Positions 1-64,000 of a stretch of 64,000 nucleotides of DNA are shown piece by piece. Source of the stretch: Phycisphaerales bacterium (GTDB taxonomy: Bacteria; Planctomycetota; Phycisphaerae; Phycisphaerales; UBA1924); contig JAHDXL010000001.1 of the NCBI GenBank assembly GCA_023382935.1, positions 469,003 to 533,002 on the forward strand. Direction: 5' to 3'. The position numbers were made by a program, and so were the translations under genes. The notes beneath the pieces were generated by a model. It searched no databases and had not been told where the DNA came from. It saw only the letters and a program-made list of their open reading frames with translations. The first letter of the stretch is position 1; the number at the start of each line of letters is the position of its first letter.

Positions 1-69
1 CCCCGTAGGGAAGCCCGGCCCGAACAACCCGCCGGCGCCGACGAGACCGACGACGACGCGAGCGAATAG
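1..69 (+). CDS. Possible C-terminal end of a plus-strand protein (partial)
   Basis: A frame open from the first base reads 22 codons to a TAG at 67-69 and ends in an acidic tail, ADETDDDASE. Acidic tails of this kind end several other proteins in this window, so this may be the last part of a gene that starts before the window. It is too short to identify and could be chance. Confidence 0.3.
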   Translation, partial: PRREARPEQPAGADETDDDASE

Positions 70-133
70 CACGCTCGCGCCGGCAATTTGTCTTCCAGGC
101 TGCTGCCCTGCTCGCCAGTTGCAGCGTTGTCAC

Positions 134-159
134 AGCAACCTTCGAAGACGAAGGTTGCT
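134..159. repeat. Dispersed hairpin repeat, copy 1
   Basis: Perfect 11-bp inverted repeat, AGCAACCTTCG and CGAAGGTTGCT, around the tetraloop AAGA. It starts 7 bp beyond the citrate synthase stop codon on the minus strand. Read in that gene's direction it has loop TCTT and is followed by GTGAC, as copy 2 is. There is no T-tract, so it is not a classical intrinsic terminator, but its position suggests transcript end formation or 3' protection. Related copies lie at 14600-14619 and 16448-16471. Confidence 0.7.
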
Positions 160-166
160 GGCGCGC

Positions 167-1297
167 TCACCGCTGGTCCATCGGGATGTATGGCGCGTTG
201 TGCGGGCCGATATACTCGGCCTTGGGGCGGAACAGGCGGTTGTCATGCAACTGCTCGATGATGTGTCCGCTCCACCCCCCGAGGCGCGACATCGCGAACA
301 TCGGCGTGAACAGGTCCAGCCGCAGACCGATGCAGTGGTACGTCGTCGCGCTGTAGAAGTCGACGTTCGGGTAGATCCCCTTGGCCGCCACTTCGCGCTC
401 CATGATCTCCTCGATCCTGCTGCTCTTGATGTACAACTCCTCGTTGCCGGTGTCCTTGGCCAGTTGCGCGGCCAGTTTCTTGAGCGCCAGAGCCCGCGGG
501 TCACGCGTCTTGTAAACGCGGTGCCCGAAGCCCATGATCTTCTCCTTGCGTTCCAATTTGCCCTTGACGTAATCCTCGACCGCGTCGATCGACGGAATCT
601 CATTGAGCATCTTCATCACGCCCTCGTTGGCCCCGCCGTGCAGAGGCCCGCGCAGCGAGCCCAGCGCCCCCGTCAGCGCCGAATACACGTCCGACATGGT
701 CGAAATGATGACCCTGGCGGCAAACGTCGAGTTGTTCAGCCCGTGGTCGGCGTGCAGGATCATGCAGATGTCGAACGCGCGCTCCATCGTGGGCGTCGGC
801 TTCTCCCCGTTGAGCATGTACAGGAAGTTGGCCGCGAATGACAGGGACGGGTCCGGCTCGATGAGGTGCAGCCCACGGCGATAGCGGTCAAAGTGCGCGA
901 TGATCGCCGGCGCCCGCGCCAGGATGAACAGCGACTTGATCCGCGCCGACTCCACGTCGTTCGCGTCCGGGTGCTCATCGTGCATCGACAGCGCCGACAC
1001 CATCGTCCGCAGCACGTGCATCGGCTCGGCCTTCATCGGCAGGGCCATCAGTCGGTTGGCCATGCCCGCCGGAAGGTAGTACCGCGAACGCAGTTCACGC
1101 TGGAACTGCGCCAGTTCGTCCTTCTTGGGCAGACGCCGGTTCCAGAGCAGGTACACCGTTTCCTCGAAGGTGCTCTTCTCGCTCAACTCGCCGATCGGGA
1201 TGCCGACGTATTCCAAGATTCCCTGCTGCCCGTCGATGAAAGACATCTCCGTTTGCGCGGCGACGACACCCTCGAGACCCTTGACGAACGTGCTCAT
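167..1297 (-). CDS. gltA: Citrate synthase
   Basis: Condenses oxaloacetate and acetyl-CoA to citrate in the TCA cycle (cytoplasm). The 376-residue protein is full length for the short bacterial type. It shows HADHGLNNSTF near residue 182, GPLHGGANE with the catalytic-loop His near 220, GFGHRVYK near 257 and the late catalytic Asp in VDFYSA near 312. The ATG at 1297 is preceded by AAGGGAA at ribosome-binding distance. The gene stands alone: the rhomboid gene is divergent and a hairpin repeat follows the stop. Short citrate synthases can also be 2-methylcitrate synthases, but no prp genes are nearby, so citrate synthase is preferred. Confidence 0.95.
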   Translation of the reverse strand: MSTFVKGLEGVVAAQTEMSFIDGQQGILEYVGIPIGELSEKSTFEETVYLLWNRRLPKKDELAQFQRELRSRYYLPAGMANRLMALPMKAEPMHVLRTMVSALSMHDEHPDANDVESARIKSLFILARAPAIIAHFDRYRRGLHLIEPDPSLSFAANFLYMLNGEKPTPTMERAFDICMILHADHGLNNSTFAARVIISTMSDVYSALTGALGSLRGPLHGGANEGVMKMLNEIPSIDAVEDYVKGKLERKEKIMGFGHRVYKTRDPRALALKKLAAQLAKDTGNEELYIKSSRIEEIMEREVAAKGIYPNVDFYSATTYHCIGLRLDLFTPMFAMSRLGGWSGHIIEQLHDNRLFRPKAEYIGPHNAPYIPMDQR

Positions 1298-1431
1298 GCT
1301 CTATTCCCTTGAGTGTGGGACAAGCCCGGGCATCCGACCAAACGCGACAACACCATCCCCTTCGCCCCCGGCTCGAGATGCGATCATAGTGCCCACAAAC
1401 TCCACACTCCACCGACGCGACTCGTGCGACT

Positions 1432-1437
1432 TACCAT
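1432..1437 (+). promoter_or_regulatory. -10-like hexamer for a leaderless rhomboid transcript
   Basis: TACCAT ends exactly 6 nt before the GTG at 1444, and there is no Shine-Dalgarno sequence. Transcription starting 7 nt after a -10 box would begin on the start codon. No convincing -35 is seen. The same arrangement recurs at other genes in the window. Confidence 0.45.
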
Positions 1438-1443
1438 CCGGCC

Positions 1444-2604
1444 GTGCTCATCCCCCTCGGAACCGAACAGGCCGCCCGACGCTCTCCGGTCCTTACCGGC
1501 GTCCTCCTCGCGCTCACGGTCACCGCCCACCTGTTTATGGCCACCCTCACCCACGCCGACCCCGACCTGCACGCCCGCATCCTCGGGCTCTTCAAACTCG
1601 GGGTCGGGACCGACTTCCGCTGGTGGGGACTGTTCACCTGCACCCTCCTGCACGCCAACTGGATCCACCTGGCCGGCAACATGTTCTTCTTCTGGACCTT
1701 CGCCCCGGCCATCGAAGACCGCTTCGGACGCCTCGGCTTCCTGGTCTTTTACCTCGCCGGAGCGGCTGCCTCGAGCGGGGCCCACGCCGCACTTGAATCC
1801 GTCCCGGCGATCGGGGCGTCAGGGGCCATCGCCGCCGTCACCGGGGCCTACCTCGTCCTGTTCCCCTTCACTCGAGTCCGGTGCCTGTGGCTTTTCGGCG
1901 CGACCATCATCCACCCTCCGGCGTGGTGGCTGATCAGTCTCGGCATCGCCTGGAACATCATCGCCCGCGGCCTCGGTGCCGAGCAAGGCGTCGCCCACGT
2001 CGCCCACCTTGCCGGCTACGCCTTCGGCATCGCTGTGCCCATGATCCTCCTCTGGGCCAATGTCTTCCCGCGCCAGCCCTACGACCTCTTCACCTTCTTT
2101 CGACAGGCCCGGCGTCGGCGTGAACTGCGGGCCGCCACCAGCGGACAGAACGCCATCACCCGCCCGGAGCGTGCCGCCGCCCGCCCCAACGACCACACCC
2201 TCGACGCCATTTCAGCCGCCCGCGCCCGCGTGTCCACCTTCATCTCGCAGCGCCGCCTCCCCGAGGCCGCCGACGCCTATCTCGATTTCTGCAACGCCTT
2301 TGCCCATCGCCCCGAACTGCTCACCCTGGCCCGAAACGCACAGTACGAAATCGCGACCTGGTTCTATCGCGAGTCCCGCTATTCCGACGCGGCCGTCGCC
2401 TTCTCTCGCTTCCTCGACGTCTACCCCAACGACCGCGAGGCTGACCCCATCCGCATGCTGCTCGCTCGCACCTATCTGACCCGCCTGGATCGTCCCGCCG
2501 ACGCCCAGCCGCTGCTCGTGCGACTGAGCGAGCAGTCCAGCGACGAGGGCCTGCGTGCCCTTGCCCGTGATGAACTGGCGCACCTCCAACGCACACAGGA
2601 ATGA
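1444..2604 (+). CDS. Rhomboid-family intramembrane serine protease with C-terminal helical repeat tail
   Basis: Predicted inner-membrane protease that cleaves transmembrane segments of substrate proteins. The membrane core covers about residues 15-225. It has the loop motif HANWIHLAGNMFFFW, the nucleophile motif GASGAI near residue 121 and the partner His in AHVAHLAGYAFG on a later helix, so both members of the Ser-His dyad are present. Residues from about 235 to 386 are soluble and rich in TPR-like helix pairs (AADAYLDFCNAFAHRP; DAAVAFSRFLDVYPNDREADP), suggesting a cytosolic protein-interaction tail. The start is GTG, 6 nt after a TACCAT box and without a Shine-Dalgarno sequence. trpF follows after 3 bp. 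Confidence 0.88.
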   Translation: MLIPLGTEQAARRSPVLTGVLLALTVTAHLFMATLTHADPDLHARILGLFKLGVGTDFRWWGLFTCTLLHANWIHLAGNMFFFWTFAPAIEDRFGRLGFLVFYLAGAAASSGAHAALESVPAIGASGAIAAVTGAYLVLFPFTRVRCLWLFGATIIHPPAWWLISLGIAWNIIARGLGAEQGVAHVAHLAGYAFGIAVPMILLWANVFPRQPYDLFTFFRQARRRRELRAATSGQNAITRPERAAARPNDHTLDAISAARARVSTFISQRRLPEAADAYLDFCNAFAHRPELLTLARNAQYEIATWFYRESRYSDAAVAFSRFLDVYPNDREADPIRMLLARTYLTRLDRPADAQPLLVRLSEQSSDEGLRALARDELAHLQRTQE

Positions 2605-2607
2605 CAC

Positions 2608-3246
2608 ATGTCCCGCACGCGCATCAAGATCTGTGGCCTGCGTGACGCCGATGCCCTCGCCGCCGCCGTCGAAGCGGGCGCCGACGCCGTCGGCTTCAAC
2701 CTCATCCCTCAATCCCCCCGCTTCATCGAGCCGGAGGAGGCAACGGAACTGATGTACATGCTCCCGCCAATGGTTACGGCGGTCGGCGTGGTCCGCAATC
2801 TCTCCGTTGATCAATACTGCGAGATTGAGGCCCGCTTCCCCGCGCCCATCATGCAGTTGCACGGCACCGAGCCGGAGAAGACCGTCGCCGCCTGCGGGCC
2901 CGGCATCATCAAGGCCATCCAGTTCCACCCGCAGACCATCGACGCCGATCTGAAGCGGTGGAACGACCTCGACGAGGTCGACGCCATCCTCATCGACGGC
3001 TCGGCGGGCGGAGAGGGCAAGACCTTCGACTGGAACGCCCTAGCACAGAAACTGGAACTGGTCGACAAGCCTGTCTTCCTCGCCGGCGGCCTGACACCCG
3101 ACAACGTCGGCGACGCCATCCGCGCCGTCCGCCCCTACGCCGTCGACGTCGCCTCCGGCGTCGAAACAGCACCGGGCGTCAAAGACCGCGCGAAGATCGA
3201 GGCCTTCTGCCGGGCCGTGGCGGCCGCCGATCAGACTGTTCCCTGA
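2608..3246 (+). CDS. trpF: Phosphoribosylanthranilate isomerase
   Basis: Tryptophan biosynthesis: isomerises N-(5'-phosphoribosyl)anthranilate to the carboxyphenylamino deoxyribulose phosphate. The 212-residue TIM barrel has the usual signatures: KICGL with the catalytic Cys at residue 9, the catalytic Asp in LIDGSAGGEGKTFDW near 130, and phosphate-binding loops FLAGGLTPDNV and VDVASGVE. The ATG at 2608 is preceded by AGGA and lies 3 bp after the rhomboid stop, so the two are cotranscribed. No other trp gene is nearby, so the pathway is scattered in this genome. Confidence 0.95.
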   Translation: MSRTRIKICGLRDADALAAAVEAGADAVGFNLIPQSPRFIEPEEATELMYMLPPMVTAVGVVRNLSVDQYCEIEARFPAPIMQLHGTEPEKTVAACGPGIIKAIQFHPQTIDADLKRWNDLDEVDAILIDGSAGGEGKTFDWNALAQKLELVDKPVFLAGGLTPDNVGDAIRAVRPYAVDVASGVETAPGVKDRAKIEAFCRAVAAADQTVP

Positions 3247-3337
3247 ACCCGGCGTGCCCGACACGCTGCCGCCCGGGAGGCTGAAAGGCTCCACCCCTTC
3301 TCACAGAACCAGCGCCCGGCACCCTGGCAGCCGGTGC

Positions 3338-3811
3338 CTAGTGCGTGCCGGTGCTCCCGAATCCCCCGCCCCCGCGCTCGGTCTCTTCCAACTCAGTCAC
3401 CTCCATGACACGGGCGCGGGCCACCGGAGCAATGACCAGTTGCGCCACTCGTTCGCCGTGGCGCACTGTGTAGGGCTTTTGTCCTAGGTTGATCAAAGCC
3501 ACGAACACCTCGCCGCGGTAATCGGCGTCGATCGTCCCCGGCGCATTGGGCACCGTTACGCCGAACTTCGTCGCCAGCCCCGACCTGGGCCTCACCTGTC
3601 CCTCATACCCCTCCGGCACCGCGACCACGATTCCAATGGGGATTTTCACGATCGCCGCGGGCTGGATGGTCACGCTTTCGGACGTGTGCTCGTGCCGGGG
3701 CAGGCAGGCCGCCAAGTCCAGACCGGCCGCCAGCGGCGAATGGGCCTTGGGCATCGCGGCTCGCGGGTCGAGTTTTACGCATCGCAGCGTGGGTCGATCG
3801 GCTCCAGACAT
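3338..3811 (-). CDS. dut: dUTP diphosphatase
   Basis: Hydrolyses dUTP to dUMP and pyrophosphate, keeping uracil out of DNA and feeding dTMP synthesis. The 157-residue trimeric-type protein has all five motifs: AGLDL near 29, RSGLA at 76-80, GTIDADYRGE at 92-101 with the catalytic Asp, ERVAQLVI near 120, and the Gly-rich C-terminal arm GGGGFGSTG at 147-155. The ATG at 3811 has no Shine-Dalgarno sequence; a TAGCAT box ends 6 nt upstream, so the message is probably leaderless. It converges with trpF. Confidence 0.95.
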   Translation of the reverse strand: MSGADRPTLRCVKLDPRAAMPKAHSPLAAGLDLAACLPRHEHTSESVTIQPAAIVKIPIGIVVAVPEGYEGQVRPRSGLATKFGVTVPNAPGTIDADYRGEVFVALINLGQKPYTVRHGERVAQLVIAPVARARVMEVTELEETERGGGGFGSTGTH

Positions 3812-3817
3812 GGGCCC

Positions 3818-3823
3818 ATGCTA
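3818..3823 (-). promoter_or_regulatory. -10-like hexamer for leaderless dut
   Basis: On the minus strand TAGCAT is followed by the 6-nt spacer GGGCCC and then the dut ATG. Spacing matches that at the rhomboid, metG and other genes here. Confidence 0.45.
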
Positions 3824-3840
3824 GTCCCATGGGACCAGTG

Positions 3841-3865
3841 AAAAAGGCGGGCACGGGCCCGCCTT
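3841..3865 (-). terminator. Intrinsic terminator of the 3909-4211 gene
   Basis: Perfect 9-bp stem AAGGCGGGC/GCCCGCCTT around a 4-nt loop. Read on the minus strand it ends in TTTTT. It lies 44 bp past the stop of the small minus-strand gene and upstream of dut, separating the two transcripts. Confidence 0.8.
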
Positions 3866-3908
3866 CAGGTCTCTTTCGTCATGGCCCGGGCCCTGGCCCG
3901 GATACATC

Positions 3909-4211
3909 TCACGACACCGACGGCGCCCGCTTTTCCAGGCTGCCCAGCATCGCCAGATCCTCTTCATCCAACTCATCTCGCAACTGGTCGAGCACCCGGT
4001 TGAACGCGTCGATGAGCCGCTGCGTGCTGGCGATGGCGTTGTCCATGCTGCTCGCCCCGGTCACCTTTTTCAGGAAATCCGTCTGATTGATCTTGGCCAA
4101 GTTCTGCTCAGATCGGTTCTTCGCCTGGCGCAGCGCCTCCAGAAGTTGCAGGGCCCGGTCCCGCTGCGCCTGTGTTTCAACCATCATTTTCGATCTCTGA
4201 GTCATCGTCAT
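3909..4211 (-). CDS. Small helical protein of unknown function
   Basis: The 100-residue product is almost entirely predicted helix, charged and heptad-like (QRDRALQLLEALRQAKNRSEQ, then IDAFNRVLDQLRDELDEEDL), so a coiled coil is likely. No signal peptide or known motif is seen. I chose the ATG at 4211 because GGAGG lies 8 nt before it; the frame is open further up to 4289, but that part looks non-coding. It has its own terminator. Function not recognised. Confidence 0.6.
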   Translation of the reverse strand: MTMTQRSKMMVETQAQRDRALQLLEALRQAKNRSEQNLAKINQTDFLKKVTGASSMDNAIASTQRLIDAFNRVLDQLRDELDEEDLAMLGSLEKRAPSVS

Positions 4212-4462
4212 GTGCTCGGCCTCCGCCTGTTGGGTCGGTTCAACAGGCAGGGTCATGCACATGGACAGGGTTCGGCCCACCAAAGGCACATTCTCGCAAC
4301 GGCACGGATGGGATCAAGTTCACCAGACCACACCAACGGACTTCCCATAGGATACGTCGCAGTCTCATATCCGCAAGTCCTGCTCTGCCCAGCATCGGTG
4401 TTATGGGAGGATCGTCCACAAAACGCGTGGACAACCCGTGAAAACCGGGACTTGCCGACCCC
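4212..4462. other. Intergenic region with two short inverted repeats
   Basis: Leader of the 3909-4211 gene and 3' region of the dehydratase gene. GCCTGTTG/CAACAGGC at 4225-4248 is a perfect 8-bp stem directly upstream of the GGAGG ribosome-binding site, so it could affect translation. GTCCAC/GTGGAC at 4414-4432 lies 31 bp past the dehydratase stop and lacks a T-tract. No gene is seen. Confidence 0.4.
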
Positions 4463-5935
4463 TCAGGCCGCCACCCGCTGTCCACCCATCTGTGGGACGA
4501 ATCGAGCCATCGCCCGTACAACCCGCTCACCCGAACCCTCCCGGCGCGCCCGGTCCAGGTGCTCGACCATCGCCGCCAGGGTCGCCTCGTCGGGAGCCCA
4601 GGAGTCCCGTAATGCCATGATTCCCGGGTGCGCCGTCGCCCGCAGCGACTCCGCGTCGTACGCCAACTGCTCGTGCAACTTCTCACCCGGGCGAATCCCC
4701 GTGAGAGAGATCTCCATCTCGTTCCAGGCCTCGGGCGCCCGGCCTACAACCGGCTCGAGCCCATGCGCCCGCACAAAGCGCTTCGCCAACTCCACAATCG
4801 ACACCGGCTGCCCCATGTCGAGCACGAAAACCTCGGCCTGCGCCGGCGTCGACAGGCTGGCCGCGTGCACCACCAGCCCCGCCGCCTCGGGAATCGTCAT
4901 GAAGTACCGCGTCATCCGCGCGTCGGTCACCGTCACCGGCCCGCCCTCGGCGATCTGGCTCTCCCAAATCGGCAGCACGCTGCACGCACTGCCCAGCACG
5001 TTGCCGAACCGCACCATGCTCAACTGCGTCGCGCCCCCGCCGCGCCGACCCAGCCCCTGCACGTACATCTCCGCCAGCCGCTTGGTCGCCCCCATCACGC
5101 TCGTCGGATTCACCGCCTTGTCCGACGAAATCAGCACAAACCGCCCCACCCCCGCCTCCATCGCCGCGTCGGCGATCGACCGCGTTCCGAAGAAGTTGTT
5201 CGTTAGCGCGTGCGACGGGTGATCCTCCATCAACGGCACATGCTTGTGCGCCGCCGCGTGGAAGATCAGGTCCGGGCGCGTCTGCTCGACCAACACCCGC
5301 GTCGCCTCGCGGTCCACGACGTCATGGAGCACGGCCCGTCGCGGCACACCGCGATGCGTCGCGCCCAGTGTCCGGTCGATTTCGAACACCGCGTTCTCGG
5401 ACCTGTCGGCCAGCACCAGCAGCGCGGGGTCGAAACTGGCGCACAGCCGTGCGATTTCCGACCCGATCGACCCCCCCGCGCCCGTGATCATCACCCGCGA
5501 CCCGCTGAGCAGGCGCTCCAGTTGCACCCGATCCACGGGATGAGGGCTTCGTCCAACCAGGCTGGCAAGGTCCACCGTCTGCGGTCGTCGCAGCGCGATG
5601 GGAATTGCCTCGCGGCTGAGCAGTTCATCCAGTGGTGGCACCACCCGCGTCCGTACGCCGCACCGAGTCAGGACGGCCCGGATCTCGCGTTCCTGGCCTG
5701 CCAGGGCCCCGGGGAGCGAGATCACCGCCACCGCCGGCCGATGGGCCCGACAGACGCTCTCGAGTTCTCCGAGCCCACCCAGGTCCAGCAGCCTTCCGGG
5801 CGAACGCTGGTCACCCACGTAAACCGCCCCGATTGGGGTAGGCGCTTCCGGCACCACATCCAGTTGCCTAGCCAGCAACTCCACCGTGTCGGGCGTCCCG
5901 ATGAGCAGGCATCGATCGTCGCGCGAGGTTCTCAC
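4463..5935 (-). CDS. CapD/WbpM-like nucleoside-diphosphate-sugar dehydratase lacking the membrane anchor
   Basis: Probably a 4,6-dehydratase/epimerase acting on a UDP-sugar such as UDP-GlcNAc for surface polysaccharide synthesis. An N-terminal Rossmann-like domain (about 1-125) starts with CLLIGTPDTVELL. The catalytic SDR domain (about 140-480) begins with ITGAGGSIGSEI and has FHAAAHKHVPLME, NNFFGT and ISSDKAVNPTSVMGATKR, where SDK with MxxxK replaces the usual YxxxK, as in the WbpM family. WbpM and CapD proteins normally carry four N-terminal transmembrane helices; here none is seen, so the enzyme is probably soluble. The start is a GTG without a clear ribosome-binding site. No other sugar-nucleotide genes adjoin it. 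Confidence 0.82.
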   Translation of the reverse strand: MRTSRDDRCLLIGTPDTVELLARQLDVVPEAPTPIGAVYVGDQRSPGRLLDLGGLGELESVCRAHRPAVAVISLPGALAGQEREIRAVLTRCGVRTRVVPPLDELLSREAIPIALRRPQTVDLASLVGRSPHPVDRVQLERLLSGSRVMITGAGGSIGSEIARLCASFDPALLVLADRSENAVFEIDRTLGATHRGVPRRAVLHDVVDREATRVLVEQTRPDLIFHAAAHKHVPLMEDHPSHALTNNFFGTRSIADAAMEAGVGRFVLISSDKAVNPTSVMGATKRLAEMYVQGLGRRGGGATQLSMVRFGNVLGSACSVLPIWESQIAEGGPVTVTDARMTRYFMTIPEAAGLVVHAASLSTPAQAEVFVLDMGQPVSIVELAKRFVRAHGLEPVVGRAPEAWNEMEISLTGIRPGEKLHEQLAYDAESLRATAHPGIMALRDSWAPDEATLAAMVEHLDRARREGSGERVVRAMARFVPQMGGQRVAA

Positions 5936-6125
5936 GCACCGGCTATCGGTCCCGCCCCGGCCCGGTGCCCACGTTCGCCCACCGCGCCCGGTCCGGGCGC
6001 AAAGCGTGCCTTGGTTGAGTCAAGGCCCGCACTGACGGCAGACCTTGCGAAAGACAGACACCCTTACCGCCCCATCCGCATGGCGGCCCCCTCTGGTAGC
6101 ATGCCGCCCCGAAGGAGTCTTGGCC

Positions 6126-7166
6126 ATGAGCACCGCCCTATCACGTCGGCATTTCGTCGGGCTCAGCGTCGCCTGGGGCGTATCGCTCGCCTCGTCGGCC
6201 CGCGCTTTTCGCGATGACGACCAGATTCTTGGACACGGCTCGCACCGCTACCGGCTCATCCGTGGCTGGGGAGCGGCCGACCCCTCGGCCACGCCTGTCC
6301 GCGACTGCCACGAGATGGTCCAGACCCGCGACGGCCGCCTGTTCATGTTCGGCAACGACACCCGCAACAACATGCTGATCTACAACAGGGACGGGCGGGT
6401 GGTCGGCGCCTGGGGCACCCAGTTTCCCGGCGGACACGGATGCACCTTGGCCGACGAAAACGGCGAGGAGTTCCTCTTCCTGACCGACCCCGATCGACAC
6501 CAGGTCTTCAAGACGACGCTTGATGGACGGATCTTGCTCACGCTCGATGCCCCGCTCGACGCCGAGCCATACACCGACGCCAACAACTACCGCCCGACCG
6601 AGACAGCCGTGGCCCCGAACGGCGACATCTACGTGGCCGACGGATACGGGAGCCAGTACCTGATCCACTACTCGCCCCGGGGGGAACTCAAGGGCGTCTA
6701 CGGCGGACCGGGCGATGCGCAGTTCCGCAACATGCACGGCGTCGCACTCGATACGCGCGACCCGAACAACCCCACGCTCCTGCTCACCGAGCGGGCCGGC
6801 AACCGCTTCGAGCGCTACAGCCTCGATGGCCGGCGCCTCGAGGTCGTCGCCACACCCGGCGCGTGGATCTGCCGCCCGGTGATCCACGGGCACGATCTCT
6901 ACTTCGCGGTCATCATCTCCGGCCTGGCCCAGTGGCAGTCCAACCGCTCCGGCTTCGTGGCCATCCTCGACCGGAACAACCGCGTCGTGTCGTGCCCCGG
7001 CGGACATGAGCCGGTCTACAGGGACGGCCGGCTCCAGCCGCTCGGGCAGTCGCGACCCGACGTGTTCAAGCACCCGCATGACGTGTGCGTCGATCGCGAC
7101 GGGAACCTGTGCGTGCCGCAGTGGAACTCGGGCCGCACCTATCCGCTGAGACTGGAAAGAGTTTGA
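6126..7166 (+). CDS. Tat-exported NHL-type beta-propeller protein
   Basis: Residues 1-27 look like a twin-arginine signal peptide (SRRHFVGLSVAWG followed by SARA). The rest forms six-bladed NHL-type propeller repeats (DGRLFMFGNDTRNNMLIYN; NGDIYVADGYGSQYLIHYS; DGNLCVPQWNSGRTYPLRL), resembling peptidyl-alpha-hydroxyglycine lyase-like or SMP-30-like propellers. A role in binding or lysis in the periplasm is inferred; the catalytic residues could not be assigned. The ATG at 6126 has AAGGAG 8 nt upstream. A longer in-frame start at 6045 was rejected because the Tat signal must be N-terminal. Confidence 0.75.
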   Translation: MSTALSRRHFVGLSVAWGVSLASSARAFRDDDQILGHGSHRYRLIRGWGAADPSATPVRDCHEMVQTRDGRLFMFGNDTRNNMLIYNRDGRVVGAWGTQFPGGHGCTLADENGEEFLFLTDPDRHQVFKTTLDGRILLTLDAPLDAEPYTDANNYRPTETAVAPNGDIYVADGYGSQYLIHYSPRGELKGVYGGPGDAQFRNMHGVALDTRDPNNPTLLLTERAGNRFERYSLDGRRLEVVATPGAWICRPVIHGHDLYFAVIISGLAQWQSNRSGFVAILDRNNRVVSCPGGHEPVYRDGRLQPLGQSRPDVFKHPHDVCVDRDGNLCVPQWNSGRTYPLRLERV

Positions 7167-7297
7167 ATGAGGGGCGACGCCCCACATTCGCACCCCATTT
7201 TGGTGGCAATTCCGCAACTTGGCGTCACAGTTGGGGTGAGCCGAACCCCAGGCTCTGATCCGGGGCGGTCGTTGCTTGTGAAGTTGGGAGGCATCCG

Positions 7298-8011
7298 ATG
7301 TTCCGTTCGTTCGCGCTCATTGCCGTCGCCTCGTGCGCAAGTGCCGCATCGGCTTCGATCTACAACCTTCAGAGCGACTGGAGCGAACTGAGCAACCCCT
7401 TCGGCCCGTGGGGTCTGCGCGAGGGGCTGAACTACCTGCCGCACGTGGACGCCTGGCAGCGCGTGCTCGGCGGGTGGAGCACGTTCCAGCCCGGTTGGGC
7501 ACGTTCGGAAGACGCCAACACCCGGCTGCCGTTCTTCTTCAAGAGTAACGGCTCGGAGACCTTCGGCCATGACTGGAGCGAGGGCGAGGTCGTCGTCCAC
7601 ACCACCGACCCGGGCAACGGCGTCGGCTCGGGACACGCCAACGTCATCTTCACCGTGCAGCAGACCGGCACGCTGTCGGTCACCGGCGGGCTGTGGATCG
7701 GGCGCGACATCGGGCGCTCGATGAACTGGGAAGTCTTCCTCAACGGGACGATCCTGACCGGCGGGTTCCTCGCCTCCGGAGACGCGTACTCGTCGGCCAA
7801 TCCCTTCGAGTTCAACCAAGGCTACGGCGGCACCAACGCCCTGACGAACCTGTCGGTCACGGCCGGCGACGTGCTGGAACTGCGCTTCACGACCCAGACC
7901 AACGCGGGCGACTTCGTGGTCATCGACATGACGGTGGAAAACATCCCGGCGCCCGGGGCTGTGGCTGGGTTGCTGACGATGGGCCTGATGTCCGCGCGCC
8001 GTCGCCGCTGA
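7298..8011 (+). CDS. Exported protein with PEP-CTERM-like sorting tail
   Basis: Starts with a Sec signal peptide (FALIAVASCASAASA, cleavage near residue 19). The mature part is beta-rich, with a carbohydrate-binding-like fold suggested by WIGRDIGRSMNWEVFLNG. The protein ends IPAPGAVAGLLTMGLMSARRRR, that is a PAP motif, a hydrophobic stretch and an Arg cluster, as in the PEP-CTERM sorting tails common in planctomycetes. GGGAGG lies 6 nt before the ATG. Likely surface-attached or processed by an exosortase-type system encoded elsewhere. Molecular function unknown. Confidence 0.75.
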   Translation: MFRSFALIAVASCASAASASIYNLQSDWSELSNPFGPWGLREGLNYLPHVDAWQRVLGGWSTFQPGWARSEDANTRLPFFFKSNGSETFGHDWSEGEVVVHTTDPGNGVGSGHANVIFTVQQTGTLSVTGGLWIGRDIGRSMNWEVFLNGTILTGGFLASGDAYSSANPFEFNQGYGGTNALTNLSVTAGDVLELRFTTQTNAGDFVVIDMTVENIPAPGAVAGLLTMGLMSARRRR

Positions 8012-8030
8012 AGGGGAATGCGGCCAGCGC

Positions 8031-9518
8031 TCATTGCAGGTAGTTTCCGCTGCTGGTCTGATACCCGCGGTCTAGGTTGACGAGCATGTAGCGCAGGGCG
8101 TCGACCGCGTGGTCGGAGCCGTCCTTGACCGGCGTGAGGGTCTCGGGGTTCTCTGCCGGGTAACGATACTTTTCGAGAGACTCGATCAACTGCGCGCAGC
8201 GCTCATGGATGTGAAGACTGGGCTGCCCCCCGGCGGGCCTGAGGCGAGCCCGCACGAGGCTGAGGCCCTCGGCCACGCTGGTGCGTCGGGCGCGGCAGCG
8301 CAGCCCGGCGCGGATGAGTGTCTGCACGTCGCTGATGCCGGTCTGGTTGCTGCGGCCTTTTCCGGCCGGATCGACGCCGATCCATTCGGGCACGGGCCAG
8401 CACGCTTCGAGAATGGCGCGGGCGTGCTGGCTGAGGATCACGTCGGAGGCAACGCGCTCGTCGATGACGAAGACGTGGCCATCGGGATCGACGCGCGCCC
8501 ACAAGACGACGGTCGGGGCGCGGATGCCGAAGTCCATCCCCCCGATCCACGTCGCGCCGTCCTGCTCGGGCGGGATTTGGCTGACGACGTGGACGTCGCG
8601 GTTGAACTCGGGGAGCACGCAATCGCTGCGGCGAGGTCGCGAGCAGAGCATCTCGGCGTCCCAGGTCGATTCGCAGACGCGCTGCTGCTGTCGCATCGCG
8701 TCATGCACGTCGATGTGCCCGGGCGGCTGGCCGCTCGCGTCGCGCTGCTTGGCGCGACCCTGGCAGGCGGAAAACAACGGGCAAACGGGCTCGCCCGAGT
8801 CATCGCGGCAGGCGTGCGCCTGCCCGCACGAGCCGAGCACGTCGATCACGCCCCACTTGAACAGGGCGCGCCTGTGCTCGCGAGCCTCGGCCACGAGGCG
8901 GTACATCAGCCCGTAGGGCAGGTGCATGGTCGAGAGACACTCGATCGAGCCCGAGACCAGGATGCCGCCGCAGTCCTTACTGCGCGTGGTGAGTTGGGCG
9001 GCCTCCCAGACTTCGGGGTCGAACAACTCGACTTCGTCGCAGCGGAGTTTCTGCACGCGCGTGCCGCGCACGGAGGTCTGGGACTGTGCGAGCAGTTCGA
9101 CCGACGAGCCGTTGAGCAGGTGCAGGCGCTTCTCGGTGATCCTGCCCTGGACCAGTTCGGCGAAGTGAGCGCGCGCGAAGATGGCGCGGAGGTGGTTGTG
9201 CATGCGCCGGGCCTGCTCGAGCGAGCCGCCGAGGATGCGGATCTCGATGCCGGGCTTGAACACCAGGTCGAGAGCGGTGGCGACGGCGGCGAGGAAGGTC
9301 TTGCCTCCGCCGCGGTTGGCCCACACGACACAATCACGGGCCCGCGTCGGATCGACCTCGAAGAAGGCGTGGCAGAGATAGTCGAACGGGGCGGCGTGCC
9401 CCAGCATGAGAGCCTGGCGCGGCAGCAGCAGGTCGAGGTGGACGCGCAGCCACTCGTGCAACTCGTCGGAGGTGAGCGGCCTGTGCGCGAACGCGATCGG
9501 ATCGAGGCGGTCACTCAC
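8031..9518 (-). CDS. Phage-type terminase large subunit
   Basis: A DNA-packaging motor with both domains present in 495 residues. The ATPase domain has Walker A WANRGGGKT near 66-74 and the Walker B-like KLRCDEVELF, followed by a coupling Thr/Ser region. The nuclease domain has acidic residues of an RNase H-like fold in GGMDFGIRAPTVV, IGVDPAGKGRSN and DGSDHAVDALRYM. Between them lies a Cys-rich insertion (C-x5-C-x8-C-x5-C from about residue 243) that could bind zinc. The start is GTG at 9518, 4 nt after GGGGGGAG. It is the last gene of the minus-strand cassette. It looks intact, but no portal, capsid or protease gene is nearby, so its packaging substrate is unknown. Confidence 0.85.
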   Translation of the reverse strand: MSDRLDPIAFAHRPLTSDELHEWLRVHLDLLLPRQALMLGHAAPFDYLCHAFFEVDPTRARDCVVWANRGGGKTFLAAVATALDLVFKPGIEIRILGGSLEQARRMHNHLRAIFARAHFAELVQGRITEKRLHLLNGSSVELLAQSQTSVRGTRVQKLRCDEVELFDPEVWEAAQLTTRSKDCGGILVSGSIECLSTMHLPYGLMYRLVAEAREHRRALFKWGVIDVLGSCGQAHACRDDSGEPVCPLFSACQGRAKQRDASGQPPGHIDVHDAMRQQQRVCESTWDAEMLCSRPRRSDCVLPEFNRDVHVVSQIPPEQDGATWIGGMDFGIRAPTVVLWARVDPDGHVFVIDERVASDVILSQHARAILEACWPVPEWIGVDPAGKGRSNQTGISDVQTLIRAGLRCRARRTSVAEGLSLVRARLRPAGGQPSLHIHERCAQLIESLEKYRYPAENPETLTPVKDGSDHAVDALRYMLVNLDRGYQTSSGNYLQ

Positions 9519-9532
9519 GAATCTCCCCCCTT

Positions 9533-9820
9533 TCAGTCGTGTTCGATGCCCAGAGCCCGCAGCAGGGCCTCGGCACGGCGCGCGTGGTGGGCGCGCAAGG
9601 TTTGCAGCACGGCGCGGCGCTGTCCTGCGGTAAGGAAGAACGTCAGCGCGTGCGGGAGATGGTCTTCCAGCGTCGGCGGAGCGCACGCCTCGAGCGACGG
9701 ATGCACGCGATCCTCAAGCGGGGGCGGCGTCCTGCCACCTGGGCCCTCGCTCCGGCCGGGGCCACTTTGCACTTCGTCTCTCGGTCTCCCGGTCTCCCGG
9801 TTTCTTCTGGATGCCCCCAT
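9533..9820 (-). CDS. Small protein between the ATPase and terminase genes, unknown function
   Basis: Predicted 95 residues. The N-terminal third is Arg/Gly/Pro-rich and possibly disordered; the C-terminal part (LPHALTFFLTAGQRRAVLQT, then LRAHHARRAEALLRALG) is two helices resembling a small DNA-binding or terminase-small-subunit-like region, but this is only shape. The ATG at 9820 has AAGGGGGA upstream. The gene overlaps the 3' end of the ATPase-GNAT gene by 107 bp in another frame and its TGA lies 14 bp before the terminase GTG. Position would suit a small terminase subunit; the sequence does not prove it. Confidence 0.5.
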   Translation of the reverse strand: MGASRRNRETGRPRDEVQSGPGRSEGPGGRTPPPLEDRVHPSLEACAPPTLEDHLPHALTFFLTAGQRRAVLQTLRAHHARRAEALLRALGIEHD

Positions 9821-11198
9821 GTCGTTCCCCCTTGCGTCGGTTCGACGGCGTGTTCGGGGGGAACACATGTGCATAGGCCAAGGGTGTGACGCACAGTCGC
9901 GCGGCGGCCAATCGCGCGCGTTCACCCGGTTCAGTCTGCAGGACGTGACGACAGCGCGCCCAACGCTCGATTTCACGCGCCAGCAGCGGCGAGCGCACGA
10001 TGTGGCGCGCCCGATCGGCGTCGGCAAGCATCCAGGGCTCGTGCCCCTGGCTTTCGAGCGCGTCGGCGAGGCGCGCGTCGGCGGCGTCGCGCGGCAGGTG
10101 ATAGGCCGTCATCCCGGCGCGCTCGAAAAAGGGGCAAATGGAGCCCATCGCCGCGACGGCCTCGGTGGCGAGTGTCAGCGGATCGGACAGGTACGCCTCG
10201 ACGAGTCGGCGTGCCACGCCACGCCCGCGAAAGCGCGGATCGACGATGACGCGGGAAATGCATCGGACTTCGGCGTTGAGGCGTGCAACGGCGCCGCGGC
10301 GGTCGCGCCCGGAATAGCGCCCGGGCCAGGCCTGGGCACGCCACGCGCCGTTGAGCGTCGGCATCGAAACGACGAGCACGCCGGCCAGTTCGTCATGCGC
10401 GCCGTCGATGGCGCGCAGGCAGCCGACGCGGGTGGCGGGCGAGCCGGCCAGATAGTGGTGTGCGATCAGCCGATCGACGTCGCGCTTCGAGCCGGGCTCG
10501 ATGATGATGCGGTCCGGCGCGGGCCTGGCCGGTTCGCACTGATGCCACGATCCGGTCGAGTCGAAGCGCAAGTGCAGGTCGGGCGCGAGGTGGTCCGTCA
10601 GATCGTCGTGGGCGGTGGCGCAGACCACGCGCATGCCCGAGGCGTGGGCGGCGCGGGCGAACGTGTGCGCGACCCCCTCGGCCGTCACGCGGTCGAGCAC
10701 CGAGCAGAACTCATCGACGAGGATCCATTCGGCGCGGGCGTGATCGGCGCGCCAGAAGGCTTCGGCGAGTAGCGCGCGGTGACGCTGGCCTTCAGAGAGT
10801 TCATGCACGCGGCGGGCCAGCAGAGCCGGCTCGGCCAGCCCGAAGCGGGCCAGATGCGCAACGACCAGATCCGGCGCCAGGTGGTCGCCGAGTATGTCGA
10901 TCAGAAGCAGGCCAGCGCGCAGCGAGTCTGCCTGCGGGCGGACCACGGCCTGCGACCGGCGACACAGATGTTCGGCCAGCACGAGCAGCGTGCGAGACTT
11001 GCCGCTCCCGCTGGGGCCGGTGAGCAGGGCGATCTGCCCGGCCCGCAGGCTGGTGCGCAGTCGAGCAGCCGACTCGCGCCAGTCAGTCGGTGGCGCGAGC
11101 CCGGCGCGCAGGTGCAGCCCGAAGGGGGCGCAGGCGGCGATCTGCCTCGGCGTGGGCGGGTTGGTGGTGAGGATGATCTTGCCGGTGGGTGGTGTCAT
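9714..11198 (-). CDS. ABC-type ATPase fused to a GNAT acetyltransferase domain (COG2401-like)
   Basis: Residues 1-260 form a soluble ABC-type ATPase: Walker A GPSGSGKS at 61-68, signature LSEGQ at 133-137, Walker B WILVDEF at 157-163. Residues from about 265 to 460 contain a GNAT domain with the acetyl-CoA loop VIVDPRFRGRGVARRLVEAYL. The same fusion is known as COG2401, whose function I do not know. No membrane segment is present, so it is not a transporter. The C-terminal 35 residues are Arg/Lys-rich and share DNA with the next gene. The ATG at 11198 has no Shine-Dalgarno sequence and was chosen because sequence upstream is Arg/Ser-rich and non-protein-like. It could modify nucleic acid or protein; substrate unknown. 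Confidence 0.7.
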   Translation of the reverse strand: MTPPTGKIILTTNPPTPRQIAACAPFGLHLRAGLAPPTDWRESAARLRTSLRAGQIALLTGPSGSGKSRTLLVLAEHLCRRSQAVVRPQADSLRAGLLLIDILGDHLAPDLVVAHLARFGLAEPALLARRVHELSEGQRHRALLAEAFWRADHARAEWILVDEFCSVLDRVTAEGVAHTFARAAHASGMRVVCATAHDDLTDHLAPDLHLRFDSTGSWHQCEPARPAPDRIIIEPGSKRDVDRLIAHHYLAGSPATRVGCLRAIDGAHDELAGVLVVSMPTLNGAWRAQAWPGRYSGRDRRGAVARLNAEVRCISRVIVDPRFRGRGVARRLVEAYLSDPLTLATEAVAAMGSICPFFERAGMTAYHLPRDAADARLADALESQGHEPWMLADADRARHIVRSPLLAREIERWARCRHVLQTEPGERARLAAARLCVTPLAYAHVFPPNTPSNRRKGERHGGIQKKPGDRETERRSAKWPRPERGPRWQDAAPA

Positions 11199-11311
11199 GG
11201 GTTGCTCGGCGAATGGGCAACGGTGCAGGCAACTGGCCCACGTCACCCGCGGGGATTGGTGATGAGAGCCGGACGGACACAGGGATGGAGCGACGAAGAG
11301 ACGAAGTTGGT

Positions 11312-11797
11312 TCAGGCAGTGCGGCGGGCGGGCGGCCGGGCAGGCGCGGCGCGTTGATCGGAGTCGTAGAGCGCGTTGATCGCGTCGGCGTGTCGGCGCA
11401 CCGAGTAGAGACTCATGCGCAGGTGCATCGACGCGGCCCGCATCGACAGGCCCTGCATGACCATGGCGGTGGCGACGCGACGACGCGAGGGCGACCAGGA
11501 CTCGAAGTTGCGCAGGACGAACGAGAAGCGATCGGAAAGAAGGCGCTCGGTGAGTCGGCGAAGACGACGGCTCAGCACGCGCGGGTCGGTGTTTGAGGCC
11601 TCGGCAAGGATCTTGATGGTTCGCCCGTCGCGAAAGTAGGACTCGACGAGCAGACGTTCGGCGGGGGCAAGGAAGGCGGCCCGGGCAACGACGCAGTCGG
11701 CGCGGTCGCGCCGGAAGCGCTTGCGCAAATCGAGGGCCTGATCGGGATCGGTGTGCCTCCATTGGCCTTTCGAGTCTGTTCGGGTCAGATGCTGCAC
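11312..11797 (-). CDS. Helix-turn-helix protein, sigma-region-4-like
   Basis: 161 residues, basic. Two helix-turn-helix-like segments are visible: GRTIKILAEASNTDPRVLSR near 70 and MVMQGLSMRAASMHLRMSLY near 117. The first resembles the DNA-binding part of sigma region 4. It is probably a transcription factor for the phage-like cassette. The start is GTG at 11797 because a perfect AAGGAGG lies 8 nt upstream; longer starts run into the divergent promoter region. It is first in the minus-strand transcript and divergent from the repressor. Confidence 0.65.
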   Translation of the reverse strand: MQHLTRTDSKGQWRHTDPDQALDLRKRFRRDRADCVVARAAFLAPAERLLVESYFRDGRTIKILAEASNTDPRVLSRRLRRLTERLLSDRFSFVLRNFESWSPSRRRVATAMVMQGLSMRAASMHLRMSLYSVRRHADAINALYDSDQRAAPARPPARRTA

Positions 11798-11869
11798 GTT
11801 GGCTTCCTCCTTCGCGGCTGCAACCACGGATTTGTGGTTTTCCCCCAACTGTTCGCACGTCCTTGTGGA

Positions 11870-11885
11870 TTCGCTATTTAGCGAA
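11870..11885. promoter_or_regulatory. Candidate operator between the divergent regulators
   Basis: Perfect inverted repeat TTCGCTA-TT-TAGCGAA in the 231-bp region between the HTH gene and the repressor gene. Further TTCGC or GCGAA half-sites occur nearby, at about 11852 and 11912. Symmetric sites of this size are typical for dimeric CI/LexA-like repressors. Binding by the neighbouring repressor is inferred. Confidence 0.5.
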
Positions 11886-12028
11886 CTCACACATAGGGTT
11901 CTACCAATCGGCGAACGAGATTCAAGGACTTTGGGACCGAACTCCACGAACGCGCGCACAGCCGCATACGATCGGATCTTGTATGGCATATGATTGGCTC
12001 GGACCAGAGTCTGGACGGAGGTTCGATC

Positions 12029-12850
12029 ATGTCGCGCGAGATTCCGAACACCGACCCCCGGCCTCTGGGGGTGCGCCTGCGTCAGGCCCGCGAGAATCGG
12101 GGGCTGAACCTGGAGGATCTGGGGCGACGGGCAGGGTGCGCCAAGTCGTACCTGTCGGAGATCGAGACGGGGCGACGAGGGCCTCCGAGTGACGAGGTGC
12201 TGGGCAGGCTTGAGCGAGCGTTGGGGCTGGAAGCGGGTGAACTGGTGCGTCTGGCTGAGTGGGCGCGCACGCCGCGGGAGGTGCGGCGTGAGATGAGCGG
12301 GCTGACGTTGTCGTCGCAGGCGGCCAGGAAACTGGCAGAGATTGTGCGCGCGGGCGGTTCGCTCGACGAGGCGTATCGGTCGGGGGCGCTGCGCGGGCTG
12401 GTCGAGGCGGCGTGCCCAGCGGAAGAGGGCTTGGCCAGCGCGCTGCCGAGGGAGGTGCCGCTGATCAACCGCGTGAGCGCCGGGTATCCGGCGGACTTTA
12501 CGGATCTGGGGTATCCGGCGCGCGTGGCGGATGAGTATGTGCGCTGCCCGGGGCTGTCAGACCCGGATGCGTTTGCGGCCCGGGTGGTGGGCGACTCGAT
12601 GATGCCCGAGTATCGGGAGGGGGACATCGTGGTGTTCAGTCCGGCGCGCGACGTGGGCAGCGGGGACGACTGCTTCGTGCGGCTTGCGCCCGATCACGAG
12701 AGCACGTTCAAGCGCGTGTACTTCGAGGGCCAAGAAGGGTCGGAGATGATCCGGTTGCAGCCGATCAACAACCGGTATGCGCCGCGGGTGCTGTCGCGAG
12801 AGGACGTGCTGGGGCTGTACCGGGCGGTGAGCGTGACGCGGGTGATTTGA
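12029..12850 (+). CDS. XRE-type repressor with LexA/CI-like S24 self-cleavage domain
   Basis: An N-terminal XRE helix-turn-helix (about 14-72; LGVRLRQARENRGL, CAKSYLSEIETGRRGPP) is followed by an S24 peptidase domain. The dyad is Ser190 in VVGDSMMPEYREGDIVVF and Lys228 in STFKRVYF, 38 residues apart as in LexA. An Ala151-Gly152 pair in RVSAGYPADF matches the usual cleavage site. So it is likely a phage-type repressor inactivated by RecA-stimulated self-cleavage. The ATG at 12029 has GGAGG 8 nt upstream. It is divergent from the terminase cassette and presumably controls it through sites in 11798-12028. Confidence 0.85.
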   Translation: MSREIPNTDPRPLGVRLRQARENRGLNLEDLGRRAGCAKSYLSEIETGRRGPPSDEVLGRLERALGLEAGELVRLAEWARTPREVRREMSGLTLSSQAARKLAEIVRAGGSLDEAYRSGALRGLVEAACPAEEGLASALPREVPLINRVSAGYPADFTDLGYPARVADEYVRCPGLSDPDAFAARVVGDSMMPEYREGDIVVFSPARDVGSGDDCFVRLAPDHESTFKRVYFEGQEGSEMIRLQPINNRYAPRVLSREDVLGLYRAVSVTRVI

Positions 12851-12937
12851 GCAGAAGAGGGTTTCGTCGGGTCCCGCGCTCCTCCGGCCGGGACGGGAAC
12901 CTGCGGATCCGGCGTCACGGCGTGACAACTTGCCCCA

Positions 12938-12943
12938 TACACT
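12938..12943 (+). promoter_or_regulatory. -10-like hexamer for leaderless metG
   Basis: TACACT followed by the 6-nt spacer CCGCCC and then the metG ATG; no Shine-Dalgarno sequence lies between the repressor stop and the start. Confidence 0.45.
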
Positions 12944-12949
12944 CCGCCC

Positions 12950-14590
12950 ATGACCCCGTACTACGTCACGACGCCGATTTACTACGTGAATGATCGTCCG
13001 CACATCGGGCACTGTTACACGACGCTGATTGCCGACGTGGCGGCCCGGATGCATCGGCTGATCGGGCGGGACGTGTTCTTTCTGACGGGGACGGATGAGC
13101 ACGCGGAGAAGGTGGTGGTCAAGGCGGCCGAGAACGGGGTTTCGCCGATGGAGTGGGCCGACCGCAATGCGGGCGAGTTTCGCAGGGCGTTCGAGTTCAT
13201 GAACTTCTCGAACGACGACTTTGTGCGCACGACCGAGGAGCGGCACAAGTCGCGCGCGAGCGCGTACATCCAGAGGCTGGTCGACTCGGGCGACATTGAA
13301 CTGGGCGACTACGAGGGGTGGTGGGACGTCAGCCAGGAAGAGTACGTGACGGAGACGGTGGCCAAGGAGCACGACTACAAGAGCCCGGTGACCGGGCGTC
13401 CGCTCGAGAAGCGCAGAGAGCAGAACTACTTCTTCCGGCTGGACCGGTACGCGGGCTGGCTGGAGGACCAGATCGGCAGTGACACGATCCGCGTGCTGCC
13501 CGAAGCGCGCAAGAACGAGGTGCTGGGGCGAATTCGGCTTGGGTTGCAGAAGGTGCCGGTGTCGCGGCGGATCAAGCCGGGCGACGCGGACTGGGGCGTG
13601 AGGATGCCCAACGACCCGGAGCACCGGGTGTACGTGTGGATCGAGGCGTTGTGCAACTACCTGACGGTGGTGGATACGCCGGAGCGGCGCCGGTGGTGGC
13701 CAGCCGACGTGCACCTGATGGCCAAGGACATCCTGTGGTTTCACGCGGTGATCTGGCCGGCGATGTTGAAGGCGCTGGGGGAGAAGGCGCCGCGGACGGT
13801 GTACGCGCACGCGTACTTCATCTCCGAAGGCCGGAAGATGAGCAAGAGTCTGGGCAACTTCATCGAGATCGACCAGTTGCGTGCCTATGCGGGCAAGTAC
13901 AGCCTCGACGCGCTGCGGTGGTTCCTGGTGACACAGGGGCCGCTGGGGGCCAACGACGCGGACTTTGCGTATCAGCGCTTCGTCGAGGTGTACAACGCGG
14001 ACCTGGCCAACGGGATCGGCAACGCGACCAGTCGCGTGTCGAACATGATCGCAAAGTACTTTGACGGGAAGGTGCCGGCGCCGGTCGAGGGCGCGGTGGC
14101 GATGCCGAGCGATGCGTCGATGGACCCGAAGCGCACCGCAAGCAACGTGAGCGAGACGTTTACGAAGTACGCAGGGGCGATGCAGATGGGGGAGGGGCTG
14201 GCGCTGGCAATCCAGTTGGTGACGAGCGTGGATCGCTTCATCAACGAGACGCGGCCGTTCTCGCTCGCAAAGCAGATGGACAAGGGTGAGCATCCGGACC
14301 CGGCGCGCGGACGTGCGGAACTCGGGACCACCCTGTATCTGTGCGCCGAGGCGTTGCGGATCGCGTCGCTGCTGCTGTATCCGGCGATGCCGGAGAAGAT
14401 GGCCGAGTTGTGGACGCGGTGGAACTGCAGGCACCTGGTTGACCCGAGTGACTGCAACTCGGCGTTCGTGGCGCCACTGGTCGAACTGGCCGAGTGGGGT
14501 GGCAAGCACGGGCTCCAGGTCGGGCAAGAGGTGGTCAAGGGAGACGCGCTGTTCATGCGGGCCGACGCGAGCGAGCCGGCCCCGGGGTGA
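12950..14590 (+). CDS. metG: Methionyl-tRNA synthetase
   Basis: Charges tRNA-Met in translation. Class I synthetase of 546 residues: PHIGH at 17-21, KMSKS near 296-300, and an anticodon-binding helical domain from about 370. The connective peptide reads GWWDVSQEEYVTET and lacks the zinc-binding Cys quartet, so it is the zinc-free type. The C-terminal EMAP-like tRNA-binding/dimerisation domain is absent. The start has no ribosome-binding site; TACACT lies 6 nt upstream. A hairpin repeat follows the stop by 9 bp. Confidence 0.95.
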   Translation: MTPYYVTTPIYYVNDRPHIGHCYTTLIADVAARMHRLIGRDVFFLTGTDEHAEKVVVKAAENGVSPMEWADRNAGEFRRAFEFMNFSNDDFVRTTEERHKSRASAYIQRLVDSGDIELGDYEGWWDVSQEEYVTETVAKEHDYKSPVTGRPLEKRREQNYFFRLDRYAGWLEDQIGSDTIRVLPEARKNEVLGRIRLGLQKVPVSRRIKPGDADWGVRMPNDPEHRVYVWIEALCNYLTVVDTPERRRWWPADVHLMAKDILWFHAVIWPAMLKALGEKAPRTVYAHAYFISEGRKMSKSLGNFIEIDQLRAYAGKYSLDALRWFLVTQGPLGANDADFAYQRFVEVYNADLANGIGNATSRVSNMIAKYFDGKVPAPVEGAVAMPSDASMDPKRTASNVSETFTKYAGAMQMGEGLALAIQLVTSVDRFINETRPFSLAKQMDKGEHPDPARGRAELGTTLYLCAEALRIASLLLYPAMPEKMAELWTRWNCRHLVDPSDCNSAFVAPLVELAEWGGKHGLQVGQEVVKGDALFMRADASEPAPG

Positions 14591-14599
14591 GTGTGCCAA

Positions 14600-14619
14600 C
14601 AACCTTGTCTTCAAGGTTG
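14600..14619. repeat. Dispersed hairpin repeat, copy 2
   Basis: Perfect 8-bp stem CAACCTTG/CAAGGTTG with loop TCTT, flanked by GTGCCAA upstream and CCGTGAC downstream. In metG's direction it has the same orientation and flanks as copy 1 has relative to citrate synthase. Confidence 0.7.
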
Positions 14620-14982
14620 CCGTGACCGGCTAAGTCCGAGGAAGGACATTGCCTGCACGGCGCGCGTGCGGGCGCTTTTGGGGTGTCGCTTCGTCACTCC
14701 ATCGTCTCCCGGCTTTCCCCACAAGCGGTGTGTGACTCCCCGAAGAATGGGAAAGTGGGGACCGTCTTGACCTTGCTGAAACCCCGGCTGTAATTGCTGC
14801 GAACCATCTGCACAAGCGGTTGGGTCCGGCTCGACGGAGAATGAGCCGGGCGCAGGGCGTGTGACGCAGGTCGGCGGTTCGACCGTTGGCGTTTACGGCC
14901 GGGCGGAGAGCACCCGGAACCCTGGAACTCCTGAACCCCCGGAACCCCCGGAACCCCCGGAACCCCCGGAAGAGGAAAGGTC
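14620..14982. other. 363-bp intergenic region with a 9-bp tandem repeat
   Basis: No gene seen. From 14916 to 14971 there are about six units of GGAACCCCC: three perfect ones at 14941-14967, with degenerate ones before and a partial unit after. The array ends 11 bp before the ATG of the exported S74 protein, so it lies in its untranslated leader next to the AGGAAAGG ribosome-binding site. Copy number could change by slippage. Confidence 0.7.
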
Positions 14983-16350
14983 ATGAAGTTATGTCAATCG
15001 TGGGTCGTCAGCGCGCTATGCCTGGGAACGCTCGGAAGCACGGCGATGGGGCAGTGGGTGACCGCGGGCGCGAACATCTACTACACCGCAGGGAACGTGG
15101 GGATCGGGACGGCGGCGCCGGCCTACCCGCTGGAAGTGCGTTCAACCGGTGACCGGGCCATCTCGGCGTTGTGCACCAATGAAGTCGGCGTGACCTACGG
15201 GCTGTTCAGCGTGGCACGCAGCACCTCGGCGCGCGGGGTGTACGGTCTGGCCAACAACGTCGACGGGACCGGCTACGGCGTGCTGGGCGTGAGCAACGGA
15301 AGCACGGGACACGGGGTGCGCGGCATGGCGCAAGCCAACGCCACCAATAAGGCCAGTTACGGCGTGTCGGGCAAGGCCGAGTCGGTCAAGGGCGCCGGCG
15401 TGTTCGGCGAGGCGACGCGCGGGGTGGGCGTGCTCGGACAGGCCAACTCGACGGCCGACGGAGTGAACAACGGCTCGACCTCCATCGCGGGTGTGCGCGG
15501 CGTCATCAGTTCGACCACACCCGGCTCATTCTCGGCCGGCGTGTGGGGCATCAACAACAGCACCACCGTCAAGGGCATCGGGGTGGCGGGCTACCAGGCC
15601 GGCTCGGGTTACGGCGTGTTCGGCAAGGTCGTGTCGAACAACGGGTACGCGGGGTACTTCGAGGGAGGACGCAACTACTTCCAGGGACGCACCGGCTTCG
15701 GACATACGGCGCCGACTGCCCAGGTCGACGTGGCCGGGGACATGCGCATCCGCACCGGTGACCGCTTCTACTTTGGCGCCGACACGGAAAACGATGACCC
15801 GACCTACTTCGAGCGCGACTACAACGGGGAAGACAACACCATCCTGCGGCTGGTGATCGGCGACGACCCGTCGGGCGCGCAACTGGACTGGTTCATCATC
15901 GCGACGCGGTCGCTCACCGGCGGGTCGGAGCAGAACAAGATCTGGCTGGGCAGCGACGGATCGGCCTTCAAGCCAGGTGGAGGCGTGTGGAGCGCCACAT
16001 CAGACCGTCGCGTCAAGCGCGACATTCAGCCCCTGCAAGGCTCGCTCGATCGCATGCTCGAACTGCACGGCGTGAGTTTCGAGTACCTCGACCCGACGCT
16101 GCCCGGCGCCAGCGAGGGCCTGCAGCGCGGGTTCGTGGCGCAGGAAGTCGAGTCGGTGTTTCCCGAGTGGGTCGGCGAGATGAACGGGCTCAAGACCCTG
16201 ACCATCCGCGGCTTCGAGGCGCTGACGGTCGAGTCGTTGCGCGAACTGCGCGAGGAGAAGGACCGGCAGATCGCCGAGTTGAAGAGCGAGAACGACGAAC
16301 TGCGGGCGAGGCTGGAGAAGATCGAAGCGACGCTCGAAGCGCGGCGGTGA
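14983..16350 (+). CDS. Exported repeat protein with C-terminal S74 intramolecular chaperone domain
   Basis: Signal peptide about 1-23 (cleavage after STAMG). Residues 30-50 contain the trimer-fibre start motif NVGIGTAAPAYPLEV. The middle (about 60-225) has repeated short Gly/Val units such as GYGVLGVSNGSTGHGVRG and GYGVFGK, as in tail-fibre-like beta helices. The C-terminus has the S74 chaperone/autoprotease signature SATSDRRVKRDIQPL near 338-352, with the Ser-Asp pair, and ends in a coiled coil (about 420-455). In phage tailspikes this domain trimerises the fibre and then cuts itself off. Here it is chromosomal and secreted, suggesting a trimeric surface fibre. The ATG has AGGAAAGG upstream. 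Confidence 0.8.
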   Translation: MKLCQSWVVSALCLGTLGSTAMGQWVTAGANIYYTAGNVGIGTAAPAYPLEVRSTGDRAISALCTNEVGVTYGLFSVARSTSARGVYGLANNVDGTGYGVLGVSNGSTGHGVRGMAQANATNKASYGVSGKAESVKGAGVFGEATRGVGVLGQANSTADGVNNGSTSIAGVRGVISSTTPGSFSAGVWGINNSTTVKGIGVAGYQAGSGYGVFGKVVSNNGYAGYFEGGRNYFQGRTGFGHTAPTAQVDVAGDMRIRTGDRFYFGADTENDDPTYFERDYNGEDNTILRLVIGDDPSGAQLDWFIIATRSLTGGSEQNKIWLGSDGSAFKPGGGVWSATSDRRVKRDIQPLQGSLDRMLELHGVSFEYLDPTLPGASEGLQRGFVAQEVESVFPEWVGEMNGLKTLTIRGFEALTVESLRELREEKDRQIAELKSENDELRARLEKIEATLEARR

Positions 16351-16447
16351 GTGGGACGGCCGGGCGATGAGACAAGCGGCACTCCCGTGCCGGCCACGTC
16401 CGTGTGCGGTCGTTGCTGCCTCCACGCCGGGTTCCAGCCGGTGAATC

Positions 16448-16471
16448 AGCAACCTTGAAGACAAGATCGCT
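16448..16471. repeat. Dispersed hairpin repeat, copy 3 (degenerate)
   Basis: AGCAACCTTG-AAGA-CAAGATCGCT followed by GGCAC: the same element as copies 1 and 2 but with two mismatches in one arm. It lies between the S74 gene and the glycosyltransferase gene. Confidence 0.6.
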
Positions 16472-16494
16472 GGCACAACGCCGGCGCCGGGGTC

Positions 16495-16500
16495 TATGCT
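16495..16500 (+). promoter_or_regulatory. -10-like hexamer for a leaderless glycosyltransferase transcript
   Basis: TATGCT ends exactly 6 nt (CTCCGG) before the TTG at 16507. This spacing supports the unusual TTG start. Confidence 0.4.
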
Positions 16501-16506
16501 CTCCGG

Positions 16507-17370
16507 TTGCAAGCCCAGACCAAGCCCAGCGTCGACCTGTCAGTCGTGGCGCCTGCTCACAACGAGGAGGGCAACGTGGCCGAACTGGCCCGGCAGATCG
16601 AGGCGTCGCTGCGCCCGACGGGAATCGACTTCGAGTTCGTGCTGGTTGATGACGGCTCGACCGATCGCACGGGCGCGATCGCGCTGGATCTGGCCGGCGA
16701 GCGTCGGTGGATGCGTGTGGTGCGGATGCTGGAGACGCCGGCGGGGCGGGGCAACGGGCAGAGTGCGGCCTTTCACGCGGGGTTTCGCGCGGCGCGCGGG
16801 CGCCTGATCGCGGTGCTCGACGCCGATCTGCAGAACGACCCGGCCGACATTCCGGCGATGCTGGCGCTGATGGAGCGCGAGGGGGCCGACCTGGTGCAGG
16901 GCGATCGCTCGCACGCCCGGGCCGACAACTGGGCGCGCAAACAGACAAGCAAGGTCGGGCGGCTGTTCCGGCGCGTGCTTCTGGGCGACACCATTCGCGA
17001 CACCGGGTGCTCGCTCCGGGTGATGAAGCGCGAGGTGGCGCTGCGTCTGCCGCTGGAGTTCAAGGGCATGCACCGGTTCATCCCGGCGACGGCCCGGCAT
17101 ATGGGGTACAAGGTCGTGGAGATGCCGGTGCACCACCGCGCGCGGGCGAGCGGAGAAACCAAGTACGGGAGCATGGGCATCACCAAGCGCGCGATTCCCG
17201 GGCTGGTCGATTGCCTTGCGGTGCGTTACATGCGATCGCGCCGTCGCCCGGTGCGGTGCGAAGAAATCACATGCTCGATGCTGACGAACCCCGAGCGTGG
17301 TGGAGAGGTTCCGACCTTGCCTGTCGTCGAGGCGCGCAGCGTGCCGGAGCACACGGAGTCTGCACTGTGA
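16507..17370 (+). CDS. Family 2 glycosyltransferase (dolichol/undecaprenyl-phosphate sugar type)
   Basis: Soluble GT-A enzyme of about 287 residues: SVVAPAHNEEGNV at the N-terminus, LVDDGSTDRTGAIA near 42, the metal-binding DADLQNDPADIP near 107, and the acceptor region DTGCSLRVMKREVAL near 162. The sequence resembles enzymes that transfer a sugar from a nucleotide to a polyprenyl phosphate (DPM1/ArnC group). It lacks the C-terminal membrane helices of ArnC. It overlaps the next gene, a lipid-A-type membrane protein, by 4 bp (GTGA), which supports a role in lipid-linked sugar transfer. The start is TTG, 6 nt after TATGCT. Confidence 0.85.
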   Translation: MQAQTKPSVDLSVVAPAHNEEGNVAELARQIEASLRPTGIDFEFVLVDDGSTDRTGAIALDLAGERRWMRVVRMLETPAGRGNGQSAAFHAGFRAARGRLIAVLDADLQNDPADIPAMLALMEREGADLVQGDRSHARADNWARKQTSKVGRLFRRVLLGDTIRDTGCSLRVMKREVALRLPLEFKGMHRFIPATARHMGYKVVEMPVHHRARASGETKYGSMGITKRAIPGLVDCLAVRYMRSRRRPVRCEEITCSMLTNPERGGEVPTLPVVEARSVPEHTESAL

Positions 17371-17957
17371 AGCCCGGCCCGCTGCTGGCGATGCTTGCGC
17401 TGCTGTTCCTGGGCATGTGGCTGGTGCTCCAGCCTTCGCTGCGGCGCGAGAAGTATGACTTCGTGGTGCAGGTCGGCTCGGTGGAGTTGAAGGTCGACGA
17501 GTTGGACGACGGGCGTTTCCGGTTTGTGACCCCGGAGTCGCTCGCATTGCGCGGCGAGATGAACGGGGCCGAGTTTGCCGAGGCGCTGCGCTCGCAGTGG
17601 AGCCAGTGGCTGGCCCGTCCGGCGTTCGAGCGGACGATGATGGGCTTTTTCAACATCTCCGACTGGACGAACTTTGCGTGGGTGGCCGTCGGGCTGGGGG
17701 GGCAGTGCGCGTTTTTTGCGCGCATGCTGGTGCAGTGGGTGGTCAGCGAGAAGAGCCGCAAGAGCCAGGTGCCCGAGGCCTTCTGGTGGTTCAGCCTGCT
17801 GGGGGGCATCTGCCTGTTCACGTACTTCGTGTGGCGTGTGGACATGGTGGGCGTGCTGGGGCAGAGCACGGGCATCGTGATCTACGCCCGGAACCTGCGG
17901 CTGATCTGGAAAGAGCGGCGGCGCAGCGCCCGCACAGAACGCTCGGTGCGGGCATGA
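17367..17957 (+). CDS. LAB_N-domain membrane protein (lipid-A-disaccharide synthase N-terminal family)
   Basis: 196 residues. A signal-anchor helix (LLAMLALLFLGMWLVL) is followed by a periplasmic stretch, then the LAB_N domain from about 95: FFARMLVQWVVSEKSRKSQV, FWWFSLLGGICLFTYFVW and VLGQSTGIVIYARNLRLIWK. This domain is usually a partner of a GT2 enzyme or fused to LpxB; it may flip or present lipid-linked sugars. The start is GTG at 17367, overlapping the upstream stop, with CGGAG 8 nt before it; it is translationally coupled to the glycosyltransferase. Confidence 0.82.
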   Translation: MKPGPLLAMLALLFLGMWLVLQPSLRREKYDFVVQVGSVELKVDELDDGRFRFVTPESLALRGEMNGAEFAEALRSQWSQWLARPAFERTMMGFFNISDWTNFAWVAVGLGGQCAFFARMLVQWVVSEKSRKSQVPEAFWWFSLLGGICLFTYFVWRVDMVGVLGQSTGIVIYARNLRLIWKERRRSARTERSVRA

Positions 17958-18568
17958 TCATCGTCGCACGATATCAGGACGCGATTCCCGCACAGCAGGC
18001 GGCCGCATATCTGCGCTCACAGCGCATCGTCGCGGGAGTGACGGGCGGGCTGCTGAGCGGACATGGCCCAGTCTCCGGCGCGATCAAGGGTCAGTATTGC
18101 GTGATGGTCGCTGACGAAACGATCGCTCGGCGTGCCCGCGATCTGCTGCGCGTGCTGGAAGCCACAGCCATCGAACTCTCACCGACCTGGGAAGAGCAGT
18201 CCGAGCCGGACCTGTCGCTGCTCGACCCGGCGCTGGTGCCGCCGTGTCCGGCGTGCGGGGGAAAACTCGAACCGGCGCGATCGTCGTGCCCGAACTGCGG
18301 GGTCGAGGTCGACGTGGTGGCGCTGGTGGTCGAGGCGCACGGTCCGGAAGGCCTGGAAGGCTGTTACCCGGACCCGGGCCAATGGGAGCGTGACCTGAGC
18401 GACGCGGAGCGCCTGATGCTCGAGTTGCCGTTGGAACTGAGCCCGGGCGAGCAGGTGGCGCTGGACGTGCCGTGCGTGGGGTGCGGGTATGCGCTGGCGG
18501 GTCTGCCCTTTACGGGAGTTTGCCCCGAGTGCGGGAGACAGTACAGCAAGTTTGACGTTTTGTCGTGA
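17954..18568 (+). CDS. DUF2007-like protein with two zinc ribbons
   Basis: 204 residues. The first 75 (IIVARYQDAIPAQQAAAYL, then YCVMVADETIARRARDLL) resemble the DUF2007 'signal transducing' domain, with two short alpha-beta units. Two zinc ribbons follow: CPACGG...CPNCG near 97-115 and CVGCGYALAGLPFTGVCPECG near 175-195. It overlaps the LAB_N gene by ATGA and is the third gene of this operon. It is cytosolic and of unknown role, possibly a regulatory or scaffold protein for the glycolipid enzymes. Confidence 0.7.
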   Translation: MIIVARYQDAIPAQQAAAYLRSQRIVAGVTGGLLSGHGPVSGAIKGQYCVMVADETIARRARDLLRVLEATAIELSPTWEEQSEPDLSLLDPALVPPCPACGGKLEPARSSCPNCGVEVDVVALVVEAHGPEGLEGCYPDPGQWERDLSDAERLMLELPLELSPGEQVALDVPCVGCGYALAGLPFTGVCPECGRQYSKFDVLS

Positions 18569-18689
18569 CGCCGGCCGTGTTGGCGCGGGGTCAAGAGGCC
18601 GCGAAGTCGGGCGATTGGATTGCCGACCAGTTGGTCCCATGCTAACCTTTGAAACCGGCCTCGGCGATGAGGCGGTGCTGGAGACTCCG

Positions 18690-18950
18690 ATGACACACGT
18701 GATCGCAGAGCCGTGTGAAGGAACCAAGGACACCGGTTGCGTCTCGGTCTGCCCGGTGGACTGCATCCATCCGACCAAGGACGAGCCGGAGTTCGAAACC
18801 ACTCCCATGCTCTACATCGACCCGGACACCTGCATCGACTGCGGGCTGTGCGTGGACGAGTGCCCGGTGCATGCCATCTACCAGGATGAGGATCTGCCCG
18901 AGGAGTACGCCAAGTACGTCCAGATCAACCTGGATTACTACAAGAAGTAA
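18690..18950 (+). CDS. Ferredoxin, seven-iron type (3Fe-4S plus 4Fe-4S)
   Basis: 86-residue electron carrier. It starts MTHVIAEPCEGTKDTGCVSV, with C8, C16, C20 and C24 arranged as in FdxA-type ferredoxins, and has the second cluster motif CIDCGLCVDECP near 50-61. The ATG at 18690 has CTGGAG 6 nt before it and matches the family's N-terminus; upstream in-frame ATG codons were rejected. Its TAA is directly followed by the convergent stop of the SpoIIE gene. Redox partner not evident from the neighbours. Confidence 0.9.
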   Translation: MTHVIAEPCEGTKDTGCVSVCPVDCIHPTKDEPEFETTPMLYIDPDTCIDCGLCVDECPVHAIYQDEDLPEEYAKYVQINLDYYKK

Positions 18951-20204
18951 TCAGGCGGCCTCGCGGCGTGCGGCCCGGCGCGGCGCGGGCGCCAACACCA
19001 GCGCGGTCAGATCGTCCGGCTGGTGCAGCGAGCCCAGTTGCTGATCGAGCGTGCGCTCAAAGTCTTCGACCGATCGCTCGAACTGCCCGCTCTCGCAGCA
19101 GGCCCGCCCCAGCGCTCCCAGCCGGTTGATGTGATCCGTGGTCGGCATGCGCAGCGAGAGCGCATCGCTGCCGGCCGACGGAAAGGCGTTCTCGAATCCG
19201 TCAGTGAAGACGATGAGTGCGTCGTGAGGACGGAGCGTGATGCGCTTCTGCTCGAACCGGGCCTCTTCGAAGATGCCCAGCAGCGGGCCGCTGGTTTCGA
19301 CGCGCTCCAGGCGTTCGGGGCGGGCGACGATCGGCGGGGGATGCCCGGCGCCGGCCACGTCGCAAGCGCCGGTGTGAACATTCATCACCCCATACACGGC
19401 GGTTGCAAAGCGCGAACCGGAGACGTTTCGCTCGACCATGTCGCGATTGAGCGCTTCGAGCACCTGCGCAGGCGCAATCACGTGCCCGTCGGCATCGAGC
19501 GGACGCACCGAGCGCGCGATCAGCAGCGTGAACAGCGCCGCCGGCACGCCGTGACCGACCGCGTCGGCCACGAAGAAGCCCACGCGGTCCTCGTCCAGGC
19601 GCTCGACGCGGAAGAGGTCGCCGCTGACGAACCCGGCCGGCCGACAGATCACCGCCAGGTCCAGTCCTTCGATCACGGGCGCCTTGCGCGGGATGAGTTC
19701 CTGCTGAATCTGCGACGCCAGCGTCAGTTCTTCCTGCATCTGCTCCATCTGCGCCCGCACACCGGCCTGGGCCTGGAGCATCTGGTTCTGTTCGGCCAGC
19801 AGTTCGTCCACCACGCTCTGGCGGTCGTGCAGTGTGCGCAGCAACACCCCCACTGCGCCGGGGTCGCTCGCCCGGTCACGCACCAGCACGCCGGGGGGTG
19901 CCAAGCGCGCCAGTTCTTGTGGCTTTCCGGACAGCACGAGCGTGGGCATGCACCGACTGGAGGCCCGATCCAACGCACGGCACAGCGTGCTCCCGTGTTC
20001 ACATGCGCTGGCCCACACCACCAGCAGCGCCTGGTCCGGGAACTCGAACGCCCGGTCGTTGATCATCTCCAGCGTGACGCGCCGAACGATGGGCCGGGGC
20101 TCGCCCCAGCCGCAGATGACGCGCTCCACCCACAGCGGGTGGGCGCCCGGCTGGGCGCTGGATGACGCGAGCAGCAGCGTCGGCCTGTCGGGACGATGAC
20201 GCAC
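18951..20204 (-). CDS. SpoIIE/RsbU-type PP2C phosphatase with receiver-like N-terminus
   Basis: 417 residues. About 1-125 is an alpha-beta domain resembling a degenerate response-regulator receiver (LLVVWASACEHGSTLC, CMPTLVLSG, GVLVRDRASD). A coiled coil follows at 130-165. The SpoIIE phosphatase domain (about 185-400) has CRPAGFVSGDLF, FFVADAVGHGVPAALF and LIVFTDGFENA, with metal-binding Asp residues. Such enzymes dephosphorylate anti-sigma-factor antagonists in partner switching. No antagonist or kinase gene is adjacent. The start is GTG at 20204 with GGGAG upstream. The stop abuts the ferredoxin stop with no gap. Confidence 0.82.
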   Translation of the reverse strand: MRHRPDRPTLLLASSSAQPGAHPLWVERVICGWGEPRPIVRRVTLEMINDRAFEFPDQALLVVWASACEHGSTLCRALDRASSRCMPTLVLSGKPQELARLAPPGVLVRDRASDPGAVGVLLRTLHDRQSVVDELLAEQNQMLQAQAGVRAQMEQMQEELTLASQIQQELIPRKAPVIEGLDLAVICRPAGFVSGDLFRVERLDEDRVGFFVADAVGHGVPAALFTLLIARSVRPLDADGHVIAPAQVLEALNRDMVERNVSGSRFATAVYGVMNVHTGACDVAGAGHPPPIVARPERLERVETSGPLLGIFEEARFEQKRITLRPHDALIVFTDGFENAFPSAGSDALSLRMPTTDHINRLGALGRACCESGQFERSVEDFERTLDQQLGSLHQPDDLTALVLAPAPRRAARREAA

Positions 20205-20237
20205 GGGAGGCTCCCTAGTCCTGCCCGTGCTATCGGA

Positions 20238-20834
20238 TCATCGCGCCAGGTTCTGAAGCCGAACCACGTCCAGCGCGATCTTGTCTCCCTGCTTGACTCC
20301 GAGTTTCTCGATCTGCCCGGCCTGAAGTTCGATGGCGAACTGGGCCGTGAATCGGCTCGAGTACTTCTTGAGGCGGTTCTCATACAGCAGTTCAGTCTCG
20401 CCCGGGCGCCGGGGTTCTTCGGGCGGCATGGTGTGGGTCGCCGTCACCAGGCCCGAGGAGTCCACGAAGATGATGTCGATGGGCACGAGGCAGTCGCGCA
20501 TGACGAAGTTGAGCCGGGTGGGCACTCGGAAGACGAAGAGCATGCCGCCTCGTTCGTCGATGTGATCGCGCCCGCCCAGACCTTTCATCCGCGTCGGGTT
20601 GTCGGCCGCCAGTTCGAGGTCGTAGGTGACGCCGTGGATGGTCACGCGCTCGATGCCCCCCGGGGCCCGGGCCCCCACTTCGCGCTGGGTGTCCTTGTCC
20701 GAGGTGGTGGCGATGCTCTCGCGCCGTTCGCACCCTCCGGGCACGGTGGTCACGACCACCGCGGCGATGATGGCCAGCAGAGCCGCACCAGCGAGCATCC
20801 GCACCACGGGCGAGCCTTTCGACGGCTTTTTCAC
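20238..20834 (-). CDS. DUF192-family membrane-anchored or exported protein
   Basis: 198 residues. A signal-anchor or lipoprotein-like helix (MLAGAALLAIIAAVVVTTVPGGC) precedes the DUF192 domain (about 65-195): RMKGLGGRDHIDERGGMLFV, FVMRDCLVPIDIIFVD and HTMPPEEP, a known conserved fold of unknown function. The GTG at 20834 overlaps the gluQ stop as GTGA, so translation is coupled; a later ATG at 20798 is the alternative and would start just at the helix. Probably faces the periplasm. Confidence 0.8.
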   Translation of the reverse strand: MKKPSKGSPVVRMLAGAALLAIIAAVVVTTVPGGCERRESIATTSDKDTQREVGARAPGGIERVTIHGVTYDLELAADNPTRMKGLGGRDHIDERGGMLFVFRVPTRLNFVMRDCLVPIDIIFVDSSGLVTATHTMPPEEPRRPGETELLYENRLKKYSSRFTAQFAIELQAGQIEKLGVKQGDKIALDVVRLQNLAR

Positions 20835-21790
20835 GATCGGGCCTGCAGCCAACGTTCGTCCTCCTCGGAAAAGACGATGTCCTCGCAACTGATCCTATCG
20901 ATCCGAAGCGACCGGCGAAACACCTCGGGCGACATCGGCTCGGGCTTCTCGATGATCCCGCACCACCGGGCGATCAACCCGATGATGCGCTCGGCCGGAA
21001 CTCCCTGCTGTCGATAGGCCGTCAGGCGCGTGTCGCCGTGGCGTTTGGCCAGGCGTCGTCCGTCGGAACCTCGCACCAGCGGGAGATGGCAGTAGGACGG
21101 TTCCGGACGGAGACCCAGGGCTCGATACAGCAACAGTTGCCGGCCCGCCGAGCCGAGCAGGTCGTCGCCTCGGACGACTCGCGTCACGCCCTGCCGATGG
21201 TCGTCAACAACGACGGCGAGTTGGTACGAAGGCTGCCCGCGCCGGGTCCAGATGACGTAGTCACCCACCTCGGCGCTGGGGAGGACGCGAGTCGGACCCC
21301 GGAACTCATCCACGAACTCAACCACCTCTTCCGGGCAGACAAAACGCCAGTTGGTGCTTTCTCGATCAAAGCGGACGGGTCGGAGCGGTGGGCGCAGTTC
21401 CTTTGGGAAGCGGGTCTCGTGGACGCCCTCCTGCGGTGCCGAGGCCGCGTCCTCGATCTGTCCCCGGGTCAGTTCGCAGGAATAGGCAAGCCCCCGTCCG
21501 GCCAGCGATCGCATGGCGTGCCGGTAAGGCTCCAGGTCATGCGACTGGACGAGCGGGCCCTGGTCCCAGTCCATGCCGAGCCAGGCGAGCAGGTCGATGG
21601 TCTGTTCGATGGCCCCGGGCTTGACGCGGGGGGAGTCGAGATCCTCGATGCGCAGGACGATTTGGCAGTTCTGTTGACGAGCCAAAGCCCAGTTGACCAG
21701 GAAGGTGCGGGCATTGCCCAGGTGCAGGGCGCCGGTGGGCGACGGGGCGAGCCGAGTTCGATCGGTCTTTGTGTGGGCTGTCGCTGGCAT
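20831..21790 (-). CDS. gluQ: Glutamyl-Q tRNA(Asp) synthetase
   Basis: Truncated GluRS paralogue (319 residues) that attaches Glu to queuosine in tRNA-Asp. It has the class I start RLAPSPTGALHLGNAR near 13 and, in place of KMSKS, RRLAKRHGDTRL near 255. The anticodon-binding domain of GluRS is missing, as expected. The zinc site is reduced to YSCELT. A full GluRS of short type is less likely because of length. Divergent from the pterin dehydratase gene; downstream DUF192 is coupled. Confidence 0.88.
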   Translation of the reverse strand: MPATAHTKTDRTRLAPSPTGALHLGNARTFLVNWALARQQNCQIVLRIEDLDSPRVKPGAIEQTIDLLAWLGMDWDQGPLVQSHDLEPYRHAMRSLAGRGLAYSCELTRGQIEDAASAPQEGVHETRFPKELRPPLRPVRFDRESTNWRFVCPEEVVEFVDEFRGPTRVLPSAEVGDYVIWTRRGQPSYQLAVVVDDHRQGVTRVVRGDDLLGSAGRQLLLYRALGLRPEPSYCHLPLVRGSDGRRLAKRHGDTRLTAYRQQGVPAERIIGLIARWCGIIEKPEPMSPEVFRRSLRIDRISCEDIVFSEEDERWLQARS

Positions 21791-21863
21791 CGTGATCGGA
21801 ACCCGCTACACTCTGTCCGAACATGCTTGGCGCCCTCGGGCGTCGGCGAAGGGGGTAGGAGTG

Positions 21864-22148
21864 ATGAGCAGACTATCAGAGGCCGAGATCAAGGCCTCCC
21901 TTGCCGACGTGCCGGACTGGTCGGAGTTGGACGGTGAGATCCAGAGAACCTACCAGTTCTCGGACTTTGATGAGGCGATGCGATTCGTCAACCGGGTGGC
22001 CGAGCAGGCCGAGTCATCGCAGCACCACCCCGACATCCTGATCCGGTACAACAAGGTGACCCTGTCGCTGTCCACGCACGACGCGGGCGGGATTACGAGC
22101 AAGGATTTTGAACTGGCTCGTCAGGCCGACCTGTTCGCGTCAACCTGA
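21864..22148 (+). CDS. 4a-hydroxytetrahydrobiopterin dehydratase (pterin carbinolamine dehydratase)
   Basis: 94 residues. It dehydrates 4a-hydroxy-tetrahydropterin, recycling the cofactor of aromatic amino-acid hydroxylases; the fold may also assist molybdopterin or folate enzymes. The active-site HHPDILIRYNKVTLSLSTHDAGG and the end GITSKDFELARQAD are typical. Start: ATG at 21864, with GGGGG 8 nt upstream; GTG at 21861 is an alternative. A TACACT box at 21807-21812 could be the promoter, giving a leader of about 45 nt. No phenylalanine hydroxylase is nearby. Confidence 0.92.
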   Translation: MSRLSEAEIKASLADVPDWSELDGEIQRTYQFSDFDEAMRFVNRVAEQAESSQHHPDILIRYNKVTLSLSTHDAGGITSKDFELARQADLFAST

Positions 22149-22169
22149 GTAAGGTCAGAGGGGCTCGGG

Positions 22170-22301
22170 GTGTCGATTGGCAGCGTCCTCGTGGTGCGCG
22201 GCGAGCGTGCGGCCGACCGCGGCGCGATCAGCGCGGTGCATCGGGCGGCGTTCGGGCGTGAGGACGAAGCCGACCTGGTGGACCGCCTGCGGACAGAACG
22301 G
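22170..22301 (+). pseudogene. 5' fragment of a GNAT N-acetyltransferase gene, split by insertion
   Basis: Residues 1-44 read SVLVVRGERAADRGAISAVH, RAAFGREDEADLVDRLR and TE, the normal N-terminus of a COG3153-type GNAT acetyltransferase. After that the similarity stops and foreign sequence follows in the same frame. The missing remainder, including the acetyl-CoA site, is found at about 25765-26163 on the same strand. The start is GTG at 22170 with GAGGGG upstream. Confidence 0.8.
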
Positions 22302-22307
22302 CGTCCA

Positions 22308-22623
22308 GGGTCGTCATGCACCTTGGCGTTCAATCAGGACGGATCTGGCAGGTCTTCGGTGTTTTCGTTCTCCATCGTCCGGAACGGGCTGTCGGTCCCG
22401 TTCGAGTGTCTGTCAGACGGTGAGACGGTTCTCACCGCGGCCGCGTTCCTGTCTGCGCTCCAGTCGATCAAGACGGGGCCAGGGACACTGCTCACGCTCA
22501 ACACGGAGGGTGTTGGACGCAGAGCAGTTTGAGCGGCTCAATGAGGCGTTGCCGCGACTGAAACTGGATCATCTGATAATCGCCAACAACCGTGCGCACT
22601 GCGCGGAGGCGAACGGGTGGTAG
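22308..22623 (+). pseudogene. 3' fragment of an SMC/Rad50-like ATPase gene with a frameshift
   Basis: Translated, the piece reads as the last 100 residues of an ABC-type DNA ATPase: signature ECLSDGETVLTAAAFLSALQ, a Walker B-like LLTLNTEGV and a D-loop LDAEQFERLNEALPRLKLDH. The first part is in one frame (to about 22508) and the second in the next; removing one G from GGAGGG near 22506-22510 would join them. The head with Walker A is absent. Related ATPases are common in phages and mobile elements. The identification rests on this motif order only. Confidence 0.5.
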
Positions 22624-22653
22624 ACTGTCAACATGGGTTGACTGGAGGTTGCC

Positions 22654-23540
22654 ATGAACGGGGTAGCGATCGGGTTGGTTCTGGGACAGGTGGGGCAGGT
22701 CGCGCCGCCGGCGTCTGCCCAGAAGGTCGGCCTGTTCGCCCACCAGCGGAGCATCTGGCCCAGTTGCTTCGACGAGCCGTGGACGCCGTTCGACATCTCG
22801 ATCGTGGTCGGCTAGGGCGTGCATGAGGACGTCGGGTACACCTGGGGCAACACATCGAGGGGAGAGTCCTTCACGTTCGACGGGTTTCTCCACATGGCGC
22901 ACGTCGACCTGGCATCGCTCTCGGACCAGTTCCGTGGGGCCGGAGTCGAACAGGGGTTCGAAGAGGCGTCGGTCGTGGCCGGGTGGCTCACGGGCCCTCG
23001 GGTTCGGAGGCGTGCCTGGCGATCGTCGTCTCGCTTGATGGCTGCGACATCATCCAAATCGCCTACCAACTGGACGACGCCAGCGTCGCCATGCTCGAGG
23101 ACCATGCGGCCAGGTCGCTGCCGACCGCGTACTGCGTCGACGACGCCGGCAATCCCATCCCTGAGGATGCCTTGCTTGACACCTGCCGCGCTCTCGTGGA
23201 CCTGAGGTACGATCGCGACCGCCGCTGTCTGACTACTGCTTCTGGGCTGGGATTCGTCGTTGGTGTCGGCCTGAACATCATCGGGTGCTGGACGGTCGTC
23301 GCGCTGGGCGGCGGCATCGCCACGCCCGCGTGCATTGCCCTCGCGGCCGGAACCTCGATGTATGTTGGCTGCATGCTCGCGCAGTGGGAGTTCCTGTCAT
23401 TCGACCGAGACTACGCCATGGGCTGCTGCTGCACGCTTGCCGAGTGCCGGGCGACCGGGGAGCCGAACTGCCCGGACATTGAGATGTGCATCGAAGAGAG
23501 TCGGTTCTGCGACGAAGTCCCGTGCATGCCGGGGTTGTAA
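22654..23540 (+). pseudogene. Broken gene of unknown function, Cys-rich C-terminus
   Basis: An ATG at 22654 with TGGAGG upstream opens a 53-codon frame ending in TAG at 22813. The same frame then continues with protein-like sequence (HEDVGYTWGNTSRGESFTFD, EQGFEEASVVAGWLTG) to about 22990. The continuation (SEACLAIVVSLDGCDIIQIA onward) is in the next frame and runs to 23540. One stop and one frameshift thus break a gene of about 295 codons. The C-terminal third has a hydrophobic Gly-rich hairpin (GLGFVVGVGLNIIGCWTVVA) and at least nine Cys (MGCCCTLAEC, CPDIEMC, CDEVPC). Not recognised. Confidence 0.55.
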
Positions 23541-23542
23541 CC

Positions 23543-23752
23543 ATGACCACAACGACATTCATCGCGATGGTTCTGTTGTTCATCGGCGCGCTCGGCATGG
23601 GTGTAGCGATCGCGCAGGCGTACAAGGCTGGCGCGAAGAGTCGCCAGTACGGGGTCAACCAACCTGCGCCAACACACCTTCGGCCACCGCCACCGCCAGG
23701 GCCACCGCCGCCGCCGCCACCTCCACGGAAAGGCAAAAGGCCATGGGGGTGA
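23543..23752 (+). CDS. Small single-pass membrane protein with Pro-rich tail
   Basis: 69 residues: one transmembrane helix near the N-terminus (TFIAMVLLFIGALGMGVAIA), a short basic linker, then a tail of proline runs ending KGKRPWG. The ATG follows the previous stop by 2 bp, so it belongs to the same transcript. It appears unbroken, but the gene is small enough to escape damage by chance. Function unknown; possibly an accessory of the neighbouring ATPase. Confidence 0.5.
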   Translation: MTTTTFIAMVLLFIGALGMGVAIAQAYKAGAKSRQYGVNQPAPTHLRPPPPPGPPPPPPPPRKGKRPWG

Positions 23753-23785
23753 TCCAACCACTGAGAAGGGAGGGAGAAGCATCCC

Positions 23786-25238
23786 ATGATTCAACTCTCA
23801 AGCAAGATTGAACTACCGGACCCTGCCGCCAGCGAGACGACAGCCATCATCGGCGTGCGTGGCGGCGGCAAAACCAACTCGGCCGGGGTCATGGTCGAGC
23901 AGATCATCGGCTCCGGCGGTCAGTGCGCCGTCATCGTCTGGTGGGGCCTCAAGTCCAGCCGCACCGGCAAGACGGTCGGCCTGGATGTCGTGGTATTCGG
24001 CGGTGAGCATGGCGACCTGCCACTCGAGGAACAGCACGCCACGCTCATCGCCGAGCTCGTGGTCCGTGAACGGTTCAACGTCATCCTCTCCCTCCGGCAC
24101 ATGAGGAAGGCGGCACAAGTTCGGTTCGTCGCCGAGTTCGCCGAGACCCTGTATCACCTGACGGCGGCCGACCGTCGGCCTGACGATGGCGATCGACCAG
24201 TGCGCGAAGTTCGCGCCCCAGGTGCGCATCAGCCAGGATGCCTCAGCACGAAGCCTCGGTGCGATCGAGGACATCGTCAACCGCGGAAGGGCCAGCGGCT
24301 TCGGCATCGTGCTCATCGGTCAGCGGCCGGCGAACATCGCAACGGACGTTCTCACCCAGGTCGAGGTTCTGATCACCCACCAACTCGTCTCGCCCCAGGA
24401 CCGGAAGGCACTGTCTGAGTGGGTGCAGGCACACGACTCCGGCAACCACCAGCAGGAGTTCTTCGGATCGCTGGCCTCGCTCAAGGTTGGCCAGGCATGG
24501 GTCTGGAGTCCGCGCCTGGATTTGTTCGCCCGCGGCAAGGTGAACATGCGAACCACGTTCGATTCATCCAACACCCCGGAGTACGGCGAGCGCGTCGAGC
24601 CGCCCAAGGCCCTGGCCCAGGTCGACGTGGAGAAGATCCGGGCGGCCATGGGTGACGCGGTCAGGGAGATTGACGCCAACGACCCGAAGAAGATGCGCAA
24701 GCAAGTGGCTGAGATGCGGGCGCAGGTCGAGCGCCTTTCGGCCGTCGAGCAGCCGGACGTCGAACGCATCATCGCCGATGCCAACAGCGAGGCGTTGCGG
24801 GGGATGAAGAGCCTGGTCGCCCCGATTGCCAGATCCGTGAACGAGGTCAAGATCCAGCACGCCGCGATCGCGGAACGCCTGGAGACCATCGCGGCCGAGT
24901 GCGCCTCGCTCGAAACCCTCATGGGCACGGAGAAGATCGTCGTCAACGTCCCGCGGAAGTCGATTCCCATGCGGGTGCGCGATGAGAGTGGGCCCAAGGA
25001 CTTCTGGGGCAAACTCGCTGATCGTCATAAGCGGGTGCTCAACGCCTGCGCGTACTGGGAATCCATCGGTCAGAGGTCGCCGTCACGCGCCCAGGTCGCC
25101 ATCGCCGCTGGATACTCCCACAAGTCGTCTGGGTACGAGAAGACCGTCTCGCAGCTTTCGTCGCTCGGGTTCGTGGAGTATCCGTCAGCCGGCATGGTCG
25201 CCGCTTCGGACCTCTGCTTCCCGGCTGGTCTTGGGTGA
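23786..25238 (+). pseudogene. HerA/FtsK-superfamily ATPase gene, frameshifted
   Basis: The N-terminal part (from ATG 23786) has Walker A GVRGGGKTNSA and FGGEHGDLPLEEQ. At about 24179 the frame changes; the rest runs from about 24180 to 25238 with VLIGQRPANIATDVLTQVEV, SPQDRKALSEWV and a long helical C-terminus ending in a winged-helix-like region (RAQVAIAAGYSHKSSGYEKT). Two further signs of decay: the Walker B reads MAIDQCAKFAPQ, where this family usually has D-E, and the segment GQCAVIVWWGLK looks shortened before WWGL. Such ATPases serve DNA transfer or packaging in mobile elements. Together about 480 residues. Confidence 0.75.
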
Positions 25239-25249
25239 TAGGAGTTGCC

Positions 25250-25456
25250 GTGGCTCATCTTCGTCTCACCATCCGAGTTGGAGAAGCGATCGTCATCAAG
25301 GACCGAGACGGTCGCGAGATCGTGGTGACGGCCGAGCCCAGCGGTTCGCAGTGCGCAATGGGCATCAAGGCACCGCTGGAGTTCGACATTTCACGCCGAA
25401 AGACGAAGCATGGAACTCGACCAGGATCAAACATCGTGTCTTCAGGCGATCACTGA
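25250..25456 (+). CDS. CsrA-like small RNA-binding protein
   Basis: 68 residues. The core LRLTIRVGEAIVI, then REIVVT and QCAMGIKAPLEFDISRRKTK, follows the CsrA pattern (VGExIxI ... V..GIxAPxE..I.R). The CsrA N-terminus is usually MLVLTR; here it is VAHLRLTI. The GTG at 25250 has AGGAG 5 nt upstream and lies 11 bp after the ATPase stop. The last 47 bp overlap the helicase start in another frame. CsrA proteins bind GGA motifs in mRNA leaders and also block flagellin assembly. It appears intact within an otherwise decaying segment. Confidence 0.55.
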   Translation: MAHLRLTIRVGEAIVIKDRDGREIVVTAEPSGSQCAMGIKAPLEFDISRRKTKHGTRPGSNIVSSGDH

Positions 25457-25770
25457 GAATCGAGCGCTGTTCGTCGTCGCCAGCCCCGGGTCCGGCAAGA
25501 CCAGGGTGCTCACCGAGGCAGTCCGTAAGACCTTGGCCAGCGGCATCAGCCCCAACCGCGTGCTCGGTCTGACGTTCACCAGGCTGGCGGCCCGCCAGAT
25601 GAAGGATCGGCTGCGTGGGGTCGGTCGCCTTCCCACCATCGGCACCTTCCACGCGGTCTGCCACGACCTGATCGAGTTGAACTGGAAGGCACTTGGGTTC
25701 TCGTCGCCGGATATCGAGATCATCGACGAGGCCAAACAGGCGAACGCGCTCGATGAACCGCTCGCGACCT
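25410..25770 (+). pseudogene. 5' fragment of a UvrD/Rep-type superfamily 1 helicase gene
   Basis: About 115 residues: Walker A VVASPGSGKTRVLTEAV at 22-38, motif Ia LTFTRLAARQMKDRL, and IGTFHAVCHDLIELNW. It stops before motif II (the DExx box) when GNAT sequence resumes. The frame stays open to 26006, but that part is out-of-frame GNAT. A helicase without motifs II-VI cannot be active. The ATG at 25410 lies inside the CsrA-like gene. Confidence 0.8.
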
Positions 25771-26163
25771 CGCGTCCCTGTCCTGGTGGCCGAGTGCAAG
25801 GGGCGCGTGGTCGGGCACATCATGCTCACGAGGGCGCGCGTGGAGTGCGCGTGCGGCGACGTGGGTGCGCTGGCGTTGGCGCTGATGGCGGTGCTGCCGC
25901 GGATGCAGCGCCGAGGCGTGGGGGCGGCCTTGGTGCGGGGCGCGCTGGGCGAAGCCGAGAAGGCTGGACATTTACTGGTGGTCGCGCTCGGGCACGCGGC
26001 GTATAACCCGCGTTTCGGATTCAAGCCTGCGTCGATGTACGGGATTGTCGCGTTGTTCCCGGTTGCCGACGAGGCTTTTCTGGCCGAGTGGCTCGGGGAT
26101 GCGCGTCCGCGTGTGCTCGACGGGAAGAAGCGTTCCGCCGCTCCGTTCGAGGGTCTGAGGTGA
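25765..26163 (+). pseudogene. 3' fragment of the split GNAT N-acetyltransferase gene
   Basis: Resumes the acetyltransferase in its own frame: RPRVPVLVAECKGRVVGHIM, then ALMAVLPRMQRRGVGAALVR with the acetyl-CoA loop RRGVGA, and the C-terminal GHAAYNPRFGFKPASMYGI. With the 5' fragment at 22170-22301 it makes a normal protein of about 175 residues. Without a start codon or ribosome-binding site of its own it is probably silent. Confidence 0.82.
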
Positions 26164-26267
26164 TGAGTCGGGGGGCCGAGCCACGCGCGCAGACGAAGCA
26201 GGTGTCCGCCCCGGCTGGCTGGGGTTATGGGGTCGCGAGACGCGGTTCAAGCGAGGCGCCGCGGCGA

Positions 26268-26474
26268 TCATTTTTCCGCCTCGGAGTGCTCCATAACCCT
26301 CTGGATGCAGTGACGGCATGCACCGGTCCCCTTGCAGACTGGGCAGCCCATGCGCATGTCTTCTGGGCGGAAGTCGGATAGTGACCCGGTCTGGTGGTCC
26401 GGGCGCGCGGAGATCCAGCCGCGTCCCCGGCAGGGGCGGCACAGGCCGCTCCCGCCGCAGTGCTTGCAGTCCAT
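26268..26474 (-). CDS. Small zinc-ribbon protein with CxxCxGxG motifs
   Basis: 68 residues with two cysteine knuckles: CKHCGGSGLCRPCRGRG at 3-19 and CPVCKGTGACRHC near 44-56, in the style of the DnaJ central zinc domain. The ATG has GGGAG 8 nt upstream. Such isolated knuckles are common small chaperone- or nucleic-acid-associated proteins; specific role unknown. It lies downstream of the phosphatase gene on the same strand, about 100 bp away. Confidence 0.65.
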   Translation of the reverse strand: MDCKHCGGSGLCRPCRGRGWISARPDHQTGSLSDFRPEDMRMGCPVCKGTGACRHCIQRVMEHSEAEK

Positions 26475-26572
26475 GAGATGTCTCCCGACTCATTCCCGGC
26501 CCAGACGGAGCCAGAAGGCGTTCCCAGCAGGGGCCCGGCCAAGCCGGGGCCCCAAGGGGAGCGAAAACGAGT

Positions 26573-28234
26573 TCAATCTCTCACGCGGACCACGACGAGA
26601 GTTTCATCGTCCCGCTGCGGGGCCAGACCGGCGTACCGGCGTGTGTCCCACAGGAGGTGGTCGAGGATGCCCTCGGCCGAGGCGCCGGGGTTGGTCTTGA
26701 GAATGGACAGCAGCGAGGCGCGGAGGCGGGCGCGCCCGTAGCGGCGGCCCTGGAAGTCGGTCGCGTCGGGCAGCCCGTCGGTGAAGGCGACCATGACGTC
26801 GCCGGGTTCGAGGCGCGAGATGCGCCGGTCGTACCTCTGGTTCGGGAGCACCCCGACCACCAGTCCGGTCGAACGCAGTTCCTCGACGTGGTTCTCGTCG
26901 GTGCGGCGTTTGCGGACCACCATGGGCGGATCGTGCCCGGCCGAGCCATAGGTCATGGTGAGCGTGCGGGGGTCGATGACGCCGTACCAGATGGTGGCAA
27001 ACTCGTTGGAGAGGGTGTCGCGGACCATGGCCTCGTTGACGCGGGCGAGGACTTCGTCGAGGTCGTAGACATCGTCGGCGTAGGCGCGCAGACTGGAGCG
27101 GACGGCGCTCATGAGCAGAGCGGCCCCGATGCCCTTTCCCGCCACGTCGCCGATGACAATGCCGATGCTCCCGCCGAGCGGGATGAGATCGTAGAAGTCG
27201 CCCCCGAGTTCAAAGCAGGGCTCGCAGCGGGCGGCGATGTCCAACGTGGGAATCTGCGGCATGCGGCGCGGGAGCATGCGGGCCTGAATGTCCATCGCCA
27301 GCGACAGTTGCCGCTGGATGCGCTTTTCCTCGGCCTGAATCTCGAGCAGGCGGGCCTGATTCACGGCGGCGCCGGCCTGCTGGCCCAGCGAGCGCAGAAG
27401 CGTGCGATCCTGTTCGCTGAACGAGCGTGACTGGCGCCCGTAGAGCCGGATGACGCCGGCGATGCGGTCACGGTAGACCACGCCGGCGCTGAGAAAACTG
27501 CCCAGCCCCTCCATGCGGCAGCGCTGCGCATCGAGCACATCGGGGTGGTTGAGCAGATCGGGCACCGACACGACCTCGCCGGACATGACCTTGCGGTCGA
27601 AGATGCGGCTGCGGCTCAGAGGCAGGGGGCTGGTCAACCACTCCTGCGAAAGGTTGCGGCTGGCGATGAGGCGTAACTCCTCTTCGTGGTCCGAGGCGGG
27701 GAGGCGATCGGAGTCTTCGGGAAAGAGCACGATGGAGCCGGCGTCGAGTTCGAGGGCGCGCAGCGCCGCGTCGAGCGTGGCTTCCAGCACCTGCTCGAGC
27801 CCGGCGCCCGAGGCGAGCAGCGAACTGACGTGGTAGAGCATCTCCAGTGCGATGACGCGGTGGCGAAGTTCCACCACGTCGGCGCAGAGTTCGGAAGCGG
27901 TGGCCGCGATGAGGCGCAGGGCCTGCCCGAGGCGAGCCGGTCCGTCGGCTGAGAGGGTCAATTCGCCCGGCGCCAGCGTGATGGTGCCGATGGTCTGCCC
28001 ATCGACGAGCAGGGGGTAACCGCCGGAGAGTTCATCGGGCCCGAGCACGTCGGACTCGTCGATGCGCCAGGGGGTGGGTCCGTCAACTGCGACGATGCGG
28101 CGCCCGAGTTCATCGCGCAGGCGCACGGGCCGACCGGTCATCGCTTCCAGTTCGGCGCACAGGCGTGCCAGAGTGCCGTCGGTGAGAAACGCGGAGATCG
28201 AAAGACCTGACTTGCCCTGGCACGCGGAGTTCAT
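26573..28234 (-). CDS. GAF-domain SpoIIE/RsbU-type phosphatase
   Basis: 553 residues. N-terminal sensor-like domain (about 15-120; LCAELEAMTGRPVRLRDELG resembles PocR/GAF-like sensors), a GAF domain (about 150-310; LEQVLEATLDAALRALELDA), a short coiled coil, and a SpoIIE PP2C phosphatase (about 350-553) with CEPCFELGGDFYDL, IVIGDVAGKGIGAALLM and VMVAFTDGLPDA. Last gene of the operon with sigma, anti-sigma and TPR protein: its ATG overlaps the TPR gene stop (ATGA). It probably transmits a cytoplasmic signal by dephosphorylating a regulator encoded elsewhere. Confidence 0.88.
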   Translation of the reverse strand: MNSACQGKSGLSISAFLTDGTLARLCAELEAMTGRPVRLRDELGRRIVAVDGPTPWRIDESDVLGPDELSGGYPLLVDGQTIGTITLAPGELTLSADGPARLGQALRLIAATASELCADVVELRHRVIALEMLYHVSSLLASGAGLEQVLEATLDAALRALELDAGSIVLFPEDSDRLPASDHEEELRLIASRNLSQEWLTSPLPLSRSRIFDRKVMSGEVVSVPDLLNHPDVLDAQRCRMEGLGSFLSAGVVYRDRIAGVIRLYGRQSRSFSEQDRTLLRSLGQQAGAAVNQARLLEIQAEEKRIQRQLSLAMDIQARMLPRRMPQIPTLDIAARCEPCFELGGDFYDLIPLGGSIGIVIGDVAGKGIGAALLMSAVRSSLRAYADDVYDLDEVLARVNEAMVRDTLSNEFATIWYGVIDPRTLTMTYGSAGHDPPMVVRKRRTDENHVEELRSTGLVVGVLPNQRYDRRISRLEPGDVMVAFTDGLPDATDFQGRRYGRARLRASLLSILKTNPGASAEGILDHLLWDTRRYAGLAPQRDDETLVVVRVRD

Positions 28235-29796
28235 TCGGACCCGTTCTCTCCCTGCACCTGCCTGATGAGGTCAAGAAGTCTTGCCTCGCGCGCGTCTTCT
28301 TCGTTGGGCGCCTGCCGGTAGACCAGGTCGACGGCGTGGCGTGCCGCGTCGAGCCCTTCGTTCAACACGTTCTTGTCGCCCGTCTGATACCCAAGGTAGG
28401 CCATCAGAAGCCCCGCCGCCCGGGCCTGGCGCAGCGCCCGCAACGTCGGATCATCGCGGCGTGCCTCGGGCAGCGCTTCGCGCAGGCGCGACACGGTTTC
28501 GTCAATGCGCCGGGCGCTGGGCAGCAGGGCCGGTTCGTAACGCGCCGACACCAGTTCGGGATGTTCGAGGAAGAGCGTGCGCAGGTTGACAGCCGCTGAG
28601 AGGAACATCCCCGCCCCCAGTTGAGCGTGGATGCGGGCGACCTGTGCGTCGACGTCTCCGGGGCGGATGGTCAGCGCCTGTGTGAAGCGTTCCTCGGCGT
28701 CGAAGTACCGTTCGGAGGCGAGGAGCCGCTGTCCGGATTTCATGTGCTCGGCGTAGACGCCCAGAGAGTCCGGGGGAATGAAGTCCTTCGCGACCGTGCC
28801 CCCGGAGTTTTGGAGCATGCGCAGGGTTGCCGGGTCGAGGAACAGGCGAGTGGGATCCTGGGGCGCGGATGGCGCCGTGACATCCGGCTGAGTCTGATCG
28901 GGCTGAATCGGTTCGGGCTGGGGCGACTCAAACGGGGAGCCGAGGAGATCCTGTCGCAGTGCGTCGAGGCGTTTGAACCACTCCGGGCGTGTGTCCGCCT
29001 CGGCCCCCGGCTGCGGGTTGAGAGGCTGGGCGGCGGCCTCGGCGTCCAGACGCTCCATGAGGCGCGTGTAACTGGTGTCGATCGGGTGCGTGGCCAGAGA
29101 GGTTTGGATGCGACTGGCGGCGGTCTGCGGCTCGAGGATGTCGGCTCGCCGGATGCCGCGCAGTTCCGAGGCCGTCACACCGAACTGGTCCGGCTCCTTC
29201 GGATCGCCCGTGGCGAGCAGGACGGGCTGGTAACTGCGATTGGTTTCGTAAGCCGACGGGGCGCGAAGCGACCAGAGCATGGTACCGGCGTCGGGCTCGA
29301 CCATCTGCGGGGCCTGCTGGATGGGGAAGGAGGGGTTGAGCGCGGCGGGCAGGCGGCCGGTGGTGACCGAGGAGGATGCACCGCGAGGCACGGCCAACGA
29401 ACCGATCAGGTTCTGCGGGGGCATTCCGCCGGTGGTCATGGCGAACTGGAATTGGAGGGCCTCGGTCCCGCGGATGCCCATGCCGGCCAGCCCGGAGTAC
29501 AGGGTGTCGCGGCGAAAGGCGAAGAGGTCGTCGGAGCCGAGGTCGCCGCGGAAATCACCCGGGGCGGTGTAGCCCAGGTCGCCGCGGAAGGAGAGCCCTC
29601 CGGGAGCGTTGCCCGTGGCGATGGCGTTGCGGAAGCGGACTTCATTGGCCAGACTGGGCCTCTGGTAGTTGAGGCGCGTGGTCGCCGAGAGGTTGTTGTC
29701 CAGAAGCCGCCCGTCGCCTAGGGCGTCCTGCGCCAAGGCGAGCGGGGACGTGGACAGCGCCAGCCCGACAAGTGAGAAAATGGTTGTGCGCATCAT
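28231..29796 (-). CDS. Exported TPR-containing protein
   Basis: 521 residues. Signal peptide MMRTTIFSLVGLALSTSPLA with cleavage near LALA-QD. The middle is low complexity and rich in Pro, Gln and Asp. The C-terminal part (about 370-500) has TPR-like repeats (AEHMKSGQRLLASERYFDAE, RFTQALTIRPGDVDAQVARI). The ATG at 29796 follows GGGAGG by 4 nt; a second ATG at 29793 is equally possible. It sits between the anti-sigma factor and the phosphatase and may report envelope state. Function not known. Confidence 0.75.
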   Translation of the reverse strand: MMRTTIFSLVGLALSTSPLALAQDALGDGRLLDNNLSATTRLNYQRPSLANEVRFRNAIATGNAPGGLSFRGDLGYTAPGDFRGDLGSDDLFAFRRDTLYSGLAGMGIRGTEALQFQFAMTTGGMPPQNLIGSLAVPRGASSSVTTGRLPAALNPSFPIQQAPQMVEPDAGTMLWSLRAPSAYETNRSYQPVLLATGDPKEPDQFGVTASELRGIRRADILEPQTAASRIQTSLATHPIDTSYTRLMERLDAEAAAQPLNPQPGAEADTRPEWFKRLDALRQDLLGSPFESPQPEPIQPDQTQPDVTAPSAPQDPTRLFLDPATLRMLQNSGGTVAKDFIPPDSLGVYAEHMKSGQRLLASERYFDAEERFTQALTIRPGDVDAQVARIHAQLGAGMFLSAAVNLRTLFLEHPELVSARYEPALLPSARRIDETVSRLREALPEARRDDPTLRALRQARAAGLLMAYLGYQTGDKNVLNEGLDAARHAVDLVYRQAPNEEDAREARLLDLIRQVQGENGSE

Positions 29797-29884
29797 CACA
29801 CCTCCCACCGATGGTACTCGACCCGTCGGCGCGAAGATCGGTCGATTCCCGCTCGGCGATTGACCTCGAGAAGGTCGATGGGGG

Positions 29885-30772
29885 CTAGAACTTGGCGGAC
29901 GGCGGACTGATCCCCAAGTCTGCAAAGACCTTGTCGCAACCCGGGGTTTCGTCGAAGACTGCGTAGTAGACCACTCCGCCGTTGATCCAAGCGACGATTC
30001 GCGTGCCGGCGACGCCGCACTTCTTGGTGTCCAGCACGTAGGTCTTGCCAGGCTGGAAGGGCAGTTCACCGGAATCGGGCTTCAGGAAGATGGAGATTCG
30101 GGGGCCGCCGGCGGCGGGGTGGTACATGACGTGAGCAGAGGGCCCGCTTCCGGGGATGCCGCACGGTCCGGCGCCGTCGAAGCGGATTTCGGGTCGGCGG
30201 TTCTGGCAGGGAAGCGACACGGAGTGCCCCATCCAGGCGCTGAGCACGGATTCGGCCTCGGCGGGGTCGGAGATGCTGAGTTTGGACCTGGCCGTGTCGG
30301 GCGATCCGCAGCAGCGTCCGTGCTCGCTTGCGACGAAACTGGCCACCTGCTGGCGATAGGCCAGTTGAGATTCGTTGAGGTCCGGGGTCGAAAGTGAGAG
30401 GGCCTGAACCAGCAGGGCGGCTCCGAGCGTGAGCACGATCGTGGCCGCGAGCAGGCCGGTCAGCCGACGGGTGCCCCAGAAAGAAGGACGGCGGGTGTGC
30501 TCGGCCAGTTGCTCGGGCAGGGACTGGGCGTTGGAAGCCACGGCCGTCCGCACCTGCTCAGCCAATCCCGCGGGGATCGCAACCGAGCCCATCGCGCTGC
30601 CCACCGCGTCGCGCAAACGGCGCTCGAAGGCAATCGCCACGTCCACTTGGGGATCCGCACGCCGTGCCTCATCGAGCGCACGCTGCTGTCCGGGCGTCAG
30701 TTCGCCGTCGGACGCGGCGCGAATCAGCGCTCCGAGTGAGGTGGGCCGGGATTGGTCGGGCAGGTTACTCAT
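29885..30772 (-). CDS. Transmembrane anti-sigma factor-like protein
   Basis: 295 residues. The cytosolic N-terminus (about 1-95) has the helical layout of anti-sigma domains (LIRAASDGELTPGQQRALDE and DVAIAFERRLRDAVG), but without the zinc HxxxCxxC motif. One transmembrane helix follows at about 104-128 (LTGLLAATIVLTLGAALLVQ), then a periplasmic domain with six Cys (GRCCGSPD, LPCQNRR, GPCGIPG, KKCGVAG, PGCDKV). The gene follows the ECF sigma gene by 6 bp, as cognate anti-sigma genes do. The periplasmic Cys residues could sense redox or metals. Confidence 0.78.
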   Translation of the reverse strand: MSNLPDQSRPTSLGALIRAASDGELTPGQQRALDEARRADPQVDVAIAFERRLRDAVGSAMGSVAIPAGLAEQVRTAVASNAQSLPEQLAEHTRRPSFWGTRRLTGLLAATIVLTLGAALLVQALSLSTPDLNESQLAYRQQVASFVASEHGRCCGSPDTARSKLSISDPAEAESVLSAWMGHSVSLPCQNRRPEIRFDGAGPCGIPGSGPSAHVMYHPAAGGPRISIFLKPDSGELPFQPGKTYVLDTKKCGVAGTRIVAWINGGVVYYAVFDETPGCDKVFADLGISPPSAKF

Positions 30773-30778
30773 GGTCGG

Positions 30779-31387
30779 TCAGTCACGCGGAAGGCGGTCA
30801 ATACCCAGATTCTCGGCCGTCCGGGCGTCGGAGGTCAGTTGGTCGGCCAGCAGTCTGCGGGCGCGGTGCAAACGGCTCATCACGGTGCCGATGGGCACGT
30901 CGAGGATGGTGGCGATTTCGCGATACTTGAGCCCCTCGACCCCCCACATCAAGAGCACTTCGCGATACTCGGGCTTGAGGCCGTCGATGGCTTGCCTGAG
31001 TCTGCCGTCCACCTGCTCCCAGTCGAGTTGGGAGAGGTCGAAGGCCGGGGGAGGCTGGTCGGGCGGAGTCTCGCTCGACTCGGCGCCGTAGAACTCGTCG
31101 ACCGGCGCCGGACGGCGGGCGTCGCGCTTGAGTTTGGTGTAGAAGAGGTTGTGACAGATGGCGAACAGCCACGAGCGCATGCCTCCTGAGCCGACCGATT
31201 CTTCGAACCGAGCCACCGTGCCGGGACGCAAAGCCCGGACGTAGACCTCCTGCACGAGATCGGCCGCCTCGTCCGAACGGCGTGTGAGGTGAAAGGCCAT
31301 CCGGTACACCGCGTCGAGGTGTTCGAGAGCGAGGCGCTCGAACTCGTTCCGCTCCAAACGGGGCCCTTTCCATGCAGAGGTCAACAA
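30779..31387 (-). CDS. ECF-type RNA polymerase sigma factor
   Basis: 202 residues. Region 2 (about 15-90): HLDAVYRMAFHLTRRSDEAA, DLVQEVYVRAL and MRSWLFAICHNLFYTKLKR. Region 4 (about 130-190): LKPEYREVLLMWGVEGLKYR, EIATILDVPIGTVMSRLHRA. First gene of a four-gene operon with its anti-sigma factor next. The TTG at 31387 is the longest start; TTG at 31354 (LERNEFERL) has AAAGGG upstream and may be the true one. Such units usually activate their own promoter. Confidence 0.9.
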   Translation of the reverse strand: MLTSAWKGPRLERNEFERLALEHLDAVYRMAFHLTRRSDEAADLVQEVYVRALRPGTVARFEESVGSGGMRSWLFAICHNLFYTKLKRDARRPAPVDEFYGAESSETPPDQPPPAFDLSQLDWEQVDGRLRQAIDGLKPEYREVLLMWGVEGLKYREIATILDVPIGTVMSRLHRARRLLADQLTSDARTAENLGIDRLPRD

Positions 31388-31668
31388 CGGGGAAGGTGCC
31401 GGTGTTCCCGCGTTTCTCGGCGGGCAGGCGAACCTGCACCCCTGTGCCGGACGGTTCGATCATAACGGCTCGAGGCACCGGGGAGAGCGATGGTCCGACA
31501 ATCTGTCGGGGAATATGTGAACGTCGGGGCCGCGACCGGTGTCGGACGAGTCGACGGTTTCTTTGACCTGTCTGGTTTGAACAGCGCTGGGGTGCCCGCG
31601 CGCCGGGAGAATCCGGAGAGGCACCCAAGCCGGCCCGTGCTCCGGCGTCGTTGTTTGGCACGTTCGGT

Positions 31669-32127
31669 TCAGGCGGCCTTGCCGAAGTTCTCGTCGAACT
31701 CGTCGAGGGCGTCCAACTGCTCCTGTCGACGGCCTCGCTCTTCCCAGCGATCGGGGCGGACGTTTGCTGGTGCGTTGGGCGGCTCGCGCCAGTCCTCGGC
31801 ATTGGGGAGGTTGAGTTCGCTGGGCATGGTCTTGCGATAGCCCAGCAAACGAACCACCTCGAGCACGTCGCTCCAGGTGGGGTATTGCTTGCTGTTGGCT
31901 CGCTTGAAGGCGTCGATGGCCATGAGGAAGAGGAACTGCTCGCGGTTCATCTCGCCTTCCTCGGCCGCGCGGGTGAAGTCGGAACGTCGGCGTCCCGGCC
32001 CCCGCCTTCTCTCCAGCCCGGTGTCGCTGACGTTGCGGCGACGATCCAAGCCGATTCTCCGGTCCACGACCTGCCCGAGATCGGGGGCGTTGTCATCGGC
32101 CGGGGGAAGAGGGCGCTGAGTGGGCAT
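31669..32127 (-). CDS. Conserved-looking protein of unknown function, Arg-rich middle
   Basis: 152 residues. Residues 20-55 are Arg-rich and probably disordered (RRGPGRRRSDFTRAAEEGEM). A compact helical part follows (NREQFLFLMAIDAFKRANSK, SDVLEVVRLLGYRKT), resembling short regulatory proteins found in planctomycetes. The ATG at 32127 has GGAG 6 nt upstream; one at 32157 is alternative. No signal peptide. The sigma operon lies 281 bp downstream; the region between, 31388-31668, shows no gene. Confidence 0.6.
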   Translation of the reverse strand: MPTQRPLPPADDNAPDLGQVVDRRIGLDRRRNVSDTGLERRRGPGRRRSDFTRAAEEGEMNREQFLFLMAIDAFKRANSKQYPTWSDVLEVVRLLGYRKTMPSELNLPNAEDWREPPNAPANVRPDRWEERGRRQEQLDALDEFDENFGKAA

Positions 32128-32176
32128 GCCTGGCTCCGAGAACGAGCGGCCGCCCACTCACGCGCGGACGACCGGC

Positions 32177-32428
32177 TCAAAGATCCTCGTCTTCCTCGTC
32201 CAGATCGTCGTCGAGGTCATCTTCGTAGTCATCGTCCTCAAATTCTTCGGCCTCGTATTCCTCATCTTCGTCTTCGTCGTCATAGAAGTCGTCGTCCTCG
32301 TCGTCGAGGGACTCGTCGAGGTCGTCGTCGTCGCGTGCGGCGGTGGGACCGAAAACCAGCGCCGCCCGGTCGATTCCCAGCATTTCTTCCGTTTCGAAGA
32401 CTTCCACATCAAGCAGCGCACTGGCCAT
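32177..32428 (-). CDS. Small protein with extremely acidic C-terminal tail
   Basis: 83 residues. About 1-30 form a structured-looking start (MASALLDVEVFETEEMLGID); from residue 33 to the end almost every residue is Asp or Glu with a few Tyr/Phe. The ATG at 32428 has GGAGG 8 nt upstream, supporting a real gene rather than chance GAC/GAG repeats. Such tails mimic nucleic acid or bind basic proteins or calcium. Function unknown. Confidence 0.6.
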   Translation of the reverse strand: MASALLDVEVFETEEMLGIDRAALVFGPTAARDDDDLDESLDDEDDDFYDDEDEDEEYEAEEFEDDDYEDDLDDDLDEEDEDL

Positions 32429-32639
32429 CGAATTCGCCTCCTGTCCTGCGTACCTGCGCTGTCCCCATTCCGCGCCGACCGGGTGGGCCCATGCCTTCCC
32501 CGGGAGGTCTGGTGACTCGGCGGGTACGGTACCTTCATCCTCGCCGCTGTCAAACCAGATTGCCCCACCAATCCGCACATTGCTGTCTGCGCCAGCGTAG
32601 ACTGTCGCCCAACGCTCCGCCTGCCCCACGAGGGGGATT

Positions 32640-33287
32640 ATGCCACAGACCTCTGAAGACCAGATGAACCTCGCCGCCGGCATCCTGGGCTTGCTCTTTC
32701 CAGGCGCCGGGCACCTGTATCTTGGGCAGCGTCGGAGGGGTGTCCTAGCGTGCATCGGGGTTCTGGGCCTGTTCCTGGGAGGGCTGCTCATCGGCGGGAT
32801 TGACGTGGTGGATCGAAAAGAGGACAAGTGGTGGTTCCTCGGGCAGGCCTTGGTCGGGCCGCTGACCTTCGCGGTCGACTATTACCACCAGAACCACTTG
32901 AAGGCCTATCCACTCGACCCGGCCGAAGTTGCGAACGGGCGCGTCCGCGCGGACCGTCTGGCCCAACTTCCGCGTCGGAGTTTGATGCCCGGGGAGAAGC
33001 GGGCGGTCGGCAAGGTCGAGATCGTTGCCCCATCGCGTGAAAGCGATGCCCAGGGCCGCTCCAGCGCGCGTTTTTCGGCCGGACAGACCGTGCGGATCGC
33101 CTACGCGGTGCCCGCCGGTGCTGGGGAGGGGCCCCCGAATACCAAGTCGATCGGGCGGATGAACGAGTTGGGAATGCTCAGCGTGACGATCGCGGGAATG
33201 CTCAACTTCATCATCTTTCTGGACGCCTTGTTCCCGGCCGTGCTTCCGGGCCGGGGCACCTCGCCGGGCGGGGGAGGACGCCCATGA
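32640..33287 (+). CDS. Membrane protein of a planctomycete family (DUF6677-like)
   Basis: 215 residues. A TM2-like beginning (LAAGILGLLFPGAGHLYLGQ then a helix to about 50), a central soluble part with charged and beta-like segments, and a last helix near 180-205 (LSVTIAGMLNFIIFLDALFP). The match to DUF6677 is from memory and not certain. ATG preceded by GAGGGGG; TAGACT at 32598 may be the promoter. It overlaps the next membrane gene by ATGA, so the two probably form a complex. Confidence 0.65.
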   Translation: MPQTSEDQMNLAAGILGLLFPGAGHLYLGQRRRGVLACIGVLGLFLGGLLIGGIDVVDRKEDKWWFLGQALVGPLTFAVDYYHQNHLKAYPLDPAEVANGRVRADRLAQLPRRSLMPGEKRAVGKVEIVAPSRESDAQGRSSARFSAGQTVRIAYAVPAGAGEGPPNTKSIGRMNELGMLSVTIAGMLNFIIFLDALFPAVLPGRGTSPGGGGRP

Positions 33288-33541
33288 ACTTTCTCACGCT
33301 GGCCTGGCGCCCATTCCTCGACCCGCTGAACCTGGACCAAGTGTGGTACGTGCTGCTGATCCCGATGAGTTTTTTCCTGGCGATGGGGTACAAGGCGGTG
33401 CGGACGGTGGACATGGATAAGTACTGGCCACAGGTGGCGATATTCACGTTCCAGTTGACGATCGGGCTGATTGGGCTGGGCGCGGGGTTTTATGTGCTGG
33501 TGAGGATCCTGCTGCCGGCGCTGGCCCCGATGGACCGCTGA
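33284..33541 (+). CDS. Small two-helix membrane protein
   Basis: 85 residues with two transmembrane segments (VWYVLLIPMSFFLAMGY and FTFQLTIGLIGLGAGFYVLV). Start overlaps the stop of the preceding membrane protein (ATGA). Function unknown; the pair layout suggests a shared complex. Confidence 0.65.
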   Translation: MNFLTLAWRPFLDPLNLDQVWYVLLIPMSFFLAMGYKAVRTVDMDKYWPQVAIFTFQLTIGLIGLGAGFYVLVRILLPALAPMDR

Positions 33542-33570
33542 CCGGACCGGTCCGGGCTGGGCGGTTCGTG

Positions 33571-33576
33571 TAGACT
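33571..33576 (+). promoter_or_regulatory. -10-like hexamer for a leaderless 33583 transcript
   Basis: TAGACT, a 6-nt spacer (CACCCT) and the ATG at 33583; no Shine-Dalgarno sequence. Confidence 0.45.
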
Positions 33577-33582
33577 CACCCT

Positions 33583-34209
33583 ATGAAGGTGTACCTCGAC
33601 GAGCAGATGCTGTCGGAAGGCCCGCAGTCCGTGGCCGGGGCGATCGAGGCCGGTCGCCTGGCCGCCGAGGCACGGGGGCGGATGGTGATTGAGGTGCATG
33701 CCGACGGGCAGCCCTTGGCGTCTGAACTTCTGGACAACCCGCCGGAGCATGAGGCGGGGATCGTCGAACTGAAGATGATCTCGACACCTCCTGGCCCGTT
33801 CATCCGGACAACGCTACTGGACGCGATCGAGTTGCTGGGCCCGATCGAGCGGGACCAGGGCCAGGCGGTCAAGTTGCTTCACGCCGGGCACATCGAGGAG
33901 GCGTTCGAGCCGTTGCAGCGGGCGCTGCTGTCGTGGTCGATCCTTCGAGACCTGGTGGACAAGAGCGCGCAGTTGGGGCTGACGGATCCGTCGCGGGTGA
34001 TCGTGCAGGGGGAGGCCTGGGCGACGGCCCGGGCGGGGGGCGAGTTCATCGCCGACCTGGCGTTGCACCTGGGCGAGGTGAAGCGGACGCTGGAGATCCA
34101 GGATTTCACGGCGTTGGCCGACGTGCTGGAGGGCGACCTGGCGGTCGACGCGCGGGGGTGGGGACATTTCCTGCGTGCGATGGCGGATGAGGCGGGAGGA
34201 GCGGCCTAG
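33583..34209 (+). CDS. Cytosolic protein of unknown function
   Basis: 208 residues, no signal peptide or membrane segment. The first 65 residues look like a small alpha-beta domain (MKVYLDEQMLSEGPQSVAGA, RMVIEVHADGQPL), the rest is helical (LLDAIELLGPIERDQGQAVK). Not recognised. The next gene starts 6 bp after its stop, so both are in one transcript with the DNA glycosylase. Confidence 0.6.
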   Translation: MKVYLDEQMLSEGPQSVAGAIEAGRLAAEARGRMVIEVHADGQPLASELLDNPPEHEAGIVELKMISTPPGPFIRTTLLDAIELLGPIERDQGQAVKLLHAGHIEEAFEPLQRALLSWSILRDLVDKSAQLGLTDPSRVIVQGEAWATARAGGEFIADLALHLGEVKRTLEIQDFTALADVLEGDLAVDARGWGHFLRAMADEAGGAA

Positions 34210-34215
34210 CCGGTC

Positions 34216-34956
34216 GTGGGCATGAGTGACGCCGTCAGGGCCAACGCGATCGATCGGTTGATGGAGCGTGCCAGTCAGGCCCTGACGGAAACGGATTATT
34301 TTGAGGCCGAGGCGTTGTGCGTGCGGGCGCTGGAGAAGGCGCGTCGGGCGAATGATTTTGAGCGGGTGTCGCGGATTGCGTTGCCGTTGCAGGAGGCTCG
34401 GCGTCAGATCCGCGAGCAGGCAGCCGACCGGAGGCTGGTGCGGGTGGTCGAGCGTCCTTCGGACGTGCCCGAGCCGCTGGAGCCGGGGTGTTATCTGGTG
34501 CAGCCGCCGCTGATCGGGCTGGATGCCAGGACGCTGTGGCAGTTGGGGCTGCGTCGGCGGGTGCCGCTGGTGGCGTTGGCGCGCGAGCCGCTGACGCGGG
34601 ACGGGCGTTGGCCGATCGTGGCGGTGTCGGAGGTGAGCGTGCGTGTGAAGGTGGAGACGCCGGCGCCAATCGAGCGCGTCGAGTCTCGGATGAGCAAGGA
34701 CGACTATCGCGGGCCGGTGTCGGTCGAGTGGTTCATCGATGCGTATGAACGGCTGGGCGAGGCGGGGATCGCCAGCGTGGACCCGAGCGAGCCGGCCGCG
34801 TGGCGGGTGGACGATTTGCTGGAGCGGCTTGGGGCACTGCCGTTCCATGAGAAGTTGCACCAGGCGCTGGCGACGGCGGCGCGGCAGGCGATGCATGAGC
34901 CGCTGCCGGAGATGCCGCGTCGACGCCCGGCGGTGTTTGACCCCCACTCGTTCTGA
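34216..34956 (+). CDS. Helical-repeat protein of unknown function
   Basis: 246 residues. The N-terminus has a TPR-like helix pair (DRLMERASQALTETDYFEAE, ALCVRALEKARRANDFERVS), then a mixed domain (PGCYLVQPPLIGLDARTLWQ) and a helical end. GTG at 34216 or ATG at 34222 could be the start. It is followed after 3 bp by the DNA glycosylase gene; a functional link is possible but unproven. Confidence 0.62.
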   Translation: MGMSDAVRANAIDRLMERASQALTETDYFEAEALCVRALEKARRANDFERVSRIALPLQEARRQIREQAADRRLVRVVERPSDVPEPLEPGCYLVQPPLIGLDARTLWQLGLRRRVPLVALAREPLTRDGRWPIVAVSEVSVRVKVETPAPIERVESRMSKDDYRGPVSVEWFIDAYERLGEAGIASVDPSEPAAWRVDDLLERLGALPFHEKLHQALATAARQAMHEPLPEMPRRRPAVFDPHSF

Positions 34957-34959
34957 GGT

Positions 34960-35592
34960 ATGCCCGGGAAGAGGCTCTTGCGATCGTTTTTCGCCCGCCC
35001 GGCCGACGAACTGGCGCCGCGGCTGCTTGGGTGCCGCCTGATGCGCCGTCTGGAGGATGGCACGGTGCTGGGCGGCGTGATCGTGGAGACGGAGGCGTAC
35101 CTGGGCCCGGAGGATCGCGCGGCGCATTCCTTCGGCGGACGTCGAACTCCAAGAACTGAGCCGATGTTCATGGCTCCGGGGACGAGTTACGTGTACTTCA
35201 CGTACGGGATGCACCACTGCATGAACGTGTCGGCGATGGCCAAGGAAGTTCCCCACGCGGTACTGCTGCGGGCGCTGGAGCCGACGGAGGGGCTGGATCG
35301 CATGTGCGAGTTGCGCGGGCGCCCCGGGGGTCGGGCGAGCGAGTTGTGCAACGGTCCGGGCAAGTTGTGTCAGGCACTGGCGATCGACCGGAGTTTGAGC
35401 GCGGTGGACACCTGTACGAGCGAGGCGTTGTGGTTTGAGCGGGGGCGAAAACTATCGGACGCGGCGATCGGGTGTTCAGCGCGGGTCGGGATCGGGTATG
35501 CGGGAGAATGGGTCGAGAAGCCTCTGCGCTGGTTTGTGCTGGGAAACTCGTGCGTGAGTCGTGGTCCGCGTGCGCACAAGTTGAGCGGGTGA
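34960..35592 (+). CDS. 3-methyladenine DNA glycosylase (AAG/MPG family)
   Basis: Removes alkylated purines from DNA in base-excision repair. 210 residues, normal for bacterial AAG: LARxLLG-like APRLLGCRLMRR, catalytic VIVETEAYLGPEDRAAHSF near 40, SYVYFTYGMHHCMNVSA near 78 and NGPGKLCQALAID near 130. The ATG has GAGG upstream and follows the previous stop by 3 bp. Confidence 0.93.
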   Translation: MPGKRLLRSFFARPADELAPRLLGCRLMRRLEDGTVLGGVIVETEAYLGPEDRAAHSFGGRRTPRTEPMFMAPGTSYVYFTYGMHHCMNVSAMAKEVPHAVLLRALEPTEGLDRMCELRGRPGGRASELCNGPGKLCQALAIDRSLSAVDTCTSEALWFERGRKLSDAAIGCSARVGIGYAGEWVEKPLRWFVLGNSCVSRGPRAHKLSG

Positions 35593-35673
35593 TGGAGATT
35601 TGGCTGGGCGAAGGGGCGAAGAGCCGATACAGTTCTGCATCAGACGGGGATCCCCCGGTTGGAGTGTGTGGAC

Positions 35674-36111
35674 GTGTCCGAGTTCCAGGTGGATCTGAAG
35701 TCGATTCTGTCCAAGGCCGGGGGGTATGCCCCCGAGGCCTATCGGTTCATCTCCGACGGGCTGGCGCACACGGTGGCCAGCGTGCACGGGGAAGAGGCGG
35801 TGCGTCAGGCCGAGCATGTGGACGATGATTCGCTGCACGTTTCGGGGCAGCAGTTGTGCCTGGGGCTGCGTGACTACGCGCTGCAGAGGTATGGTCTGCT
35901 GGCCCGGACGGTGCTGCGCAAGTGGAACATTCACCACACCGAGGACTTTGGTCGGATCGTTTTTGCGCTGGTCGAGTCGGGGCTGATGCGCAAGACCGAA
36001 GAAGACCGGCTCGAGGACTTCCAAGGCGTGTACGACTTCGATGAGGAGTTCGTCGAGCCCGCGCCGACCAGCGACGAGGCGTTTGTGCCCACTCGCCGGA
36101 CGATCGGCTAA
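35674..36111 (+). CDS. Minf_1886-family protein (planctomycete/verrucomicrobial)
   Basis: 145 residues: YAPEAYRFISDGLAHTVASV, HVSGQQLCLGLRDYALQRYG, LLARTVLRKWNIHHTEDFGR and IVFALVESGLMRKTEED are the conserved core of this short family of unknown function. I use GTG at 35674, with GGAG 9 nt upstream; TTG at 35659 is possible. TACAGT at 35628 may be a -10 box. Useful mainly as a lineage marker. Confidence 0.82.
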   Translation: MSEFQVDLKSILSKAGGYAPEAYRFISDGLAHTVASVHGEEAVRQAEHVDDDSLHVSGQQLCLGLRDYALQRYGLLARTVLRKWNIHHTEDFGRIVFALVESGLMRKTEEDRLEDFQGVYDFDEEFVEPAPTSDEAFVPTRRTIG

Positions 36112-36243
36112 GCGGGCGGCGCCGTTGCCGCGTCAGGCATGCCGGAGCCGGGCAGGCGTCGGGGAGGCTGCCCGCCTATCTTTGGGCTCATCGGCCGCCC
36201 GCGCGGGACAGGCCAATCCGGGTGCGAGGGACGAGGAACCGCG

Positions 36244-37593
36244 ATGCACTTTGACTGGAAACCCCAGCCGGCGGGGCAGGCGATCGTCGATGCGTTGATC
36301 GAGGGGTGCGTGAGTGACTGCGCAGCGCTGGCCGAACTGGGCGAGCGGATGAAGCACGAGTGCGGCACCAAACTGGGTGACTGGGTGGATTTCATCGAGA
36401 CGCCGGTGGATGGGGGGCTGGAGGCGCGCCTGCTCGATGCGGGCTTTGAGCCGCTGGAAGTGGAAGGGCAGGAGCGCGCCTGGGAGCATCGCGGCGCGAT
36501 GTTCCCGGTCATCGTCGCCGGAGACGTGGGATTGCGCAAGATCGGCGTGAAAGTGGACAGCGTGGCGGACTTCGCGGCCGCTCACGTGATTCCGAATGCG
36601 CGGCGGATCGAGGGCGTGCCGTGGGGCCCGGTGCGGCTGCTGCACGCCTACGACGGTGAGGGCGTGGAGGTGATGGCGGTGGAGCGGCACGGGTCGCGCG
36701 GATTCGTGCCGGGCACCGACGCGCACCGGACGGTGCGAGCGTTGCACCACTTCGAGTGTCTGCGCCGGCGCGAGCGTCGGCTGGGGCGCGACGAGGCCAA
36801 GGCCTTTGACTGGCTTGAGACGCTGATCGACCGATCGATCGCGGACATCGGGGTGGATGCGACGTGTGACATATTCTTTTTCGCCGAGCGGGAGTTCTGG
36901 CAGCGGCGCAATACCGCGGCGCGGGTGCAGAAGGCGCGTCAGGACCTGCTCGGGCTGGGGTGGGCCAACCACGATCATCACACCTATCGATCGAGCCGCG
37001 CGTGGTTCTGGCGGCTGGTGCGCGTGCTGGAGAAACTGGGATTCCAGAAGCGTGAGCGGTTCTATGCCGGTGCCGAGGCGGGCTGGGGCGCTCAGGTGCT
37101 TGAACAGCCGGTGTGCCGCATCACGGTGTTTGCCGACGTGGACCTTTCGCCGGAGGAACTGGCGGGCGACTTCACGGGCGGGCCACTGCCGGAGCGCCGC
37201 GAACTGGGCACGGTGGGGCTGTGGTGTGCGCTGCATGGGGAGTCGATGCTGACGGCCGGAATGCACCACCTGGAATGTCAGTTTGATTTTGACGCCCTGC
37301 GCGACCAGTTGGCCGGGCACGGGGTGAAGATGATGGACCCGTTCACGAACATGCCGGTGCTGAGGCAGGCGTTCACCGAGGGCGAACGCTGGAGCGTGGA
37401 CGAAGACCGCGTGCGTCTGCTGCGGGAGAAGGGTCTGATTACGGCCGCGCAGGCGGACGGGTTCCTGACCAACGGAGCGGTGGGCTCGCACCTGGAGAAT
37501 CTCGAGCGCCGCGACGGGTACAAGGGATTCAATCAGAAGGGCGTGAGCGACATTATTCTGAGGACGGACCCGAGGGCGCGCGCGGGGGCGTGA
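36244..37593 (+). CDS. Large uncharacterised protein
   Basis: 449 residues, cytosolic, no recognised domain. Visible: an N-terminal helical segment (GQAIVDALIEGCVSDCAALA), two alpha-beta stretches (VIVAGDVGLRKIGVKVDSVA and CRITVFADVDLSPEEL), and a helical charged centre (LRRRERRLGRDEAKAFDWLE). The ATG at 36244 has AGGA 8 nt upstream; the frame opens further up at 36139, but that stretch is Arg/Gly-rich. Alone between convergent comM and the Minf_1886 gene. Function unknown. Confidence 0.6.
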   Translation: MHFDWKPQPAGQAIVDALIEGCVSDCAALAELGERMKHECGTKLGDWVDFIETPVDGGLEARLLDAGFEPLEVEGQERAWEHRGAMFPVIVAGDVGLRKIGVKVDSVADFAAAHVIPNARRIEGVPWGPVRLLHAYDGEGVEVMAVERHGSRGFVPGTDAHRTVRALHHFECLRRRERRLGRDEAKAFDWLETLIDRSIADIGVDATCDIFFFAEREFWQRRNTAARVQKARQDLLGLGWANHDHHTYRSSRAWFWRLVRVLEKLGFQKRERFYAGAEAGWGAQVLEQPVCRITVFADVDLSPEELAGDFTGGPLPERRELGTVGLWCALHGESMLTAGMHHLECQFDFDALRDQLAGHGVKMMDPFTNMPVLRQAFTEGERWSVDEDRVRLLREKGLITAAQADGFLTNGAVGSHLENLERRDGYKGFNQKGVSDIILRTDPRARAGA

Positions 37594-37735
37594 GAAGACC
37601 GCGACCGGAATGTCGGAGGTTTGGAATCCGGGGGCGCGACGCCTTGGCCGAGTGTTCGAGGCAGGGGGTGACGGCGGTGGTCGAGGCACGCCCTGGCGAG
37701 GACGGCCAAGGCGTGGGACTCTGAAGCGACCACTA

Positions 37736-39259
37736 TCACACTTTCCGATCCAGCAGGCGGTAACTGACGGCCTCGGAGACGTGGGCGGCGGTGATGGTGG
37801 TTTGGTCGGCGAGGTCGGCGATGGTGCGCGAGATGCGGCGGATCTTGTCGTAGGCGCGGGCGGAGAGCCCGAGTTCGGTGATGGCGGCACCGAGCAGCGA
37901 TTCGGCGGCGGTGTCCATCGGCGCGAGTTTGTCGAGTTGCTTGCCGCTGAGGCGCGCGTTGGGGGTTGTGGGGCCCTGGCGTTCGTACTGGCGGGCGCGG
38001 GCGGCGGCCACCTGGTCGCGCATCTTCGCGGTGCCGGTGCCGACGGGGGCGCTGCGGAGTTGCTTGTAGGGCACGGCCGGGGCTTCGATGTGAATGTCGA
38101 TGCGATCGAGCACGGGCCCGCTGATGCGGGAGAGGTATCGGTCCATCTCGCGGCGCCCCACCTCGCCGGGCGCGACGTCGCCCTTGGGCGTGGGGTTCAT
38201 GGCGGCGACGAGCATGAAACTGGCGGGAAACTGGAGCGTGCTGCTCGCCCGCGCGATGGTGACGACGTGGTCTTCGAGCGGCTGGCGGAGGGTTTCGAGG
38301 ACGGCGCGGGGGAACTCGGGCAGTTCGTCGAGGAAGAGGACGCCGCGGTGGGCGAGGGAGATCTCGCCGGCCTTTGGGATGGCGCCGCCGCCGACGATGG
38401 CAGGGGACGAGGCGGTGTGATGCGGCGTCCGCACGGGGCGTTTTGTGACGAGCCCCTGTCCGGGCGCGAGCAGGCCCGCGGCCGAGTAGATGCGCGTGAT
38501 CTCGAGCGCCTCGGGCGGGTTTAGCGGCGGGAGAATCCCGGGCAGGGCTTTGGCCATCATGGTTTTGCCGGTGCCGGCAGGCCCGAGCATGATCAGGTTG
38601 TGCCCTCCCGCGGCCGCGACGACGATGGCGCGCTTGACCGACTCCTGCCCGCGCACCTCGGCAAAGTCGATGGGCGGCTCGGCCTGCTGGAGCATGGCGA
38701 CGATGTCGGGCGCGGGAAATGGCTCGGCGTCGAGTTCGCCCTGCAGCAGGCCGACCAGTTGGGAGATGGTGCGCACGGCGAACACGTTAACGCTGGTGAC
38801 CACGGCGGCCTCGGCGCCGTTCTCGGCCGGGACGATGAGTGACTCGAAGCCCTTGTCGCGTGCGAGCAGGGCGGCGGCAATGCACCCGCGCACCGGGCGC
38901 ACGCGCCCGTCGAGCGCGAGTTCGCCGGCCACGATTGTTTTGCGGAGGTCGAGCATGGGGGGCGCGGTGCGGAAGAAGCCCTGCGCCGCGAGCAGCCCGA
39001 CGGCCATCGGTAGGTCGTACATCGGACCTTCCTTGCGGACATCGGCCGGAGCGAGGTTGATGAGGGTGCGTCCGATGGGGAAGGCGTAGCCGGAGTTCAT
39101 GAGAGCCGAGCGGACTCGCTCGAGGGATTCCTTGACGGCCGCATCGGGAAGCCCAACGAGGAGTTGCTTGTCGATTTCGGTGGGATCGAGGTCGATCTCG
39201 ATCTCGCAAGGCGAGGCGTCGATGCCGTTGAGGAGGAAGGACTGGACGCGGGCGATCAT
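37736..39259 (-). CDS. comM: YifB/ComM-type AAA+ ATPase (Mg-chelatase-like)
   Basis: 507 residues, full length. The N-terminal S5-fold domain begins MIARVQSFLLNGIDASPCEI, ending near 170. The AAA+ module has Walker A MLGPAGTGKTMMAKALPGI near 227, Walker B GVLFLDELPEF near 300 and sensor/arginine parts YLSRISGPVLDRIDIHIEAP. ComM is a hexameric helicase that drives branch migration in natural transformation and recombination. No ribosome-binding site is clear; a TACACT box lies 33 nt upstream on the minus strand. Confidence 0.93.
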   Translation of the reverse strand: MIARVQSFLLNGIDASPCEIEIDLDPTEIDKQLLVGLPDAAVKESLERVRSALMNSGYAFPIGRTLINLAPADVRKEGPMYDLPMAVGLLAAQGFFRTAPPMLDLRKTIVAGELALDGRVRPVRGCIAAALLARDKGFESLIVPAENGAEAAVVTSVNVFAVRTISQLVGLLQGELDAEPFPAPDIVAMLQQAEPPIDFAEVRGQESVKRAIVVAAAGGHNLIMLGPAGTGKTMMAKALPGILPPLNPPEALEITRIYSAAGLLAPGQGLVTKRPVRTPHHTASSPAIVGGGAIPKAGEISLAHRGVLFLDELPEFPRAVLETLRQPLEDHVVTIARASSTLQFPASFMLVAAMNPTPKGDVAPGEVGRREMDRYLSRISGPVLDRIDIHIEAPAVPYKQLRSAPVGTGTAKMRDQVAAARARQYERQGPTTPNARLSGKQLDKLAPMDTAAESLLGAAITELGLSARAYDKIRRISRTIADLADQTTITAAHVSEAVSYRLLDRKV

Positions 39260-39419
39260 GGGACGAGCAGTGTGTTCGTGAGTCGTTCGGAGAGTGTAGC
39301 AGGAATGGGGCGCTCGGAAGGCTGTGGCTTGGCGCTGGTTCGCTGGTTGTTGCGGGTCTTGTGGCGTCTGCCAATGGTCGCGCGACCCGAGCGGCTGATA
39401 ATCCTGCAGGAGGTGCCCC

Positions 39420-41072
39420 GTGCCGAAGATCCTTGGTCGTTCGATCGTGGCCTGTCAGACGGTTGCTGCCGACCCCGGGGCCGAGGTGTTCGGGTCGTTC
39501 GACCCCGGCCGCGGGAGGCCGACGGGACGCAAGTTCCAGGCGGCGACGGACGCGGAGGTCGACCGGGCGGCCGAGTCGGCGTGGGAGGCCTTCGGCGTGC
39601 TGCGTTCGATCGAGCCGGAGCGTCGAGCGGCGTTGCTCGACACGATGGCCGAGCGGATCGCCGCGCTGGGACAGGATCTCATCGACATCTGCTCGGAGGA
39701 GACGGGCCTGGGCACGACCCGCGTGATTTCGGAGCGTGAGCGAACGACCAACATGAGCAGGATGTTCGCCCGATTTGTGCGCGACGGGTCGTGGTGCCGT
39801 GCGTGCATCGAAACCGGCGACGCGGCCCGCAAGCCGATTCCGAAGCCGGATCTGCGGCGCATGCTGCGTCCGCTGGGGCCTGTGGCGGTGTTTGGGGCGA
39901 GCAACTTTCCGCTGGCGTACAGCACGGCCGGAGGTGACACGGCGTCGGCGCTGGCGGCCGGGTGCCCGGTGATCGTGAAAGGGCACCCGCTGCACCCCGG
40001 GACGGGGGAAGTCGTGGCGCTGGCGATCGCCGAGGCAGTCAGGTCGGTCGGGCTGCCTCCGGGCACGTTCAGTTTCCTGCACTCGGGGGGCACGCGCGAG
40101 CGGGCGATCGGCGAGCGGCTGGTCAAACACCCTTGCGTGCGGGCAGTAGGGTTCACCGGCTCGCTGGGCGGGGGCACGGCCATCGAGCGGATGGGGCGCG
40201 AGCGCGAAAGCCCGATCCCGGTGTTCAGTGAGATGGGCTCGACCAACCCGGTGTTCGTGCTGCCCAGCGCGGTAGAGACGCGCGGGCGCGACATCGCCGA
40301 GAGGCTGGTGGCGTCGGCCACCAATGCCTGCGGGCAGATGTGCACGTGCCCGGGGCTGATTTTTGCGATTCGGAATGAGACGCTGGAGGTTCTGGAGCGC
40401 GGGCTGGCCGAGGGGATCGATGCGGTCGAGGCGCAGGTGATGCTCTCGCCGGGGATGAGAGATCGGTACGAGTCGGAACTGGAGCGTGCGCGCGGGGTGA
40501 GCGGCGTTGAGCAGCGGGCCGGGGGCGTCGGTCGGAAAATCGCAGGCGGACGGGACGACGACCCACATCCGGTGCGTGGACACGCCGGACTGTTGCGAAC
40601 CACCGGGGCCACCTTCCTCAAGGAGCGGCAACTGCGCGAGGAAATCTTCGGACCGGCGACGATTCTGGTGGTGTGCGCCAACGAAAACGAATTGAAGCGA
40701 TGTGCGGCGGCGATCATCGGGAGTCTGACGGGTTCGATCTTCGCGGGGCCTTATGACGCGGCGCTGGCGGGCGAGTTACAGAAGATCATCGAGTTGCGAG
40801 TGGGGCGGGTGATTTTCAACGGGGTGCCGACGGGGGTGGAGGTCAACTCGGCGATGGTGCACGGGGGTCCGTTTCCGGCGACGACGGCCCCGCACACGAC
40901 GGCGCAGGGGGTGATGGCGATGGAGCGGTGGTGCCGTCCGGTGTGCTGGCAGAACACGCCGGAGGCGGCGCTTCCGGCGGAGTTGCAGGACGCCAACCCG
41001 CTGGGCATCGAGCGGGAGGTGAACGGCGTGAGGAGGAGGGATCGGTTGTCGGGCGAGGCGCGTGCATCCTGA
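39420..41072 (+). CDS. NAD(P)-dependent aldehyde dehydrogenase, ketoglutarate-semialdehyde type
   Basis: 550 residues. N-terminal PxGxFFPxRPTG-like start is lost, but the core is complete: GPVAVFGASNFPLAYSTAGG near 158 (cofactor site), VIVKGHPLHPGTGEV near 185, FTGSLGGGTAIERMG, Glu in SEMGSTNPVFV near 270 and the catalytic Cys in NACGQMCTCPGL near 300. This matches alpha-ketoglutaric semialdehyde dehydrogenases that end sugar-acid or hydroxyproline catabolism; no such pathway genes are adjacent. GTG start with AGGAGG 6 nt upstream. Confidence 0.88.
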   Translation: MPKILGRSIVACQTVAADPGAEVFGSFDPGRGRPTGRKFQAATDAEVDRAAESAWEAFGVLRSIEPERRAALLDTMAERIAALGQDLIDICSEETGLGTTRVISERERTTNMSRMFARFVRDGSWCRACIETGDAARKPIPKPDLRRMLRPLGPVAVFGASNFPLAYSTAGGDTASALAAGCPVIVKGHPLHPGTGEVVALAIAEAVRSVGLPPGTFSFLHSGGTRERAIGERLVKHPCVRAVGFTGSLGGGTAIERMGRERESPIPVFSEMGSTNPVFVLPSAVETRGRDIAERLVASATNACGQMCTCPGLIFAIRNETLEVLERGLAEGIDAVEAQVMLSPGMRDRYESELERARGVSGVEQRAGGVGRKIAGGRDDDPHPVRGHAGLLRTTGATFLKERQLREEIFGPATILVVCANENELKRCAAAIIGSLTGSIFAGPYDAALAGELQKIIELRVGRVIFNGVPTGVEVNSAMVHGGPFPATTAPHTTAQGVMAMERWCRPVCWQNTPEAALPAELQDANPLGIEREVNGVRRRDRLSGEARAS

Positions 41073-41175
41073 GGGCGATGCGGATACGCTCGGTCCGAGC
41101 CAGATCCCGGTCGAGAGAGGCGACCGGGGGATTGAAGAGACGAAGCCCGGGCGACGGGAGTCGGCCTGAGCGGAG

Positions 41176-41199
41176 TCGGCGAACGGAAACGCCGATTTT
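41176..41199 (+). terminator. Weak intrinsic terminator candidate after the aldehyde dehydrogenase
   Basis: Perfect 6-bp stem TCGGCG/CGCCGA with an 8-nt loop and TTTT. It lies about 100 bp past the dehydrogenase stop and 28 bp before the ftsK start. Confidence 0.35.
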
Positions 41200-41226
41200 G
41201 TCAGCCAGGAAGGTGCAAAATAGCCG

Positions 41227-43986
41227 ATGGCGCGTCAAGTGTTGAATCAGCAGGATGAGAGGCCTCGTGGGCGGGCGGGGAAGGTGGCGCTGTGGATGGC
41301 GCTGGCCGCTGCGTGGGTTTTTGTCGTCGTCAGTCTGCTGAGTTTCGACGCGGGGGACGCCCCGAGCCACGCGGTGTGGCCCCGCAATGAGTACATGGCC
41401 AACTGGTGCGGGCCTGTGGGGTCGGCAGCGGCGTATGCGCTGCTGCGTCTGCTGGGGCTGTCGGTGGTGATCCCGGTGGGGTTCTGCGGTTTTGCCCTGG
41501 TATACGCGGGCTGGAAGGGCCGCGTGCGACACCCGCTGTTCCGGGGGCTGGGCGTGGCGTTGCTGACACTGGGCGTCAGTGTCATTCTGGGGAGTTTCGC
41601 GCGCGACGCGGGTCCCCTGGCGGGCCTGGGCGGGGGGACGCTGGGTCTGGTGATCGCTGAGCGGTTGATGATCCCGAACTTCTCGGTGGGGGGGACGGTG
41701 TTGTGGCTCTCGTTGGTGTGCCTGGTCGGGCTCATCCTCGCGGCCGACCGGTTCATGTACGCCCTTCCGGCCCTGATTTGGCGAGCGGCGGTGCCGGCGG
41801 CGGCGGGGACGAAGGCGATGGCGCAGCAGGCGCGCGGATTGACCGCGGCCGGCTCGCGCGGGCTGGCCGCTCGCGTCAAGGGCTGGCTCTTGCAGCGCCG
41901 GCAGACGCGTCTGGTGAGGCTGGACGACCTGGAAGAGCCGGTGGAGGTGGAGATCAAGCGTCCGTCGCGCCGCCCGCGCCCGGCGCCGGCCGAGGCCGAG
42001 CCGATCGATCTGGACAGCGTCGATGATGAGCACGTGTACCTGCCCGAAGACGAGGGCGACGAGGATGCGCTGCCCGGCGCACCGCAAGTGTTCGACCGCG
42101 AGAAGTTGAAAGAGAAGGTTGCGGCGCTGAACGTGCGTTTTGCCGGGGCCGACAAGGCGGTGGCGACGGACGAAGACCTGCACGATTTCCAGAACGCGGT
42201 GGAGTTGGAGGGGTATCAGTTCCCCGGGCTGGACCTTCTGGAGGATCCGGAGGAGGACTTCAATTCGGCGTTGGAGACGCTGGTGCGCCAGCAGGCCGAG
42301 AGCCTGGAGGAGGCGCTGCAGGAGTACCGGATCAACGGCGAGGTGGTGGACATCGAGTCGGGCCCGGTGATCACGCTGTTCCACGTGCGTTTGGCGCCGG
42401 GGACGAAGGTGAGCCAGTTGAACGCGGTGGCCAGCGACCTGGCACGCCTGCTCAAGGCAGTGAACATCCGCATCGTCTCGAACATCGAGGGGCGCGACAC
42501 GGTGGGCATCGAGGTGCCGAACCTGACGAAGGAGAAGGTGCGGCTGAAGGAGTTGATGAGCAATCGGGAGCGATTCGCGAATATGAAGTTGCCGATGTTC
42601 CTGGGCAAGGACGCGGCCGGGGATCCGCTGATCAGCGACCTGACGCGGATGCCGCACATGCTGATCGCGGGCACAACCGGGTCGGGCAAGAGCGTGTGCA
42701 TGAACGCGATCATCATGTCGTTCCTGTATACGAAGAAGCCAAACGAACTGAAACTGGTGCTGGTGGACCCGAAGATGGTCGAGATGAGCCAGTTTCGCGA
42801 CATCCCGCACCTGATGTGCCCGGTGGTGACGGAAATGAGCAAGGCGGCCGCGATTCTGGAGTGGGCCTGCCAGAAGATGGACGAGCGCTACGAACTGCTG
42901 GCCGACGCGGGGTGTCGCGACATTTCGGCGTACAACGGGTTGGAATGGGAGGAACTGAAGGAGCGGTTGCAGCCGGCCAGCGAGGCGGAAGAGGCGCGTA
43001 TTCCGCGCAAACTTCCGTACATGGTGTTCATCATCGATGAGTTGGCCGACTTGATGATGACCAACAAGGAGGTCGAGAGTTCGATCATCCGCATCGCGCA
43101 GAAGGCCCGTGCGGTGGGCATCCACCTGATCCTGGCGACGCAGCGCCCGCAGGCCAACGTGGTGACGGGGCTGATCAAGAGCAACATGCCCTGCCGCATC
43201 TCGTTCAAGGTTGCGAGCAACATCGACTCGCGGGTGGTGCTCGACCAGAAGGGGGGCGAGTTGCTGCTCGGGCAAGGCGACATGCTCTACCTCAGCCCGT
43301 CAAGCCACAAGGTCAGCCGCGCACAGGGCACACTGGTCGATGACCAGGAGATCCGCCGGGTCGTGAAGTTCATGAAGACGATCGCGGCCCCGAGTTTCGA
43401 GCGCCAACTGATCCAACTGCGCTCGGGCGGCGAGGATGAGGAGAAGATCCTGGCCAGCGAGAACAACTCGTCGGCATCACTGGCGGCGGCGCAGGAAGAC
43501 CCGATGTTTGACCGGGCGGTCGAGATCGTGCTCGAGACGCGCCGCGGGAGCGTGAGTCTGCTGCAGCGGCGCCTGGCGATCGGGTACACGCGGGCCAGCC
43601 GTCTGATCGATCTGATGGGCATCGCGGGGATCATCGGGGAGCACAAGGGCTCGGTGGCGCGCGAGGTGATGATCACTCCCGAGGAATGGGAGGAGATGAA
43701 GCGGATCGGCGCCGAAATGGCCAAGGCCCAGCGCGGTCAAGGCTCGCTGTTTGACGAGGCCGCGGCGAGCCGATCGCCGGGTGAGGACGAAAACGATGAG
43801 CCCGAACTGGCCGACTCCGACGAGGAATACGAGTTCGAGGATGAGGCGTACGCAGCCGACGAGAATTATGAGTACGTCGAAGAGGACGAAGAGGGGGACG
43901 AAGAACCCACTGATTCAGGGGAAGATTCCAGCGGGACTCCCGTGATTCGCATGCGGCGACGTGAGGAACCAGAGTCGGCGCCCTGA
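41227..43986 (+). CDS. ftsK: DNA translocase FtsK/SpoIIIE
   Basis: 919 residues. Four to five membrane helices in the first 190 residues (VALWMALAAAWVFVVVSLLS and following) anchor it at the septum. After a charged linker comes the motor: beta domain near 350-470, Walker A IAGTTGSGKSVCMNA near 480, Walker B YMVFIIDELADLMM near 600, and LILATQRPQANVVTGLIKSN. The gamma winged-helix domain (about 755-830) is present: FDRAVEIVLETRRGSVSLLQ, IGYTRASRLIDLMGIAGI. An acidic tail (about 845-905) is extra. It pumps chromosome ends through the closing septum. AGGAAGG lies 14 nt before the ATG. Confidence 0.95.
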   Translation: MARQVLNQQDERPRGRAGKVALWMALAAAWVFVVVSLLSFDAGDAPSHAVWPRNEYMANWCGPVGSAAAYALLRLLGLSVVIPVGFCGFALVYAGWKGRVRHPLFRGLGVALLTLGVSVILGSFARDAGPLAGLGGGTLGLVIAERLMIPNFSVGGTVLWLSLVCLVGLILAADRFMYALPALIWRAAVPAAAGTKAMAQQARGLTAAGSRGLAARVKGWLLQRRQTRLVRLDDLEEPVEVEIKRPSRRPRPAPAEAEPIDLDSVDDEHVYLPEDEGDEDALPGAPQVFDREKLKEKVAALNVRFAGADKAVATDEDLHDFQNAVELEGYQFPGLDLLEDPEEDFNSALETLVRQQAESLEEALQEYRINGEVVDIESGPVITLFHVRLAPGTKVSQLNAVASDLARLLKAVNIRIVSNIEGRDTVGIEVPNLTKEKVRLKELMSNRERFANMKLPMFLGKDAAGDPLISDLTRMPHMLIAGTTGSGKSVCMNAIIMSFLYTKKPNELKLVLVDPKMVEMSQFRDIPHLMCPVVTEMSKAAAILEWACQKMDERYELLADAGCRDISAYNGLEWEELKERLQPASEAEEARIPRKLPYMVFIIDELADLMMTNKEVESSIIRIAQKARAVGIHLILATQRPQANVVTGLIKSNMPCRISFKVASNIDSRVVLDQKGGELLLGQGDMLYLSPSSHKVSRAQGTLVDDQEIRRVVKFMKTIAAPSFERQLIQLRSGGEDEEKILASENNSSASLAAAQEDPMFDRAVEIVLETRRGSVSLLQRRLAIGYTRASRLIDLMGIAGIIGEHKGSVAREVMITPEEWEEMKRIGAEMAKAQRGQGSLFDEAAASRSPGEDENDEPELADSDEEYEFEDEAYAADENYEYVEEDEEGDEEPTDSGEDSSGTPVIRMRRREEPESAP

Positions 43987-44120
43987 TCGGGTCGACCTAC
44001 GCTATCCGAAGTCCACCCCGGGGAATCGGGGCACGTGCAACGTGCGCCCCGTACTTGCCAAAGAGAGGGGAGCCCCGTGGGGTGGAGGGCTTGAGGTACA
44101 CCATCAGCGAAAGGACTGAC

Positions 44121-45872
44121 ATGAGGATGAGCAAGCAGGTGATGATGGGGCTGGCCAGCGGCATGGCCATGTGTTGGTCGGCCGTGGCGGCGCCGCCCCC
44201 GGCACTGGATCGGGTGCCGGATGACGCGGCCGTGGCGTTCGTGATGCCGACGGTGCAGGGCTTCGTGACCGACCTGCGCACGTTCGTGAATCGCGTGGTG
44301 CCCGAGGCCGAACGCGCCGATGCGAACGCCGGTCTGGACATGTTCCACAGCGTGGTGAACATGCCGGGGATGAACCCGGCCGGTTCGGCGGCCGCGGTGA
44401 TGTACATGGACCAGGACGACGGCATGGGCACGCCTCCGATCGTGCTGGTGCTTCCGGTCAGCGATTTTGCGCAGTTGCGCGAGTCGATGTCGGCCGAGGG
44501 GCAGGGCCCGGTGTACCAGGGCGAGATCACCGGACAGACGATGTACATGAAGGACATCGGCGGGGGCTTTGCGGCGGTGGGCCCGATGCCCGCGCTGGTG
44601 CAGGAGTTCAGCGGGAACGCCGGGCACATGGGCGGGCACGTGCAGCGCCTGGGCAGCCAGGGACAGGCGGCGCTGAGCGCCAATGACGTGGTGATGATCG
44701 CCAACCTGGAGATTCTGTCGCCCTACATCAAGATGGCCGGTGCGCAGATGCAGCAGCAGATGGGCATGGTGGCGATGATGATGGGCCCGCAGGCGGGGCA
44801 GATTCAGCCGATGATGGAGATGGTCAGCGGGCTGATGACGCGCTTGGCCGACGAGGGTCGCACCGCGGTGGTGGGCGCGCAGATCGACGACAAGGGCGTG
44901 TCGTTTGACTCGGGCGTGCAGTTCAAGGACGGGACCGAGTCGTTTGCGATGCTGGCCGACAAGGGCAACGCGACCAAACTGCTCAACCACCTGCCGGGAT
45001 CGGATTTCATGTTCGCCTATGCGCTGGATGCGTCGCACTCGGGGGTGGCCAGGGCGTTCCAGGCCATGGCCAAGTTGTCCGAGCAGGCGGGTGCACAGAT
45101 GAAGGGTGTGTCGTTCCTGGAGATGGTGCAGAACGCCAAGGGGATGGCCGGGACGATGGGCAGCGTTCCCATGATGGGGGCTGGTCTGTTCAGCAACTTC
45201 GTGACGGTGACGGTGACAGACGAGGCCAAGCAGACGCTCCAGACGATGGGCACGGCGGTGAAGGAAGCCAACGGGCAGAGCGCCCAGGGGCTCAAGTACA
45301 CGACCACGTGGCAGGATGCGGCGGCGGACATCGCGGGCGTGAAGGTGTCGAGTTACTCGATGCAGATGATGCCTGACGGCTCGCCGGAGAGCCAGCAGAT
45401 TGCGCCGATGATGATGATCATGCCCACGTTGTTCGGACCCAACGGCGGGCCGAACGGGTTCATGGCGGCCGTGGACGGCGCCGTGGTGCAGACCATGAGC
45501 CAGAACACCCCGCTGATGGAGAAGGCAATCAAGGCGGCCAGGGAAGGCAACGGGCTTGGTTCGGGCGAGGCGATCAAGGCGGTGGGAAGCCACCTGCCCG
45601 ACAACCGCGTGTTGGAGGTCTACTTCTCGGTGGACCAGGTGATGAACACGGCGGGCCCGCTGGCGGCCATGTTCGGCGCTCTGCCGAACTTCGAGAAGGT
45701 CGAGAAGATGAACCCCATTGGTTTCGGCGCATCCGCAGGCGACGGAGGGATGCTCAACCGCATCTATGTCCCCAACGACGTGCTGAGTTGGTTCGTCAAG
45801 TTCAGCGAGCAGATGCAGGGTGGCGGGTTTGAGGAAGCCCCGGCCGAGCAGGGCGGACGTCCGCGCTTCTGA
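44121..45872 (+). CDS. Methionine-rich exported protein of unknown function
   Basis: 583 residues with a signal peptide of about 24 (MRMSKQVMMGLASGMAMCWS). Strikingly rich in Met: stretches such as QMQQQMGMVAMMMG and MMMIMPT. The fold is alternating alpha-beta (IVLVLPVSDFAQLRESMS, DKGVSFDSGVQFKDGTESFA), resembling DUF3352-like periplasmic proteins, but I am not sure. It has AAGGA about 6 nt before the ATG and a strong terminator after the stop. Met residues could bind copper(I) or protect against oxidants; this is inference. Confidence 0.7.
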   Translation: MRMSKQVMMGLASGMAMCWSAVAAPPPALDRVPDDAAVAFVMPTVQGFVTDLRTFVNRVVPEAERADANAGLDMFHSVVNMPGMNPAGSAAAVMYMDQDDGMGTPPIVLVLPVSDFAQLRESMSAEGQGPVYQGEITGQTMYMKDIGGGFAAVGPMPALVQEFSGNAGHMGGHVQRLGSQGQAALSANDVVMIANLEILSPYIKMAGAQMQQQMGMVAMMMGPQAGQIQPMMEMVSGLMTRLADEGRTAVVGAQIDDKGVSFDSGVQFKDGTESFAMLADKGNATKLLNHLPGSDFMFAYALDASHSGVARAFQAMAKLSEQAGAQMKGVSFLEMVQNAKGMAGTMGSVPMMGAGLFSNFVTVTVTDEAKQTLQTMGTAVKEANGQSAQGLKYTTTWQDAAADIAGVKVSSYSMQMMPDGSPESQQIAPMMMIMPTLFGPNGGPNGFMAAVDGAVVQTMSQNTPLMEKAIKAAREGNGLGSGEAIKAVGSHLPDNRVLEVYFSVDQVMNTAGPLAAMFGALPNFEKVEKMNPIGFGASAGDGGMLNRIYVPNDVLSWFVKFSEQMQGGGFEEAPAEQGGRPRF

Positions 45873-45896
45873 GCGACGATGGTGTGAGCGAACAGG

Positions 45897-45930
45897 CGTC
45901 GTCGCGTCGAGAGGCGCGACGACGTTTTTT
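45897..45930 (+). terminator. Strong intrinsic terminator at the start of folP
   Basis: Perfect 10-bp stem CGTCGTCGCG/CGCGACGACG with an 8-nt loop followed by six T. It lies 24 bp after the stop of the Met-rich protein and ends 1 bp before the ATG of folP at 45932. It therefore terminates the upstream gene and sits on the folP start region. Confidence 0.85.
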
Positions 45931-45931
45931 G

Positions 45932-46819
45932 ATGACCGGCCTGTGGACATTTGCAGGGCGCTCGCTCACGCTCGACCGCCCGCGCGTGATGGCGATTCTG
46001 AACGTCACGCCGGACAGTTTTTTTGACGGCGGCGTGCTCGCCGGTCCGGAGGCGGCGGTGGCAGCGGCGCACCGGGCGGTTGGCGAAGGGGCCGATTTGC
46101 TCGACATTGGCGGAGAGTCGACGCGTCCCGGGGCGCGGCGTGTGCCAGAGGAGGAGCAGATCGGCCGCGTGGTGCCGGTCATCGAGGCGATTCGAGCCGC
46201 GGGCGTCGACCTGCCGATCAGCGTGGATACGACGCGGGCTTCGGTGGCGCGGGCGGCGGCCGAGGCGGGGGCGCAAATCGTCAACGATGTGTCGGGCGGG
46301 GAGGAAGACCCGGAAATGCTCGGGCTTGTGGCTCAACTGGGCCTGGGGCTGGTGCTCATGCACCGGCTGAGGCCGCCGGAGAGCGACAATTACTCCGACC
46401 GGTACGGCGAGGCGCCTCGCTATGGCGACGTGGTGGAGGAGGTGCGGACGTATCTGGCCGGAAGGGTCGCGGCGGCCGAGGGGGCGGGGTTGCCGGCGTC
46501 GGCAGTGCTGGTGGACCCGGGACTGGGCTTCGGCAAGTCGGTCGAACAGAACTTGGATCTGGTGCGGGGGACGGGGCGATTGCGGGGACTGGGGGCGGGA
46601 GTGCTCAGCGCGGCCAGCCGGAAGAGTTTTGTCGGGCGGGTGTCGCTGGGACGGGACTCCGAGCCGAGCGAGCGTCTGGCGGGTTCGATTGCGTTCAGCC
46701 TGATGCACCTGAAGGCGGGGGCGCGGGTGTTCCGGGTGCATGACGTGGGCGAGCAGGGACGGGCGTTGCGGGCGGGGTGGATGCTGATGGACCGCAGCGC
46801 CCCGGGCATGGGTGGGTGA
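45932..46819 (+). CDS. folP: Dihydropteroate synthase
   Basis: Folate synthesis: joins p-aminobenzoate to the dihydropterin diphosphate; target of sulfonamides. 295 residues from ATG 45932: VMAILNVTPDSFFDGG near 19-34, DLLDIGGESTRPGA near 60, ISVDTTRASVARAA, IVNDVSGG, LMHR, VDPGLGFGKS and AASRKSFVG, with a C-terminal VFRVHDVGE. A longer GTG start at 45884 would add SSRREARRRF, which is merely the translated terminator hairpin, so I reject it. No Shine-Dalgarno sequence is visible. trxA follows after 55 bp. Confidence 0.92.
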   Translation: MTGLWTFAGRSLTLDRPRVMAILNVTPDSFFDGGVLAGPEAAVAAAHRAVGEGADLLDIGGESTRPGARRVPEEEQIGRVVPVIEAIRAAGVDLPISVDTTRASVARAAAEAGAQIVNDVSGGEEDPEMLGLVAQLGLGLVLMHRLRPPESDNYSDRYGEAPRYGDVVEEVRTYLAGRVAAAEGAGLPASAVLVDPGLGFGKSVEQNLDLVRGTGRLRGLGAGVLSAASRKSFVGRVSLGRDSEPSERLAGSIAFSLMHLKAGARVFRVHDVGEQGRALRAGWMLMDRSAPGMGG

Positions 46820-46874
46820 ATACGATTGCCCGGCCCGGGGAGAGCATGGCTCGGGCGCTGACGAAGGAGCATCC

Positions 46875-47210
46875 ATGGCAGGCCAGAACGTGATCGAGTT
46901 CACCGACGCCAACTTCCAGGACGAGGTGATGAAGTCAGACAAGCCGGTGATGGTGGATTTCTGGGCCGAGTGGTGCGCTCCGTGCCGTCGGCTGGCGCCC
47001 GCGATCGCGGAGATTGCCGACAAGTTTGCGGGTCGTGCCAAGGTGGGGAAGGTGGACATTGAGAACAACCGCGAGATCACGGGGAGTTTCGAGATCCAGG
47101 CGATCCCGACGATCGTGATCGTCAAGGGCGGTCGCGTGGTGGAACGCTTCACCGGGCTTCGTGGCAGCGCCGAACTGGGCGCGGCGCTTGAGCGTGCCCT
47201 GAACGACTGA
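46875..47210 (+). CDS. trxA: Thioredoxin
   Basis: 111-residue cytosolic dithiol reductase. Active site WAEWCAPCRRLAP at 30-42, with Ala for the usual Gly, and the cis-Pro in QAIPTIVIVKGG. AAGGAG lies 5 nt before the ATG. Probably in the same transcript as folP and the oxidoreductase. Confidence 0.95.
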   Translation: MAGQNVIEFTDANFQDEVMKSDKPVMVDFWAEWCAPCRRLAPAIAEIADKFAGRAKVGKVDIENNREITGSFEIQAIPTIVIVKGGRVVERFTGLRGSAELGAALERALND

Positions 47211-47273
47211 CGACCCGGGGCCGAGCGGTCCCCCGAGCCAGACATGTCCTCGAACGCGAGCAGGAACGGGCGG

Positions 47274-48338
47274 ATGAACGACGTGCTTCGGTGCGGGGTG
47301 GTCGGTGTGGGGCGGATGGGGCAGCACCATGCCCGGGTGTACGCGCAGATGCCCGGGGTTGAACTGGTGGGCGTGGTGGACCGCGATCCGGCCCGGGCCG
47401 CGGCGGTGGCCGAACGCCACGGCACGCGCGTGTTCGAGACTGAAGAAGCGCTGATCGAGGCGGGAGTGGACGCGGTGAGCGTGGCGGTGCCGACAACCAG
47501 CCACAAGCGCAGCGCCTCGCCGTTTCTGGAACGCGGGCTGGCATGCCTGATCGAGAAGCCCCTGGCGCCCGACGCGGCCACGGCCGGTGAACTCAAGGAT
47601 CTGGCCGACCGGTCCAGCGCCTGCCTGATGGTGGGGCACATCGAGCGATTCAATCCGGTGATGCGTGCGATGCAGCGAGCGACACGCGACGGGTTCGAGG
47701 TGGTGCCTCGCTTCATTGAGGTGCACCGCGTCAGCCCGATGACGTTCCGCAGCGTGGACATCGGCGTGGTGATGGACATGATGATCCACGACCTGGACGT
47801 GGTGCTCATGCTGATGGGCGGGCGTGAGCCGGATCACGTCGAGGCGGCGGGCGTGGCCGTGGTCACCGAACACGAGGATCTGTGCAACGCGAGGTTGACG
47901 TTTGAGTTGCCGGGTGACCGCGGGCGCTGCGTGGCGAACATCACTGCCAGCCGGCTGGCGCTCAAGACCGAGCGGGTGACGCGGATCACGGGGGAGAACG
48001 GGTACATCAAGATCGACTACGCGGCCAAGAAGGGGACGATCATCCGTCGCACGGCCAACGAGTTGCAGATGCGTGAAGTGGCTGAGCAGTTGCGCGAGGG
48101 TGCGGACCTGACCAGTCTGAACTGGATGGAACTGGTGAATATTGAGCCGCTGGAGATTGACGACGGGGAGCCGCTGCGTCTGGAGATCGAGGAGTTTCTG
48201 GATGCGGTGCGTGGGGGTCGTCGTCCGGAGATTGACGCGACGGCGGGATTCGTAAACGTTCGGACGGCCGAGCGGATCGTGGCGTCGATCAAGGACTTCA
48301 TTCGGTCGGGGCAGGCGCTGGGAGCCGGGGGGCGCTAG
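47274..48338 (+). CDS. Gfo/Idh/MocA-family oxidoreductase, WbpB/GnnA-like
   Basis: 354 residues. N-terminal Rossmann domain CGVVGVGRMGQHHARVYAQM, the conserved Lys of CLIEKPLAPD near 90, and the C-terminal domain with VGHIERFNPVMRAMQ near 115 and MIHDLDVVLML near 165. The GHIERFNP pattern is typical of enzymes that oxidise the 3-position of UDP-GlcNAc or its uronate (WbpB/WlbA/GnnA). This suggests an amino-sugar nucleotide for lipid A or surface glycans, but no aminotransferase partner is adjacent. ATG 47274 (AGGA upstream) preferred over 47244. Confidence 0.82.
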   Translation: MNDVLRCGVVGVGRMGQHHARVYAQMPGVELVGVVDRDPARAAAVAERHGTRVFETEEALIEAGVDAVSVAVPTTSHKRSASPFLERGLACLIEKPLAPDAATAGELKDLADRSSACLMVGHIERFNPVMRAMQRATRDGFEVVPRFIEVHRVSPMTFRSVDIGVVMDMMIHDLDVVLMLMGGREPDHVEAAGVAVVTEHEDLCNARLTFELPGDRGRCVANITASRLALKTERVTRITGENGYIKIDYAAKKGTIIRRTANELQMREVAEQLREGADLTSLNWMELVNIEPLEIDDGEPLRLEIEEFLDAVRGGRRPEIDATAGFVNVRTAERIVASIKDFIRSGQALGAGGR

Positions 48339-48507
48339 TTCTGGGACGCAGCGCGTCAAAACCCCCAGAGGTGTGCGAGAGCGGGAGAAGATTGCTGAAC
48401 ACGTGGCGTGCTCGGGCCGTTGGAGTACACTGCGCAGGGAGGTGGGGGGCAGGTAACCCCCTGAATAGTGGAGTCTGGCGAGATGCCGGACGTTTTGGTG
48501 AAAGCCG

Positions 48508-49857
48508 ATGCAGACGAACGCGGATCAGACGATGCAGAATGAAGCGGGAACGGGCACTCCGAGCGGTTCGAATCCGCCGCATGCGCAGGGCGCGAGCGAG
48601 GGTGGACTGTCGGAGGAGATGCGTGCGGAGATCGAGGCGGCCATGGAAGAGATGGCCGAGGCGACGCACGATCGCCCGCATGCGATCCGCGGTCCGCGGG
48701 TGGTGCAGGCCGGGCGTGAGCACCGCAAGGGTCATGTGGTCAGCGTTGGCCCGACGGACATTTTCGTGGAGTTCGGGCCGAGGGAACTGGGTGTCATCGA
48801 GCGCATCAACTGGCGTGAGGGCGAGGCCCTTCCGGTGGTGGGCGATGAGATCGAGGTCGTGGTGCTGCGGCGGGACGACAACGAGGGCATATTCCTGTGC
48901 ACGCGCCCGGGCGCGGTGCAGAAGGCCGACTGGGAGATGCTCGAACCAGGGCAGACGGTCGAGGCTCGCGTAGTCGGGACGAACAAGGGCGGGCTGGAAC
49001 TGGAGATTGCCGGGCACCGTGCGTTCATGCCGGCCGGCCAGGTTTCGCTGGATCACATCGCCGACCTGAGCGTGCTGGTGGGCGAGAAAATGGCCTGCCG
49101 CGTGCAGCGGGTGGATCGGCGCGGAAAGGGCAACATCGTTCTGAGCAGGCGGGAGATTCTGGCCGAAGAGCGCAAGGTCAAGGCGGCCCAACTGCGCCAG
49201 ACGCTGGTCGAGGGCGCGGTGGTGGAGGGCACGGTGCGGAAGATCATGCCCTTCGGCGCGTTTGTGGATCTGGGCGGGGTCGACGGGCTGGTGCACATTT
49301 CCGACCTGTCGCACGATCGCGTGGGTCACGGGGAGAAGCAGGTGGCTCGGCACGTGAAGGAAGGCCAGCACGTGCGCGTGCAGATCCTCAAACTCGACTG
49401 GGAGAACGACCGGATCAGCCTGGGGATCAAGCAGTTGGAGTCCGATCCGTTTGCACAGGCCGCCAGCGAGATCACCGAAGGCGCGGTGGTGACGGGCAAG
49501 GTGACCAAGATTCTCGAGTTCGGGTGTTTCGTGGAAGTGGCGCCCGGGGTCGAGGGGCTGGTGCACATCTCCGAACTGGACTGGAAGCGGGTGAATAAGG
49601 TCGAGGACGTGGTGCGCCAGGACGAGGTGATCAGCGTCAAGGTGCTGCGCATCGACCAAGGCGGGCGCAAGATTGCGCTAAGCCTCAAGGCGACCAAGGA
49701 GCCTCCGGCCCGCGAAGGCGCGCCGGCTCGCGGGGGACGCGGGCGAGGCGAGCGTGACACGCGCACGCCGGAGGAGATTCGCAAGGAGACGCCCGCGCTG
49801 CGTCGCCTGCGCGAGAAGTTCCAGCAGGGAGGCGGGTTGAAGGGTGGACTCGGCTGA
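48508..49857 (+). CDS. rpsA: 30S ribosomal protein S1-like protein, four S1 domains
   Basis: 449 residues. N-terminal acidic, disordered 65 residues; four S1 (OB) domains at about 68-140, 148-220, 232-305 and 316-392 (for example VVEGTVRKIMPFGAFVDLGG and VVTGKVTKILEFGCFVEVAP), then an Arg/Gly-rich tail. Binds mRNA for translation initiation. Compared with six-domain S1 proteins it is short, as in several non-proteobacterial lineages. The leader has a GGGGG/CCCCC hairpin at 48445-48461. The next gene overlaps its end by 14 bp. Confidence 0.88.
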   Translation: MQTNADQTMQNEAGTGTPSGSNPPHAQGASEGGLSEEMRAEIEAAMEEMAEATHDRPHAIRGPRVVQAGREHRKGHVVSVGPTDIFVEFGPRELGVIERINWREGEALPVVGDEIEVVVLRRDDNEGIFLCTRPGAVQKADWEMLEPGQTVEARVVGTNKGGLELEIAGHRAFMPAGQVSLDHIADLSVLVGEKMACRVQRVDRRGKGNIVLSRREILAEERKVKAAQLRQTLVEGAVVEGTVRKIMPFGAFVDLGGVDGLVHISDLSHDRVGHGEKQVARHVKEGQHVRVQILKLDWENDRISLGIKQLESDPFAQAASEITEGAVVTGKVTKILEFGCFVEVAPGVEGLVHISELDWKRVNKVEDVVRQDEVISVKVLRIDQGGRKIALSLKATKEPPAREGAPARGGRGRGERDTRTPEEIRKETPALRRLREKFQQGGGLKGGLG

Positions 49858-51169
49858 GCCGACCGAGCGCGGACAGACTGGGCCGAAAAGCGCCCCCAAC
49901 TGGCTGACGCCCACGCACATCGGGCTGGTGGTGGTCATTACGCTGGTTTTCGCCAGCGTCGGCGTGATGATGGTGCTGCTGGTGGCCATGTCCGGCTCGA
50001 GCGGGCTGGGCTGGCGTTCGTTCATCGACGGGCTGACCAGTTGGCGGACCATGGCGTTTCTGCTCGGGTGTCCGCTGTTGTGCGCGGGAACCTGGGTCGG
50101 CGTGCGGGCGCTGCAGCGGCGACTGGCCTGGGACCGCCGCACCGGACTGCTCATGCTACTGCTGGCATGGATGCTGGTGTGCACGGCGTCGGCGCTGGCG
50201 GCCTTCGGCACGGGCTCGCTGCTGCTGCTCCAGTTTGCCTGGGGCGGACTGCTGCCGCTGGGCACGGGCTTCATCACGCACGGACTGACGCGAAGGGTCG
50301 GCACGGCCCCCCACTGCTCACACTGCGGCTATGAGTTTGACTCCGAACTGGACCGATGCCCGGAGTGCGGCGCCGCTTGGAGGCGCCGCGGCGGAGTGAT
50401 CGAGGGGCGCCCGCACCGCTCGCGCGTGCTGGTTGGCACCGGCGTGGCGCTGCTCGTGCTGGGGGTGCTGCTGACGATTCGCCCGCTGCTGGGGCAGGCC
50501 TTCAGCCCGCTGGTGCCAACTCGGTTTCTGATCGCGCAGGCGTCGGGGCGCGACACCTGGTCGCCTTCGGACTGGACGGAACTGATGTCGCGCCGCCTCA
50601 GCGGCGAGCAGGTGCAGCGACTGGCCGACGGATTGCTTGATCGGCGCTGGCACACGGGTCGGCTGGATCCTTCGGCCTCGGGTTGGCTGGAAAAGGAGAT
50701 CGTCGGCAACACTCTGGCGGCGACGACGCGAGAGAGGTACTTCCGCGAGATGGTGATGATGCACCTGCGCGGGCCGAGCAGGGCGCGGGTGGGTGAGCGG
50801 GTGAAGGTGGAGGCGCTGGTGGACGATCGCTCGACGCCCTTTGCGGGGCTGGGCGCGCGCGTGCTGTTCGCGGGCTTTCGAGTGAACGGGCAGGCGATCG
50901 AATCAACGCGGCTGGATCGGCTGGCGTCGGCATATGACTTTGACGAGTGGTCGGTGAAGCGCAAGCCGGGCGCCGCGCTGCCTTCGGTCGAAGTGGCGGC
51001 CGAGCGGACCGGCGTGCTGGTAATCGAGGTGCAGGCGTGGATCCTGTATGGGCCCGAGGGGCTGCTGGGCTGGGGGCGGGCGTGGAATGACGACGGCTCG
51101 CCGCTGCTGCCGGAGGATCCGCTGTGGGTCGAGGTGGTGCACCTGCGGCATGAAATCAGCGTGGAGTAG
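49844..51169 (+). CDS. Multi-pass membrane protein with a zinc ribbon
   Basis: 441 residues. Four membrane helices (about 24-48, 68-90, 100-130, 132-150), then a zinc ribbon CSHCGYEFDSELDRCPECGA near 162-181, another helix near 200-222 (VLVGTGVALLVLGVLLTIRP) and a long extracytoplasmic part. The CxxCGY...CPECG ribbon style is common in planctomycete membrane proteins. GTG start inside the end of the S1 gene. Function unknown. Confidence 0.68.
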   Translation: MDSAEPTERGQTGPKSAPNWLTPTHIGLVVVITLVFASVGVMMVLLVAMSGSSGLGWRSFIDGLTSWRTMAFLLGCPLLCAGTWVGVRALQRRLAWDRRTGLLMLLLAWMLVCTASALAAFGTGSLLLLQFAWGGLLPLGTGFITHGLTRRVGTAPHCSHCGYEFDSELDRCPECGAAWRRRGGVIEGRPHRSRVLVGTGVALLVLGVLLTIRPLLGQAFSPLVPTRFLIAQASGRDTWSPSDWTELMSRRLSGEQVQRLADGLLDRRWHTGRLDPSASGWLEKEIVGNTLAATTRERYFREMVMMHLRGPSRARVGERVKVEALVDDRSTPFAGLGARVLFAGFRVNGQAIESTRLDRLASAYDFDEWSVKRKPGAALPSVEVAAERTGVLVIEVQAWILYGPEGLLGWGRAWNDDGSPLLPEDPLWVEVVHLRHEISVE

Positions 51170-51270
51170 GTGGGCGTGAAGGGACACCACAGCAACGGGC
51201 GGGGCGTGGACGCGGAGCCGACGGGCGCCCGCACCAGGCGCCCGGCACCACGCGCCGGGACTTCTTCGGC

Positions 51271-51276
51271 TACGCT
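51271..51276 (+). promoter_or_regulatory. -10-like hexamer for a leaderless 51283 transcript
   Basis: TACGCT, a 6-nt spacer (GCGGGC), then the ATG at 51283; no Shine-Dalgarno sequence. Confidence 0.45.
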
Positions 51277-51282
51277 GCGGGC

Positions 51283-52128
51283 ATGACCCATGCCCTGCTG
51301 CTCATCTTCGCTGCCACACTGGTCGCGCTGCTTCTCGGAGCCGGCGTGCTGCACGCGCTGGCGAAAGCCGGGCTTGGCGGGCTGTCACGATGGCTGTGCC
51401 GCGCGCCGGGGCTGGACCTGGTGATTCTCTACTTCACCGTCCTGCCGATGGTCGGCGGGCCGATCGCGGGCGTGCAGATGCACGCGCGGCTGGCCGAGCC
51501 GGGCATGCCGGGCTGGGCGGCCGGTTGGCTGGGGCTCGTAGCGGCCGTGCTCGGGCAGATCGGCACGGTGATGATCTGGACCGTGCTGCACGAGGTTGCC
51601 AATCGCAAGCACCTGCGCGGGCCGCGCATCGTGCACCAGTTGAACCGGACGGTGGGTCGCACGCGCAACCACGCGGCGGTGTGGTGGACGGCCTGGGCGG
51701 TGCCGCTTTTTGCGATCGTGCGTGCGGCCGAGTATTTCATCTATCCGCCGCTGATCTACCTGGTGCGTTTTCCGCGGTACAAGCAAGGCGAGTGGGTGAA
51801 CGTCAGCCGGCACAAGTTCTCGGGGCTGGTGGGGCACGATTTGATCTGGTGCCTCTACTGCGACTGGATGACCGGCGTGTGGAGTTTGGGCACGGAGATG
51901 CTGCGCAACGTCGAGAGTTTCTGGTGCCCGATCCGGTTCGACTCGACCAAGAAGTGCGAGAACTGCCGGGTGGACTTCCCGGACATCGAGGGCGGCTGGG
52001 TGCCGGCCGACGGAAGCATGCAGGACGTGGTCCACACCCTCGACACCCACTACGGCAAGACCGGGGTGAACGCGTGGTACGGACACCCGGCACGACTGAC
52101 GGTGGAGGGGCGAGAGGCGGAGAAGTAG
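51283..52128 (+). CDS. Integral membrane protein with Cys motifs, unknown function
   Basis: 281 residues. Membrane helices near 3-25, 46-66, 80-103 and 138-162 (WAVPLFAIVRAAEYFIYPPL). The soluble C-terminal part has CLYCDWMTGVWSLGTEMLRN and KKCENCRVDFP, a possible zinc or heme/iron site. Not recognised. Leaderless start supported by TACGCT 6 nt upstream. Confidence 0.62.
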   Translation: MTHALLLIFAATLVALLLGAGVLHALAKAGLGGLSRWLCRAPGLDLVILYFTVLPMVGGPIAGVQMHARLAEPGMPGWAAGWLGLVAAVLGQIGTVMIWTVLHEVANRKHLRGPRIVHQLNRTVGRTRNHAAVWWTAWAVPLFAIVRAAEYFIYPPLIYLVRFPRYKQGEWVNVSRHKFSGLVGHDLIWCLYCDWMTGVWSLGTEMLRNVESFWCPIRFDSTKKCENCRVDFPDIEGGWVPADGSMQDVVHTLDTHYGKTGVNAWYGHPARLTVEGREAEK

Positions 52129-52212
52129 GACGACCGCAAGCAGGGTGCGGGGCAGGTGAACGAGTTGGGGAGTGTGCGACTGCCGTGACGCACGCCTCCG
52201 CGCCAGATAGCG

Positions 52213-54282
52213 TCACGGCTGCGGGCTATTTTCGGCGGGGGGCGGCGCGGGCAGGTCTGGCAGATCGGCCAGCGTGGGGCAGAGGAACTGGTCACCGAGG
52301 TTGCGGGCCGCGTCGGAGTAAACAGCCGTGCGCAGTTGTCCGTCGGGGTCGACAGTCCACACGCAGTATCCGACCTCGCCCGCAACGTCCTCGATCATCA
52401 CATGCACCACGCCGGGCGCGTGTTCGTTGGGCGCGGCTGATTCGAGGCGCATGCGGTAGAGGTCGTTGGCCTGCGGCGGCCAAAGGCAGCGGTACCAGTC
52501 GGCGTCCTCGCCGGCGCGTGCCATGCGCGGGTTGAGCCAGCCTTGCATCTGCCCGAACTGCGGCTGGAAGGAGAACAGCACTCTTGGCCAGCGAATCTCG
52601 AAGCCTGGATGCCCCAGGGCCTCCCAAGGCGCTTCGTTGTTGGTGCCGGTGCAGACGAGCGATCGGGTTTCGCCCAGCCAGCGGACGCCCTTCTCCACGC
52701 CGCCCCAGTGCCAGGCCTCGAAGAGCACCTCTCCCTTGAGCGTGTAGATGCGGATGGCAGTCGGGTCGAAGCGGAAGTGCGGATGGAGGATGAGCAGTTC
52801 GAGCCCCGGCGATTCGGGGAAGATGTCGGCCAGAAGCGACTGTCCGATGCTGAACACGTCGCCGGTGGCCAGATAGTCGGCGCTGGTCAGAGGAGGAAGG
52901 TTGACTCGGGGGGCGCGGAGAGAGACGAATGCCTGGTCGGCGCTCCACAGGAGTTCGTCGGGCTTGCGGGCATCCCAGACGCACAAGCGGGTGGCGCGGT
53001 CGGGCGCGCCCAGCGGACGCTGGATGTTGGTGACGACGACCGGCCGGTCCCAGACGGACTCGTCCACCAGATCGGCGTGCAGGATGCCGCCGCCTTCGTC
53101 GGCGCGCCAGGAGTGCAGCACGCGGCCGCTGGCCGAGACGAGTTGGGCCCACTTGGGAGAAGGGCTGGTGTCGAGGCGCACGGCGAAGGGCTTGAAGGAC
53201 AGGTGCCACTGGACCAGAGCAGTGCCGCCGAGGGTGCCCAGCGCGATCACGGCGCACAGGGCGGTGGTAAGGAGGGCGGGGTGGTGAGCGGCCCAGTCGG
53301 TGCAGGCGCGCCACAGACCGGGCGCAGTCGCCTCGACAGTGCGGCCATCGAGATAACGGCGCAGGTCGGCGGCCAGTTCAGAGGCCGAGCCGTAGCGGTC
53401 GGCGGGGCGCATGGCGCACGCCTTGGCAAGAACCGCCGACAGCGCCTTGGGCAGGCGTGGGGCGATGGCGCGGGGCGAGCGGGGCTGGTCGCTGCCGACG
53501 CGGCGCACGGCCTCGTGCAGCGTGGCGCCGGTGAGATCATGCGGCGTCTGCCCGGTCAGCAGCCAGAGGCCGATGGCGCCGAGGGCATAGACATCGCTGC
53601 GGGTGGAAATCAGGCTGCGTTCGCCGCGGGCCTGCTCGGGGGCCATGAACGCGGGCGTGCCGACGGGGGTGCCGTCGGTGGTCAGGGTCTGCATGGGGTC
53701 GGGGCTGATGAGCAGGGCGATTCCCAGGTCGATGATGAAGGGCTCGTCGCCGGCGGCGATGATGACGTTAGAGGGCTTGAGGTCGCGGTGGATGACGCCG
53801 AGTTCGTGGAGGGTGTGGGCGGCCGCGGCCAAGCGGGCCAGCAGCGTGACGCGCGTTCGCAGGTCGTCAAGGTCGGCGGGGGTCGCGGTCTGGAAGCGCC
53901 GGCTGAGTGGGGCACCCTCGACAAACTCGGTGGCGACGTACAGGGAGTGCCCCGTGACTCCAAAGTCGAGCAAGCGCGGGACGTTGGGCGAGCGGATCTG
54001 CTGGAGGAGGTCGAGTTCGCGCCAGGCGCGTCGGTCGTCGGGCCCCTGGCCAAAGACGGCGTGGAGGACTTTGAGGGCCACGTGAGCATGGGAGGCCTGT
54101 TTGCTGGCCAGGTAGGTGACGCCGCCGGCGCCGCGACCCAGTTCGCGCTCGATGACGTAACCATCGATTATATTGGAACTTGCGCCGTTGGGGTCGGCGG
54201 ATTCCACGTCGATGGCCACGAGGACGCGGCGCATGGCGTCGAGCGGAAGAGGGGGCGGATTGGTACTGGTAGGCTCCTCCAT
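52213..54282 (-). CDS. Membrane Ser/Thr protein kinase with large extracytoplasmic domain
   Basis: 689 residues. Kinase domain about 42-305: P-loop ELGRGAGGV at 47-55, Lys71 in VALKVL, catalytic HRDLKPSN at 165-172, DLG at 185-187 in place of DFG, and APEQARG at 214-220. One transmembrane helix near 336-360 (LLTTALCAVIALGTLGGTAL), then about 330 residues outside the membrane, probably the sensor. ATG 54282 has GGAAGG 7 nt upstream. Divergent from an ECF sigma gene 87 bp away; such kinase-sigma pairs are known in planctomycetes, where phosphorylation replaces an anti-sigma factor. Confidence 0.9.
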   Translation of the reverse strand: MEEPTSTNPPPLPLDAMRRVLVAIDVESADPNGASSNIIDGYVIERELGRGAGGVTYLASKQASHAHVALKVLHAVFGQGPDDRRAWRELDLLQQIRSPNVPRLLDFGVTGHSLYVATEFVEGAPLSRRFQTATPADLDDLRTRVTLLARLAAAAHTLHELGVIHRDLKPSNVIIAAGDEPFIIDLGIALLISPDPMQTLTTDGTPVGTPAFMAPEQARGERSLISTRSDVYALGAIGLWLLTGQTPHDLTGATLHEAVRRVGSDQPRSPRAIAPRLPKALSAVLAKACAMRPADRYGSASELAADLRRYLDGRTVEATAPGLWRACTDWAAHHPALLTTALCAVIALGTLGGTALVQWHLSFKPFAVRLDTSPSPKWAQLVSASGRVLHSWRADEGGGILHADLVDESVWDRPVVVTNIQRPLGAPDRATRLCVWDARKPDELLWSADQAFVSLRAPRVNLPPLTSADYLATGDVFSIGQSLLADIFPESPGLELLILHPHFRFDPTAIRIYTLKGEVLFEAWHWGGVEKGVRWLGETRSLVCTGTNNEAPWEALGHPGFEIRWPRVLFSFQPQFGQMQGWLNPRMARAGEDADWYRCLWPPQANDLYRMRLESAAPNEHAPGVVHVMIEDVAGEVGYCVWTVDPDGQLRTAVYSDAARNLGDQFLCPTLADLPDLPAPPPAENSPQP

Positions 54283-54369
54283 GCCGAAACCTTCCGCGCA
54301 CAACAGAGGACAATACCTTGCAGTACGCACCCGGATCGCCAAAATAGGAAGATCCGCGGGAGTTTCCTC

Positions 54370-55101
54370 ATGACGGAACTGGAGCAGGCCAACGCAAGTT
54401 TTGCGACCACGCAGTGGACGTTGCTCCAGCAGTTGAAGGAAGGCGATGAGGGCGTGCGCCGGGCCGCGGCCGAGCGAATCGCGCAGGCGTACTGGCCGCC
54501 CGTGTATGCATCGGCGTTGCGGCTGACCCATTCGCCGGATGCAGCGGTGGATCTCACGCAGGGCTTTTTCGCGGACGTGGTGTTCGGGCGCAACCTGCTC
54601 GAGCGCGCCGACAAGGACCACGGCACACTGCGGTCGCTGATTCGCTCGGCGTTGCGGCGCTATGCGACCGACCAATGGCGGCGGGAAATGGCACGCGGGC
54701 GCGGGCGTGTGGTGTCACTGCGTGATCTGCAAGTCGAGGCCGAGCGCCGCGTGGAAGGCGACGCCGACACGGCGTTTGATCGGCGCTGGGCGATGGCGCT
54801 GTTTGATGAAGCCCTGCATCGGTGCGCGAAGCACTTTGTGGATCACGGGCGCGCGGCGCACTGGAAGTTGTTCGAAGCGCGGCTGGTGCGGCCGGCGCTT
54901 CAGGGCATCCCGCCGCCGGAACTGATCGGACTGGCGGCTGAGTTCGGGTTTGAGACCGGCAACGCGGCGACGGCGGCGGTGCAGACGGTCAAACGCCGGT
55001 TCGAGATGATCTTCCGCGCAGTGGTCGCCGAGACGGTCAGCCGCCCCGATCAGATCGAGGAGGAGTGGCGCGCGGTGCGCGAGGCGATTGCGGGCGCGTG
55101 A
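54370..55101 (+). CDS. ECF-type sigma factor paired with the kinase
   Basis: 243 residues. Sigma region 2: AYWPPVYASALRLTHSPDAA, VDLTQGFFADVVFGRNLLER and RSLIRSALRRYATDQWRRE. The C-terminal helical part has a helix-turn-helix-like region 4 (LIGLAAEFGFETGNAATAAV, then QTVKRRFEMIFRAV). Longer than ordinary ECFs and of the planctomycete 'RNA polymerase sigma, kinase-linked' type. ATG at 54370 with GGGAG 8 nt upstream. The 87-bp intergenic region must hold both promoters. Confidence 0.8.
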   Translation: MTELEQANASFATTQWTLLQQLKEGDEGVRRAAAERIAQAYWPPVYASALRLTHSPDAAVDLTQGFFADVVFGRNLLERADKDHGTLRSLIRSALRRYATDQWRREMARGRGRVVSLRDLQVEAERRVEGDADTAFDRRWAMALFDEALHRCAKHFVDHGRAAHWKLFEARLVRPALQGIPPPELIGLAAEFGFETGNAATAAVQTVKRRFEMIFRAVVAETVSRPDQIEEEWRAVREAIAGA

Positions 55102-55131
55102 GTGTCACTGCCGGCGCGGGACTTCAACAGC

Positions 55132-55160
55132 AAAAGGGGAGCATCGTGCTGATGCTCCCC
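55132..55160 (-). terminator. Intrinsic terminator of the propeller gene
   Basis: Perfect 10-bp stem GGGGAGCATC/GATGCTCCCC, loop of 5 nt, followed on the minus strand by TTTT. It lies 27 bp past the stop of the 55188-56489 gene. Confidence 0.8.
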
Positions 55161-55187
55161 GTGGGCCGAGTCGGATGGCCGTCGCGC

Positions 55188-56489
55188 TCAGCAGCCGGCG
55201 GAGAACGCCTGGAGGAACGACTGCACGTCGAAGAAGTTGAACTGTCCGTCGCCGGTGAAGTCGGCGATCGGGTTGTGTGCCGAGAAGGCCTGGAGGAAGG
55301 CCTGCACATCGAAGAAGTTGAGCGTGCCGTCGTTGTTCAGGTCGGGGCGACAGATATCTTCGCAGCGCCAGCGCGCGATGTTGGCTGAGGGAGCGCCGCC
55401 CCAGGTATCGAAGTCGCCCCCCACGTAGAGCGCCGGGCCGGTGCCGTCATCGTGGATCGTCATGGCGGAGATCGTGGACAGCGGCAGCCCGCCGCCGACG
55501 TCGGCCCATTGCTGCCCGTTCCACATCGCGGGGTTGGTGTGCGAAGCGTGCGGGACGAATTCACAGCCGACGAAGAGGCAGGGCTCGCCGTCCTGCTCGT
55601 GCACCAGCAGCGCGTTGACGGCCGACTCGATGTCATCCGTCCCACCAACCGTGCTCCAGTTGCCGCCATTCCAGCGGGCGATGTGCCAGGCGACGAGACC
55701 ATCAACATTACTGAACAGGCCTCCGACATAGAGCCCCGGCGCGGCCGGATGACTGAACCACTCGAGCGCGTAGACGTGAGAGTTGGTGCCGGCGCCCATG
55801 GTCGACCACTCGGTGCCATCGAGCCTGGCGATGTTGTTGGCAACGATGCCGCCGCCGACGTAGTAGAAACTGCCACCCACGAACAATGTCTCGGCCCCAC
55901 CAAAGCCAATCGCACAGAGCGCGCGCACGGGACCATCGGGGCTCTGCCAGCCGTAGGCGCCCGCAGGGCTCCACGTCGAGCCATCCCATCGCACGAGGTT
56001 CTGCGCTGATGTGATGGCCTCATTGAAACTGCCGCCCACGTAGAGCACGCGGTTCATGCCGTCGTCGAGCGATTCGAGGGCATAGACCTCGCCGGAGAGG
56101 TTGGCCCCCAGGCCCGACCAGGCATGTCCGTCCCAGCGTGCCACGCCGGGCGCCCACAGGCCGCCGGCGGTGAGGAACTTGCCGCCCGCGTAGAGGTCCG
56201 GGCCGCCGCCATCGTCATAGACGCAGAGGGCGTAGACCTCGTCGCTGACGCCGCCGACAGTTTGCCACGACGTGCCGTCCCAGCACTTGATGAACGAGAC
56301 GGCGCTGGTGGCAGGATCAATAAAGCGTCCTCCGGCGTAGAGCATGGCGCCGCCGCCGTCGTCAAACGAGGCGAGCGCGTAGACGGTGCCGTCGAGCCCG
56401 GCGCCGACGGCCTGCCACTCGCACCGTTGCTGGGCGTGTGCTGAACCAACGAAGACGAAGAGAGCCAAAGCAATGGTTGCAGGGCGCAT
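55188..56489 (-). CDS. Secreted beta-propeller protein with dockerin-like C-terminus
   Basis: 433 residues; signal peptide about 1-19 (ALALFVFVGSAHA). Six to seven repeats of about 45 residues follow, each with YALxxxDDGxGxxLYxGGxF and W(D/N)GxxWxxxG, a propeller of the delta-60/kelch kind. The end carries two EF-hand-like dockerin motifs, DLNNDGTLNFFDVQAFLQAF and DFTGDGQFNFFDVQSFLQAF, followed by SAGC. In Phycisphaerae many exported proteins end this way. It probably binds calcium and may dock to or be sorted on the surface. AGGAG 7 nt before the ATG. Confidence 0.82.
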   Translation of the reverse strand: MRPATIALALFVFVGSAHAQQRCEWQAVGAGLDGTVYALASFDDGGGAMLYAGGRFIDPATSAVSFIKCWDGTSWQTVGGVSDEVYALCVYDDGGGPDLYAGGKFLTAGGLWAPGVARWDGHAWSGLGANLSGEVYALESLDDGMNRVLYVGGSFNEAITSAQNLVRWDGSTWSPAGAYGWQSPDGPVRALCAIGFGGAETLFVGGSFYYVGGGIVANNIARLDGTEWSTMGAGTNSHVYALEWFSHPAAPGLYVGGLFSNVDGLVAWHIARWNGGNWSTVGGTDDIESAVNALLVHEQDGEPCLFVGCEFVPHASHTNPAMWNGQQWADVGGGLPLSTISAMTIHDDGTGPALYVGGDFDTWGGAPSANIARWRCEDICRPDLNNDGTLNFFDVQAFLQAFSAHNPIADFTGDGQFNFFDVQSFLQAFSAGC

Positions 56490-56815
56490 GGTAAGGCTCC
56501 TGTGTCTGTGCCCGGGAAACCGGGACGCCCAGCGATCCTGGGCGTTCGAGAGTCTGCATGCCCGGCGTGACCAGGCGTGTATCCGTCCCCCGGCAATACA
56601 GCGGAATACCGCGACGGAGTGTCACCCCTGGAATCGTTCCAAGCCTTGTGCGAAGCCATCGTTGTGATGACGACATGTGCATACACAAGAGCACCGAAAA
56701 TAGTTCAAATCTGGGCTTGACCCGCTTTCAATCGAGATGGAGCATGGGCATAATGAGAGCGTTCGCAAGGTCGTGACCCGGTGGGAAACACGGTGGTCAC
56801 AGGAAGGAGCGCACC
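56490..56815. other. Divergent intergenic region of 326 bp
   Basis: No gene seen. A perfect hairpin, ACGCCCAG/CTGGGCGT with 5-nt loop, lies at 56525-56545 in the propeller gene's leader. For the plus-strand gene, TTTCAA (56726-56731) and CATAAT (56749-56754) spaced by 17 bp are the best promoter candidate. Confidence 0.4.
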
Positions 56816-57286
56816 GTGCTCGTCCGCAACACCTTGCCGGGTGCAAGCCTCGTCGCGTCGGCGGCGTGGGCGATCGAACGAGCACTCTACCTTGATCGTC
56901 CGGGAGACCTGCCGAGCGGGCAGGCGATTTCAGACCACGCCGGGCAACACGTCGATGTGTGCCCGCACGGGAAGCATGTCCGATCTGCAGCCGATCTGCC
57001 GATGGGTTTTGTCGCGATGGGGTTGACGAGATACCTGGTCAGCATCGTCGGGCATTTTTCAGGTAACCCTCATGACCCCTGGTGGGGCTGGCGCACGAGC
57101 GGCACGACCCACTTCGCCACAGCGGTGGTGAAGCGGGGCGGGTCTGAGTTCGTGCGCATCTCCGATCCGCCGTTCAACATGCCCTGCCAGGACAAGGCGC
57201 TGGTGCTCGAGGGACGAGCCGTACCGGCGCCCTGGGTGGTCGCTCCGCTGGCGGCGCCGCTCATGCCGCGCCGCCGGCGGGACTGA
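56816..57286 (+). CDS. Protein of unknown function with a sorting-tail-like end
   Basis: 156 residues. GTG start with AGGAAGGAG 6 nt upstream, so expression is likely. No clear signal peptide. The last part, VPAPWVVAPLAAPLMPRRRR, resembles the PAP-hydrophobic-Arg tails of exported proteins, yet no secretion signal precedes it; perhaps a decayed or N-terminally truncated exported gene. A hairpin terminator follows. Confidence 0.5.
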   Translation: MLVRNTLPGASLVASAAWAIERALYLDRPGDLPSGQAISDHAGQHVDVCPHGKHVRSAADLPMGFVAMGLTRYLVSIVGHFSGNPHDPWWGWRTSGTTHFATAVVKRGGSEFVRISDPPFNMPCQDKALVLEGRAVPAPWVVAPLAAPLMPRRRRD

Positions 57287-57297
57287 TGAGTCCCCCC

Positions 57298-57332
57298 GGG
57301 CCGTGTCGCCACGGTGGCGCGCGGCCCATTTT
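57298..57332 (+). terminator. Terminator-like hairpin with ATTTT
   Basis: Outer stem GGGCCG/CGGCCC and inner stem CGCCA/TGGCG with small bulges, followed by ATTTT. It lies 11 bp past the 56816-57286 gene. Confidence 0.55.
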
Positions 57333-57448
57333 CGGGGCGTCTGTCCGCGAACTTCGCGCGGGCGGCGCCGGAGAGAGAGGGTGTTGGGGGAGAGGAGGTT
57401 CTGGGGGAGAGGGGATCGTGCGGGTGACACTCGGGCGCTGCCTGTGCG

Positions 57449-58024
57449 TCACCCATTCAGTTCGTCGCGCAGGCGCGTGAGTTCGCGATCCAGGTCGATC
57501 GCGGGCAGGGTGTGGGGGTGGGCCGGCCGGGGAAACGTTGTGGGGTCATGGTCTTCCCCCGCGGCCACGGCTTGAGCCAGCCGCTGCTGTGCGCGGGCCG
57601 CGTTTCGGCGCGCCACCAGCGTGTGCGTGCTGCGGCGCGATTCTTCCAGCCGCCGGCGCAGGTCGCTCACGTGCATCTCCGCGGCGCGACATCGCGCGTC
57701 CAGTTCCTTCACCTGCGCCCCCGCGTCCTGCGAGGCCTGATAGACCCTTGCCCACTGCACCAGGTGATCGCGTGCAGCAGCCTCGTCGTGCGGCAGGGCC
57801 GCCCGCGCGCTCTCACGCATGCTCTGCGCGTGCGCATCCAGCCGCAGCGCTTCGGCGCGGCGACGATTGCGCTCACTCATCTGCGTGGACAACTCCGACA
57901 ACGCGGCGGCCAGTTGCGTTTCGAGCAACTGCTGCGCCTCGCGCAGGCGCTGCTCGACGCCTAGACTCGACTCAGGGCGATCCTCGCGCCCCAGACCCAT
58001 GATGATGTGTATGAGGCGCTTCAT
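57449..58024 (-). CDS. PspA/YjfJ-like coiled-coil protein
   Basis: 191 residues, nearly all helix with long coiled coils (QLLETQLAAALSELSTQMSE, VKELDARCRAAEMHVSDLRR). The start MKRLIHIIMGLG could be an amphipathic membrane-binding helix, as in PspA/IM30 proteins, which repair and protect the inner membrane. AGAGGA lies 7 nt before the ATG. The ATG overlaps the upstream YjfI-like gene stop (ATGA). In E. coli YjfI and YjfJ are a similar pair, which supports the call. Confidence 0.72.
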   Translation of the reverse strand: MKRLIHIIMGLGREDRPESSLGVEQRLREAQQLLETQLAAALSELSTQMSERNRRRAEALRLDAHAQSMRESARAALPHDEAAARDHLVQWARVYQASQDAGAQVKELDARCRAAEMHVSDLRRRLEESRRSTHTLVARRNAARAQQRLAQAVAAGEDHDPTTFPRPAHPHTLPAIDLDRELTRLRDELNG

Positions 58025-58470
58025 GGGATAGTCCTCTCGATCAACGCGCGGGCGAACAACACGTCGACCAACAGGAACTCGATGCAACTGAGCAGGTCGT
58101 CGCGATCTTCCGGGCCCATGTCTTGGAGTTTGCAGAAGTTGTTCAGCGTCACCGCCACGGTGCCGTCGGATCGTTCGACCAGCCGGAAACTCGAAGTGGA
58201 GATGCCGTTGCCCGAAGTAATCATGCGCCCGAGCAAATCGCCCGTGAGTTGGTGCGGGGGGACCGACAGGCAGGAGATCGTGAAGAACAGCACGCTGCCC
58301 TCCAGCGCCGCCAGCACCACCACGCCGCTCTCAGGCTCGACCACGCGGAGCAGGTTGTCGGCCACGGCGCTGACGTGATACCCGTCGTCGGCTAGCACCG
58401 CCGCGATTTCCTCGCAGCGGATCGGGCCGCGCGACCAACCGGCGCGATCTGCCGGAGAGGTCGTGTTCAC
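58021..58470 (-). CDS. YjfI-like (DUF2170) protein
   Basis: 149 residues, alpha-beta (EEIAAVLADDGYHVSAVADN, GVVVLAALEGSVLFFTISCL, RLVERSDGTVAVTLNNFCKL). This resembles DUF2170/YjfI, a partner of PspA homologues; the match is from memory. GTG at 58470 overlaps the preceding stop as GTGA, and its own stop overlaps the PspA-like start, so the three genes are coupled. Confidence 0.62.
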   Translation of the reverse strand: MNTTSPADRAGWSRGPIRCEEIAAVLADDGYHVSAVADNLLRVVEPESGVVVLAALEGSVLFFTISCLSVPPHQLTGDLLGRMITSGNGISTSSFRLVERSDGTVAVTLNNFCKLQDMGPEDRDDLLSCIEFLLVDVLFARALIERTIP

Positions 58471-58886
58471 TGCTCGCGCTCCGTCGGAAAGCGCAGCGGC
58501 CGCGGGCCCGAACAGCAGATCGGACGCCCTTCGTCCTCGCACCCGCACTTGGGCTTCCTGCGCGGCGGGGTGTACGAACTCATCAGCGCCCCCGCCACGA
58601 TCACCACAAAGGCCAGCAGCGGCACCATCGGCGGCAGATGCACGTTGTACCTGGGAAGCACTGCCAGACACAGGATGGCCAGCAGCGCCACGAGCACGAA
58701 CGCGACCACCAGCCGCCTGAGAATGGCCGAACTCTCTCCCGGGCCCTCGTCCTGTTCGCGCAGGCGACGACGCGCATCTTCGATGAGCATCGAGGGCTGG
58801 TCATCCAGCGGCGCGCCGGGCCTGGGATTCGGCAGGCCTGGGCCGATCAGCATGCGCCCCTCGAAATCGCGCGGCGTGTCGCTCAC
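58467..58886 (-). CDS. Two-helix membrane protein heading the PspA/YjfI operon
   Basis: 139 residues: cytosolic N-terminus, two transmembrane helices (LVVAFVLVALLAILCLAVLP and VPLLAFVVIVAGALMSSY), then a basic, Cys-containing tail (CGCEDEGRPICCSG). GTG start, 6 nt after TAAACT, no Shine-Dalgarno sequence. Possibly the membrane partner of the PspA-like protein. Function unknown. Confidence 0.62.
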   Translation of the reverse strand: MSDTPRDFEGRMLIGPGLPNPRPGAPLDDQPSMLIEDARRRLREQDEGPGESSAILRRLVVAFVLVALLAILCLAVLPRYNVHLPPMVPLLAFVVIVAGALMSSYTPPRRKPKCGCEDEGRPICCSGPRPLRFPTEREQ

Positions 58887-58892
58887 GTTTGT

Positions 58893-58898
58893 AGTTTA
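58893..58898 (-). promoter_or_regulatory. -10-like hexamer for the leaderless operon start at 58886
   Basis: On the minus strand TAAACT, the 6-nt spacer ACAAAC, then GTG. No Shine-Dalgarno sequence. Confidence 0.45.
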
Positions 58899-58939
58899 GG
58901 GATGCTGCTCGCCCGCTTTCGCAAGGACCGAGAACATAC

Positions 58940-60670
58940 CTACGGCCGGTCGAACTTCCATGTCGGCTCGAAGTCGAACTCGATCGGAAGCCCGAGCATC
59001 TGGGCGCGGATCATCTCCACTGGAATGGGGCCCTGCTGGAGAAGTGCGTCGTTGAACTCGCGCTGGCCCAGGCGTCCCTGCCCCACCACCTCGTCGCGCA
59101 GGGCGCGGACCTGGATCCCCCCGATCATGTACGCGACCTGATAGAGCGGGCTGTACATGCCGTTGATCGAGCGGCGGACCTCGCTGGTGGCGCTGGCGCG
59201 CTCGTGCCCGACTTGCGTGACCAGGAAGTCGATCCACTGTTCGGGACTCATTTGCCCGAGGTGAAACTGGAGGCTGGTGATGATGCGGGCGGCGCGGTGC
59301 GACCGCCAGAACAGCATGCCGACCCGGTCCTCGGGAGACCGGGCATAGCCCCGGTCCCAGAGTTCAAACTCCCAATAAAGCGCCCACCCCTCGACGAAGA
59401 AGGGAGTCTCGAAGGCACGCCGGTACGGGCGCACGCGGTCGTGCATGAAGCGCTGGAGGTGGTGCCCGGGAATCAACTCGTGTGGCACGACGAGGCGCGT
59501 GAAGTGACGGTTATTGCCGCGCATCGACATCAACTTGTCGGCGGTGTCCATCTCATCGGTGGCGTAGGAGACCATGACCACGGCATCGCCATAGGCGGCG
59601 AAGGGCCAAATGCGCTGGTCGTGGGTCGGGATCATCTGCGTGCGCCACAACTGTGCACACAGATCGGGCACCGTCACGAGTTCGTCGACAAAGTCGATCG
59701 CTTCCCGGGCCTGTCGGGTGACGTAGCCCGGCTGCTCACCCGGCGGGACATGCTGCTGCTTGACCTTTTCGATGGCGGCGCGGAAGTCGTCGCCCAGTCC
59801 CATCTCCAGCGCGGCCGCCCGCATCTCGGCCTGGCACCAGGCCAGTTCGCGCTGCCCGATGGCAATGAGTTCCTCGGGCGTGTAGGCGATCATCTCGCGG
59901 CGGAGTTCCTGCGCCAGTCGCTCGCGCCCGACCGGGTCGCCCACCAGCGGGTCGCCCGGCTCGCCCGGCTGGCCGGCCAGATCGGCGCGGAGGAAGTGGT
60001 GATAGTCGCGCAGGGCGTCGCGGGCGGCGGCGAGCGGCTTGTCCATCCACCACGCAAACTCAGGCACGAAGTCGCGGTAGTGCCGATTCCATCGCTCGAG
60101 TTTGTCCAGCGCATCCTCGCTGGCGGCCGCAGCACGCAAGGCCAGCGTGGGAGAAACCACGATCGAGGCTTCGCCGGCCGTGTCTCCCGGGCGAATGATG
60201 CGGGCGCGGACCTGGCGGATCTGCTCGGGAATGTCGGAGAAATGGCCGGCCAGCGCGGACGGATCGAGCGGGGCCATCTCGGAGCGTGCGGCCTCGATCT
60301 GCTCGATCAGCGGCAGATGTGGAAGCAGCGGGCGCATTTCCTCGAGGCGCGTCCGGTCGAGTGCGATCGAAGCCAGGGAATCTTCAAGCAGGGAGCGCAG
60401 CAGAACAGCGTCGGCCCGGGCAGTCGCGTCAAGCGAGTCGAAGGGAACGGCGCTGAGTTCGGCCAGTCGCCGGCGTGCCAGTTGCTCCTGAGCGTCGAAG
60501 CGCGCGCCCGACCAGCGCAGGTCAAAGAACGTGCGCACGGACTGGTCATCGGCCTGATACTGTCGCACAAGGGGGGCCAGCGAAGAATCGGGCGAGAGTT
60601 CCTGGGCGCACGCGGGCGCGCATGACAGCACGATCGCCAGCAGCGCGACGGACCAGTGCGGGCGTTTCAT
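58940..60670 (-). CDS. Exported DUF885 metallopeptidase-like protein
   Basis: 576 residues with a signal peptide of about 22 (cleavage after APACA). DUF885 proteins are zinc-peptidase-like; here VVPHELIPGHHLQRFMHD near 405 carries HExxxGHH, and FFVEGWALYWEFELWDRG near 440 the following Glu. Likely a periplasmic peptidase of unknown substrate. ATG overlaps the stop of the M24 peptidase gene by 4 bp, so both are coexpressed. Confidence 0.85.
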   Translation of the reverse strand: MKRPHWSVALLAIVLSCAPACAQELSPDSSLAPLVRQYQADDQSVRTFFDLRWSGARFDAQEQLARRRLAELSAVPFDSLDATARADAVLLRSLLEDSLASIALDRTRLEEMRPLLPHLPLIEQIEAARSEMAPLDPSALAGHFSDIPEQIRQVRARIIRPGDTAGEASIVVSPTLALRAAAASEDALDKLERWNRHYRDFVPEFAWWMDKPLAAARDALRDYHHFLRADLAGQPGEPGDPLVGDPVGRERLAQELRREMIAYTPEELIAIGQRELAWCQAEMRAAALEMGLGDDFRAAIEKVKQQHVPPGEQPGYVTRQAREAIDFVDELVTVPDLCAQLWRTQMIPTHDQRIWPFAAYGDAVVMVSYATDEMDTADKLMSMRGNNRHFTRLVVPHELIPGHHLQRFMHDRVRPYRRAFETPFFVEGWALYWEFELWDRGYARSPEDRVGMLFWRSHRAARIITSLQFHLGQMSPEQWIDFLVTQVGHERASATSEVRRSINGMYSPLYQVAYMIGGIQVRALRDEVVGQGRLGQREFNDALLQQGPIPVEMIRAQMLGLPIEFDFEPTWKFDRP

Positions 60671-61809
60671 GACCAGTCGAGTCCTTCGTGCAGGCGGTTG
60701 AGGTTGAGGTACCCGGTCTCGGTGACGATGACCATGTCTTCGACGCGGACGCCGCCGAGGCGACGGTGGTACAGCCCCGGCTCGATGGTCAGGCAGTCGC
60801 CGACGACGAGGGGGATTCCGCCGGTGTCGAGCAGGGGTGGCTCGTGGACCTCAAGCCCGACGCCATGGCCGAGTCCGTGCTGCATGGAGCAGTAGTCGGG
60901 CGAGGAGTCAGGCCCGGGCAACCCGCGGTCCCAGCCGTGCCTGCGGATGACGTTGATGCAGGTCTGGTAGAGCGCATCGCCGGTGACGCCGGGGCGGGTG
61001 GCGTCGATCGAGGCCTTCTTGGCTTCGCAGACGGCCTTGTGCATGCGGACGATTTCGTCGGGGGCGCGGCCGTGGACGACGGTGCGGGTGCAGTCGCCGT
61101 TGTAGCGGGTCTTTCGGTTCTGGGGGAAGATGTCGACGATGATGGGTTGCCCGGTGCGCAGCAGGCCGGAGCCGTGGTTGTGGCAGTCGCCGCCGTCGGC
61201 GCCGCCGGCGACGATGTTGCCGGGGGTGGTGTAGTTGTGTTTGAGGAAGAAGATATCGATTTCGGAGTTGACCCGTTCGCTGGTCAGTTCGGCGCCGTCG
61301 TGCATGAGGACGCCGTCGGCGCGGGGCTTGGCGTGGGCGATCATGGTGCAGGCCATTTCCATGGCACGCTCGGTCATGGCCTGCGCTTCGCGGAGCCACT
61401 CGACTTCCTGAGCGTCCTTGGCGCGGCGCGACTTGGTGCCTAGGTCTGGGTCGTAGACCACCTCGATGCCGGCCCGGCGCATGTGTTCGGCATAGACCAG
61501 TTGCAGAGTCGCGTCGGAGCGGACGCGGGTGACGCCGTGCTTCTTGAGCAGTTCGACCAGCGCCTGGGCTGTCTCGGTGGGGCGATCGGTCGACAGGCCT
61601 CCCTTGGGCGCGTGCTCCTGCGGACAGGTGACTTCGTCGGCCCGGGCGTACTTGCGGGCGCGCTCCATCTCGATGTTGCGGCACATGAAGATGGATCGGC
61701 CGTCCTCAAGCGTGACGATCGCGGTGGGATCGCCGACGTTGAAGCGGACGCGGTGGTAGAGGGTGAGGTTGTTGGCGGGCGCGCCGGCCATGACGGTTGC
61801 GGTGGTCAT
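60667..61809 (-). CDS. M24-family aminopeptidase (Xaa-Pro type)
   Basis: 380 residues. The N-terminal creatinase-like domain (about 1-140) is followed by the pita-bread domain with metal ligands in IIVDIFPQNRKTRYNGDCTR (two Asp), HGLGHGVGLEVHE (His), LTIEPGLY (Glu) and GVRVEDMVIV (Glu). Cleaves N-terminal residues before proline. Cytosolic. TAAACT lies 5 nt before the ATG and no Shine-Dalgarno sequence is seen. Confidence 0.88.
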   Translation of the reverse strand: MTTATVMAGAPANNLTLYHRVRFNVGDPTAIVTLEDGRSIFMCRNIEMERARKYARADEVTCPQEHAPKGGLSTDRPTETAQALVELLKKHGVTRVRSDATLQLVYAEHMRRAGIEVVYDPDLGTKSRRAKDAQEVEWLREAQAMTERAMEMACTMIAHAKPRADGVLMHDGAELTSERVNSEIDIFFLKHNYTTPGNIVAGGADGGDCHNHGSGLLRTGQPIIVDIFPQNRKTRYNGDCTRTVVHGRAPDEIVRMHKAVCEAKKASIDATRPGVTGDALYQTCINVIRRHGWDRGLPGPDSSPDYCSMQHGLGHGVGLEVHEPPLLDTGGIPLVVGDCLTIEPGLYHRRLGGVRVEDMVIVTETGYLNLNRLHEGLDWS

Positions 61810-61814
61810 GGCGA

Positions 61815-61820
61815 AGTTTA
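61815..61820 (-). promoter_or_regulatory. -10-like hexamer for the M24 peptidase gene
   Basis: TAAACT on the minus strand, followed by a 5-nt spacer (TCGCC) and the ATG at 61809. Confidence 0.4.
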
Positions 61821-62033
61821 GGGCAGAGGCAAAGCCGCCAGATGGTCCTGGCTCAGTCGGCCCTCCGAACCGATGCGCGGGTGGACACAGCGTGCGTGGC
61901 GAGAATCATGGAACGCAAGGGGAGAAGGCAGAACAACGCGGGCCCTTCATCCGCCTCGACGCGGCGCATGCAACCTACTTTCCGCCCGGGTGGGGAGAAG
62001 GATGAAGGCCGCTCTCTCACGGTCGCGGCTCGT

Positions 62034-63068
62034 TCAGATGACTTGGGGCGGTTCGATTTTCGCCGTCGCGCCAGTCGCCATGGCCGTCATCACGTCGAGC
62101 ACGTGCAGCGCCAGGGCGCCGCTGGCGCGGTGCGGGCGGTTCTCGGCGATGGCGACGGCCATGTCTTCGACGCCGAAGCCGCGTGCGTTGTGCGCAGGAG
62201 CGTCGACCAGCGGGGCGTCGGACCAGTCCTGGTCGCCGGGCCTGAAGATGGAGACCGGGCCGCCGAAGCCGTTGGGGTCGGGCACGGCCAGCGCGCCCTC
62301 GGTACCCCAGACCTCGATGTTGGCGCATCGCGAGCGATGCACGTCAAAGGAGAGCGTCGCGCTGACGCTGGCGCCCGAGGCGAACTCGAGGATGCCGACA
62401 CAATGCGTGGCGACTTCGACGTCGATGGTCTGCCCGCGCCTGGGCGCGCTGGTGATGGTGCGCTGCGGGCGTGTCATGCGGGCGACGCTGCGCACGCCGG
62501 CGACCGGCCCGAGAATGGTTACCAGCGCGGTGATGTAGTAGGGCCCCATGTCGAGCACAGGCCCGCCACCTTTCTTGTAGTAGAAGGCCGGATCGGGGTG
62601 CCACGATTCGTGCCCCGGACAAAGCATGAAGGCCAGTCCGCCGACGGGCTTGCCGATGGCGCCGTCGGCCACGAGTTTACGGCTGGTCTGGATGCCCGCG
62701 CCCAGCACCGTGTCGGGCGCGCAGCCGACACGGACACCTTTGCGCCGGGCCAGTTCGAGCAGGTTTCGGGCGCCGGCGGGATCAATGCACAGGGGCTTTT
62801 CGTTGTAGACGTGCTTGCCGGCCTCGACGGCGCGGCGGGCCAGCGACTCGTGCGCATCGGGCGTAGTGAGATTGAGCACAATGTCAACGTCGCGCGCGTC
62901 GATGAGTTCATCGACGGTGAGCGCGCGCCCGCCGTACTTGGCGGCGGCAGCCTTGGCGCGGGAGGCGTCGAGGTCGGCCATCGCCGCCACACGCACGCGA
63001 CGGGACTTGGTGAGGTTTTCGAGGTAGATGCCAGAGATGGCGCCGCAGCCGATGATGCCGATGTTCAT
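62034..63068 (-). CDS. Gfo/Idh/MocA-family oxidoreductase
   Basis: 344 residues. NAD-binding start MNIGIIGCGAISGIYLENLT, conserved Lys in HVYNEKPLCIDP near 97, and the substrate domain with YYKKGGGPVLDMGPYYITAL near 165. Planctomycetes have many such enzymes, acting on sugars, inositols or their derivatives; the substrate here cannot be read. TACGAT lies 6 nt before the ATG, suggesting a leaderless message. 224 bp downstream to the M24 start show no gene. Confidence 0.88.
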   Translation of the reverse strand: MNIGIIGCGAISGIYLENLTKSRRVRVAAMADLDASRAKAAAAKYGGRALTVDELIDARDVDIVLNLTTPDAHESLARRAVEAGKHVYNEKPLCIDPAGARNLLELARRKGVRVGCAPDTVLGAGIQTSRKLVADGAIGKPVGGLAFMLCPGHESWHPDPAFYYKKGGGPVLDMGPYYITALVTILGPVAGVRSVARMTRPQRTITSAPRRGQTIDVEVATHCVGILEFASGASVSATLSFDVHRSRCANIEVWGTEGALAVPDPNGFGGPVSIFRPGDQDWSDAPLVDAPAHNARGFGVEDMAVAIAENRPHRASGALALHVLDVMTAMATGATAKIEPPQVI

Positions 63069-63074
63069 GTCCGA

Positions 63075-63080
63075 ATCGTA
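63075..63080 (-). promoter_or_regulatory. -10-like hexamer for the leaderless oxidoreductase
   Basis: TACGAT on the minus strand, the 6-nt spacer TCGGAC, then the ATG at 63068. Confidence 0.45.
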
Positions 63081-63161
63081 GGTGGCGAGCAGCCTTGGGA
63101 GCGACGCACAGGGTGCCGAGTATCCTGCTTCTTCGGGTCCATCCCTCTATGCTTGGCCTCC

Positions 63162-63935
63162 ATGCGAGCACTGCTGATCTTGATGTGCCTGGTGCTGGGC
63201 GCGTGTTCATCATCGCCGACGGGGCGCGCCGGGCGCGAGGTCGGGGTGGGCGCCCAGGTTGCGGTGGCGCGGTCGGACTGGCGAACGATCGGCACCAGCG
63301 TGCTGGGCGCGCCGATCGAGGCCGCGGAGTTCGGCTCAGGCCCGCCGCGCGTGCTCATCGTCGGCGGGATTCACGGAGACGAGAGGGAGGCGGCGCCGGC
63401 GGTCGAGGCGTTGCGGCGTCACCTCGTGATCTTCCCGCCACGGGCGCGGGTGGTGCTCATTCGAGACCTGAACCCCGACGGGACCAAGGCCGGCACGCGC
63501 GGCAACGCGCATGGGGTCGATCTCAACCGCAACTGGCCGGCACGGTCATTCCAAGCGAGCCTTGCGCACGGCAGCGCCGCGCTGAGCGAGCCGGAGGCGC
63601 GCGTGCTGCATGAACAGATCGAGGCATTTGACCCGCACTTGATGATCGTGCTCCATTCGGCGCGGGGGGGGCCTTTCGTGAACTTCGACGGGCCGGCGAT
63701 GGAATTGGCTCATCGCTTCGCCGCGGCCGCGCGGGTGAGCGACCATCGCTGGCACGTTCGCCCGGAGATGGGCTACGCCACACCGGGGTCGCTGGGTTCC
63801 TACATCGGGGTGGATCGGGGGATTCCGGTCCTGACGATCGAGTTTGCGCGCGGGCACGAGGCGGGGCCGGCGATGTTGGCGCTGATGGACGGAGTCACGG
63901 CCACGCTGGAGGGAGCAGCGGGACTGGCCAAGTAA
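63162..63935 (+). CDS. Lipoprotein M14-type zinc carboxypeptidase (MpaA-like)
   Basis: 257 residues. Lipoprotein signal with lipobox LVLGAC (Cys near 15). Zinc ligands: His and Glu in VGGIHGDERE near 65, and a later His in LMIVLHSARGG; DLNRNWPARSF is the substrate-binding NR motif; the catalytic Glu is in VLTIEFARG near 228. MpaA-type enzymes trim murein peptides. A TATGCT box lies 8 nt before the ATG. Confidence 0.85.
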   Translation: MRALLILMCLVLGACSSSPTGRAGREVGVGAQVAVARSDWRTIGTSVLGAPIEAAEFGSGPPRVLIVGGIHGDEREAAPAVEALRRHLVIFPPRARVVLIRDLNPDGTKAGTRGNAHGVDLNRNWPARSFQASLAHGSAALSEPEARVLHEQIEAFDPHLMIVLHSARGGPFVNFDGPAMELAHRFAAAARVSDHRWHVRPEMGYATPGSLGSYIGVDRGIPVLTIEFARGHEAGPAMLALMDGVTATLEGAAGLAK

Positions 63936-63999
63936 CCGATGGGTGCCGAGCGCGCGATCGGGCGAGTTCCTCGTTGATGAGAGCGAGCGCTTCCTCACG
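63895..63999 (-). CDS. Possible C-terminus of a minus-strand gene (partial)
   Basis: A frame entering from the window end reads REEALALINEELARSRARHP and ends in TGA at 63895-63897, overlapping the last 13 codons of the carboxypeptidase gene. The helical charged composition looks protein-like, but too little is visible to identify it. Confidence 0.3.
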   Translation of the reverse strand, partial: REEALALINEELARSRARHPSVTWPVPLLPPAWP

Positions 64000-64000
64000 C

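Follow-up and report, generated by a model that had tools for sequence, protein, structure and literature searches.

What is an intact phage-type terminase operon doing in a bacterial chromosome when no other part of a phage particle is recognisable beside it? This question is raised by a 64,000-nucleotide stretch of the genome of a Phycisphaerales bacterium (hereafter the window), in which a first-pass annotation had noticed a terminase large subunit (TerL), a small ORF, an ABC ATPase-GNAT fusion and a helix-turn-helix (HTH) protein on one strand, divergent from an XRE-S24 repressor. All five genes are indeed there, and in agreement with that annotation no match to portal, capsid, tail, lysis or integrase families was obtained among the eight genes scanned at this cassette. 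No TerS gene was recognised in the cassette.

TerL (8031..9518, minus strand; ORF 8031-9686, minus strand, with a probable GTG start at 9518; 495 aa) matches terminase families (PF17289, 1.8e-6; phrog_2, 1.9e-20) and includes both an ATPase domain, with Walker A (RGGGKT) and Walker B (LRCDE) motifs, and an RNase H nuclease domain with its Asp residues, together with a four-Cys insert and an aromatic residue near the C-terminus. The best PDB match of its AlphaFold model (pLDDT 86.5) is the large terminase of phage D6E, with a Foldseek E of 1e-17 and a whole-chain TM-score of only about 0.35. The last six residues include Tyr in 64 and Tyr or Trp in 73 of 75 distinct family copies, and this aromatic residue might belong to a docking peptide. 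Upstream, a small ORF (9533..9820, minus strand; 95 aa) overlaps the ATPase-GNAT ORF and has no match in the family profile scan; its last 45 or so residues can be aligned to the C-terminus of ParB-like proteins, and a whole ParB-like protein sits in its place in other families.

The ATPase-GNAT gene (9714..11198, minus strand; 494 aa) is a fusion in the window, as first described, whereas in many relatives the ATPase and GNAT are two separate genes; the fusion is confined to some genera (26/80 named loci by our own criterion for a fusion). Its structure has an ABC ATPase fold, and the listed PDB matches, nearly all to ABC ATPases, are uninformative for the GNAT domain. A relationship to Mom was considered and found no support: an SSU5-type phage GNAT profile against Mom gave a probability of 0.2%, in a weak comparison of a four-row phage profile with a single Mom sequence that left out the window's own GNAT domain. 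The HTH protein (11312..11797, minus strand; 161 aa) has a GTG start behind AAGGAGG, the longer ORF 11312-11989 being over-long. Two helix-turn-helix-like stretches are visible by eye and the match to sigma-70-ECF is weak (only 0.022); the protein may act as an activator or be TerS-like. The XRE-S24 repressor (12029..12850, plus strand) has a LexA/CI-type Ala-Gly cleavage site and the Ser and Lys residues.

Is this gene set a relic? Among the named loci, 61 extend 4.5 kb or more upstream; in every one of these HTH, ATPase and GNAT share the strand of TerL, and in 55 S24 is divergent. An earlier set of 20 loci contained HTH, ATPase-GNAT and TerL throughout and S24 in 18; the two sets (L041-L120, named, and L021-L040) overlap partly and are thus not independent. 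In a comparison of neighbouring genes over 20 loci, five or six families besides the cassette genes recurred in four to seven loci, and these were taken for antisense or mis-called ORFs. TerL is present in 150/163 genomes of the window's family (107/112 good ones), metG for comparison in 159/163, and in 196/397 genomes of the class Phycisphaerae, mostly as one copy per genome. Stops were reported in a minority of copies, many of which in the family search may fall in the 56-codon upstream extension of the query, and homologues are not restricted to complete prophages. The TerL tree requires five label changes for six taxonomic groups, the minimum possible, and a comparison of TerL with metG gave a Spearman coefficient of 0.61 over 91 genomes with one long match each, split or partial matches having been dropped. 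Between the window and a congener, dN/dS is 0.19 for TerL, indicating purifying selection and close to the 0.21 of neighbouring metG, and 0.10, 0.13 and 0.28 for HTH, S24 and ATPase-GNAT, respectively. The cassette is vertically inherited within the class Phycisphaerae. Distribution, taxonomy-matching trees and selection rule out the simple prophage remnant that had been offered as the dull alternative.

If the terminase is kept, where is its capsid? SSU5-type portal and capsid profiles, which were four-row profiles run with no positive control, each found 0/21 relatives; Phage_portal (PF04860) was found in 5/41 relatives (3 over the cut-off) and the HK97 Phage_capsid (PF05065) in only 3/41. 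The view of a terminase without any capsid that followed from these searches was overturned by SU10_MCP (PF17236), which exceeds the cut-off in 34/41 relatives and in 0/14 control genomes. In the window's genome a head-gene cluster lies on the same contig, about 142 kb from the cassette (G000:C1:616728-621554), and comprises genes for a portal, a scaffold-like protein, an SU10-type major capsid protein (MCP), an adaptor-like protein and two further small conserved genes, the portal beside the MCP matching PF05133 (3e-15) and phrog_64 (3e-19). Contrary to the first claim, the cassette is not stand-alone in its genome. A second, divergent SU10_MCP copy is found at G000:C3:298985. The MCP of a relative (G867) has a weak sequence match to structure 7z45, which we take to be the SU10 capsid structure, and a better one to 9ny2.

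The two halves go together. With an MCP threshold of E 1e-20, MCP is present in 171 of 397 class genomes; taking the TerL and MCP searches as the same 397-genome draw (size and handles agree), both occur in 163, TerL alone in 33, MCP alone in 8 and neither in 193 (Fisher p 8e-66). Several of the 33 TerL-only genomes are near-complete assemblies. TerL and MCP distances are correlated across 25 genomes (Mantel rho 0.76, 0/2000 permutations) and uncorrelated across 12 genomes within the window's family (rho 0.16, 439/2000); in the MCP tree the order is not monophyletic. The head genes have dN/dS values of 0.16 (portal), 0.14 (MCP), 0.15 (adaptor) and 0.27 (scaffold); a few MCP copies are partial or have a stop. 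When both are on one contig, TerL and MCP are separated by a median of 37 kb (2.5 kb to 1.1 Mb), as judged from 45 distances picked by eye among the matches listed, which cover part of the genomes. In G178, a genome from a different family, the repressor, the cassette, the portal and the capsid genes sit together in a single locus, with the cassette and head genes on one strand and S24 divergent.

The LexA/CI-like switch proposed at first finds support in the sequences of the repressor and its candidate operator. The cleavage and catalytic residues of S24 are conserved in 67-71 of the 71 distinct proteins. The inverted repeat TTCGCTATTTAGCGAA (11870..11885), a candidate S24 operator, is the sole site in the genome at up to two mismatches, as compared with 16 per strand for a reversed control pattern, and S24 therefore seems to regulate the cassette alone, with no wider regulon. 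This repeat is related to the common form of other genera, yet more than two mismatches away from it; the common form is found within two mismatches in 37/66 distinct regions (shuffles 4.5, reversed arms 5). Upstream of the portal, no repeat within two mismatches of the common form was found at 16 loci; two portal upstream regions (L297 and G378) come within two mismatches of the window's form, a count with no shuffle control. Repressor residues and operator together suggest DNA-damage control.

Taken together, the cassette and the capsid cluster likely constitute the two parts of a gene-transfer-agent (GTA)-like element in Phycisphaerae that derives from a tailed phage, and Phycisphaerae with both loci probably make virus-like particles carrying their own DNA. 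No earlier report of such an element was found in the literature searched. Phage-derived terminase, portal and capsid are encoded, and they are inherited vertically under purifying selection, but within the family TerL and MCP distances are uncorrelated. As regards propagation as one element, the loci are split in the window's genome, and no integrase or replication genes were matched among the genes checked, which were those of the cassette and its near flanks and some of G178. Of the first proposal, a domesticated packaging module that can use capsids encoded elsewhere is supported, while its satellite version is at odds with the vertical descent and the split loci.

An outline of the predicted process, read from the genes, is as follows: the cassette would serve as the regulatory and DNA-packaging half and the distant cluster as the shell half. 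During normal growth the S24 repressor would sit on the inverted repeat and block the operon. Upon DNA damage, S24 would cleave itself, as its conserved cleavage site, Ser and Lys imply, which would allow expression of HTH, ATPase, GNAT and TerL. The first of these may in turn activate the capsid cluster, a role suggested by the lack of a clear S24 site there. ATPase-GNAT, together with any ParB/TerS-like partners that are retained, would ready or mark the DNA; this step draws on a prediction in the literature of acyl modification of DNA by such pairs. TerL would then dock on the portal, pack the heads with chromosomal DNA and cut it, and the particles would be released through lysis. It is conceivable, if rather doubtful, that the element represents a further, independently domesticated and possibly very old GTA lineage spanning a planctomycete class, in which an SOS-type switch is coupled to an acyl mark on chromosomal DNA, made by ATPase-GNAT (with ParB/TerS-like proteins where retained), that selects the cargo or protects it in the recipient.

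Would the particles deliver their DNA at all? Like PBSX, they could package host DNA and yet be kept for killing relatives rather than for gene transfer. The same genes would be retained in that case, and according to the portion of PMC12946183 consulted, the DNA packaged by PBSX consists of chromosome fragments of 13.4 kb that are evenly dispersed. The S24 switch would also be compatible with release by lysis, as would a small membrane protein with the look of a holin in the head clusters of relatives, whose family matches are weak, none naming holin; a holin-like profile found nothing in the 40 kb around the capsid cluster of the window's genome. We consider a killing particle unlikely, as scanning part of the stretch beside the capsid cluster in the window's genome revealed neither a receptor-binding nor a tail gene, and the measured genes are under purifying selection. 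Very unlikely in our view is a capsid compartment with a use other than transfer, such as storing or disposing of damaged DNA, in which the DNA loaded by TerL is never delivered. It would fit the window's family, where the recognised genes in the clusters compared are head genes only, but in relatives of families f5, f6 and others the head genes are followed by long ORFs. In G170, one such ORF weakly matches a tail-collar family (phrog_31611, 7e-6) and another falls just below the cut-off for Laminin_G_3; otherwise, tail-like ORFs in relatives have almost no PHROGs or Pfam match.

A defence system was part of the first proposal and was dropped as the main reading once the capsid was found; in this view the genes would have a capsid-independent role in the chromosome, for defence or DNA processing, with the ATPase-GNAT modifying DNA and TerL acting as a translocating nuclease. 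ABC ATPase-GNAT pairs are predicted to modify DNA (PMC7824862, as far as the part consulted goes), and TerL does occur without MCP in 33 genomes. However, PADLOC gave no match for TerL or the small ORF, and its matches for the ATPase (best 4.6e-7), HTH (8e-4) and S24 (best 3.7e-11) covered only generic ATPase or HTH stretches. TerL is co-inherited with the capsid and shares a single locus with it in G178, and an SOS-type repressor would be unusual for a standing defence, all of which makes this role highly improbable. That a single successful, re-invading phage lineage left these loci behind as ordinary prophage or satellite remnants is scarcely credible: every gene is phage-like and there is the second SU10_MCP copy, but the distribution is not a patchy one accompanied by mobility genes (none was found among the scanned cassette genes), trees match taxonomy at the family level, TerL is mostly single, selection is purifying and the halves lie 142 kb apart in one genome.

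A terminase and capsid set inherited vertically across a whole class of Planctomycetota would amount to a separate domestication at great depth, and one could then test whether GTA elements are maintained by gene transfer itself. The GTA-like element may account for stray terminase and capsid annotations in Phycisphaerae genomes and offers a possible route for exchanging DNA in a group that abounds in unusual cells. It also places beside DNA packaging an unexplained ABC ATPase-GNAT module common to SSU5-type phages.

Compared with RcGTA, whose capsid is of HK97 type, the Phycisphaerae element belongs to another phylum, has an S24 repressor and an ATPase-GNAT pair in the terminase operon, and uses an SU10-type capsid (PF05065 being found in so few relatives). 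It resembles the RcGTA-like agents (Rhodogtaviriformidae) of Alphaproteobacteria in its phage-derived packaging and head genes, mainly vertical inheritance, purifying selection and genes in more than one locus, as described in the parts consulted of PMC6821227 and PMC9953437. FpGTA of Faecalibacterium, likewise outside Alphaproteobacteria, has an operon with TerL, portal, scaffold and capsid and a second locus with tail and lysis genes; its particles have no identifiable tails and are most likely podovirus-like according to the authors (PMC12946183, 2026, in the portion consulted). FpGTA is known from particle, proteomic and packaged-DNA data (PMC12946183) and the Phycisphaerae element from its genes, the two being likened by description. 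Phages with SU10-type heads share the MCP family PF17236 with the element, whereas the Phycisphaerae genes are inherited vertically class-wide with no whole phage. SSU5/nickie-type phages and phage-plasmids have ParB, ABC ATPase, GNAT, a DNA-binding protein and TerL, then portal and capsid, in an order common with the cassette and with small ORFs between these genes as in Phycisphaerae; in SSU5 the gene row crosses the end of the record and the portal is annotated as hypothetical. Their TerL is only about 25% identical to that of the cassette and lacks the four-Cys insert. Finally, the predicted DNA-modification systems cited in the consulted part of PMC7824862 have the same ABC ATPase-GNAT domain pair, and unlike them the Phycisphaerae pair is part of a terminase operon on bacterial chromosomes.

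The five cassette genes named in the first-pass annotation were confirmed, all with open reading frames: the terminase large subunit TerL (8031-9518), a small ORF of 95 aa (9533-9820), an ABC ATPase-GNAT fusion (9714-11198) and an HTH protein (11312-11797) are encoded on the minus strand, and an XRE-S24 repressor (12029-12850) is divergently encoded on the plus strand. These genes are one unit. All 61 named loci that extend far enough upstream have HTH, ATPase and GNAT ahead of TerL on its strand, with a divergent S24 gene in 55 and a small ORF seen in 38 of the 61. Among 19 loci of the class Phycisphaerae outside the family of the window, HTH, ATPase and GNAT occur together in 16, and S24 is well matched in six. 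In the same class but outside the family, L246 has ATPase and GNAT, which lie at the margin of its stretch; at L247 (G472) and L248 (G264), TerL is intact and no ATPase, GNAT or HTH was seen within the 15-kb stretch, and these partners may have been relocated. In L246, L249, L256 and L261, GNAT and TerL are separated by one gene for a ParB-like protein and one for a small protein (~150 aa). ParB_N is above the cut-off in L246 (5e-10) and L249 (2e-10) and below it in L256 and L261, and the ~150-aa protein is TerS-like by size and position only, its HTH match being sub-threshold at best. The small ORF of the window looks like a shrunken ParB remnant, because the ParB-like protein aligns with it at its C-terminus. 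An ATPase-GNAT pair of this kind has been predicted to modify a DNA base by an uncharacterised acylation (PMC7824862); no relationship to Mom was found in a single weak test. We infer that the pair may mark DNA for packaging.

The top PDB matches of a TerL structure model are the large terminases of phages D6E (E 1e-17) and T4 (2e-15), with whole-chain TM-scores of only 0.35-0.38. Walker A, Walker B and the nuclease aspartates are invariant across 17 aligned TerLs. Between the ATPase and nuclease domains, residues 231-252 contain four cysteines, invariant in alignments of 17 and 28 sequences (C-x5-C-...-CPLxxxC; in relatives frequently C-x5-C-x2-C-x5-C), a stretch that we take to resemble the iron-sulphur loop of EndoIII/MutY; the motif was not found in four SSU5-type TerLs compared. 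GC skew changes sign at ~7000-8000 of the window, adjoining the cassette.

The cassette is a gene set of the host lineage. TerL is present in 150 of 163 family genomes (107 of 112 good ones), mostly as a single match per genome and in some as several pieces of one ORF, at 44-84% identity to the window copy among the matches listed; metG, a neighbouring gene used for comparison, is found in 159 of 163. Over the class, the number of genomes with TerL at E <= 1e-20 is 196 of 397, or 150 of 284 when only good genomes are counted. When 392 genomes were drawn from the phylum, 19 outside the class gave weaker matches (best 1e-55), nearly always to the nuclease domain only among the matches listed. 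On the TerL tree, six labelled taxonomic groups require five changes, which is the minimum, with 10 of the 44 rows belonging to no group and group f11 weakly supported. TerL identity to the window copy tracks metG identity (Spearman 0.61, 91 genomes), and comparison of the window with its congener gives a dN/dS of 0.19 for TerL and 0.21 for metG. Two MAG records with Cyanobacteria/Leptolyngbya in the title (L041, L114) contain this cassette of Phycisphaerae or its TerL and look wrongly titled.

Among relatives, portals and capsids of HK97-type families turn up only sporadically. SU10_MCP (PF17236) is found in 34 of 41, mostly at E < 1e-70 and including the window's genome, and in none of 14 control genomes. 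In the window's genome it lies at C1:618868-620040, beside a portal (C1:616728-618239; PF05133, 3.3e-15), a scaffold-like protein (PF06810, weak at 0.0025), an adaptor-like protein assigned by position alone, without a family match, and two small conserved genes. The set of portal, scaffold, capsid and adaptor is complete in 18 of the 21 capsid loci that were compared. Of the remaining three, neither scaffold nor adaptor was seen in G248, a portal was not seen in G308, and L301 shows the capsid alone. The last is a second, divergent SU10_MCP of the window's genome (C3:298985-300094) with no other capsid-cluster genes seen nearby, perhaps a prophage. The shell genes are under purifying selection too (dN/dS 0.13-0.27 for six genes). 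Upstream of the portal on C1, before position 16729 of L282, a GC-rich imperfect inverted repeat of ~43 bp is kept, by eye, in the congener; it may be an operator or terminator.

A capsid profile matched 171 of the 397 genomes of the class, among them 136 of the 284 good ones. When both class searches are taken as one draw, 163 of the 397 genomes have both TerL and capsid, 33 TerL only, 8 capsid only and 193 neither; losses or divergent capsids exist, because some TerL-only genomes are near-complete. The median distance between the two genes is 37 kb in 45 hand-picked same-contig cases, and it is 142 kb in the window's genome. In G178, of another family, the halves are joined: HTH, ATPase, GNAT, TerL, portal, scaffold, capsid and adaptor-like genes lie on one strand with S24 divergent, a few mechanically called opposite-strand ORFs lie between HTH and portal, and a holin-like gene follows ~9 kb beyond the adaptor-like gene on the same strand. 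On the capsid tree, families f1, f4, f6 and f20 are whole and the order is not. TerL and capsid distances are correlated over 25 genomes (rho 0.76, 0/2000 permutations) and uncorrelated inside the family (12 genomes, rho 0.16, 439/2000).

As for the switch, LexA/CI-type repressors have an Ala-Gly cleavage site, a Ser and a Lys, and of 71 distinct S24 proteins 67-71 retain each of these. Many divergent intergenic regions contain the inverted repeat TGTTCA-N8-TGAACA: 37 of 66 distinct ones have it within two mismatches at spacing 0-10 (shuffles 4.5, reversed arms 5), 29 of them with a spacing of 8. The window's repeat, TTCGCTATTTAGCGAA, is akin to this common form but more than two mismatches away, is kept in the congener and has a single occurrence in the genome. 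In the regions preceding 16 portal genes, the common form was not found within two mismatches, and the window's form was found within two mismatches at 2, a count without a control. The HTH protein would be a candidate activator of the capsid cluster.

Several contigs in IMG/VR carry parts of these genes. L121, a 34-kb contig listed as viral, has GNAT, a small ORF and the ATPase half of TerL at 561-2351, together with a primase/helicase-like gene; its TerL half branches near f11 Phycisphaerae. L122-L146 except L128 have an ATPase-only terminase ORF of ~250-400 aa (36-42% identity to the window TerL), and L124, L133 and L145 have separate RNase H-type ORFs; L133 also has ParB-like, amidoligase-like and sliding-clamp genes. 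These are apparently split terminases. A similar Cys motif is present in L262 (G855), outside the class, whose TerL is a distant match (E 1e-55). A SU10_MCP gene lies close by, and the ATPase-GNAT module was not found in the 12-kb stretch; L262 probably represents an ordinary prophage or a relative of a phage.

A single gene row in the phages SSU5, nickie, BUCTxx99 and RHph_X66 comprises ParB-like genes, ABC ATPase, GNAT, a putative DNA-binding protein, TerL, portal and capsid, interspersed with small ORFs. This order is shared with the cassette, and therefore the packaging module seems to derive from a phage ancestor with the SSU5/nickie-type layout, although the TerLs of such phages have only about a quarter of residues in common with the window TerL. 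No published account of a Phycisphaerae GTA-like element was found in the literature on GTAs in planctomycetes, on capsids and terminases in Phycisphaerae, on new GTA lineages and on SU10 together with GTAs, with subscription papers mostly and preprints wholly outside the scope. Compared with the GTA features described in PMC9953437, PMC6821227 and PMC12946183, the sequence-level features tested mostly fit, and the element is best classed as a candidate GTA-like element belonging to a new lineage.
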